50,477 nucleotides of DNA from positions 1-50,477 of the forward strand of contig NAVB01000012.1 of the NCBI GenBank assembly GCA_002179805.1, in the 5' to 3' direction. The DNA is from Acanthamoeba lenticulata. Lineage: Eukaryota; Discosea; Longamoebia; Acanthamoebidae. The notes below the pieces were generated by a model. The model saw nothing but the letters and a program-made list of their open reading frames with translations. It ran no database searches and had not been told where the DNA came from. The position numbers were made by a program, and so were the translations under genes. Below, in pieces: positions 1 through 50,477 of this stretch. How positions within the stretch are numbered: position 1 is the stretch's first letter; every line of letters starts with the position of its first letter.

Positions 1-3000
1 AGCACGCCGTCCAACTCACCGTCGAGCACGCCGTCCAACTCGCCCTCGACGACGCCATCCAATTCCCCGTCGAGCACGCCATCCAACTCGCCCTCCAGCT
101 CTCCTTCCAATTCGCCCTCGAGCACACCGTCCAATTCGCCCTCGCCATCGAGCACGCCGTCCAATTCGCCCTCGAGCACGCCATCCAACTCACCATCCAG
201 CACGCCGTCCAACTCACCATCGAGCACGCCGTCCAACTCGCCCTCGACGACGCCATCCAATTCCCCGTCGCGCACGCCATCCAACTCGCCCTCCAGCTCT
301 CCTTCCAATTCGCCCTCGAGCACACCGTCTAATTCGCCCTCGCCATCGAGCACGCCGTCCAATTCGCCGTCGAGCACGCCGTCCAACACACCGTCGAGCA
401 CGCCGTCCAACTCGCCATCCATGACGCCATCCAATTCCCCGTCGAGCACGCCGTCCAACTCGCCCTCCAGCTCTCCTTCCAATTCGCCATCGAGCACACC
501 CACCAACTGGCCGTCCAACTCACCCTCCACGACGCCATCCAGCTCCCCATCGAGCACACCTTCGAACTCGCCGTCGAGCACGCCGTCCACCTCGCCATCG
601 AGCACACCGTCCACCTCGCCGTCGAGCACGCCGTCCAACTCGCCCTCGAGGACGCCGTCTAACTCGCCGTCGAGCACGCCCTCGTCCACACCTTCAGCGT
701 CCCCCTCACAGAGTCCGACCACGTCGCCGTCCTCGACACCAAGTCCATCCAACTCGCCGTCGCCGTCGAGCACGCCTTCGGCTAGTGTTTCGCCGTCGAG
801 CACGGCATCACCAACCGCGAGCCCGTCACCGTCGAGTTCGCAGACGCCGTCGCAGAGCCCTACCCCGTCTGCGTCCAGCTCGTCCTCACCCTCGCAGAGC
901 CCATCGGCGTCGCCGTCGCCCACATCCACATCGAGTCCGTCGAACTCGCCATCGACCACGCCGTCAACGACGCCGTCCAACTCGGCCTCGAGCACGCCAT
1001 CTGGCTCACCCTCCCAGAGCCCATCAACGTCGCCATCCCCCACGCCGAGCCCATCCAACTCGCCGTCGCCCTCGAGCACGCCGTCCAACTCACCCTCGCA
1101 GAGCCCGTCCAACTCGCCTTCAACGACACCGTCCAGCTCACCGTCGAACACGCCGTCCGGCTCGCCTTCCGCAACGCCGTCCAACTCACCCTCGTCTACG
1201 CCCTCAGCATCGAGCTCGCGCAGCCCGTCCGCGTCGTCGTCCTCTACACAGAGTCCATCCAACTCGCCGTCGCCATCCGGCACGCAATCACCATCTGCCA
1301 GCCCGTCGAGGTCACCGACACCTTCAGGCTCATCGTCACCATCGGCGAGCCCGTCCAGCTCGCCCTCGCCGTCAGCGACGCAGAGCCCATCAAACTCACC
1401 GTCTCCGTCGAGCACGCAGTCAGCATCGGCAAGTCCCTCGATATCACCGACAGCTAGCCCGTCCACCACGCTGTCGGCGTCGAGCTCGCCCTCAACCTCT
1501 ACCTCTCAGAGTCCGTCCAACTCGCCCTCGCCGTCGAGCAGCCGTTCACCATCGGCCAGTCCCTCTGGGTCTGCGACACCGTCGAGCACTGCGTCTCCGT
1601 CAGCGTCGGCCACGCCCTCAGTGTCCAGCTCGTCGAGCCCGTCCCAATCGCCCTCGTCGACACCGTCTGCGTCAAGCTCGCAGTCACCATCGGCGAGCGC
1701 ATCAAGCTCTGCGTCACAGACACCTTCACCGTCGAGCTCGCAGTCACCATCGGCGAGCCCGTCGCGCTCACCGTCATCGACGCCGTCAGCTTCAAGCTCT
1801 GCGACGCCTTCGCAGAGCCCATCCCCATCACTGTCGGCCTCAGCTTCACCGTCGAGCTCGCCCTCGCGCACACCGTCACCAACGGGCTCGCAGTCGCCCT
1901 CACCGAGCGCGACCACCACGCCATCAGCAAGCGCCTCCAATTCGCCCTCGGTGACTCCTTCGCCTTCAGCATCGAGCTCGCAGTCACCTTCGGCGAGCGC
2001 GTCAAGCTCTGCGTCACAGACACCTTCACCATCGAGCTCGCAGTCACCATCGGCGAGCCCGTCGCGCTCACCGTCATCGACGCCATCAGCTTCGAGCTCT
2101 GCGACGCCTTCGCAGAGCCCGTTCAGCTCCCCGTCGGCGTCGAGCTCGCATTCGCCTTCGCAGAGCCCATCCCCATCACTGCCGGCCTCGCCTTCACCGT
2201 CGAGCTCGTCCTCCCCTTCGCGCAGCCCATCGAGCTCACCGTCGCCGACATCTTCGGCGTCGAGCTCGCAGTCGCCGTCACCGAGCCCGTCCAGCACACC
2301 GTCGTCGACGCCATCTGTATCGAGCTCGCAGTCGCCGTCGGCCACGCAAAGCCCGTCCAGCTCAGCGTCGCCATCGGCCAGCCAGTCGCCGTCAGCCAGC
2401 CCGTCGAGGTCGCCGACTCCTTCTGTATCAGCGTCCACCACGCCATCGGCATCAAGCTCGCCGTCATCGTCTGGCTCGCCATCGGCCTCGATGAGCCCCT
2501 CTGGATCTCCGTCAGCGTCCACTACGCCGTCGGTATCGAGCTCGCAGTCGCCGTCGTCGAGCCCATCTGGGTCACCGTCGCAGACGGCGTCACCGTCGAG
2601 CTCGCGGTCGCCCTCGCTGAGTCCGTCGGCGACACCCTCGGCGTCGAGCTCGCAGTCGCCATCGGCGAGCGCGTCAAGCTCTGCATCGCGTTCACCTTCA
2701 CCGTCTGGCTCAGTGTCGCCCTCGCCAAGCCCGTCTACTTCGGCCTCAACTACGCCGTCTGCGTCGAGCTCGCCCTCGCCGTCGGCATCATCGAGCCCGT
2801 CGAAATCACCATCGCGGACACCTTCGCCGTCGAGCTCGCTGTCGCCCTCGGCCAGTCCTTCCAACTCAGCGTCACCAACACCGTCTGTGTCAAGCTCTAC
2901 ATCGCCGTCACAGAGCCCGTCGAGTTCACCATCGCCAACGCCGTCTGCCTCGAGCTCACGGTCGCCCTCGTCAAGTCCATCAGCGTCGCCATCGGGGACA

Positions 3001-6000
3001 CAGAGCCCGTCCAACTCGCCCTCGCCATCGGGCACGCAGTCACCGTCGACCAGCCCGTCGACCTCACCGACTCCCTCTGGATCACAAAGCCCATCGGCGT
3101 CACCATCGGCCACGCAGAGCCCGTCCAACTCGCCCTCGCCGTCGAGCACCCAATCGCCCTCGGCCAGCCCGTCCAGCTCGTCGTCGCGGTCGCCCTCAGC
3201 GAGCCCCTCTGGCTCACCGTCGCGGACACCATCGCCGACGAGCTCGCAGTCGCCCTCGGCCAGCGCGTCTGCATCATCTACGCCGAGCCCATCGCCGTCG
3301 AGCACGCAGTCGCCATCGACAAGTCCTTCGGGTTCGCCGACACCGTCGAGCAGCGGATCACCGACATCCAGCCCGTCCTCCACAGCCTCGCCGTCGGCCA
3401 CGCCATCGCCGTCCAGCACGCAGTCGCCATCAGCAAGCCCGTCCAGCTCGCCGTCACAGACGCCTACACCGTCCGCTACAGTATCACCGACAGCGAGTCC
3501 GTCCTCCACGGCCTCGCCGTCGAGCTCAACGTCGCCCTCGCAAAGCCCGTCTGCATCACCGTCGACCACGCGGAGCCCGTCCAACTCGCCATCGCCCTCA
3601 CAAAGCCCATCGGCGTCACCGTCGGCCACGCAGACCCCGTCCAGCTCACCGTCAGCGTCGAGCTCGGTATCACCCTCGCCGAGCGCGTCCAGGTCGCCGT
3701 CCGCAAGCCCGTCGATCTCCCCGTCATCGACACCGTCAGCATCGAGCTCGGTATCACCCTCGCAGAGCCCGTCGCGGACACCTTCACCGACGAGCTCGCC
3801 GTCGGCCTCGACCAGTCCATCGAGCTCACCGTCGACAACACCATCGGCTTCGAGCTCGCCGTCGCCTTCGCAAAGCCCGTCGACATCGCCCTCGGCAAGT
3901 CCCTCGGCGACAGCATCAAGCTCGCAGTCACCATCGGCGAGCCCGTCGAGCTCACCGTCGACGACACCATCGACAAGCGTGTCGGCCTCACCATCGCGGA
4001 CACCTTCGTCCACCCCGTCGGTATCAAGCTCACCGTCACTCTCGCCGAGCCCGTCCATGACGCCGTCAGCCTCGAGCTCACCATCACCCTCGCCGAGCCC
4101 GTCCAGCTCGCCGTCACAGACACCTTCGCCATCGGCCAGTCCCTCGCAGTCGCCCTCCAGGAGCCCGTCGAGCTCACCGTCGACGACACCATCGGCGTCA
4201 AGCTCGGCGTCACCATCGCAGAGCCCGTCTGCATCGGCGTCAAGCTCGGCGTCGCCCTCGCAGAGTTCGTCGGCGTCACCGTCGGCCACGCAGAGCCCGT
4301 CCACCTCGCCCTCGGTGACACCGTCTGCGTCAAGCTCGCAGTCACCGTCGACGATCCCGTCCCGCTCACCGTCCTCTTCGAGCTCTCCGACGCCTTCGCA
4401 AAGCCCATCCAGCTCGCCGTCGTCGACACCATCCATGTCGAGCTCACCATCGGCGTCACCATCGCCAACGCAGAGCCCGTCCATCTCACCGTCGCCCTCG
4501 AGCAGTCAATCGGCGTCTGCCAGCCCGTCGAGGTCGCCAACACCGTCAGGCTCCGCGTCGCCGTCAGCAAGCTCTTCTGCCACGCCGTCAGCGTCGAGCT
4601 CAGCTTCGCCGTCCCAAAGCCCGTCAAGGACACCCACACCGTCAGGCACAACGTCTCCTTCCACGAGCCCGTCCTCCACCCCGTCGGCGTCGAGCTCATC
4701 GTCGCCTTCAACAAGCCCGTCCAGCTCGCCCTCGTCAACACCGTCGGTGTCAAGCTCGCCATCGCTGTCGCCGAGCCCGTCTGGGTCAGCATCACCGACA
4801 CAGAGCCCGTCCTCCACACCATCAGCGTCGAGCTCGCCGTCGGCTTCGAGCACAGCCACGCCCTCAAGCACGGCATCATCCACGGCGAGCCCGACGCGCT
4901 CACCCTCGGCCACACCATCGCCGTCGGTTACGCCGTCGGCCTCGAACTCACCGACACCATCGTCGAGCCCGTCAAGATCAGCGTCGCCGTCAGCAAGCGC
5001 TTCCAACTCGCCGTCAGCTACGCCGTCAGCGTCGAGCTCGCCCTCACGGAGCCCGTCGACTTCTCCTTCGTCAACTCCGTCGGTGTCAAGCTCGCCGTCG
5101 CCGTCATCTTCCAGCTCGTCATCGCCGTCAGCGTCTAGCTCACGGTCCCCATCGGCAAGCCCGTCCACCTCACCGTCGGTGTCGCCGTCGGCTAGTCAGT
5201 CCAGCTCACCATCGCAGACGCCATCACCGTCGAGTTCGCAATCGCCCTCGATGAGCCCGTCGTCGTCGCCGTCGTCCACGCAGAGTCCGTCCAACTCGCC
5301 CTCGCCGTCACAGAGCCCGTCGAGTTCACCATCGCCAACGCCGTCTGCCTCGAGCTCACGGTCGCCCTCGTCAAGTCCGTCCAACTCGCCCTCGCCATCG
5401 GGCACGCAGTCGCCGTCGACCAGCCCGTCGACCTCACCGACTCCCTCTGGATCACAAAGCCCATCGGCGTCACCATCGGCCACGCAGAGCCCGTACAACT
5501 CGACCTCGCCGTCGAGCACGCAGTCGCCATCAGTGAGTCCCTCGCCGTCATCGAGCGCGTCCGTCACACCGTCGACCACCAGTTCGCCGTCGCCATCACA
5601 GAGCCCGTCGAGCTCACCGTCGATAACACCATCGGCTTCGAGCTCGCCGTCGCCTTCGCAAAGCCCGTCGACATCGCCCTCGGCAAGTCCCTCGGCGACA
5701 GCATCAAGCTCGCAGTCACCATCGGCGAGCCCGTCGAGCTCACCGTCGACGACACCATCAGCTTCGAGCTCGGCGTCACCCTCGCACAGCCCGTCCAGGT
5801 CGCCGTCAGCAAGCCCGTCGAGCTCACTGTCGTCGACACCGTCGGCATCAAGCTCGGCGTCGCCTTCGCAGACTCCGTCTGCATCGCCGTCGACTACGCA
5901 GAGCCCATCGAGCTCACCGTCAGCAAGCCCGTCGCGCTCGCCGTCGACAACACCATCAGCCTCGAGCTCGCCGTCACCGTCGTCGACACCGTCAGCATCG

Positions 6001-9000
6001 AGCTCGGCGTCGCCTTCGCAGAGCCCGTCTGCATCGCCGTCGACCACGCAGAGCCCGTCCAGCTCGCCCTCGACCTCGCAGAGCCCATCCAGGTCACCGT
6101 CAGCAAGCCCGTCGAGCTCGCCGTCATCGACGCCGTCAGCATCCAGCTCGCCGTCGCCCTCGTCAAGTGCGTCTTCCTCAGCATCGCCAACGCAGAGTCC
6201 GTCGAGCTCGCCGTCGGCTACACCGTCAGCTTCGAGCTCGGCGTCACCCTCGCACAGCCCGTCCAGGTCGCCGTCAACAAGCCCATCGAGCTCACCATCG
6301 TCGACACCGTCGGCATCGAGCTCGGCGTCGCCTTCGCAGAGTCCGTCTGCATCACCGTCGACCACGCAGAGCCCGTCCAGCTCGCCGTCGCCATCTAACA
6401 CGGCCACGCCTTCAAACACGGCATCACCATCGCCGTCGGCATCGGCTTCCAACTCGCCGTCAGCCACGCCCTCACGTAACCCTTCCATCTCCCCTTCGGT
6501 GACACCTTCGGCGACACCTTCGGCATCGGCAAGCCCGTCCAGCTCCGCCTCGCGGACACCTTCGCCGTCCAACTCGCCCTCATCGACACCATCGTCATCG
6601 AGCTCGATGACACCTTCGCAGAGCCCGTCCAGCTCTCCCTCGCTAACGCCATCGCCGTCGGGCTCACAGTCGCCCTCGCCGAGCGTGTCTACCACGCCAT
6701 CGGCGTCGAGCTCACCATCGTCGTCGGCGAGCCCGTCCAACTCAATAACTCCGTCCAGCTCGCCCTCACCAACACCATCAGCATCGAGCTCGCCTTCATC
6801 GTCAGGCAGTCCCTCTGCGTCAGCGAGTGCATCGAGGTCGCCCTCGCCATCGGTCACACCTTCAGCATCGAGCACGCCCTCGTCCTCGCAGAGTCCATCC
6901 ATGTCACCGTCCAACTCGCCCTCGCAGACACCGTCGAGCACGCCATCCAACTCGCCATCGACGACTCCTTCGAACTCGCCGTCGAGCACGCCATCCAACT
7001 CACCGTCCACTACGCCGCCCAACTCGCCGTCAGGCACGCCGTCCAACACTCCCTCAAGCACGCCATCGAGCACGCCGTCGAACTCGCCCTCGATGACGCC
7101 ATCCAACTCGCCATCGCGGACACCGTCGAGCACGCCCTCCAACTCACCATCGACGACTCCTTCGTTCTCGCCATCCAACTCGCCCACCAGCTCGCCCACC
7201 AGCTCGCCATCAAGCAGTCCGTCGAGCACACCGTCGAGCACGCCGTCCAACTCGCCGTCCAGCTCACCGTCAAGCAGCCCGTCGAGCTCCCCGTCGAGCT
7301 CGCCATCGAGCAGTCCGCCCAACTCGCCGTCAAGCACGCCTTCCAACTCACCATCCAACTCGCCATCGAGCAGCCCATCGAGCTCGCCGTCGAAATCGCC
7401 TTCGAGCAGCCCGTCGCGCTCGCCCTCAGCCAGTCCGTCAAGCTCGGCGTCAAGCACGCCATCCAGCTCTCCGTCCAACTCGCCCTCACCGAGCTCTTCC
7501 AACTCGCCGTCGAGTACTCCTTCGAACTCGCCCTCGATGACGCCGTCCACCTACCCATCGCGAACACCTTCGCCGTCGGGCTCCCAGTCGCCCTCGCCGA
7601 GCGCGTCCACGACACCGTCGGCGTCGAGCTCACCATCACCGTCGCCCACGCAGAGTCCGTCCAGGTCGCCGTCAGAAAGTCCCTCGGCAACAGCATCAAG
7701 CTCGCAGTCACCATCGGCGAGCCCGTCGAGCTCGCCGTCGACGACACCATCAGCTTCGAGCTCGGCGTCACCCTCGCAGAGCCCATCCAGGTCGCCGTCA
7801 GCAAGCCCATCAAGCTCACCGTCGACCACGCCATCGGCTTCGAGCTCGCCGTCACCTTCGCAAAGCCCGTCGACATCGTCTTCGGCAAGTCCCTCGGCGA
7901 CAACATCAAGCTCGCAGTCACCATCGGCGAGCCCGTCGAGCTCACCGTCGACGACACCATCAGCTTCGAGCTCGGCGTCACCCTCGCAGAGCCCATCCAG
8001 GTCGCCGTCAGCAAGCCCGTCGAGCTCTCCGTCAGTATCGAGCTGGCCTTCACCGTCGTCGACACCGTCGGCATCGAGCTCACCGTCGCCCTCGCAGAGC
8101 CCATCCAGGTCTGCATCGCCATCGACTACGCAGAGCCCGTCGAGCTCGCCGTCAGCAAGTTCGTCGCGCTCACCGTCGACGACACCATCAGCTTCGAGCT
8201 CGGCGTCACCCTCACAGAGCCCATCCAGGTCGCCGTCAGCAAGCCCGTCGAGCTCACCGTCATCGACACCGTCGGCCTCGAGCTCGCAATCACCGTCGTC
8301 GACACCGTCGGCATCGAGCTCGGCGTCGCCCTCGCAGAGCCCGTCTGCATCGCCGTCGACCACGCAGAGCCCGTCCAGCTCGCCCTCTCCGTCACCATCG
8401 GCCAGTCCTTCTGGATATGTGACACCGTCTAGCACGGCGTCTCCGTCAGCGTCGGCCACGCCCTCGGTGTCCAGCTCGTCAAGCCCGTCCCAATCGCCCT
8501 CGTCGACGCCGTCAGCATCGAGCTCGCAGTCACCATCGGCGAGCCCGTCGCGCTCACCGTCATCGACACCGTCGGCTTCGAGCTCTGCGACGCCTTCGCA
8601 GAGCCCGTCCAGCTCCCCGTCGTCATCGGCCAGCCAGTCGCCGTCTGCCAGCCCGTCAGGGTCGCCAACACCGTCAGGCTCCGCGTCACCAACTGCGTCG
8701 GCTACTCCATCAGCCTCCAGCTCGTCGAGCCCGTCCCAAACGCCCTCGTCTACAGCATCTCTTTCACCGTCAAGCTCGCAGTCGCCTTCGCAAAGCCCGT
8801 CACCGTCGTCGACGCCGAGCCCGTTCAGCTCACCGTCATCGACACCGTCAGCTTCGAGCTCGCAGACGCCTTCGCAGAGCCCGTCCAACTCGCCCTCACC
8901 ATCGAGCAGCCGCTCACCGTCGGCCAGTCCCTCGCGCTCTACGTCACCGTCGGGCACGGCATCGCCGTCAGCGTCGGTTTCGCCTTCAGTGTCCAGCTCG

Positions 9001-12000
9001 TCAAGCCCGTCCAACTCACCCTCGACAACACCGTCGGCGTCCAGCTCTCGGTCACCATCGCCATCGGCAACGCAGAGTCCGTCCAACTCACCCTCGCCGT
9101 CGAGCAGCCGTTCACCATCGGCCAGTCCCTCTGGGTCTGCGACACCGTCGAGCACTGCGTCTCCGTCAGCGTCGGCCACGCCCTCAGTGTCCAGCTCGTC
9201 GAGCCCGTCCCAATCGCCCTCGTCGACACCGTCTGCGTCAAGCTCGCAGTCACCATCGGCGAGCGCATCAAGCTCTGCGTCACAGACACCTTCACCGTCG
9301 AGCTCGCAGTCACCATCGGCGAGCCCGTCGCGCTCACCGTCATCGACGCCGTCAGCTTCAAGCTCTGCGACGCCTTCGCAGAGCCCATCCCCATCACTGT
9401 CGGCCTCAGCTTCACCGTCGAGCTCGCCCTCGCGCACACCGTCACCAACGGGCTCGCAGTCGCCCTCACCGAGCGCGACCACCACGCCATCAGCAAGCGC
9501 CTCCAATTCGCCCTCGGTGACTCCTTCGCCTTCAGCATCGAGCTCGCAGTCACCTTCGGCGAGCCCATCGCCCACTCCATCAGCGTCAAGCTCGCAGTCG
9601 CCCTCGAACAGCCCCTCCAGCTCACCGTCATCGACGCCCTCTGCATCGAACTCGCCCTCGGCTTCACCTTCCACGACGCCGTCAGCGTCGACCTCAACGA
9701 CTCCATCGGCGTCACCGTCGAGCACGCAGAGCCCGTCCAACTCGCCCTCGCCGTCGAGCATGCCGTCAGCCAGTCCGTCGAGCTCACCGTCCCCGTCTGG
9801 CTCAGCGTCGCCCTCAACAAGCCCGTCCTCAACACCGTCGGCATCCAGCTCACCGTCACCGTCGGCATCGTCGAGTACGTCGCAGACACCTTCGCCATCG
9901 AGCTCGCAGTCGTCCTCGCCAAGCGCGTCAGCAACGCCATCGTCTTCCAGCACGACATCACCCTCGACGACTCCCTCCAACTCGCCCTCATCAACGCCCT
10001 CGGCAACCAGCTCGCCGTCAGTCACGCCGTCGGCCTCGAGCTCACAGACTCCGTCACCCAGCCTGTCCAGCTCGCCGTCACCGTCACCGAGCGCGTCAAA
10101 CTCAGCGTCGGCTACGCCATCCGCGTCGGCCTCGCCATCGAGCTCGCCGTCACGGAATCCGTCTATCTCACCTTCGTCGACTCCCTCACCGTCAAGCTCG
10201 CCGTCGCCATCAGCTTCGCTGTCATCCTCGCCGTCAGCCACACCGTCATCGTCTAGCTCATCGTCGCCATCGGCAAGCCCATCACCTTCGAGCTCGCCCT
10301 CGCAGAGCCCGTCGGTATCGCCATCGGCCACGCAGAGCCCGTCCAGCTCACCGTCGCCATCGGCCAGCCAGTCGCCATCCGCCAGCCCGTCAAACTCACC
10401 GACGCCGTCCGGCACAAGCTCACCAACAGTGAGCCCATCCACGACGCCATCCGCGTCAAGCTCACCGTCGTCATCGGCAAGCCCATCTGGCTCGCCCTCG
10501 GGGACCCCGTCACCTTCGAGCTCGGCGTCGCCCTCTTCGACTCCATCCAGCTCATCGTCGACCACGCCGTCAGCGTCGAGCTCGCCCTCGCCCTCACAGA
10601 GCGCCTTTGCTTCACCATCTTCATCAAGCAGCCGCTCACCGTCGAGCACAGCGTCACCAACAGCGAGCGTGTCGGCCACGGCATCACTGTCGAGCTCGCC
10701 ATCGACCTCGGCAAGCCCATCCAGCTCGCCGTCGCGAACACCCTCGCCCTCGGGCTCTCCATCGCTTTCGACAAGCCCGTCCACGACGCTGAGTCCCACC
10801 GGCTCGCCGACGTCATCGCCAACACGGAGCCCCACAAGCTCGCCTACGCAGTCACCGACTCAATCGCTCACGCCGAGCCCCACCGGCTCCCCGACGTCAA
10901 CGTCGACACGGAGCCCCACAAGCTCGCCTACGCAGTCGCCCACGCCGAGCTCGACTCAAACACCAACACAGTCGCCAACACGAACGCCGACCGCATCGCC
11001 GACGATGTCTCCCTCCCGCACGCCCACCCGATCGCCGAGCGGCACGCCGACGCCGTCACCCAGTGGTTCGGCCACGCCATCGCGCAGTGGTTCGCCCACG
11101 GCATCGCCCACCCCGTCAGTGTCGTTGACGCGTTCGCCATCGAGGACGCCTACCGCCTCACCCTCGGGCTCGTTCACGCCAACGACAACGCCCTCACGGT
11201 CGGGCTCGCCCACTATTTCGCCCTCACGCACCCCGACGAGCTCGCCCACACGGTCACCGTCCTCGACGTCGTCGCCCACAAACTCGCCCACGACGTCGCC
11301 CACCGCGTCGCCCTCGCCCACAACGTCAGCCTCTGTTTCGCCGTCACGGTCGCCAACGGCAAGCCCGACCCAGTCGTCCACCTCGTCACCGACGTCATCA
11401 CCCACGAGCTCGCCCACAGCGTCGCCAACAGCAAGCCCGACTTGGTCTCCCACCTCGACGCCGTCGTCGTCGCCCACGAACTCGCCGTCACGGTCGCCAA
11501 CGGCAAGCCCGACCCGATCGCCCTCCTCGTCACCGACGTCGTCGCCCACGAGATCGCCCACAGCGTCGCCCACGAGCTCGCCGACGGCCACGTCGACACC
11601 CACTGTTTCGCCGTCGCGGTCGCCAACGGCAAGCCCGACCAGATCGCCCACCTCGTCGCCGTCGTCGTCGCCCACGAACTCGCCCACGATGTCGCCAATG
11701 GCAAGCCCGACTCGGTCTCCCACCTCGACGCCGACGTCGTCGCCCCCGAACTCGCCGTCACGGTCGCCAACGGCAAGCCCGACCCGGTCGCCCACCTCAT
11801 CACCGACGTCGTCAGCCACGAAATCACCCACAGCGTCGCCAACGGCAAGCTCGACCCGGTCTCCCACGTCGACACCCACTGTGTCACCGTCGCGGTCGCC
11901 AACGTCAAGTCCGACCAGGTCGCCCACCTCGTCACCGTCGTCGTCGCCCACGCGCTCGCCGACGTCCACGTCGACACCCACTGTGTCGCCGTCACGGTCG

Positions 12001-15000
12001 CCAACGGCAAGCCCGACCAGGTCGCCCACCTCGTCACCGACTTCGTCAGCTACCAACTCGCCCACGGCGTCGCCAACGGCAAGCCCGACCCTATCGCCTA
12101 CCTCATCACCGACGTCGTCGCCCACGAACTCGCCTACAGCGTCGCCAACGGCAAGTCCGACCAGGTCGCCCACGTCGACACCGTCGCCGTCAGCCACAAG
12201 CTCGCCTTCGGCCACATTGACACCGACGCCGTCAGTCACCAGGACGCCATCGACCTCGCCCACCGCGTCGCCCTCGGTCACGAACTCGCCAACGCCCACG
12301 TCGACACCCACCGTGTCGCCGTCACGGTCGCCAACGGCAAGCCCAACCAGGTCGCCCACCTCGACGCCATCGTCATCGCCCACGAGCTCGCCTACAGCCA
12401 CGTCGACAGCTACTGTGTCGCCGTCGCGGTCGCCAACAGCAAGTCCAACCAGGTCTCCCACAGCGACGCCGTCGTCGTCGCCCACGCGCTCGCCTACGGC
12501 CACGTCGACACCCAGTGTGTCGCCATCGCGGTCGCCAACGGCCAGCCCAACCAGGTCGCCCACCTCGACGGCATCGTCGTCGCCTACGGGCTCGCCTACG
12601 GCCACGTCGACACCGACACCGGCAGTCACCAGGACGCCATCGCCATCGACCTCGCCTACCGCGTCGCCCTCACCCACGCGCTCGCCCACGGCCACGTCGA
12701 CGCCCACAGCGTCGCCGTCGCAGTCGCCAACGGCAAGCCCGACCAGGTCGCCCACCGCGACACCATCGCCGTCGCCTACGAGCTCGCCTACAGCCACGTC
12801 GACACCCACTGTGTCGCCATCGCGGTCGCCAACGGCAAGCCCAACCAGGTCACCCACCTCAACGCCGTCGTCGTCGCCTACGAGCTCGCCTACAGCCACG
12901 TCGACAGCTACTGTGTCGCCATCGCGGTCGCCAACGGCAAGTCCGACCAGGTCGCCCACAGCGACGCCGTCGTCGTCGCCCACGACCTCGCCCACGGCCA
13001 CACCGACACCCACTGTGTCGCCGTCGCGGTCGCCAACGGCAAGCCCAACCAGGTCGCCCACCTCAACACCGTCGTCGTCAGCCACAAGCTCGCCTACAAC
13101 CACGTCGACACCGACGCCGTCAGTCACCAGGACGTCATCGCCATCGACCTCGCCCACCGCGTCGCCCTCGGTCACGAACTCGCCAACGCCCACGTCGACA
13201 CCCACCGTGTCGCCGTCACGGTCGCCAACGGCAAGCCCAACCAGGTCGCCCACCACGACGCCGTCGTCATCGCCTACGAGCTCGCCTACAGCCACGTCGA
13301 CAGCTACTGTGTCGCCGTCGCGGTCGCCAACAGCAAGTCCAACCAGGTCTCCCACAGCGACGCCGTCGTCGTCGCCCACTAGCTCGCCCACTGCCACGTC
13401 GACACCCAGTGTGTCGCCATCGCGGTCTCCAACGGCAAGCCCGACCAGGTCGCCCACCACGACGCCGTCGTCGTCGCCCACGCGCTCGCCTACGGCCACA
13501 TCGACACCCAGTATGTCGCCATCGCGGTCGCCAACGGCCAGCCCAACCAGGTCGCCCACCTCGACGGCATCGTCGTCGCCTACGGGCTCGCCTACGGCCA
13601 CGTCGACACCGACACCGTCAGTCACCAGGACGCCATCGCCATCGACCTCGCCTACCGCGTCGCCCTCGCCCACGCGCTCGCCTACGGCCACGTCGACACC
13701 CACCGTGTCGCCGTCACGGTCACCAACAGCAAGCCCGACCAGGTCGCCCACCTTGACGCCGTCGTCGTCAGCCACAAGCTCGCCTACAACCACGTCGACA
13801 CCGTCACCGTCAGCCACAAGGACGCCATCGCCATCGACCTCGCCCACGACATCACCAACGGCAAGCCCGACCCGATCTTCCACAGCGACACCCACGGTGT
13901 CGCCGTCGCAGTCGCCAACGGCAAGCCCGACCAGGTCGCCCACGTCGACGGCATCGCCCTCGCCCACGACCTCGCCTACAACCACGTCGACGCCCACTGT
14001 GTCGCCGTCGCGGTCGCCAACGACAAGCCCGACCAGGTCGCCCACGTCGACGCCATCGTCGTCGCCCACGCGCTCGCCTACGTCTACGTCGACACCCACC
14101 GTGTCGCCGTCGCAGTCGCCAACAGCAAGCCCGACCCGGTCGCCCACCTCGTCGTCGACGTCGTCGCCCACGAGCTCGCCGACGGCCACGTCGACACCCA
14201 CTGTGTCGCCATCGCGGTCGCCAACAGCAAGCCCGACCAGGTCGCCTACCTCGTCGCCGTCGTCGTCCACGAACTCGCCGTCACGGTCGCCAACGGCAAG
14301 CCCGACCCGGTCTCCCACGTCGACACCCACTGTGTCACCGTCGCGGTCGCCAACGGCAAGCCCGACCAGGTCGCCCACCTCAACGCCGTCGTCGTCGCCT
14401 ACGAACTCGCCGACGCCGACGCCGTCACCCTCCGTGTCGCCGTCGCGGTCGTCATCGCCGACCAACTCGCCCACGCCGTCAGCCACGCCTTCGCCGAGCA
14501 GTTCCAACTCGCCCACGTCAACCCCTTCCAGCTCGCAGTCTCGCACACCGACTTCGAGCCCTTCGAGCACGCGCACACCAACCCCGACAGTGTCGACGTC
14601 GCCCACGGGCACGCCAACCAGCACGCCCTCGCCCACGATCTCGCAGTCGCCGACCGTGACGCCGTCAAGGACGCCGTCGAGCTCGTCCACGCCCACAGCC
14701 ACGCAGACGGCAACAGCTTCGCCGTCGGTAACGCCCAGCATCTCCACGTCACCGTCCGCCTCGAGCTCGCCCTCGGCCTCTGTGTCCGCAACGTCGTCGA
14801 CCACGCCGAGCGTCTCGGTCTCGCCGTCGTCCTCGCGCTCGCCTACCTTGTCGCCCACGTCATCGCCATCCATGTCGGTCACGCCGTCAGCTTCACGCTC
14901 GCCCTCAGCCTCAGCCTCGGCTTCGAGGTCGGCCACGCCCACAATTTCGGTCACACGCACTCCGACGCCCTCACCGACGAGCACCGCCACCGGCTCGCCG

Positions 15001-18000
15001 ACGGTGTCGACCACGCCCAGCGCCTCGTCCACACCTACCGCTTCGACCACGTCCTCGCCCACCTTCTCGGCGTCTCGCACTCCCTCGAGCACAACTTCAC
15101 CGTCGCGCACACCGACAGCCACGGTGTCGCCTACGGCGTCGCCCACGGCGTCGGCGTCGCGCACACCGACGCCCAGCATCTCCAGCTCGCCGACCAGCAG
15201 CGTCAGTCCGTCCTCGTCGCGCTCGCCGACGCCATCCATCTCTGCGTCCGTGACGCCCTCGCCCACGATTTCGGCGTCGCACACGCCATCGCCGACGAGC
15301 AGCGTCACACCATCGGGCTCGCGCACTCCGACGCCTACAATCTCGACGTCACCGACGGCCAGCATCACACCGTCGTCGTCACGCTCGGCCACGCCCTCAG
15401 TCTCTGCGTCGACCACGCCGTCAACCTCACCGTCGTCGTCGCGTACGCCGACGCCTACGATCTCGACGTCAGGCACGCCGTCGCCGACAAGCAGCACAAC
15501 GCCCTCGCCGTCGCGCTCGCCTACGCCTTCCATCTCCGGGTCGCGCTCACCGACGCCCACGATCTCGACATCAGGCACACCGACACCCTCGCTCTCGGCG
15601 TCACGTACACCGTTGACCACGCCATCGTCTTCGCCGACAAGCAGCGTCACACCATCGGGCTCGCGCACACCGACGCCCACGATCTCGACCTCGGGCACAC
15701 CAACGCCCTCGATCTCGGCGTCGCGTACACCGTCGACTACGCCGTCGCCATCGCGCTCACCTTCGCCCTCGGTCTCGGCCACACCGTCGCCGTCACGCAC
15801 GCCCACCCCGACGATTTCCGAGTCGCGCACGCCGTCGCCCACAGCCAGTGCCACGCCGACTGAGTCGCGCACGCCAACGCCTTCAGTCTCTGGGTCGCGT
15901 TCGCCAACGCCTTCGGTCTCGGAGTCACGTACGCCGTCGGCCACGGTCTCACCGTCGGGCACACCGACGCCCTCGGTCTCGGCGTCGCGCACACCATCGA
16001 TCACGCCGTCGACCACGGCGTCGCCCTCGCCGACAAGCAGCGCCACACCATCGAGCTCGCGCACACCGACGCCCACGATCTCGACCTCGGGCACACCAAC
16101 GCCCTCGATCTCGGCGTCGCGTACACCGTCGACCACGCCGTCACCGTCTGGCACACCTACGCCCTCGGTCTCGGCGTCGCGTAATCCGTCAACCACGCCG
16201 TCGGCCACGGCGTCGCCCTCGCCCACAAGCAGCGTCACGCCGTCGGGCTCGCGCACACCGACGCCCACGATCTCCGAATCCCGCACACCGTCGCCGACGG
16301 CTAGCGCCTCACCGCCCGAGTCGCGCTCACCCACGCCCTCCGTCTCTGGGTCGCGCTCTCCCACGCCCTCGATCTCAGAGTCGCGCACGCCATCAACCAC
16401 ACCGTCGATGTCTCGCACGCCCACGGCCTCGGCCTCAATGTCTCGCACGCCCACGCCATCGGCGTCAGGCTCACGCTCACCAACGCCTTCCGTGTCCGGG
16501 TCGCCCACGAGCAGCGTCACGCCGTCCGCTTCAAGCACGCCTTCGGCCACACTGTCGCCGTCACGCACGCCCACCCCGACGACTTCCGAGTCGCGCACGC
16601 CGTCGCCCACAGCCAGTGCCACGCCGACTGAGTCGCGCACGCCAACGCCTTCAGTCTCTGGGTCGCGTTCGCCCACGCCCACGACTTCGCCGTCTGTCAC
16701 CTCATCGCCGACGATTAGTGTCTCGCCGTCATCGTCACGCACGCCCACACCCACGATCTCGCCGTCGCGCTCATCCACGCCGTCGATGTCAGAGTCGCGC
16801 ACGCCTTCCACGACGCCGTCGTCGACGCCCACGATCTCGCAGTCTCGCACGCCGTCGCCCACGGCAAGTGTGACGTCCTCGCCGACGCGCTCACCGACGC
16901 CATCGATCTCGGAGTCGCGCACGCCGTCGACCACGCCCTCACCGTCAAGGACGTCCACGCCATCGGTCTCAGCATCGCGCACGCCTACGCCCACCATCTC
17001 GGAGTCTCGCACGCCGTCACCGACCGGCAGTGTCACGCCGTCTGAGTCACGCTCGCCGACACCCAGCATCTCGGAGTCGCGCTCACCCACACCGTCGATC
17101 TCGGAGTCGCGCACGCCGTCCACCACGCCCTCGGCATCGAGGACGCCCTCGCCCTCGATCTCGGCGTCAAGCACATCGTCGCCGACAAGCAGTGTCACAC
17201 CGTCGCCGTCACGCACGCCGACGCCCACCATCTCAGAGTCACGCACGCCGTCGACCACGCCGTCGCCATCGCGCTCGCCCACGCCCACGATCTCAGTGTC
17301 TGGCTCGGCATCGCCCACACGCAGCGCTACGCCGTCGTCTTCGCGCTCGCCGACGCCGTCGATCTCGGAGTCACGCACGCCGTCGACCACGCCGTCGCCG
17401 TCGCGCACCCCCACTCCCACCATCTCCGAGTCGAACACGCCGTCGCCCACGAGCAGCGTCACGCCGTCAGAGTCCGTCACGCCGACACCTTCGATTTCTG
17501 AGTCGCGCACGCCCACGCCCAGCATCTCGGAGTCACGTTCGCCGACACCGTCGATCTCAAAGTCGCGCACGCCGTCGACCACGCCCTCGGTGTCGCGTAC
17601 ACCGACGCCCACGACCTCGCCGTCGCGCACGCCGTCTCCGACCAGCAGTGCCACACCGTCAGAGTCACGCTCGCCGAGTCCGAGCGCCTCCAACTCGCGC
17701 TCGCCGACGCCCTCGGTCTCTGAGTCACAGTCGCCCACGCCGTCGATCTCAGAGTCGCGCACACCGACGCCCTCTGTCTCCGAGTCGCGCACACCGACGC
17801 CTTCGAGCTCCCAATCGCGCACGCCCTCGCCGTCGAGCACCACCACACCCTCGCCGTCACAGACACCTACGCCGTCGATCTCTGAGTCACGCACGCCGAC
17901 GACCACGCCGTCGGCCTCACGCACGAGCTCGCCCAGCAGCAGCAACAGCCCGACGATGTCGCCCACCGCGTCGCCGTCGCCATCGATCACGCCCACGATC

Positions 18001-21000
18001 TCGGTCACGCCCTCGATATCGCGCACGCCCAGGGCCAGCCGCTCGGCCTCGCGCACGCCGTCCCGCACGCCCACGCGCACGCCCCCCGTCTCGCCCTCGC
18101 CATCGACCACGGTCTACGTCAGCCACGCACCTGCCATCTTATCATCCTCGCCGACGAGGTCTATCACGCCGACAACGACGCCCTCAGGGTCGCCCTCGAT
18201 ATCGACCACGCCGTCGTTCTCTCCGACGATCTCGTTCACGCCGTCGGAGACGCCGCCCAACTCGCCCTCGCCCTCGATCACCCCGACGGTCTCGGTGACG
18301 AACTCTATCACGCCTTCAGTGACGCCGACCTTCTCCGTCACGGCCTCACCGACACGCTCGGTTTCGCCGTCACCGTCACAGTCGCGCTCGCCGTCGTCCA
18401 CGCCCTCCAAGTCGGTCGTCTACGCGTCCCACGCGCCCGGCCTGCCCTCGGCCTCGCCCTCATCGGTCACGCCGTCAGAGACGCCGTCGAACTCACCCTC
18501 GTCGTCGATCACGCCGACGATCTCGGTCACGCCCAGCGTCACGCGCACGCCCACGCCGTCCCGTATCCCGTCGCCGTCGCGGTCGCCCACCAAGTCGGCC
18601 ACTCCCTCGCCCTCGCTGTCGCCCTCCAACACCTTTACCTACGCCTCCCATCTGCCTGGCTTCCCGTCGACCACGCCGAGCGGCTCGCCGACGTCAGTCA
18701 CGCCTTCGGAGACGCCGTCGAACTCGCCTTCGTCGTCGGTCACGCCGTCCACCACGCCGACGATCTCCATCACGCCCAGCGTCACGGCCGCGCCGTCGGA
18801 GACCCGCACGCCATCGCCCACGCAGACGCCGTCGATTTCGGTCACGCCCACGTCCAGCCCGAGCGTGTCTCTGTCCCGCAGCCCGGCGCCGTCCCGCTCG
18901 CCGTCGTCAACAGCCTCGATCTCGCCTCCGCCGTCAACGTCGTCGAGCGTCTCGCCCACGGCTTCCGCCACGCTGTCGCCCAGCGTGCCGATGTCGCACG
19001 CGCCAACACGGTCGCCGGTCTCACCCAGCCCGACCCGCACGGCCACGACCTCGCCCTCGAACACGCCCACCAACACGCCCACCCCGTCGATCTCCATCAC
19101 GCCCAGCAGCTCGGCTACGTCCTCGCCTACGGAGTCACCATCGCCTTCGGTCACGCCCAGCATCTCGCTGTCGCCCACGCCCTCGACATCGGTCACGCCG
19201 GATCCCTCTCCCTCGCAGACGCCCACGCCAAGCATCTCGACGTCCAACTCGCCGTCAGCGAGCAGCTCGCCCACGCCGTCGATTTCGGTCACACCGTCTG
19301 TCTCCCCGACGAGCGCGCGCTCGCCCTCGCGTTCGCGCACGCCGTCGCCGACCATCTCCACCACGCCGACCGTCACGCCGACCATCTCCGAGACACCGTC
19401 CACGACACCCACGAGCACGCCGTCGAACTCCCGCTCGCCGTCGAACTCGCGCACGCCGTCGCCGACCAGGTCGATCACACCCACTGTGTCGCCGCCCAAC
19501 TCGGGCACACCGTCGGTCACGCCCACCATTTCAGTCACGCCGTCGGTGTCGCCGCCCAACTCGGCCACGCCGTCGACGACGCCCACGATCTCGGTCACGC
19601 CGTCGAACACGCGCACGCCCACGCCGACGAGGTCCACTACGCCGTCTGTGTCTCCGCCCAACTCGGGCACGCCTTCGACGACACCTACGATCTCGGTCAC
19701 GCCGTCGATCACGCCGACAATCTCGGTCACGCCGTCGAACACACGCACGCCGACACCCACGATCTCACAGACGCCGTCAGTGTCGCCGCCCAACTCTGTG
19801 ACGCCGTCGACGACGCCCACGATCTCAGTCACGCCAACAACCACGCCCACGATCTCGGTCACGCCAACGACCACGCCCACGATCTCCGTAACGCCGTCAA
19901 ACACGCGCACACCGACACCCACGATCTCAAAGACGCCATCAGTGACGCCCACGATCTCGGAGACGCCATCGATTACTCCGACAATCTCGGTCACACCGTC
20001 GAGCACGCCCACCATTTCTGTCACGCCGTCAAGCTCGCGCACGCCGACGCCCACGATCTCACAGACGCCGTCAGTGTCGCCACCCAACTCGGGCACGCCT
20101 TCGACGACACCCACGATCTCGGTCACGCCGTCGGTCACGCCCACGGTCTCGGTCACGCCGTCCAACACGCGAACACCAACGCCCACGATCTCGCTCACGC
20201 CGTCGGTCACGCCCACGATCTCAGTCACGCCGTCGGTCACACCCACAATTTCTGTCACGCCATCCGTCACGCCCACGATTTCGGTGACGCCATCCAACAC
20301 GCGCACGCCAACGCCCACGATCTCCTTGACGCCGTCAGTGTCGCCGCCCAACTCGGGCACGCCCTCGACAACCCCCACGATCTCGGTCACGCCATCGGTC
20401 ACGCCGACCATCTCGGTCACGCCATCGGTCACGCCAACCATCTCGGTGACGCCGTCGAGCACACGCACGCCGACACCGACGATCTCACAGACGCCGTCAG
20501 TGTCGCCACCCAACTCGGGCACGCCCTCGACGACACCCACTATCTCGGTCACGCCGTCGATCACGCCCACCATCTCGGTGACGCCGTCGAACACGCGCAC
20601 GCCGACGCCCACGATCTCACAGACGCCGTCAGTGTCGCCGCCCAACTCGGGCACGCCCTCGACGACGCCCACGATCTCGGTCACGCCGTCGATCACGCCC
20701 ACCATCTCGGTCACGCCATCGAACACGCGCACGCCGACGCCCACGATCTCCTTGACCCCGACAACCACGCCCTCCAACTCGCGCACGCCGACGACCACGC
20801 CGTCCAACTCGCGCTCGCCGTCAACCACGCCCTCGATCTCGGTGACACCGTCAATCACGCCCACCATCTCGGTGACACCGTCAATCACGCCGACGACCAC
20901 GCCCTCTAACTCGCGCTCGCCGTCGACGACGCCCACGATCTCGGTGACGCCATCGACCACGCCGTCCAACTCGCGCACGCCGACAAGCACGCCGTCCAAC

Positions 21001-23385
21001 TCGCGCTCGCCATCGACCACGCCGTCGATCACGCCGACCATCTCTGTGACGCCGTCGACGACGCCGACCATCTCCGTGACACCGTCGACAACGCCGTCCA
21101 ATTCGCGCACGCCGTCAACGACGCCGTCCAACTCGCGCACGCCGTCAACGACGCCGTCCAACTCGCGTACGCCGTCAACGACGCCGTCCAACTCGCGCAC
21201 GCCGTCGATCACGCCCACCATCTCGCGCTCGGCCTCGCCTTCGCGCTCCGCCGCCGCCTCGCCTGGCCAGGCGTCGGCCAGTGCCACGCCGACCGCCGGC
21301 AACTCTACGCCGTTCCCGTCGGGCCTGACCTCGCCGTCAGGGGAGGCCGCGGTAAGCGCCTCGCCCTCGTCCAACGGCGGCGAGGAGTCCTCGGCGACGC
21401 CGCTCCTCACCCGGTCGCCCACGCCCACGAGTGCGGGCGACTCCACGCCGTTCCCGTCGGGTGTGGTCGCTGGGTCGGCATCGCCCGCGAGAAGCGTGAC
21501 GCCCACGCCCAACTCTGGCGAGGAGCCCACGCCGACGCCGTTCCTGCCCAGCCCCTCGAGCGCCGAAGATCCGACGCCGTTCCCGTCGCCTCTGGGCACG
21601 CGTACACCAGCGGCCACCAGCAGCGTCTCGCCCACGCCCAACACTGATGACGAACCCACGCCGACGCCGTTCCTCACGCGAACGCCCACGCCCACGAGCG
21701 GAAGCGACCCGTCGCCGTTCCCGTCTGTCGTGGCCTCACGCTCGGCAGCGGCCACCAGCAGTATCACACCCTCGCCCAACTCGGGCGAGGAGGCCTCGAC
21801 GTCGCCGTTCCTGTCCCGGACACCCACGCCCACGACCGTAGGAGATTCGACGCCGTTCCCTTCGGCCGTCGTTCGGTCAGCGTCGCCCAGCGCCGGTAGC
21901 GTGCCCGATATTACGCCCACGCCCTCGCCCAGCACGGGCAGCGTGCCTGAGACGACGCCCGTGCCCTCGAGCAACGTTGACCTCACGCCCTTCCCGTCGT
22001 CTCTGAGCACCGGGGTCATCTCGCCGTCGAGCAGCCCGTTGCCGGTGATCGTCAGCAGCATGCCCACGGGGACGCTGAACGGTTCGACGAACCCGTCGCC
22101 GTCGTTGACAAATGACGAGACGCCCTTCCCGTCGACCCTGCCCTCGCGCTCGCCACCGGCCTCGATCAGCCCCTCGCCCGTGGCCAGCGGTACGCCCACG
22201 CCCACGCCCACCTTGACAGCGACGGCGACGGCAACCGTCTCGTCGACCGCCTCGCCGACAGCTACGCGCACCGCTACGCCAACCGCCACGCGCACCGCTA
22301 CGCCGACCGCTACGCCGACAGCCACGACGACCTCTACGCCGACAGCCACGCGCACTGCCACGCCGACAGCCACGCGGACGACTACGCCGACAGCCACACG
22401 TACCGCCACGCCGACAGCCACGCGCACCGCCACGCCGACCGCCACGCGCACCGCCTCGCCGACCGTCTCGCCGACTGCTTCGTCGACCGCTTCACCGACC
22501 ATCTCGCCGACCGCGTCGTCGACCGCTTCGCCGACTGCCTCGCCCACCGCCTCACCAACCGCCTCACCGACCGCCTCGCCGACCGCCTCGCCGACCGCCT
22601 CGCCGACCACCTCGCCGACCGTCTCGCCGACCGTCTCTCTGACCGCTTCGCCGTCGGTCTCGGTGGGATCGTCGCCCTCGGCAGCAGTACCGTCCGCCAC
22701 GGCTACGCCCACAATCGGAGCGAGCCCCTCCACCAGTGTCGCGCAGACCGTGTCGCCAACCCCCGGTTCAGGCGGCGGCAGTGACGCCAGCGTCACGCCG
22801 TCGGTCTCCGTGGGATCGTCGCCCTCGGCAGTGCCGTCGGTCTCGGTGGGATCGTCGCCCTCCGCCTTGGCCAGCGGAGCCCAGCCGTCGACTGCCATTT
22901 CGCCGACCTTTGCCCCGTCGCCCTTCACCTCGTCGTCGCTGGTCTCGCCGACGCCCGCGGCCTCGCGAAGCGTGTTGCCCCAGGCCTCGTCCACCAGCGG
23001 CGCGTTCCCATCGACTTCGCCCACGCGCGCCTCAGCCACCGTGAGCGCCGCGTCAGTGCTTCCCACCGCGAGCGGCCCGGTCACGAGCTCGCAGACGCCG
23101 GCCACCTCGCCCACCCGCGTGGCCAGTGGCTCGCCGCAGTACACGATACTTGCCATCAGCGGTCGAGTGACGCCCTTCGCGACCAACAGCGCCAACAAGA
23201 GGCAGACCACGCAGCACCGCGTGCGCGACGTTCTGTCGTTGGACGATGAAGACGACCAGCACATGCTTACGCCGCTCGTCGCCGTCGGCTGTGCTGCGCT
23301 GGCAATCACCGCCATCGTGGCTGCTGTGCTCGTCGTGCTTCGCAGACGTGAACGGCCCGATCTGGCCCACTTCATCGACGTCTGA
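1..23385 (+). CDS. giant Ser/Thr/Pro-rich mucin-like single-pass membrane protein (5' end outside window)
   Basis: The frame is open from base 1 to the TGA at 23383-23385, about 7,794 codons with no intron; the first Met in the window (421) is internal, so the N-terminus and signal peptide lie to the left. Almost all of it is Ser, Thr and Pro in short registers ([21 protein letters not shown]), with Asn, Gln, Ala, Val, Arg or Ile as spacers. I noticed no Cys before the membrane segment. The last 110 residues differ: a short non-repetitive stretch, an acidic DDEDDQ patch, a hydrophobic helix of about 23 residues (near 23272-23340), an RRR stop-transfer triplet and a tail of about 12 residues ending IDV. 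This is a type I topology with a huge, probably O-glycosylated rod outside the cell. A mucin-like coat protein or adhesin is inference; no ligand-binding domain is visible. An AATAAA follows 22 nt after the stop. Confidence 0.85.
1507..1998 (+). repeat. 492-nt internal duplication, copy 1
   Basis: This stretch recurs at 9073-9564, offset by exactly 7,566 nt (2,522 codons, frame kept). Reading both copies side by side I found one base difference, G versus A, in an AACTCG/AACTCA codon pair near the start. Outside these limits the copies diverge at once. Such identity in a drifting Ser/Pro array points to recent duplication or gene conversion. Confidence 0.8.
9073..9564 (+). repeat. 492-nt internal duplication, copy 2
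   Basis: Second copy of the segment at 1507-1998, same strand and frame, nearly identical in sequence including third codon positions. Confidence 0.8.
10790..14400 (+). repeat. repeat block B: about 33-residue SPT-rich units
   Basis: The register changes near 10790 from SPS to SPT. From about 11250 the units are about 33 residues (99 nt), with a core [15 protein letters not shown] followed by a variable [23 protein letters not shown] half. Some units carry a [13 protein letters not shown] variant instead. The DNA is so regular that a second frame (11442-13382, same strand) stays open for 646 codons. Confidence 0.85.
14400..18080 (+). repeat. repeat block [18 protein letters not shown] units
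   Basis: Arg- and Ile/Val-containing units such as [17 protein letters not shown] and [17 protein letters not shown], each about 8-12 residues in variable order. Basic residues are regularly spaced and SES supplies scattered acid, so this block is more charged than A or B. Confidence 0.8.
18100..19030 (+). repeat. block D: four spaced [V/T]Y-x-SH-x-P-type motifs
   Basis: Four short motifs break the Ser/Thr/Pro monotony: VYVSHAPA (near 18111), VYASHAPG (near 18417), TYASHLPG (near 18636) and VPMSHAPT (near 18976). Each is followed by a Ser/Thr-rich spacer, often with [15 protein letters not shown]. His and Tyr are very rare elsewhere in this ectodomain, so the motifs mark a distinct module, possibly a contact site. 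That role is inference. Confidence 0.75.
19030..21240 (+). repeat. repeat block [10 protein letters not shown] units
   Basis: Array of [22 protein letters not shown] and [12 protein letters not shown] units, with longer composite repeats of about 40 residues (for example near 19640, 20040, 20330 and 20620). It ends in several copies of [10 protein letters not shown] between about 20770 and 21210. The regular Ile and Val could give an extended beta-prone rod unlike block A. Confidence 0.85.
21240..22200 (+). repeat. block F: seven acidic D-x-TPFPS repeats
   Basis: Seven copies of [N/D]-x-[T/S]-P-F-P-S near 21303, 21442, 21571, 21706, 21846, 21979 and 22108, about 130-140 nt apart. The middle copies alternate with an acidic GEE-x-TPTPFL-x-RTPTPT half-unit. 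Phe and acidic residues set this block apart from the neutral arrays before it. Confidence 0.8.
22200..22660 (+). repeat. repeat block G: TPTATRTA and SPTA arrays
   Basis: Short array of [12 protein letters not shown] units followed by pure SPTASPTA repeats. It is the last simple array before the less repetitive juxtamembrane region. Confidence 0.85.
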
Positions 23386-23406
23386 TGAACTGTTTTTGTT
23401 CTAATT

Positions 23407-23412
23407 AATAAA
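23407..23412 (+). terminator. AATAAA poly(A) signal candidate of the giant gene
   Basis: AATAAA lies 22 nt after the TGA in an AT-rich stretch. The convergent gene's stop is at 23456, so the two 3' ends probably overlap or nearly touch. Confidence 0.5.
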
Positions 23413-23455
23413 CCTTTTGTGATAATTATTGGGCATGCATGTTTTGTTTTTGGCT

Positions 23456-24856
23456 TTACACTGCGAACTGATCAAGGCGGAAAGCGTAAGCGGAGAGGGT
23501 GCCACCAATGCACCCTGGCGTGGTGAAAACGAGGTGTTGGCCCAGCGAGACGTCCGTGATCTTCATTGCGCTGGCGAAGTTCAGCGCCACGCCGGTCTGA
23601 AGAATAAAGCTCTGGTACCCAGGGACCAAGCTGATGACGCCACCATAGCCTTCCATGAACGTTCCCTCGCCTAAAGCTGCAGTGGCCCAGTTCACAGAGC
23701 CCCAGTTGTCCTGGGCATCTGGTCGACACGGTACAGGGACGATAAGCCACAAGTCACACTCACGCACGAGCATGAACAAATGACGTACAGCCGACAGAAG
23801 CCCATCTCTTGCTGTCGAATGGGCCATAGGCCCGAGTGATGAGGCAGGAAAAGATACTGCCGTCCGCCAGGTACAAATTGTTATCGCGAGAGGTCGCCAG
23901 CGCGGAGACTGTGCATCCACCAGTTTCCAGGGACTGGGACCACACGGTCCGCAGGTACATCGAGTCGAGCTTGAACAGTGCCGTACAGCCTTGCGATCCG
24001 AATGCCGGGCACGTCGGCCAAGTGCTCGCCACGAACAGGAACTGTTGGTCGGCTGACAGACTCATCTTCCCGCCTAGTCCCCCAATGGGAGGAGGGAAGG
24101 AAGGAATGTGGTGAGGCATAGCAAACCAATGGTGAGGCAAGATCTGGAGACAGGTACCAGTAACGTTGGCCAGACGAATGCCCTGGAGGAGAAACCTGGC
24201 CATGTCGAACCGGAGCACTTCGGTGTACATCTCGCGCACGTACTTAGGCTGTGCGAGGATGTAGATCGCCTGCCGGGTGGTCGCTACGTCGTGGATTACG
24301 ACATTGCCAAGAGAATGCACCTGGAGGAAAGCAAACAAGCAAGCATGAGAAAATGGCGTGGGCCTCATGCGGCTGAGCCATGTGAAACCTGATAGACTGG
24401 CGTGCCCCAGGGGTCGTCTATCTGAAGAATGCTGGCGGCGACTGGGCCCTCTTGGTTGCGCGAAAACACCACGAAGAGGCTGTTTCCCCTCATCTGGGCT
24501 CCCCGCACTTGGGCGTTCTCAGAGGCCTGGCTGGCGGTCCTGTTGGACCACAGCGGGACGGGCGGGAAGGAGCTGAACAGTGACGAAGCGTAGAGGAAAG
24601 GCGACAACCCGAGGGTGAAAACAAAGTGGGGGCCGTCATCGGGCGCCGACTCGCCGAGGCTGGCCAATCCGGAGATGAAGTCGTAGGACTGGTTGGTGCA
24701 GTCGACCGACATCGCCACGTCAGGCTGGACCACCCGGGGCAGGCCGGGCTGGGCGGTGACCGGCTTAAAGGAACAGGCCGAAGGGGCCACCACCAACGCA
24801 AGGACCAGCGCAACAACAAACACCAGCGATTCTAGGGTACGGAAGCTTCTCGTCAT
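23456..24856 (-). CDS. secreted protein of unknown function
   Basis: Four exons on the minus strand: 24856-24389, 24320-24158, 24073-23789 and 23718-23456, giving 392 aa. All junctions are GT-AG with matching phase (introns of 68, 84 and 70 nt). The N-terminus is a basic MTRSFR followed by a run of Leu/Val/Ala and a small-residue APSACS site, a clear signal peptide; no other membrane helix or anchor is seen. The rest has short segments such as GKMSLSADQQFLFVAS and DNNLYLADGSIFSC that read like beta-propeller strands (quinoprotein or NHL style), but repeats are too weak to name a family. There are several Cys and N-glycosylation sites (for example NRT, NQS). It converges on the giant surface-protein gene with only 70 nt between the stops. 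Function unknown. Confidence 0.7.
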
Positions 24857-25109
24857 GTATGTGCCTGTAGTGTCCGGTCTTTTGCTGCTTGTGGTCTAGC
24901 GAGAGGGTCAAGGTAAGGGAACTGGAGCCTAGCCCCGCTTTATCGTCGGGGAGCCAACCAGAAGGACGCAATCAGTGGAAAAGTTGATGCAAAAGTCTCT
25001 TGTAGTTTTTCTTCTTTCTTGGATTGTTGTTGCTCCTGACCGTAAACAAGCCAGGAGAGCTGTACAGTTGACTTCGGGGCGCTGATGGCCCAGTTCTGCG
25101 GCCGTTCGT

Positions 25110-28100
25110 TCAGGACAAGTTCTTCTTCTTCAGTTTCTTTTGCTTGCCCTCCTCGCCGCCGTGCTTGCTGCTCCGCGTGCTGCCGTGGAGCAGGCTGAAG
25201 TTGAGCTGCGACACAAAGTGGCCCCGTCGCTTGCGCTCGAGGTAGTCCCGCGCGCACTGCTCCACATTGTCACGCGGCGCCATGATGAACGTGCACCGCG
25301 ACCCGTGTCCTGTTTTGGGAATGTGTGGTATGTTCCGTGAGATCACCACCCATCATGGCCGAGATTGGGGTTTTGGGGGGGCGTGCGAACCCAAGGCCTG
25401 GCAGGAGACCTCCACGACCGCGAGCCGCAGCTTGGGCTCGGCCTTGTCGCTGGCGGCCTCGAATGAGGCGGCGGGCTTGTGGAGGCGGGGCGACATGGCC
25501 CCGGTGGGCGCCGCCGAGTCGGGTGGCGCGAGAACGGCCCGGAGGCACTCGTTGGCAAAGCCCTTGATGTAGCCCGCGGCCATCACGCACACGGGCGGCC
25601 GGCCGTAGTCGGGCCGCGGTGACCGGGCGCGTGCCTCGCCGTCGTGGTCCGACGTGCTGCTGCTGCTCTCGCCGCCATCGTCCGACTCGGCGGCCGCGGC
25701 CGCGGCCTCGCGCTCCTTCTTGAGCCACACGGCGGCCTCGATGCTGTGGTGCAGCGAGAACTTGAGGAAGAGGCGCCGGCCGCCGTCGACGGTTGGGTCG
25801 AGCATGGCCTCGCGCGAGTAGAGCTTCATCACGCCCCAGCCCATGTGCGCCAGCAGGGCGGGCAGCGTCAGCAGCTCCCGCACAAAGCGCGCATGGGCGC
25901 GGTGATGATCCTTGAGGATCCCGCTGCCCCCGACGCCGCCGCCGCCGCCGTCGGCCTCGGCGGCGAGCCGGCGGCCGTAGAAGCGCTGGTCGGTCTTGCC
26001 GAGGCTCCGGGCAAAGTCGAACAAGAATTTGGCGGCGAAGAGCCGCGCGTCGGCCCGCTGCTCGGGGGTGGCCGACGGGAAGAGCTCCTGGAGGAGGTGC
26101 AGGAACTCGTGCGAGATGGACTCGCCCCGCAGGAGCACGTGCCGGTGGCCGTCCACGCTCACGTTGGCGTGGCGCGGGTCGAGCACCTGCCGGTCGAACA
26201 GGGCCTTGACCCGCGCGCGGCTCCGCTTGGTCTCGGCCACGATCATGCGCTCGGTCTCGGCGCAGTGCGCGACCTCGGGTGTGCCGCCAACGGCGGCCGC
26301 GGCCGGCGGCTGCGGCGATGACGGCGTCAGCGGCAGGACGGGCGGCGGCGGCGCCGCGGAGGAGACGCGGTGCTTCCACCGGCTGAGGAGGGCGCGCACG
26401 CCGTGCAGCGACTCGCTGCCTTTGTCGGCGTCCTCTGCGGCGGCCGCCACCTTAACGCCGTTGGCGTTGGCCTCGGCTTCGCGCAGGCGCTGGAAGACCT
26501 GGCGCGAGGCCAGGAACCGGTGGACCAGCACTGCCCTGCGCTGTTCCTCTGCTCGTCCCCCATCCAGCCACGTGACGTCAGCAGCGATCTTAAAGAGCTC
26601 AAGCCCCGCCAGGAGAGACGCACCGGTGAAGTTGTGGGCGTCGAAGAAGGCGTCGAGGTGGGCCTGGATCCGGTCCGGGTGGGACATGATGAAGCGGCAC
26701 GCGCTGTCACCGCGGGCGACGCACATGACCTCAGCGGCGACCAGGTCCACGTGGCCCATCGACTCGCCCGTCCAGCCGCTGCTGTAACCCGCGCTCATCA
26801 CGCACACCGGGTGGTGCGGCCTCTTCCGGTGGCCGGCCTGTCGGATCGTGCCGCGTCAGCACACGCTGGCGCCACGCCAGCATGACGTCAGCACCTGCGG
26901 GAAGGGCTACGCACCTGGATCTCGGCGAGCCACGAGTGGGCTTCGAAGGACAACGGGTGGTCGCATCGCAGGAAGCACTCGGCGTCCGGCGACGGCCTGC
27001 ACGAATCGTGCAGATCGACCCGCGCCCAGCCGGCGTAGGCAAAGTGGACCGGGCCGGCCGAGAGGGCCTCGGGCCCGATGGCCAGCTGCATCTTGCGCAT
27101 GAAGTTGCGCGCGTCCGACATGCCCACGGCGTGCGCAAAGTCGAACAGCAGCCGCTGGGCCACCACCTCGCGGTGCGACGCGCTCGGCAGGACGCCGCCC
27201 GCGGCCAGCGTCTCGGCGATGGCCGCGTAGAAGTCGACGGAAAGGGACGGGGCCCGGAGCAAGAGGTACCGCTCGTCAAACACGCTGATCGTGCCCGTGG
27301 TCGACGACTGTGTAGGCAAACAAGAGTGAGTGAGAAAATGACCCGAAATGATCCGAATGGCGGGAGCGGGTTACCTGGTAACACTCGGAAAAGTAGCGGT
27401 GGACTGTCCGCTCGGCCTTGTAGAAGAGGTCCTCAAAGGGTGGCGGCACGACGACCGACTGGCACCTGCGCTTTGGCTCTGGCCGCCCGGACGCAGCCTC
27501 GCCGACGGCCCCCGTGGTGGCGTCGTCTCTGCCGGCCGGTGGCCGCAGGTCGCGCTTGTGGCGCACCACCGCCGGGCCGGCGCTCGTGGCGGAGGCGAGG
27601 CCGATAGGCGACGAGGCCGAACGGCGAATGGACGACTTGACTCGCTGGGCATCGCTTTCCTTCTTGCTCTTCTTGCTCTTCTTCTTGTTGCCGCCGTTGT
27701 CGGCGTCGCTCTTGCGGTGGCCATCATCCCTGGCGGACGCTGGGAGTTCGTCAGCCGAGGCCGGGCGGTGCATGGCGAGCGGGCTGTCGGTCGACCGAGT
27801 GTGCAATGCGGCCAAGTCCTTCACCGCGACCCTGAGCCGGCCTTCGCCCACGACGATCCCGTTTTCGTTTCTCGGCTTCGCTTCGCTCTTTCTGGGCTCG
27901 CTGACGTCACCTTCGCTCTTTTTCTGATCCAGACCGGCGTTCGATGGCCGGTGGTCGACGCTCTCGCTGCCGATCTCGCTGATATCCTCCTCGTCGTGGT
28001 CACCTTCGGCGGTCAACTCGTCATCGCCTCCGGCGTCGGACGCGTCGGTGTGGTGCTTCGAGACCGCCGTTGAGCTCGATTCAGATGCCGACGAGTTGCC

Positions 28101-29467
28101 GTCCGTGTCCGCATCCCGACCGCTCGGCCGTGCCAGGGACGAGTCGTCGGTGTCTGATGCATGCTCGCCCCTACATTCCCGTCATTCCAATTAGTGTTAT
28201 TAACTCACATTTTCAAAAGAAAGAACGGTGGCGCACTTGGTGGGGTCGATCCAGAGGCTGGGCTGGGCCTTGAGGGACAGCGCGTAGAGCTCCTCCTCGT
28301 CGTAGACCACGTGACTGCTCAGCGTGGCCAGGTAGCCCTGCACGGCGGGCGACCGCCCGGCCGCGGCCAGCGTGGCGCCCATGGGCGCGGCCTGGAAGGC
28401 GCGCACCTCGCGGGCGCGCTCGAACAGGAGGTGCACATACTTGTCGTTCACCGCGCCGTTGGGGCCGTACTGGCGGTTGCCGTCGTTGATGAAGGTGAAG
28501 TCGCGCAGGTAGATGCCAAAGTAGGGCAGGACGGGCGGCCGGCGCCGCCGCAGCTCGCGGCGGTAGTGCCGGAAGTTGTGCTGCGGGCTCACCAGCGCGT
28601 CGAGCTCGGTCCACTGGGCGCAGGCGCGCTCGCCCAGGCGCTCCCATACGACCTTGAGCCGCTGGACGGAGCTGTGGTTGAGGCCCGACACGATCTCCAT
28701 GACCGCGTTGAGGTTGTTGATCTGCGCGCACTGCGCCGCCAGCCGGATGAACTTTTCCACCACCTGCACCTGCGCCGCCGCGCCCTTGGTCACCAGCACT
28801 TCGGTCGCCACCCAGTGCGAGATCTGCGCCGCACACACGCACCGCACACGCGCACCGCACACGCGCTGTCAGTTGACGAGGAGAGGGGAGGTCGATGAGG
28901 GGGATGAGAGGGACCAGCTTGTATTGGTTGATGATGGGCTCGAAGAGGGAGTCGCCCTGCGGGTTCTTGATGGTGAGGAGGCTGCGCGGGTTGACCTCCT
29001 GGAACAGCTGCCACTCCATCAGCGTCAGCTCCCTGCGCGCGCCCACACCCCACACACATCATGTGAGCCCAAAAGAACGAAAGCGAAAGCAAAAACGACA
29101 GCAGAGTGGTTTCGAACCGGGCCAAGACTGGTTCGGGGATCTCGAGGAGGTCGACCACCCGCTTGGCCGGCCGCAACGTTGTGGATGGGGCCGCCAGGGG
29201 AGATGGGCTGCTCACCCTCGGACCCAGGTCCGCCAACGGCGTCCCGTCCTTTTCCTCCTCTCCCTCCTCTTCATCCACCGCGTCGGTCTTGGCCTGGGCG
29301 GGAACCGGGGCGACGTTTGTGGCGGTGCGGTTGCGGAGGAGAAGGAGCTTGATCTCGTTGGCCAGCGCGGCGTCGTATTTCATGGCCAGCTGCAGGATTG
29401 TGCTCATCTGCTTGGACGACAGGTCGCCTGTTTATTACATGTTGGTTCACACATGTCAGCTTTCCCA

Positions 29468-29498
<31 letters not shown>

Positions 29499-30092
29499 CA
29501 AGGACGTTGGTTAGGTGTAAGCGTGCCCGAGTGGGTGCGGCACCAGGCCGCGGCAAAGGCGTTGAGGCGGTCGAGCCGGGCGGCCCGGGCCTCCTCGGTC
29601 ATGGCCTGGCGTTGCACCACCTCCGTGTACCTAGCACGGTGACGAGGCAGCAAGAGGGGCTGACGTCAGCACCACCAATCGTGACAAAAGGTTTTGCATT
29701 GCGGGTGTTGCTTCACAGCCGCAATCGGAGATCGGGGAAAGGAACACAAACAAAAATTCAAATAATGGAAGGATAAACTTGGTGGTAGAGACGAAGTGGT
29801 CTGAGGAGGAGAAGGAGACGACGCACCGCTTCTCCCACAGGCTGAAGAGTTCGCGGGCCGGGGTGGAGCTGGTGGCGTAGAGCGGGTAGACAAGCAGCCA
29901 GGCCTCGGCCTCGTCCTGCCCGCCCGCCGCCAGAACGCGCTTGGTAAAGCGCTCAAAGGCAGTTGCCGTGTCCATCATCTCCTCCTCTTCCTGCTTATGC
30001 GGCGTTGCTGGAGGCGCTGCAGCTGGCGGCGCAGTGTTTCGTTCTTCTTTTCCGTCGTCCTGGCCACTGCGCTTGGCTTCTTTGGCCTCCAT
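25110..30092 (-). CDS. Ras guanine-nucleotide exchange factor fused to two V4R-type sensor modules
   Basis: Nine exons: 30092-29827, 29630-29506, 29427-29118, 29032-28915, 28823-28237, 28170-27375, 27307-26915, 26837-25391 and 25309-25110; 1,413 aa, every junction GT-AG and phase-consistent. REM domain about residues 42-155 (EAWLLVYPLY, ARELFSLWEKR). CDC25 catalytic domain about 235-465 (ARELTLMEWQLF, ISHWVATEVL, NNLNAVMEIVSGLNHSSVQRL, PPVLPYFGIYLRD). Then a Ser/Asp/Lys-rich linker, then two V4R modules (about 735-960 and 1060-1400), each with FDFA-x-x-x-G in the helical half and the Cys / E-x2-C / Cys set of the V4R zinc site. Family knowledge: REM-CDC25 loads Ras with GTP; V4R modules of bacterial XylR/DmpR-type activators bind small ligands. 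A ligand-gated Ras activator is inference. No in-frame ATG precedes the V4R part, which argues against a separate gene. Up to 75 nt of exon 8 (26623-26549) could be a further intron. Confidence 0.78.
26549..26623 (-). other. possible stopless 75-nt intron inside RasGEF-V4R exon 8
   Basis: It begins GTGCGT, ends GAGCAG, contains GCTGACGTCA, has a length divisible by three and no stop. Splicing joins HNFT to EEQRRAV in frame and shortens the protein by 25 residues just after V4R module 1. Retained or spliced cannot be decided from sequence. Confidence 0.4.
29469..29503 (+). repeat. (ACG)n microsatellite in RasGEF intron 2
   Basis: Run of ACG triplets with one imperfect unit, lying just inside the donor of the 78-nt intron 29505-29428. 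On the transcribed strand it reads GTC repeats. Confidence 0.8.
29659..29670. promoter_or_regulatory. GCTGACGTCAGC palindrome in RasGEF intron 1
   Basis: Perfect 12-nt palindrome containing TGACGTCA, in the 196-nt intron 29826-29631. The CTGAC part would place a branch A 36 nt from the acceptor. The same GCTGACGTCA core occurs in introns of other genes here. Confidence 0.5.
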
Positions 30093-30426
30093 AGCTTGCG
30101 CTCAGGGCCGGTCGACTTTGTTTGTGCTCAAGGTACATGTCGCCGAGGAGTTTAGGTGGACGTGATTGGAGCTCCCTGACGACGCGCCTACCGTGGCACC
30201 CTTGCCGGTCGGGTGGCAACGCCGCGTTCTTCGTTCTTTGGGGCTGATCGACATCACAAAAACTTAAACAATACAATTGCCAAAAATGCCAGCTATGCGT
30301 TGCAACGAAAAATTGTTTCGCGAATAAGACTCAGCAAAGCAAAAACATAATAATTAAATAAATACAAAGCCGTAGTGATTCGCTTTCACGGCCTAACCAT
30401 CCCCCTTACCACGAACAACAAGAATC
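30093..30426. promoter_or_regulatory. bidirectional promoter region between the RasGEF and TDP2-like genes
   Basis: The two start codons point away from each other across 334 nt. The half nearest the phosphodiesterase is AT-rich, including an A/T run at about 30346-30366, 60-80 nt before its ATG. I see no other ORF with coding character. Shared control is inference from the spacing. Confidence 0.45.
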
Positions 30427-31798
30427 ATGAACGCTATCGGGAGGTCCTCTTCCTATGCAGTCCGGCAGTGGCGCTACAGCCCTGAGCACGGCCAGTGGGC
30501 CATGCTGACTGCTCAGCAAGTGGTGCGCAACACACACCTGTTCTGCTCCAACCTCATCGCACTTTGGCATTGCACCCCCAAGAAACCATTTCTTATTCCC
30601 TTCCCCCCCCCCCCTCTTGCAGGAGCGCGACGCGCCCAAGAACATCGAGACCAAGTCGCTCCGGATGATGACCTACAACGTTTGGTTCGGAGACGCCGCC
30701 CGGCGCATCAGGTGCGCGCCTCACCCGAGACTTCTCTTTGGATGGTGGCTCACTGTCCAGTGTCGTGCCCGGTCCAGGATCCAGGCCATCCTCGCCATGG
30801 TGGCGAAGCTCGAGCCCGACATCGTGTGCATCCAGGAGGGTGCGTCGTCTCTCCTTCTCCTCTTCGGGACCCACACAGCTGACTCGGCCCGGGGACACAG
30901 CCACCGAGGAGTGGATCGCCGAGATGACCAGCAACGACTACATCCAGCGGCACTACACCCTCTCCGACGCAGACGGCCGCACGCTGCGCGGGTACGGCGT
31001 GGTGGTGATGTCGAGGTGGGTCATGCCGCGCCTCGACATGTGGTGGCTGCCCACCGGGATGGGCCGCTCGGCCTTGATTGCCACCTACACCATCAACGAC
31101 GAAACCGTACGTCGCAGCCTCAGCTCGCCCCTCTCGGCCGCATGTGGTGCTCACTCGTCTGTGGTTCTTTCCCTCGTCAACAGGTGTGCGTTGGGACGGT
31201 CCACTTGGAGAGCCTCGACAACACGCCCGTCCGCGCGCAGCAGCTCGAGATCATAGCCCAGGCGCTGGCCCCGGCCGCCCACGCGGGCCTCTTGGGCGAC
31301 TTCAACTTTGACTCGGACACCAACTACTGGGACAGGTGCGTGTCGTGGTGTGTGACACATCCCCGCGTTCGTGCACAGAGCACCAACAATATGTTGTGCA
31401 GGAGGGCTGATTCGCCGCTGGAGAACGACAACCTGGCGCGCGTCATGCCGGGCTATGTCGACATGTGGCCCGCGGTCCACCCGGGCAAGCGGGGCCTCAC
31501 GTTCGACAGCGAAAGCAACCGCTTGATTGGCGGCAACGAGCAGGCTCGGTACGTCGCGGTGGTGCACCCCCCTGGGGCCAGGACCTAAGGCCAACAACTC
31601 ATCGTATGCGCGTTTGGTACCGCGCGTAGATACGATCGAGTGATGTGGCGGTCGACGGGCGGGCGGTGGCGGCCCAAGGCCATGGAGATCCTCGGCACGC
31701 AGCCTCTCCCGGGCCTCGCCTCGATCTGGCCCTCGGACCACTTTGGCCTCTTCACCACGCTCGAGTACCACGAGGACGAAGCTCCCAAGCGATCGTAG
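30427..31798 (+). CDS. TDP2-like endonuclease/exonuclease/phosphatase-family phosphodiesterase
   Basis: Seven exons: 30427-30522, 30623-30711, 30778-30839, 30901-31106, 31184-31335, 31402-31548 and 31630-31798; 306 aa, all GT-AG and in phase. The EEP signature motifs are complete and in order: TYNVWFGD (N51), DIVCIQE (E82), TVHLES (H158), GDFNFD (D190, N192) and SDHFGL (D287, H288). These are the Mg-dependent catalytic residues of the fold that includes TDP2, APE1 and DNase I. Length and motif wording fit a compact TDP2-type 5'-tyrosyl DNA phosphodiesterase without the UBA domain of the animal enzyme; another EEP hydrolase is possible. The end of exon 1 is ambiguous by one codon (GTGGTGCGC offers two GT sites in the same phase). 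The N-terminal 32 residues are unlike the catalytic domain. Confidence 0.78.
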
Positions 31799-31889
31799 AG
31801 GAGGACAAAAGAACTCTCTTTTCAATCATTACAAAACATTCAAAGAATAATGTATGAATTACACGGCCACCATTACACAAGCCGATTCT

Positions 31890-33822
31890 CTACAAGAAAA
31901 GTGACTGGTGCTCGCCCTCCTGCGGCCAACGTCAGTGCTGCAGCTCAAGGGAGCGCGCAAGGGGGTGCGTGTGCGCGTACCTGGTTGTGGAGGCCGCACA
32001 AGCGACGCTCCACGTCGTCGGTGCTCGTGCCATGGTCGCCGTGGTGGTGGAGGAGGAGGCGCCACTCGTACCAGAGTGCGTAGACGCGAGCCGAACCGCG
32101 CGCCATCTCGGCCTCTTGAACACACACGAGCGGCAAGAAGCGCCCGCCACCGCCGCCGCCGCGAGTTATGCTGGGCTGAACCGCCACCTGCGTGCGCCCG
32201 CGGGGAGTCGTACGACTGGGCGGGCCTGGAGGCCGGGACGGCGGTATCGGCCGACGAGCGTCCATGCGCTGCTGCTCGCCGCGCACGGCATCTGCTGCCG
32301 TGGCCACGGCGGGCGAGACGATGTCAACGACCCGGATGGCGCTGTGCCGCGCGAGCCGCACGCCGACCTCGACAACGCCGCGACGGCGGGCGAGCACCAG
32401 GTCGAGCGGCACGCTTAGCGGGAAGAACATGGACTCCCAGTGAAACGTGTTGCGGAGGGCCGAGCCGTGGCGCGTGTCGAGCCGGAGCCCACCAAACAAG
32501 TGACAAGTGAAATGGCCAACAAACCCGTGCACGACAGCCCGGCCGTCCTCGTCGCCGACGGCTACGCCGGCCTCGGCGGCCTTTTGCAGCAGCGCGGACA
32601 GTGGCCAGCGGAGCTCGCCTGCGAGGGCGGCCACGGGCGGCTGCAGACAAGAGGCCGCGTAGAGCCGCTGGGAGCGCCCCAGGAGCACGGCGTCGCGCGG
32701 CAGGCCCGTGACGTAGGCCACCCCGGCGCGCAGCCGCCGGTCCTCGTCATCGACGCCACCGTCGTCACCACCTTTGCCAAAGATGCTGTTGTAAACGGAC
32801 GGACAGTGGACGGGCGCCAGGTAAGTCTTCCACCGGTCGGGGATCGTGATGGAGGCGCCCGGCGCTGCGAACAGGCGCTCCGCCCGGTGCATGAGCTCTG
32901 GTGGTGATTAGTCATGTCGTGTTGTGCCGGGCCAAGGGGGTCAGTCCAGCGCGTTAGATGGCTCCAAAACCGGTCTTGGGTGTCTGCGCGCACGTACCGG
33001 GCAAGAACTCGTTGTCGCCAAAGGAGCCGAGCAGCTCGGCGACGATGACGCGGAATGAGCCCGTGTGGGGCGCGAGGGAAGCGGGCAGGTCGGTTGGTTC
33101 AGTGTTGTGGCGCAATGTGAAGGCCTCGTGAAGCACCACGCGGCCGGCGGCCGCTTCGGCCGCGAAGCGCGACGCCAGGAAGCAGAGGGCGCGTGGGTTG
33201 GCCTCGAGCACGTGTACGACGGCCACCTCGAGGAGGCCGTGGGTACGGGCGGCGTCCAGGCAGAAGCTGATCAGTCGGCCGAGACCTGCCGCCAATAACA
33301 GCCCGTGAGACGCCGTCGGAACCCTCAGAGAGAGGTGAAGGTGGCCGTGCCTGGACCGACGACGAGGAACTTGAACGGGCGTGTGGCGTCGGCGCTGGCG
33401 CGAAGTGAGCCGACGGCAGCCGAGAGGGCAGCCATGTACAACAGGTACTTGGCGTGGTCCGTCTCCATGGCTTCGTACTCGGCTCTTTGGGGTAGAAGCC
33501 ACGGGTGAGGAAAAGTTGCGACTGCAGGGCCTGCTGGAGATGGCACGTACATGGAAAGCGGCGGGTTGAGGGGGTCGATGTTGCGTGAGGGCGGGAGGAG
33601 GCCGAGCTCTTCGATCTCTTCGTCGTGCTCTCGCTTGCAGAGCATGGCTGCCTGCCGCATTATGGTATCGACTGAATTGGGCTCCTCATTACACGACAGC
33701 AGCTTCCACCCTTCATGCTTTACACGCCTGTGCTTGTGGTCCAGTTCCAGCTTTTCCGAGTGGCCGTCCTCTGCTGCACCACCGTGTGCCTCTCTGTGCG
33801 GCCCCTCTCGCCTCCTCTTCAT
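31890..33822 (-). CDS. PRMT5-like protein arginine methyltransferase lacking the TIM barrel
   Basis: Exons 33822-33351, 33285-32998, 32897-31981 and 31919-31890; 568 aa. The first intron is GC-AG; its use restores the SAM-binding motif GPGLGR (G156, G158, G160). Both catalytic glutamates of the double-E loop are present in VAELLGSFGDNE (E241, E250). The C-terminal beta barrel is recognisable (HGFVGHF, ALWYEWRL), and the last 10-codon exon supplies the LHN-x4-6-S end typical of PRMT5. Two features are unusual. Only about 100 residues precede the methyltransferase core, so the TIM barrel that docks MEP50 is missing. Residue 119 is Met where PRMT5 enzymes carry a Phe that fixes symmetric dimethylation. 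Poly-Gly and Pro/Arg insertions lie in the barrel. The start at 33822 is the ATG closest to coding-like sequence; an in-frame ATG at 33867 is the alternative. Confidence 0.75.
33286..33350 (-). other. GC-AG intron in the PRMT5-like gene
   Basis: The exon ends CCAG and the intron starts GCACGG, ending GGCAG (65 nt). Joining gives VVGPGLGRL, the expected G-x-G-x-G motif. A GT donor seven nt upstream would keep phase but give VVGLGRL, breaking the motif, so the GC donor is preferred. Confidence 0.6.
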
Positions 33823-33921
33823 GCACACAAGCCGTAAAATGCAAGGAATTCGGTGTGGTATTTGCATTTCATTCCAAAAATTACTGCCAAGGCAGCGGAA
33901 ACGCAACGCAATCGTTGTGTG
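33823..33921. promoter_or_regulatory. 99-nt divergent spacer between the PRMT5-like and SAM/Nudix-like genes
   Basis: The start codons of the two genes are only 99 nt apart and divergent. The spacer is AT-richer than the flanking exons. No distinct promoter motif is recognised. Confidence 0.4.
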
Positions 33922-36510
33922 ATGGAAGCAACGGCGCTCGCAATTTCACACGGGCCAACAGATAAGATGGCTCACGTTGGGACGAGTCCCTACCACAAAG
34001 GCGTGGACCCGCATAATCTGCCTCTCCCCTTCGAGATCAGCCGGGGTTGGGAGGGTGATTTGTTAGGATCGATCGGGCTTTCTGCAGACGAGGCTGATCG
34101 GTATCGGTTGCTCTTTCAGCGGCACGAAATCACCCTCAATGACTGGGATGGTCTCACCTACGATCTTCTCAAGGAGGTGGGCATCGACAAAGTTGGCCAT
34201 CGGTGCGTTCATTCTTTAAATTGAATTCGTGTAGAGGCTTCAATCTAAGCTTGAGATTAATGCACAGGATTCGTATAATGCGCAAGATGAAGGAACTCTA
34301 TGACGGTACATAAACCTTGTCGTGTGCCCTATTTGCCATTTTCAGTCTAATTGGTCTTCATTGACTGGCAGATGAGCTGCGAAGAAAGAACAACAAGAAT
34401 GAGCAGCAGGACCTTGGCATAGAGGACAAAAAGGACGACCTGGCCAACAAGAAGCGCAAGAAGAAGAGCCAAAGCCACAAAAAGGCGCCAGCCACGACGT
34501 CTGCCACATCGGAGAGCGGCAGCGCACGAAAGCGCAAGAAGCCGCTACTGGCCAGTTCCACAGGCACTGCGACATCTACGACAACAACGACAACAACTAC
34601 CGAGCGGGTCCAGGCCAGCAGCGGTGCACCGCCGGCCGCTGTCACGGTCGCCGTCGTCGAGTCTGGCGAGCCGTCCTACCCCATGCTCGATTTGAACACG
34701 CCGCCATCGCCGGTCGAGACTGCTGTTGAGACGATGACGTTTACCGCGCCGGCCTTGTCGTCCGTGGCAACGGCCATGAACACGAACACGATGGCTGCGG
34801 CGACCACGGCGACGACAACCATGACGAGGAGGCCGCCGGGCGCAGAGAGCCTCGAATGGCACGTCATTATGGGTGATGTGAGCGCGAGCCCCCTGCTCGA
34901 GAGCCAGGATGATGAGGAGGACGGCAACGAGCTCGAAGACGCCGCAGTCCCGACGACGTCGGCGTCGACTTCGTCCACCACTGCCGCTGCTCCGCCTTTG
35001 GCAGCCGCCAACGGGTCGAGCCAGTTGAAGGACGACAAGGCAGACCGGCGCCTCGCGCGGCTGCCGCCGCCACCGCCAGCGCCACGGGCCGGGCCGCCGG
35101 CACAGGAGGTCATAGAGAACGATCCTGTGGGGCTGGAGTGGGCTGCCTCTGTCAAGTCCCTTAAGGCCTCCACCATCGGTACGCTACACAGGCCCGGAAC
35201 GCGCGCGTTCATGGCACACACGCATGACACACACCCGCATGCGTGACGTACATGCGTGCAGGGATTCATTACCACAACAGCTACATGGGGCCGTGCCCGT
35301 ACAAGTACACCACGGTGGGGCTCCTGCCCTGGGCCCGCACATCCTCCTCGATCGTCGTTCTTCTCGCTGGTTGGTTTCTCCTGGCCGTCAAACACCCGCA
35401 CGCGCGCATCTATGTCGTTGCGCAACGACTCATGCCGCACACGCACACGCGCACGCGCGGGAACAGAGACGACGTGGGACGGCGAGCGCAGTGCATGGGG
35501 CCACTTCTCGGGCGAGCGCTCGGCTGTCGACCCGCCGGAGCGGCCTGAGCGCACGGCGGCCGACCTTCTCGTCCGCGAGACCGCACAAGCCTTCTTCACG
35601 TTCGTCTTCCTTGGTCTTCTTCACCATCATCGTCATTCTCATGTAGTTGAGGTGATACGATGATCATAGGACGGCGGCCGAGCGGCTGTACGAGGCGCTG
35701 ATGGAGCCGTCGACGAGCGCCAGCGGGACGACGAGCAGCAGTAGTGGAGGAGGAGGAGGCGCAGGGCATCGACCGCTTGAGATGTATTACGCGCGCGCCC
35801 AGTGCGTGTTTTTCGCCGCTGAAGTGCCCTACGCCAACACCCTCCCCAAGCGCACCTCGGCCGCCCGCACGGCCCTCGAACGCGCCTCATCGTCATCAAC
35901 TTCATCATCTTCATCATCATCTTGTCCAGCGCTGCCCAAGGCGAAGCGCGTGCGGTGGGTTCCGCTGGCGGAGCTCCAGCGCGCGGCCGATGTCGACCCC
36001 GCGACGGGCCAGCTCGGCCGGCTGACGTCTGTTCCGCGCGGCAGCAGCGGCAGCCGACAGCACCAGCACGAGGAGAAGGACGACGCGCAGCCGCGGCTGC
36101 ACCCGATGACGGCGGCTATGCTGGCGAGTCCTTTCGTGCGCGACCACTTGGCCGCCCTCCAGCAGCGGCTCGAGGCCGAGCTGGCCGCCAGGCGCGCCCA
36201 GCAGGAGGCCGCCAGGCGGCTCCTGCCTGACGGCCCACCGTCCCATTTCCACCGCCACAACAACCATGAACTACAGCAGCATCAACAGAAAAAGAGGCCC
36301 TACCATCACCACAACAACCATCAACAACAGCACCAGCAGCAAAGGAAAAAGAAGAAGGGTCCAGTGACGAGGCCACCACTACACAAGAGCTGGGAGGGTC
36401 CGCACCACCATCAGCAACATCATCAGCAGCAGCAGCAGCATCGTAGTCAGCGACACAACTCGCGAGCGGCCTCGCCGAACCGGCTGCGCAGGAGTGCAGA
36501 TGGCAGCTGA
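33922..36510 (+). CDS. SAM-domain protein with degenerate Nudix-like domain
   Basis: Six exons: 33922-34202, 34268-34305, 34372-35178, 35262-35369, 35467-35599 and 35670-36510; 735 aa, all GT-AG and in phase. Residues about 37-105 form a SAM domain (LLGSIGLSADEADRYRLLF, LLKEVGIDKVGHRIRIMRKM), a helical protein- or RNA-interaction module. A long Lys- and Thr-rich disordered segment follows. From about residue 376 the order resembles a Nudix fold: YTTVGLLPWA, VVLLAE, W-x-HFSGE, then AADLLVRETAQAF, and later KRVRWVPLAEL. The Nudix box keeps RE but its EE pair is replaced by Gln and Ala, so hydrolase activity is unlikely. A Ser/Gly linker interrupts the domain, and the C-terminus is His/Gln-rich. 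The alternative start is the ATG at 33967. The SAM call is firm; the Nudix call is moderate. Confidence 0.65.
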
Positions 36511-37082
36511 AGAGAGAAGCAGGAAGAGAGGAGGTCGTTCTTGTACAGCAACAAACACAGACTTTTATTTATCATGATGTTGTAAGATAAAAGGAAGGGT
36601 GTACAGGGTGCTGCGCCGTAGGCCCCAGTGGTGTGGGTTTGCGTGGAAAAATAGTGGATAGTCGATTTCGTGGAAAATTCAGCCAGACTGGCATCTCTCA
36701 AAAAGAAGGTGAGGAAAAGCAAGAAGGAATCAAACCCTCGCGACGAGAAGGGCGAGCATCGCATCGCATCGTTTCGTTCGTGACCGAGGAAGTGATATTG
36801 ATCCATTTTGACGTCGCGAACTAGTTGCATGTTCATCTGAACTCGCGCACAAGACCATCAATTTAGTTTCAATTAGAGCAGCACCGCCCGTCTCCTGACA
36901 CAAGAGCACCGAAAATTAAGAGGCAGGCGGCTTCGGCAGCTGACTCAACAGACGTCGACCTTCAACTGATTGTGGTGCCCCACAAGCGTACGCGCCAATT
37001 GGGTGACACCCAATCAACGACAACAACAACAACAGCAGAACCGCCAGAGGCAGCAGGATCACTGCTCGCGTACCAGGAGGAA
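36511..37082 (+). other. intergenic region with a possible unassigned upstream exon
   Basis: 572 nt between two co-oriented genes. The first half is AT-rich 3' sequence without a convincing gene. From 36867 to 37082 the frame of the downstream F-box gene stays open without an ATG and reads coding-like (AADSTDVDLQLIVVPHKRTRQ), preceded by a pyrimidine-rich TTTCAATTAG that could be a splice acceptor. An upstream first exon is possible but I cannot place it. Confidence 0.4.
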
Positions 37083-40035
37083 ATGGAGCAAGAAAGGTGT
37101 AATCAGCCTGCAGCTGCTGGCATTCGCAAGATGGAACAGAGAATGGATGCAAATGGAACCACCTCCTCATCCTCCTCAACAAATCGAGACGAACCTCCAC
37201 CAACCGATGGGGGCGAGGTGATTCCGAAAGAGCTCCAGGCCAAAGTGGGCCAACTCAAGACGGCAATCGACGAATTGGCTCACTATCTCGAGCATCGCAA
37301 CATGGACTGTTACTTTCAGAACCTGCTTGCGCAACTCTCACAACTCTCCCGAGACGTTGACTGCCGCCTGGACGAAGTCTCTACCTTCTTTACCTTCCTG
37401 GTACGGGAACTCTCTTCAAACACGCGCACGCGCTTCTTCCCTTCCCTGCCCAAAGTGACAATAAATTCATCAATTATCGATTTAAATCGTTGTTCTCCTC
37501 TCTCCCTCACAGAGTGCCCATCAAGTGCCCACGACGTCGACCACGAGTGGCTACTTCTCTCTCCTTCCTGACGAGCTTCTGCTCAAGATTTTGTCTTTCC
37601 TCACCGAACAAGTGCGTCCACCCCCTTCTTCTCCTTCCTGTCTTTATTCATCATTTTTTGTGGTCCCTGCCTGCCGTCATTGTCGTCTTCGCGGCCACCA
37701 TCATGCATCCGTGCTGATGTGTTTTGGGCGGCTTTGCGGCTGTACGTGTGTACGTTGTGGACTCGCAGGAGCTGTCGGCGGTGGCGTCGGTCAACCAACA
37801 GTGGAAGCGACTGTCAGAGGACGAGAGCCTGTGGAAGCGCCTCTACTTCCGGCGCTGGAAGGACCGCAAGCTGGGCCCGCGCCAGCCACACGTCCAGCAC
37901 TACTTTACCCTCGCCGCCCTTCCTCGTACCTCCTCTTTCCTCTTTTTCATTCTTATTCTTATAATTTTTTTTTTGGGAAATATCACAAAACATATTTATA
38001 AACATTTTCAACAAAACAAAACAAACAGAGCCTCTGGTGCCCGATTCGGCGGCTCCGGCGTCCGTAGAGCAGCCGGGCGAAGCATCGACCTCCAATGGTG
38101 TTCAGCCGTCGTTGCACCAGACGACGACGATGAACGGCGGCGGGAGCGGCAGCAGCGGTGGTGGCGGTCAGCTGCTGCCAAAGCATGTGAGCAGCAACGC
38201 GCTGTCGCTGTCGTCGCCGGTCCCGCTGTGCCCGGCGCGGTGCCAGCCAGAGGCCAAGCCGACGGGCCCTCTCAGCATCAGGTTTTCACCGCATGAGGTC
38301 TTCATCCTCTGCTGACGTCACGCTGACGTCAGGATTCCTGCGTGCGTGTTGCGTAGTGGGGACTTTGCTTGGGCCAATGATCGCAGTAATGACGACGAGG
38401 AGGATGACCGTGATGACGACGAAGATGGTGCAACGACGACAACCACGACGTCGACAACAAGCGCGCAGGAGGCAGAGGGCGGCGCCGGTGGGGCAGCAGC
38501 GATGCCCTCCGGCCGAAGGCGTGAGAAGCGGGACTGGAAGCACAACTACGTCCGGCGGCGCAACATCGAGGCCAACTGGCGGGACGGGCGGCACAGAGTG
38601 CAGACCTTCCCGGGCCACACCTCCACCCGCGTCCGCTGCCTCCAGTTCGACGACGACAAGCTGGTTCGTCTCTCCCTTGTTCTTCCTCTTCTTTCATTTT
38701 CATTTTCATTTCAGCCAGCCTTGTGTTGTTCACCTCCTCGTGTCGTTGAATGAACGGAGAGCAGGCGATGGGCTCGTTCGACCAAAAGTGCGTGCGGGTG
38801 CTGGACTTCCAGACGCGGCGGTCGCTGCAGGAGCTCGTGGGCCACACCGGCGGCGTCATGTCTCTCAAGTTTGACCGCAACATCCTCCTCTCGGCCTCGC
38901 GCGATCGCACCGTCAAGAGTTCGTTTTATTTTTAATTAGTATTTTTTTAAAAAATATTTAATTATGTTTTTGAAATTCTAATGATTTGGTGGAATGCGTG
39001 GCAGTGTGGGACATGGCGACGGGCCAGAACGCGGCTACGTTCACCGAGCACGTGGCATCGGTCTGGTGCCTGGACTGGGACGGCGGGTTCAATTGCGTGT
39101 CGGGATCTGAGGACCGGCTGGTCAAGCTGTGGGACCTCAAGTCGGGCAAGTGCATCCACACCTACACGGGCCACACCAAGGGCATCGGGTCCATCACCTT
39201 TGACTCGCGCTACGTGGCGTCGGGCTCGCGCGACAAGACCATCCGCCTGTGGGACCAGCGCATGCGGCGGTGTCTACACACCTACAAGGGCCACACCAAC
39301 TCGGTCCGGTGCCTCAGCTTTGACGAGCGCAAGCTCGTATCCGGCTCGTGGGACAACACCATCAAGGTTCGTTCCTCTTCAAGATCCTCGCCTAAAATCA
39401 TTTCAATAAATATTATTATTATTATTATTATTTAAAAAACAAAATAGATATGGGACCTGGTCAGTGGCGAGCAGACCAAGAACCTCAAGGGCCACACCGA
39501 CCGGGTGCTCACCCTCCAGTTTGATGACTACAAGATCGGTACCTTACCTTTCTTTTACCTATTATCATAATTATTCAAAAATACTTACTTTTGTTGGGGG
39601 GGGGCACGGCAGTGTCGGGCTCATTTGACCAGACGGTCAAGATTTGGGACATCGAGACGGGCATCTGCCAGCACACCCTCGGTATGCGCCTTGCCGCTCA
39701 TGTGCTGTTCATGATGATGCCTATATAGTGATGACACGTTCATGATGCTGACGTGCTTTATTCGCGCAGGCCACAGCTACCCGCTGGCGCACATCCAGTT
39801 TGACGAAAGCAAGATCATCAGGTTCACATCTCTGTGCTCTCACGTCTGGGTTGTAAGTGGTCAAGTGCTGACGCCATGTTTGCGTGTGTGTGTGTGTGTG
39901 TGCACGTGTGCGTGTCATCTCGTGGCCGACCTGTGGGGTTGGTGGTGGTGGTGGTGGTGCAGCGGGTCGAGGGACCTCACGGTGAAGGTGTGGGATTTCG
40001 CCTCCCCCTCCGCCTCTTCCTCTGCCTCTGCCTGA
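37083..40035 (+). CDS. F-box / WD40 protein, SCF substrate adaptor
   Basis: Eleven exons: 37083-37400, 37513-37611, 37769-37925, 38029-38281, 38357-38663, 38765-38918, 39005-39366, 39448-39538, 39613-39681, 39770-39821 and 39963-40035; 644 aa, all GT-AG and in phase. An F-box spans about residues 124-170 (LLPDELLLKILSFL, ASVNQQWKRLSEDESLW, KRLYFRRW). Seven WD40 repeats fill the C-terminal half, each with GH near the start and a WD-like end (VLDF, MWDM, LWDL, LWDQ, IWDL, IWDI, VWDF). A full seven-blade propeller behind an F-box is the layout of FBXW7/CDC4- and beta-TrCP-type adaptors, which bind SKP1 through the F-box and phosphodegrons on the propeller top; the substrate is unknown. A poly-Gly/Ser and acidic linker separates the domains. 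The coding start may lie upstream (see 36511-37082). Confidence 0.82.
38311..38331 (+). promoter_or_regulatory. two tandem GCTGACGTCA copies in F-box gene intron 4
   Basis: GCTGACGTCA at 38311-38320 and again at 38322-38331, inside the 75-nt intron 38282-38356. Candidate branch adenines lie 42 and 31 nt before exon 5. Confidence 0.5.
39885..39960 (+). repeat. (GT)n and (GGT)n tracts in F-box gene intron 10
   Basis: A GT/CGTG-rich run followed by a GGT run just before the acceptor of intron 39822-39962. These are purine/pyrimidine microsatellites, probably neutral. Confidence 0.75.
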
Positions 40036-40355
40036 GGAAGCGTTTCTTTACAAAATGGAAAAAAAAGAAAACTCGTACTCCTTCATCACCATCATCATGG
40101 TGGCATTTCTATCCGCCACCAAGAAGGCATAATACGCGAAGGGTCCTCGCACCCACGAGTTGGGTCCAAAAGAACGTAACGAGAAGTGGTTCGCTGAACG
40201 AAAATGATAAGAAAAAAGGGTGGGCAGCAAATCCACTCTACTATCCAACTAGTTGCTGCATCACCACCTCCCAGCAGCGCCCATCCGCCGCTTGTGGAGG
40301 AAGGGGGCGCACCATCTTCTTTGTCGACACACTTGGCGCATAGACCCAGACGAAG
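40036..40355 (+). other. intergenic region between the F-box gene and the USP40-like gene
   Basis: 320 nt between two co-oriented genes. An A-rich stretch follows the F-box stop; the rest shows no ORF of coding character. It must hold the 3' end of one gene and the promoter of the next, but I see no recognisable TATA box or poly(A) hexamer. Confidence 0.5.
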
Positions 40356-43300
40356 ATGTTTGGGGACATGTTTGAAGATGAGGAGGACTACAGCCTGTCG
40401 TCCTTCAGCACCAGCGGCGCACGCGGTGCCGCGGGCCGCAGGACACTCGAAAGGCCTGCAGAGCCCCGCCCGGCTGAAGGCTTCGTCGGTCTCCTCAACC
40501 AGTACGTGCGACTGTTTCTATTTTTTATTTATTTTGATTTTTTGCACGCGATGTTCAATCAGCATCTTGTCATGCATGTAGAGGCGCGACATGCTACTTG
40601 AACAGCCTCATCCAAGCGCTCTACATGACGCCCGAGTTGCGCGCTGGCCTTTTTGAACTGTCGCTCGATGATCTCCAAGTGGTGACCGCCGCCCCTGCCG
40701 TCGACGAGCAACAGCAGCAGCAGCAGCAGCAGCAAGAGCAGCCGCAGGATCAGCAGCTGCAGTCGGCCGTCGACCAGGGCGCGGCGGACCAACACGAAGA
40801 GGACGATGGGGCCGTCTTGCCCGTGGAGCAGATCAACGTCATCGAGGACGACGAGGAAGACGAGGAAGAGACCAAGCACGAGGAAACGGTGAACCCCGTG
40901 GCCGACAAAACGGCCGACGTTGGTGGGAAGGCGCCGGCAGGCCAGGAGGAGGAGGAGGAGGAGGCGCGGGCCTTCCTGGCGTCGATGGGTTTCGATGCCG
41001 AGCTCGTGCAGCGCGCCATCGCGCGCTTCGGCCCAAACGACAACGCCCGCGCGGTCGAGTGGCTCCTCGCCGGCGGCGGGGGCGGCCCGGACGATGGCGA
41101 TGACGACAATGGCGCCAAGGCCTTGGCGGCAGAGGCGAATGAGCGCGACACAGAGAAGGCCGAGACTGAGCTCAGCGGCTTTGGCGACGGCTTCGACCCG
41201 TTTGGCGAGGGCGAGCTGTTTGAGGGCGCCGCCGATGCCTTTGCGGCCGATGACGACGACAACGACAAGAACAAGGCCGGCGAGGAGAACGACGATGCTG
41301 ACGAGGACGACGAGGAGAAGCGCGCGCGGGAGGAGGCCGAGCGCAAGCAGCGCGAGTGGCGCGAGCGCGAGAAGGCCAAGCGCCGCAAGCGCCCGCGCAC
41401 GGAGCCCGAGAGGCCACCAGCCGGTCAGGACAAGCCCCAAAAGGCCGAGGACACGGCCGAGTGGGACTGCCACTTGTGCACGTTCCTCAACCCGCCCTCG
41501 AAGCAACACTGCGGCATGTGCGAGACCCGCCGCCAGGCGCCGCCCTCCCCGCCGTCACCCGCCAAGGCTGCCGTTGACACGGCCGCCGAGGCCGCCGTTG
41601 GCACGCCCGCAGCCGCCGGCACGGCCACCGAGGAGGAGGCAAAGACGGTGGTGAAGCAGCGAAAGATCCCGCTGGAGCTGCAGCGGCTGTTTGCGCGGCT
41701 GCAGGCGGCCGACGTGGACGCGCTCTCAACGGAGCCGCTGACGACGAGCTTTGGCTGGCGCGGGCGCGAGATGTTCGAGCAGCAGGACGTGCACGAGCTC
41801 AACCGCGTCCTGTTTGACGCCGTCGAGCGCTCGCTGGCCAAGACGCCCGCGCGCGATCTCGTCGCGCGGCTCTACCGCGGAGTGCTCGTGAACCAGGTCG
41901 TCTGCACGCGCTGCCGCAACGCGTCGGAGCGCGAGGAGGCCTTCCAAGACGTGACCCTGCCCGTGGCCGGGCTGGGCTCCGTCACGGCCAGCCTCGCCGC
42001 GCTCACCGAGTTCGAGGCCCTCACGGGCGACAACCAGTACTGGTGCGACAACTGCGGTCTCCGCGTCGACGCCCTCAAGGGCGCCCTCTTCCGGGCCCTC
42101 CCGCCCATCCTCGTCCTCTCCCTCTCCCGCTTCACCTACGACGTCGAGCGCGTACGTCTCCTCCCTTTCTTCTCCTCGCAGCTGATCTTGTCGACGTTGA
42201 TGCCAAGTCGTCGTTGTCGACGTCGACGTTGCTGCTCGAAGAAGCTGACGTGAAGCGAGAGGACAGGACGCGCGAGTGAAGGTGGGCGACAAGTTTGCGT
42301 TTCCGCTGCTGCTCGACCTCTACCCGTTCACCGAGCAGGCCCGTGCCGCGGCCCAGCCCGCGGGGTCCGGCCTGCTCGTAGCGCCCAGCCCTCAGCAGTC
42401 CGAGCCCGAGCCCCCGTCCAAGCCCGTTGCTGAAGCCACGCCCGTCGAGGTTTGTGCTCAGCCCCAGCCCGCCGCTGACGTCGTGCTGACGTCATGTTGC
42501 TGGCGTCACTTGCAGGCGCCAAAGGCGGAAGAAACGGCCGATGCGACACCGACAAAGAATCAAAAGGCCCATGATGGTGATGATGATGACGATGACGATG
42601 ACGATGATGAAGAGGGCCGGAAGAACAACAAGAAGGCCAAGCGGGCCAACAAGAAGGGCAAACGCAAGGCCAAGGAAGAGGCCAAGGAGGAGGAGGATCA
42701 GGAAGCCAAGTACACGCTGGAGCAGGATCCGGTCGACGTCACGTCGCCCCACCTCTACGAGCTCTTCTCGGTCATCATCCACTGCGGCAGCAGCGCCGGC
42801 TTCGGCCACTACCACGCCTACATCCGCGACGTCCTCCACCTCGCCGGCCCGTCCGACGGCAAGGCCAGCCAGGCCGACGGCGAGGCGGCCGGCACGGAGG
42901 CCAAGGTTGAGGCCAAGTGCGAGACTACCGAGGCCGGTGAGGCGAGAAAGCAGGAGCCGTGGGAGGCGATGGCGGCCGAGGCAGGGCGTGGGTGGTACGA
43001 CTTCAACGACAGCTCGGTCAAGCCCATCCCCGTCGAGCGCCTGGCCTCCCAGTACGCCGGCCGCTCCGAGTGCGCCTGTACGCACGCCTTCGGTCCTGAC
43101 ATATTCCACGCATTCTTTGGCTCATTTCGGGTTGCGTGTTGCATTGCAATCGCGCAGATATGCTTATTTACCGCCATCTGCCACCTGTCACGACGACCGA
43201 GGCGCCTGCGCCGGCGGCAGTGGCGCGCCCGCAGATCCCGGAGCACCTGGTGGCTGAGCTCGAGGCCTACAACGCGCAGCTACGGAGCGAGCGTGAGGGC

Positions 43301-46300
43301 TACGAGCGCGAGCGGGGCCTGATCGACATCATGGTCTACCACCCGCGCCACTTCAGGCTGCTCGGCGGCCAGATCCACAAGCGCATCGCCCCCGCCAACG
43401 GAGCCAACGGAGCCAACGGGGCCAATGGGGGCGAGGAGAGCGAGGACAAGAAGCTGTTCACGCTGAACAAGGAGACCCGCGTGAGCCAGCTGGTCCACGA
43501 CCTGCGCGCGACCCTGCTTCAGGCCGAGGGTGAGGCCCAACAGCTGCGGCTCGATCAGGTGGAGCTCCGCGGGACGCAGCTCACTTTTGTCGGCGCCGGC
43601 GGGCTGAGCCTCAGCCTTGCCGACGTCTCCGAAGACGCCACGCTGGCCTCGATTGGTGCGTCCTCCCCTCTTTCCACCAATCACGGGGGCTGAAGGAGGA
43701 CGCTCTTTGTCGTGTGATGATGGCGGCCACAGGTATCGCGGAGGGAAGCAGCCTCTCGCTGCTGGCGTGGGACGGCGAGACGATTAACGGCGAGCGCTAC
43801 GACCCCGAGGCACGTGAGAAAGAATGTGAAGCATTTGCAACGACGTTTATTGATTTTTGGTATCATTTATCCTCCGCAGGCGCACCAAATCACGATCCGA
43901 GTAACGTACTACGCGTCGCGGGTCGAGGGCCAGCTGCCCGCCGCCGACGTGGAGCCCGTCGTGCAGGAGCTGAGCGTGCGGCTGGGCGACATGGAGACTG
44001 TGAGAGAGCTCAAGGCCAAGATCGCCCCGCTCATTGACGTCCCTGTCGACAAGCAATACCTCTGCCGCATCGAATACCAGTACGCTTTATTTTATTTTCA
44101 TTAATTTGTGCAATCATAAATTAATTGGTGATTCTATTTCTATTTCTATTTCAGGAAATTCACCCACTTGGCCGAGAATAACATCTCGCTGGTCCAGCTG
44201 GGGATCTACAACGAGTCGCGCGTGACGGTCGAGCGCCAGCCGGCGGGCCTCGAGCAGCGGTCGTGGGCGTGGGAGATGTTCCTGCGGCGCCAGAAGCTGA
44301 TCGAGGTCTTTGTCACGGACAAGTGCAGCGGCGAGGAGCCCTGCCCGACCCTCACCGTCGAGCTCGACAAGCGCGCCACGCTGGCCCAGCTCAAGGCCGC
44401 CGTCCTGGCCAAGTTCCCGGCGGGCCTTTTTGGCGCCACAAACGACGACGAGGACGTCCTCGCGCGCACGCAGCTGCGGCGGTCGCTGCCGGGCGGGGGC
44501 GAGGGCGCCATCTACGCGGACGAGTCCCGGGCGCTGGACGAGGCCGGCGTGCACGACGGCGACCGCGTGATCCTCGAGCACGGCGACGCCGCGCGGCTCG
44601 TCCCCATGGTCGCCCTTCGCTTCGTCGTCGGCGCCATCGCGACGGAGCAGCGCGCCGTCCCGGACCCGCTCGACATCGACGTCCCGCGCAACGCCACCCT
44701 CGCCAAGTGGTGCGCTCTCCTCCGCTACCGGCACCATCTTCTTCTTTTCTTTTCCTTTTTCTTTTCCTTTTCCTTTTTCAACAGTCATGGGCTTGAGCTG
44801 ATGAACATGGCGGTGGTGGCGCAGCAAGGAGATGATGTGCGCCATGTTCGACAAGCCGGCGGACAAGTGGCGGCTGCGGCGGACCGACATCTGGAGCGGG
44901 CCCGATCGGCTGTTCGACGACGAGCGCCTCACGCTCGACGAGGCCAAGGTCCTCCCCGGCGACCTCCTCTGGCTCGAGGAGGGCAAGGTGCGCCCCTTAT
45001 CTTTCTCTCTTGCATTTCGTCAACGTTTTTTTGAAGAAACAAATCCCAATTTTGTAATTCAGTACTCATTTGATTTTATTATTATTTTAATATCAATTTT
45101 AGGCGCCGGTGCGCGGCCAGATCGAGGTTCACTTCCAGCTGTACTTCCGACGTGAGTCCACGATCATGCCGACGACGACAACGCTGGTTTCGGAGCCTTC
45201 GCGGGAAGAGGACGACCAGCAGAGGCGAAAGGCCATCAAGGACAACAAGCCGCTTCATGATGCTGACGATAACAAGGAAGCGCCACAAAAGAGCGAAAAC
45301 GATGAAAAGAACGAAAGTAACGACGCGACTACGACGGATCGGGAGGCCGAGCGCCTCGCGGCGCTGCGGGCGCTGGTATCGCCAGCGGTCCACCTGTCGC
45401 GGTCGTTCCCGGCCGCCGTGCGTGACGCTCCTGACGCGCCGTTCGCGGTGTCGACGCTCTTCAAGCTCGAGCTGGCTGGGTCCACCCCTGTGCGCGCCCT
45501 CAAGGAGCTCCTCGTCTCCAAGCCCGCCCTCGACCACGTCCCCTCGGCCGACCACGTCCGCCTGTGGCACCAGGACCGCCTCCTTAAGCACGACGCCCGC
45601 TCCCTGAAGCGACACGTACACATATCTTTTATTATTCTTTTTCTTTTTCTTTCTTTTGATTTTATGTTTCATTTTGCTTTTTGTTTTGGTGCTGACGTCA
45701 TGCCACACCACAGCATGTGGCCAACGGGGCAACCATCACGGTGGAGATCCTCGACGTGCCCGACCTCCACCAGGGCCTGCCCGGTGAGCTGGCCGCCCCG
45801 CTTAAGGCGGACACTGACGTGGCAGCCTACGTCGAAGACGAGGACTTGGACGACGATGCCGACGACGACGCGCTGCTGCTCTACGTGCACCGGCGCGACA
45901 CGCAGCAGCGCACGATCGGATTCGTGTCGACGCTGTGGTTTGGCGGCGCGACAGTGGCGCAGCTCCGGGCGGCCGTGGCTGACGCGGTGGGCCTCGAACC
46001 CGCGCGTGCGCAGCTCTTCAAGTACCTGCAGTACAACGGCAAATGGCGCGCCCTCGACGAAGTCGAAGCCACCGACAGCACCACCACCACCGCTGCGGCC
46101 GCTGCCACTGCCTCCGTCGCCGAAGGGCAGTCCGCGGGCGGTGACGGCGACAGCAGCAAGGACCGGCCCACGGCGCATGACGATGATGAAGATGACGAGG
46201 ATGATGAGGAGGACGAGAACGAGGGCGTGGAGATGGTAGAGATGGACTCCCTACCTGCGTCGGCCGCGCCAGAGACCACGACGGCCGAAGTGACAACGGC

Positions 46301-46846
46301 CACCATGGCGACAGAGGCTGAGCCAACGTCAACGACGGCAGTAGAGGAAGAGGACGAGGAGGCGGCGGCAGACAGGGCTGAGGCCGAGCGAGCCCTGCGC
46401 GAGAAGCAGCGCAACAACCAGCTCCTGCATCACCACCAGCAGCACCGGTTCTACCCGGCGCGGAGCCGCAAGCCGATCGAGGGCAAGCCCTACTACCTCA
46501 AGGACGGCGGTACCGCCCCCCCCCCCGCGCCCGTGTGCGGGTCTGCGCGTGTGCGGGTCTGCGCGTGTACTGACCTCGGGCTGTGCGGTTTGGGGGTTTG
46601 ATGAAACCAGATGTTGTGGTGGTCAAGGACGTGGCCGAGGACCCGGAGGGCGCCGACGACTTCCACACGGTGCTGTGCCTCCTGCCGGACCGCGGCGGCC
46701 ATCTCGCGGGCGGCGCGCGCAAGAAGCGGAGGCGCGAGCGGGGCCGCAAGGACGACGCGTGGGCCGAGCGCAACCTGCCGCAGGGCGGCCGCGCAGCGCG
46801 TCGTGTCGTCGAGCGCGGCATCCGAATTGACGTCGAAGAGTTCTGA
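40356..46846 (+). CDS. USP40-like: USP40-like ubiquitin-specific protease with internal UBA-like and NZF domains
   Basis: Twelve exons: 40356-40501, 40582-42151, 42282-42449, 42516-43077, 43158-43655, 43733-43809, 43880-44079, 44155-44709, 44825-44987, 45103-45615, 45714-46509 and 46611-46846; 1,827 aa. The N-terminus MFGDMFEDEE resembles USP40. USP core: Cys box GATCYLNS (C53), QQDVHEL (about 449), zinc-finger-like VCTRC and WCDNC pairs, His box GFGHYHAYIRD (H726) and AYMLIYR. About 390 residues sit between the Cys box and QQDVHEL: poly-Gln, acidic tracts, a UBA-like domain (about 176-212, ASMGFDAELVQRAI) and a RanBP2-type NZF finger (343-362, W-x-C-x2-C-x3-N-x6-C-x2-C with TF and M ubiquitin-contact residues). 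The C-terminal half holds ubiquitin-like segments and acidic tracts. It removes ubiquitin from substrates; target unknown. Intron 6 (43810-43879) is GC-AG. Intron 3 (42450-42515) is stopless and divisible by three. It follows the F-box gene in the same direction. Confidence 0.82.
40706..40768 (+). repeat. poly-Gln codon run in the USP40-like gene
   Basis: Mostly CAG with CAA, GAG and CCG interruptions, coding a Gln-rich stretch inside the catalytic-domain insertion, before the UBA-like domain. CAG runs often vary in length between strains. Confidence 0.85.
42450..42515 (+). other. stopless 66-nt intron (USP40-like intron 3)
   Basis: Starts GTTTGTG, ends TTGCAG, carries GCTGACGTC twice (42474 and 42485). 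Its 66 nt contain no in-frame stop, so retention would add 22 residues without a frameshift. I treat it as an intron because of the paired branch-like elements. Confidence 0.6.
43810..43879 (+). other. GC-AG intron (USP40-like intron 6)
   Basis: The exon ends CCCGAG and the intron begins GCACGTGAG, ending CTCCGCAG. Joining gives YDPE-AHQITIRVTYY in phase. The nearest GT (in CACGTGAG) gives the wrong phase with the only plausible acceptor. Donor context matches the GC donor of the PRMT5-like gene. Confidence 0.6.
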
Positions 46847-47331
46847 TGCTGTTTGTAGTTGTTGGTGCAAATAGAGGTGGAAAAAACACGAAACATTAAC
46901 AAACAATTTAAAAGCTTTTTTTAATCAAAACAAAGTCACGGCACACGCCACACAAGGCAGATGGATGATATTTGCTGGAGATGAGACGGAGGGTTGCAAC
47001 TTAGAACAAATGTGGGGTTGGTCTGCACGGCATCGGAGAAAAGGGAATTGAATGTATTGTAATAGTATTGGAATGTATTGTAATTGTATTGGAATGTAGC
47101 ACATTCAATTCATTAGAGAAGAGTTTTTTCTCCTTTTACAGGTGTGGTGAGCAACCGAGAGATTTTCGCGCTTCTTACGGGAACCTGCAAAGGTTTTCCG
47201 GTGCGACCACCTGTGCGGCACGAACACGTCATAAAACCGGAGCAACCAGGTGAGCGCACAGTGTGCCGCACTCCGAACCAGACGAACAAGACAAAGAGTC
47301 CGAACGAAGAGAGCAAGCCGGAGCTCGCACA
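46847..47331 (+). other. intergenic region after the USP40-like gene
   Basis: 485 nt. It begins AT-rich (3' end of the deubiquitinase gene) and holds the 21-nt tandem repeat at 47050-47091. From about 47140 it becomes GC-richer, with possible splice acceptor and donor signals (TTTTACAGGT, CCAGGTGAGC) that could belong to a 5'-UTR exon of the next gene. No convincing coding frame. Confidence 0.45.
47050..47091 (+). repeat. 21-nt tandem repeat, two copies
   Basis: The unit starts GAATGTATTGTAAT and ends GTATTG. The two copies differ at one base (A/T) and a 7-nt partial third copy follows. AT-rich, intergenic. Confidence 0.8.
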
Positions 47332-50300
47332 ATGTCGGACAAGGTACCGTCAACGTCTTTGTGTTCTTCTTGTGGTTTCCTCCTTCTTAGCTCGTTGCGC
47401 GCAAGCAGAACACACAGCTGGCCAAGTTGGCCAACATGGCCCACCTTCCGGCGACGTCCTTCCTGCACACCTCCGGCGGTAGTCTCATCGTCCGGCGGCG
47501 CGGCAGTCAAACCGGCTTCGTCCCGCTCTCCGCCGGCGCCACCTCCACGAGCCCCCTCTCGTCGTCTTCTTCGTCTGCGCCGACGGCCGTCGCCTTGCAG
47601 AACCGCCCCATCTCGCGCACGCGCAGCTGCCCGGCCGACCACCAAAAGAACGAAAGCGACGAAGAGAACGGAAGCGACGTCTCCTCCCTGCTCGAGTGCA
47701 CCGAGAGCGAAAGCGAGAGCGGCACCGAGTCTGCACCGTCGTCGGCGCCGGTGTCTTTAACGTCGTCTTCGGCCTCCAGCGCCAGCGGTCGGGCCAGCTC
47801 CGGCGCCGTGCGGACGCGTCCGGGCCTGCTCAAGCTCAAGTTCCAGGACCAGCAACATGAACACTTTGGCAGCAAACCGCGCAAGTCGGGCTTTGCCATC
47901 CTCGGCCGCCACAACCAGCATCATGTCATCGTGCCCACGCTCTCCCTCGCGGAAGCCGAGCTCCATCGCTGTGTTGACAGCGGCTCCTCGTCGGACGACT
48001 CGCCACACACGCCTCGGGGCGGCCGACCGGTACGCCACTTCGTCTTCCTCTTCATCCACCACGTTTCCCGCCTTGCGGGTCGCCTGGGCGTTCCACCCCA
48101 AATTTTAGATAAGGTCCCATCTAAATTTCACATATACCGATGAGTATTGTGCGAGTGGCTCAACATGCTTATTGCCCGGTGTGGTGCCATCGGCGAGCCC
48201 TTTTATGGGCTGCGCATCCGCCCCTGCTCTGCTCCCTGAATCAAAAATTTTTAGAGCCCCACCCAAGCAACCCCCTCAACTTGCTTTGCGAGCTTGAGTT
48301 TTTTAAAACTCAAACGCTTTTGGCCTCCCCCGCTTCCTCCTCGTACTGAACCGGCCACCCACCCATTTAGAGACGAAACACGTGGGGATCAATAATGAAC
48401 GACGACGGCACCCCCTTCCTCGTCTCCCCCCTCGCCTCCGTACGTCCCTCCCCCTTAACTCAACTCCTTCAATCTTTGTCTTCTTCGTTTTCGGGGCGCG
48501 GGAAAATCAAATCCAAGTAAGCGTTCGAAAATCGGATAATCTGTCGTTGTCATGTCATTCATCTCCGATGTGTGTGTTGCTGTGCGTGGCAATATACGCG
48601 TTGAAAAATTCACCGTGGCGTTGGTCTGTGCACATCAGAACCATACCGCGGGCGAGGACAGCGGGATGGAGAGTGGTGACTCGACGGCGAGCGTCACGAC
48701 CACGACGACGACAACTACCACAGCCAGCACAGAGGCCAGCGCCGGTAAGCGGCGCGAGCGCCGTAAGCGCGGGCACAGCCTCCAGCTCGGGCAGGCCGTG
48801 GTCGACCCCGAGATCCGGCCCCGCGGCGGGCAGCAGCCTCTGCGGCGCTCCAAGGAGACCGAGGACGTCGACCTGCCCGTGCGCGGCGCCAAGCAGACCG
48901 GCAAGGACAAGTCCTCTGAGGGCAAGAAGTCCTCCAAATCGCCCAGCAAGTCGGGCCTCAAGACGCCCAAGCTGCGCCTCCCCAAGTTTGGCGGCGGCGG
49001 CAGCTGTGACGACAGCACGATCGCGACGGCGGCGACGGCGATCAAAGCCGTGGCCATCTCGCGGAGCAAGAGCGGCAACTGCAGCACCAGCGGCGGGAGC
49101 GGCAGCAGCAGCGACGAGGAGGACCTCTTGGGCGGCGGCGCCAGCAACAACAACGGGCCGTTGAGCCCGCGCGCGCGCAAGCGGAGCGCCAAGGAGCGGC
49201 GTGAGGACAGCAAGCGCGAGAAGCGCGAGCGCAAGGAGCTTCTTAAGGCCGCCAAAGCCACCGAACAGGCCGAGGCCACCGAGCAGGCCGCGGCGGCCGC
49301 GGCCGCCGCCGGGCCGATCGTCGTGCGGCGGCAGCTGACGCTCAACCTCGAGGGCCTCCCGCCGCAGAGCCCGCGCCAGTGCGTGTCCGTGCAGAGCCTC
49401 CTGCGCGTGGGCGACGCCGTGTGGGCGGCCGACTCGGCCGGGCGGATCACCGTCTTCGACGTGCGCACGGGCGAGGTCGAGCGCGTGCTGACGGTGACCA
49501 CGGGCAGGCTCTACGCCATGCGGCTCGTCGACCGCAAGCACGTGTGGGTGTCGGCCGAGGACGCCGTCATCCGCGTGTACCACGCGACCAAGTACCGCAA
49601 GGAGAAGGACCTCCAGTCGCACCGCAGCATGGTCCGCTGCATGGAGGTCATTCGCCCGCCCGGCGGCGGCGCCGTCCAGGTGTGGAGCGGCGACGTTGAG
49701 GGCAACATCATCGTCTGGGACCCGGTCAAGCTGCGCAAGGAGGCCGAGTTCTGCGTCCAGTTTGGCGAGGCCATCTTCTGCATCACGCCCCTGCCCCACA
49801 GCGTCTGGGTCACCGCCGGCGGCGAGATCTACCGCGTCAACATGCGAGTACGTGTTGCGGTTTTGGGCGCCGATGCTGCATTGCAACCTCTTAACAGCGT
49901 GTTTCTGCAGAAACTTGAGGTCGAGACGGGCTGGACGGCCCACGAGCGGCCAATCACGGACCTGCTCTACTTGCCCGACGAAAACGTCGTGTTTAGGTAG
50001 GTTGCATGTTGCAATGTAGCGTGGTAGTGTGCACACCACTTACGAACCAAATAATGTGGTTCATGGTTGCAGCTGTGCGGGAGATGGCATCATCCGGGTG
50101 TGGAAGGACCACTACTCGGCGGGCCAGGACCACGGCCACTCGTCGCTCCAGTCCGAGGCCTCGCTGCGACCAGCCAGCCTGTTGCGCGAGCTCACCAGCC
50201 CGACCAACGTCAGCGCCCTCTGCCCGGCGTCGCCCCGGTCCGGCCTGCGCATCTGCGCGGGCCACATCGACGGCACCATCTCGCTCTGGGACGCCGACGT

Positions 50301-50477
50301 ACGTCCGCGTTCGCTTTTTTCGTTCTTTTATTGCTCGATCGTTGCTCACCAAAACAAAAACAAAAACAAAAACAAAAACAAAAACAAAAACAAAAACAAA
50401 AACAAAAACAAAAACAAAAACAAAAACAAAAACAAAAACAAAAACAAAAACAAAAACAAAAACAAAAACAAAAACAA
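47332..50477 (+). CDS. WD40-repeat protein of unknown function (3' end outside window)
   Basis: Exons 47332-47343, 47391-48029, 48371-48439, 48639-49847, 49911-49996 and 50073-50298, then a donor GTACGT at 50299; 747 codons seen, all in phase. The N-terminal 480 residues are Ser-, Lys- and Ala-rich and look disordered, with patches LARSTSPL-like Ser runs, RKRSAKERREDSKREKRERK (basic) and a poly-Ala/Glu stretch. From about residue 490 WD40-type blades begin: AVWAADSAGRITVFDV, VWVSAEDAVIRVYHA, VWSGDVEGNIIVWDP, SVWVTAGGEIYRV, CAGDGIIRVWKD, CAGHIDGTISLWDA. The propeller is probably incomplete at the edge. WD40 propellers are scaffolds; nothing here names the partner. The 12-nt first exon and 47-nt first intron are the weakest parts, so the start may lie elsewhere. 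Confidence 0.6.
48030..48370 (+). other. 341-nt intron with several inverted repeats
   Basis: Longest intron in the window, between GTACGCC and CATTTAG. It holds a perfect 9-nt inverted repeat with a 2-nt loop (48294-48313), an imperfect 10/11-nt one with an 8-nt loop (48100-48128), and AGCCC/GGGCT arms at 48196-48211. No ORF, tRNA boxes or transposase fragment seen. It could hold a small non-coding RNA or a decayed element. Confidence 0.45.
50351..50477 (+). repeat. (CAAAAA)n hexamer array at the right edge
   Basis: About 21 head-to-tail copies run to the last base, 52 nt inside an intron of the WD40-repeat gene. Because it is intronic it is a microsatellite, not a telomere; assemblies often break at such arrays. 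Confidence 0.9.

Follow-up and report, generated by a model that had tools for sequence, protein, structure and literature searches.

Gene structure at the locus

The window, a stretch of 50,477 nucleotides of Acanthamoeba lenticulata DNA, carries on its minus strand a gene running from 30092 down to 25110, which is modelled with ten exons and nine introns and encodes a single protein of 1381 residues (Table 1). From the N- to the C-terminus, the protein comprises a REM-like region, a CDC25 (RasGEF) domain, a charged linker, and two modules of the XylR_N+V4R type. An earlier note on this DNA had placed the gene correctly in position and strand; its single reading frame also holds, across nine introns and not the eight that it counted. 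Exon 2 ends at 29527, where intron 2 begins with a GC donor, and exon 3 ends at 29118; the second copy of the gene carries identical letters. The inner exon borders agree with those set by our own spliced aligner, guided by the homologue P0001, which places one spurious intron in the non-conserved linker and which, being local, ends at 30035 and 25200, short of both gene ends.

Table 1. Features of the RasGEF–V4R gene, in window positions (aa, residues of the protein)
Feature	Position	Strand	Basis and remarks
Whole gene, 10 exons, 1381 aa	25110..30092	-	spliced model; P0001-guided alignment; colinear with P0001
Exon 1, start ATG at 30092	29827..30092	-	spliced model; same exon in second copy
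Exon 2, followed by GC donor	29527..29630	-	refined model and spliced alignment; GC donor also in second copy
Exon 3	29118..29427	-	refined model and spliced alignment
Exon 4	28915..29032	-	spliced model and spliced alignment
Exon 5, most of CDC25	28237..28823	-	spliced model and alignment; RasGEF match
Exon 6, linker and start of V4R1	27375..28170	-	spliced model; paralogue models
Exon 7, V4R1 (XylR_N part)	26915..27307	-	spliced model; V4R match search; spliced alignment
Exon 8, V4R1 (V4R part)	26624..26837	-	V4R match; spliced model and alignment
Exon 9, inter-module stretch and most of V4R2	25391..26548	-	spliced model and alignment
Exon 10, last V4R2 cysteine, basic tail, stop	25110..25309	-	spliced model; alignment as far as 25200
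REM-like region, aa 62-133, introns 1 and 2 inside	29399..29909	-	hhalign 76.8%, E 2.1e-5
CDC25/RasGEF catalytic domain, Pfam extent aa 228-392 (refined model), intron 4 inside	28446..29031	-	Pfam; PDB Epac2
Charged/Ser-rich linker, aa 462-698, intron 5 inside	27462..28238	-	8 synonymous, 2 non-synonymous changes between copies
V4R1, complete XylR_N+V4R-type module, aa 699-944	26505..27461	-	profile; MopR 7vqf/5kbe; predicted Zn ligands C870, E894, C897, C905
V4R2, diverged module with inserts, aa 1026-1356	25188..26261	-	profile, three pieces; predicted Zn ligands C1250, E1309, C1312, C1321

A single fused polypeptide

The fusion of a RasGEF with two V4R-type modules, which the earlier note had proposed, is real, as confirmed by a transcript-derived homologue, by further loci with the same block order, and by the way in which two gene copies have diverged. 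The homologue P0001, taken from EukProt, is a transcriptome-derived ORF, labelled complete and carried by one transcript, that is colinear with the window protein and shares its block order, with 38% identity over 437 columns and 45% over 674. An equal order was modelled at three further gene types, making four found in the genome. All six V4R-matching contigs also have a RasGEF match, and at C345 and C1326 both domains exceed their Pfam cut-offs (in a scan without C213). These paralogue models are free of stops, partly because our aligner penalises them, and several rely on doubtful GC donors.

Between the window gene's two copies (C12 and C1302) there are 41 synonymous and 17 non-synonymous changes (ratio 0.133). 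All these counts are small; by part they are 8 and 2 in the linker, 10 and 5 in V4R1, 6 and 3 in V4R2, and 3 and 3 (ratio 0.376) between the V4R modules. Exon lengths differ in three of ten cases, every time by a multiple of three; such in-frame indels were set aside as weak evidence, since introns show a similar pattern (five of the nine differ in length, three of those five by multiples of three).

It is very improbable that the model has merged two separate neighbours, a RasGEF gene with a V4R gene lying downstream of it. A separate V4R start had been discounted in the earlier note on the ground that the linker exon has no in-frame ATG, but one is present (codon 595, 27773-27771), so that this argument fails and such a start is conceivable in principle; a further point in favour of two genes is the Balamuthia relative P0023, whose deposited model holds both V4R modules without a RasGEF. 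The failed argument is replaced by P0001, in which a single transcript-derived ORF crosses all blocks, and the shared block order of the further loci and the preponderance of synonymous change across the whole linker likewise tell against a false join.

With C345 as query, P0001 and P0023 were the relatives recovered among the 8000 candidates sharing most words, a scope within which further fusions may have been missed; the V4R2 region of P0001 retrieved no relative but P0001 itself among 604 candidates. Several A. lenticulata genes and a single transcript from another eukaryote retain the combination of RasGEF and tandem V4R intact.

The RasGEF catalytic domain and the REM-like region

In a Pfam scan run on a preliminary splice model of 1394 residues (later refined to 1381), RasGEF (PF00617) was matched with an E value of 4.7e-45 and 154.1 bits against a cut-off of 23.1, over positions 5-176 of the 181 in the model. 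At E values up to 1, RasGEF, V4R and XylR_N alone were listed, and cyclic-nucleotide-binding, AAA+ sigma-54 activation, DNA-binding, and TRAPP domains were all absent. The top-scoring solved GEF by sequence was Epac2 (1.2e-29), just above 2ije (1.9e-28), and the window protein is a putative exchange factor for Ras/Rap-family GTPases.

The earlier note had also reported a REM motif beside the CDC25 motif; the latter stands, and the former is less secure. Pfam RasGEF_N (PF00618) was not matched in the window gene at E values up to 1 or up to 10, and a profile of the region found no GEF among PDB chains; hhalign, run against 12 of the genome's 89 RasGEF_N stretches, weakly supports a REM-like region (Table 1).

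The V4R modules and their prokaryotic relatives

Profile searches recovered both of the V4R-like modules noted earlier. Pfam V4R (PF02830) matched the whole window protein in three stretches (2.6e-11, 43.8 bits against a cut-off of 31), and a V4R exon taken singly scored 27.2 bits, below that cut-off. XylR_N (PF06505) fell below its cut-off of 23 in the window protein (E 0.009, 16.2 bits), and gave an E value of 0.0042 in the paralogue C345. A search profile made from 80 V4R modules of prokaryotes, which matched none of 2000 shuffled control proteins, covers V4R1 in full (score 254.5, i-E 8e-77) and matches V4R2 in three pieces (46.2, 12.4, and 16.9; best i-E 4.6e-13).

The closest relatives of V4R1 found, with the 8000 candidates sharing most words scored, are modules heading prokaryotic histidine kinases and GGDEF/EAL proteins, 21 such signalling proteins being 42.5-53.6% identical to it over the module. 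A scan of 71 ORFs of prokaryotic relatives found V4R in 71, XylR_N in 56 (E <= 0.001), HATPase_c in 53, GGDEF in 8, and a sigma-54 activation domain in 1. In the tree, six V4R1 modules group together (98/97), as do six V4R2 modules (99/100), and both groups attach to an unresolved fan of prokaryotes that singles out no donor phylum. Eight amoeba rows and L096 were flagged as long branches, and joins linking such branches, including those of P0023 with C1326 (V4R1) and of C213 with C1326 (V4R2), were flagged as possibly false. V4R2 may derive from V4R1 by duplication or from a second uptake. Viral carriage of the module was also considered; in one scan of viral contigs the pattern matched 22 times, and none of these matches was a relative.

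All four prokaryotic zinc ligands are retained in V4R1, and the predicted Cys/Glu/Cys/Cys set, as in MopR, is conserved at all 44 places across the 11 amoeba modules tabulated. Of 13 pocket sites, V4R1 agrees with the prokaryotic consensus at 11 and V4R2 at 4; the V4R2 pocket row is wholly hydrophobic, and this module may bind nothing. The analogy with phenol sensors drawn earlier needs correction. The places of His106 and Trp134, the phenol-anchoring pair of MopR, are occupied by Phe and His in V4R1 and by Leu and Leu in V4R2, and phenol was rejected as a likely ligand because the tabulated modules (11 amoeba, 80 prokaryotic) all lack both His106 and Trp134. A sensor role for the V4R modules is supported by their homology to prokaryotic signalling sensors and by the kept zinc and pocket residues.

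The invariance of the zinc set, in modules of which V4R2 has not kept its pocket, would also suit a redox or metal sensor, in which oxidation or zinc loss at the three-Cys/one-Glu site alters the fold, and hence exchange activity, with no need for an organic ligand; conserved V4R cysteines in archaeal MsvR affect redox-dependent DNA binding (PMC3729527, excerpt). We consider this unlikely: the zinc of MopR-type sensors is described as keeping structural integrity (PMC10715001, excerpt), and the conserved organic-ligand pocket of V4R1 would be superfluous in a pure redox sensor. Homology of V4R to Bet3 (PMC2253512, excerpt) raises a further alternative, in which the pair is a dimerisation or membrane-targeting platform of the Bet3/TRAPP kind that brings the GEF to vesicles or carries an acyl chain at all times, leaving activity ungated. 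The hydrophobic V4R2 row would fit such a platform, as would the dimerisation of V4R/TRAPPC3 proteins and the palmitic acid shown with TRAPPC3/C6 (PMC10933270, excerpt). It is nevertheless improbable, given the identity of V4R1 to prokaryotic signalling proteins, the lack of TRAPP among the listed Pfam matches, and a zinc site that is kept in the window modules but replaced by a hydrogen bond in mouse TRAPPC3 (PMC10933270, excerpt).

A proposed ligand-gated RasGEF

The best reading of the window protein, to which we assign a probability of roughly 0.55, is that of a ligand-gated RasGEF: a cytosolic, receptor-like exchange factor for Ras/Rap, in which ligand binding by V4R would relieve inhibition. 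This reading is preferred because V4R1 resembles prokaryotic sensor modules and keeps their zinc ligands and most pocket residues. V4R1 would bind a small molecule of the class bound by its prokaryotic relatives, and V4R2 would either bind a second, more aliphatic molecule or act as the pseudo-dimer partner of V4R1. Ligand binding would alter the packing of the V4R pair on the CDC25 domain, and the altered packing would lift inhibition so that a Ras/Rap GTPase is loaded, much as cAMP brings about in Epac. The joining of a RasGEF to sensor modules of bacterial type points to a possible direct action of an intracellular small molecule on Ras.

A more speculative extension, to which we give a low probability, is a two-input soluble chemoreceptor family. 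The lineage ancestral to Acanthamoeba and its relatives would have taken up a prokaryotic sensor together with its ligand specificity, a carry-over proposed because the pocket is so well kept, and the sensor would have been joined to a RasGEF and duplicated. V4R1 would read a bacterially sensed molecule and V4R2 an aliphatic one; as both together would set Ras activity, the amoeba would sense prey or environmental chemicals intracellularly, without a membrane receptor.

If the ligand-gated reading is true, a prokaryotic small-molecule sensor has been rewired to Ras, the central eukaryotic switch, and the protein is a concrete candidate for chemical sensing by Acanthamoeba without a surface receptor. 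Acanthamoeba chemotaxis receptors are called unidentified in a paper that also discusses signalling converging on Ras (PMC13359236, excerpt). Since many prokaryotic kinases share the pocket, identifying a ligand on either side would inform work on the other; a ligand able to enter cells would turn the V4R module into a chemical switch for Ras.

The earlier note's impression that the domain pairing had not been described agrees with the literature searched, in which no V4R-bearing RasGEF was found, most subscription journals and all domain-database pages lying outside the search, so that an unremarked listing may exist. The same literature holds nothing on '4-vinyl reductase' together with eukaryotic guanine nucleotide exchange, and both 'RasGEF' and 'V4R' are missing, as whole words, from the main text of the A. 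castellanii genome paper (PMC4053784). In one paper that mentions Acanthamoeba, 'V4R' is PCR primer matter.

Comparison with known systems

Small-molecule control of a RasGEF is of a known kind. Epac1 and Epac2 (RapGEF3 and RapGEF4) are RasGEFs controlled by cAMP bound on the same chain, through a cyclic-nucleotide-binding domain that lies N-terminal to the GEF. Epac2 is the closest solved match to the window CDC25 domain; in contrast, the putative sensor of the window protein is a C-terminal V4R pair, and a cyclic-nucleotide-binding domain is not listed. Among Amoebozoa, GbpC and GbpD of Dictyostelium and Physarum likewise combine RasGEF with cyclic-nucleotide binding; they differ in that they sense cyclic nucleotides and also have protein kinase and DEP domains, and V4R is not named in the available part of that source (PMC4758236).

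The sensors of the sigma-54 activators MopR, DmpR (CapR), and PoxR share the XylR_N+V4R-type unit and its zinc set with the window protein, which differs in lacking the AAA+ sigma-54 part and the phenol anchor and in having a RasGEF as output. Bet3/TRAPPC3 has a homologous fold (PMC2253512, excerpt), from which the window modules are set apart by the kept zinc site and the missing TRAPP match. Among the relatives found, the nearest likeness of V4R1 is to prokaryotic V4R-PAS-histidine kinase and V4R-PAS-GGDEF-EAL proteins (of a type that we label DHPxSFE), which share its pocket residues at 11 of 13 sites; these proteins carry one module near the N-terminus of a kinase or cyclic-di-GMP enzyme, whereas the window RasGEF carries two at its C-terminus.

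Gene Model and Neighborhood

The RasGEF–V4R gene is a single minus-strand open reading frame of ten exons and nine introns, and its refined model, in which two donor sites were set with the guidance of a homologue, encodes a protein of 1381 aa; the Pfam scan was run on the hand-built first model of 1394 aa. A spliced alignment guided solely by P0001, the EukProt homologue, reproduces the borders of the inner exons, the two corrected donors among them. The aligner, which was written in-house, works locally and runs from 30035 to 25200; within the non-conserved linker between CDC25 and V4R1 it inserts an intron that is spurious. In a spliced alignment guided by the window protein, the second copy of the gene (contig C1302) likewise splits into ten exons, with borders identical to those of the window gene, and it also carries both corrected donors. 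The earlier note had described the linker exon as devoid of an in-frame ATG, which is incorrect, as codon 595 is ATG. The translation of an adjacent open frame holds the stretch NVWFGD ... IQEG, which we take to resemble endonuclease/exonuclease/phosphatase enzymes.

Features of the RasGEF–V4R gene and its surroundings (window positions)
Feature	Position	Strand	Remark
RasGEF–V4R open reading frame	30092-25110	minus	
Exon 2 end	29527	minus	precedes GC donor (refined model)
Intron 2	29526-29428	minus	GC-AG intron containing a GTC-repeat stretch; GC donor also in C1302
Exon 3 end	29118	minus	refined model
Codon 595 (ATG)	27773	minus	linker exon
Adjacent open frame	30509-31588	plus	

Evidence for the Fusion

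The claim that a RasGEF and a V4R pair share one frame is borne out by P0001, a transcriptome ORF labelled complete (1300 aa; RasGEF 1e-49, V4R 2.4e-10), and by three further gene types in the same genome. P0001 is colinear with the window protein, with 38% identity over 437 columns of the REM-like region and CDC25 and 45% over 674 columns of V4R1 and V4R2. The order CDC25, V4R1, V4R2 recurs in the spliced models of the gene types on C345, C213/C1253, and C1326. The absence of stops in these models is partly by construction, a few of the GC donors they use are doubtful, and their linkers and ends are uncertain. RasGEF and V4R both exceed the Pfam cut-offs in the two models scanned, C345 and C1326 (C213 was left out), and all six contigs with V4R matches (C12, which carries the window gene, C1302, C345, C213, C1253, and C1326) also carry RasGEF matches.

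Two of the four gene types are each represented twice, by near-identical genes on different contigs (C1302 for the window gene, C1253 for that on C213), as would arise from two haplotypes or from recent duplication. Over 1378 codons, the window gene and its C1302 copy differ by 41 synonymous and 17 non-synonymous changes (dS 0.041, dN 0.0055, ratio 0.133), distributed as 8 and 2 in CDC25, 8 and 2 in the linker, 10 and 5 in V4R1, 3 and 3 between the V4R modules, and 6 and 3 in V4R2. Exon lengths differ in 3 of 10 cases, each by a multiple of three, and intron lengths in 5 of 9, a weak contrast because only 2 of these 5 introns depart from multiples of three.

Domains and the RasGEF Family

The earlier note had read both REM and CDC25 motifs ahead of the linker. 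The CDC25 part stands (Pfam RasGEF, 4.7e-45), as does V4R (2.6e-11, in three stretches), and XylR_N matches weakly (0.009). The REM region of the window gene was not matched by Pfam RasGEF_N, a profile search of PDB chains brought up no GEF for it, and that of C1326 gives a weak Pfam match (0.04) with stops inside the stretch. Compared with a profile of 12 of the 89 RasGEF_N stretches from the genome, the region scores a probability of 76.8% (E 2.1e-5), and by this sequence likeness it may be called REM-like.

With a profile built from 80 prokaryotic modules, V4R1 is a complete XylR_N+V4R-type unit covered from end to end (i-E 8e-77), V4R2 is matched in three pieces split by inserts (best 4.6e-13), and none of 2000 shuffled proteins is matched.

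The genome holds a large RasGEF repertoire (166 exon-level matches), and on C816 two CDC25 stretches lie within one 1377-aa open frame. In a CDC25 tree of C12, C345, C213, C1326, P0001, and 20 other RasGEF stretches from the genome, the five V4R-bearing rows are set apart from all others by a single branch (84/89, unstarred), and the loci on C368 and C237 adjoin this family (100/99); V4R was not found at these two loci by tblastn (E <= 0.001, 9.0 and 9.5 kb). A single fusion followed by duplications fits the family best.

Prokaryotic Relatives and Origin of the Tandem

The C-terminal half as query found 22 proteins, namely P0001 and 21 V4R proteins that also carry GGDEF/EAL or histidine-kinase domains, in most cases together with PAS; RasGEF was seen in none of the 21. 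A scan of prokaryotic genomes yielded 220 stretches encoding V4R modules, the best 80 of which formed the prokaryotic module set and come from Myxococcota, Planctomycetota, Acidobacteriota, Bacteroidota, Pseudomonadota, and others, including two archaeal bins. Among 71 of the 72 complete ORFs shorter than 1400 aa from these 80 loci, domains were found as follows: V4R in 71, XylR_N in 56, HATPase_c in 53, GGDEF in 8, EAL in 5, and a sigma-54 activation domain in 1. Elsewhere in the amoeba genome, a weak XylR_N match (0.072) lies at C13:781-903, apart from the RasGEF–V4R loci.

The window's assignment to Acanthamoeba follows from profilin, which matches 1f2k, a chain of Acanthamoeba castellanii, at 3e-73. 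The module tree comprises 58 rows: 12 amoeba modules, 40 of the 80 prokaryotic loci, and 6 of the 21 proteins found with the C-terminal half. C1302 and C1253, as near-copies, were left out. The six V4R1 modules group together (98/97), as do the six V4R2 modules (99/100). Within V4R1, C12, C345, and P0001 are joined (100/100), and C213 and C1326 are joined with P0023, the Balamuthia mandrillaris protein QOT17_001958 (96/80); long branches are flagged, and the grouping inside either set is to be taken cautiously. With one of its modules in the V4R1 set and the other in the V4R2 set, P0023 suggests that the tandem predates the Acanthamoeba/Balamuthia split. The deposited model of P0023 has both modules, with long inserts in V4R2, and no RasGEF, which may reflect loss, a different architecture, or a split gene model.

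Zinc Site, Pocket, and Proposed Control of the Exchange Factor

V4R1 matches by sequence the solved structures of the phenol sensors MopR (4.6e-7) and PoxR (0.023). Residues were numbered by MopR, with columns from a MAFFT sequence alignment and roles from PMC10715001. The zinc ligands, common to MopR and the window modules, are conserved at all 44 positions of the 11 amoeba modules tabulated; P0023 V4R2, left out for its very long inserts, shows all four in a separate alignment. A rival reading takes the V4R pair as a redox/zinc switch, for which MsvR offers a precedent (PMC3729527); another takes it as a Bet3-like platform (PMC2253512, PMC10933270).

In the pocket, the window's V4R1 agrees with the prokaryotic consensus (80 modules) at 11 of 13 sites and with MopR at 3 of 13, and V4R2 agrees with that consensus at 4 of 13. 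The phenol anchors of MopR are replaced, by Phe and His in V4R1 and by Leu and Leu in V4R2. Because a pocket common to prokaryotic signalling proteins sits on a RasGEF and has been kept through duplication, this arrangement of a prokaryotic-type sensor pocket on a Ras-loading enzyme is best explained, at the level of sequence, by ligand control of the exchange factor: ligand binding in the V4R pocket would gate the exchange factor, which would load a Ras-type GTPase.

V4R as a small-molecule control module of a RasGEF was not found in the open-licence papers searched; control of a RasGEF in cis by a small molecule is itself of a known kind. Epac is a RasGEF controlled in this way, and among solved structures the window CDC25 scores best with Epac2 (1.2e-29), slightly above 2ije (1.9e-28), with RasGRP and SOS chains after. 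GbpC and GbpD of amoebae, as described in PMC4758236, likewise place a RasGEF under small-molecule control in cis.
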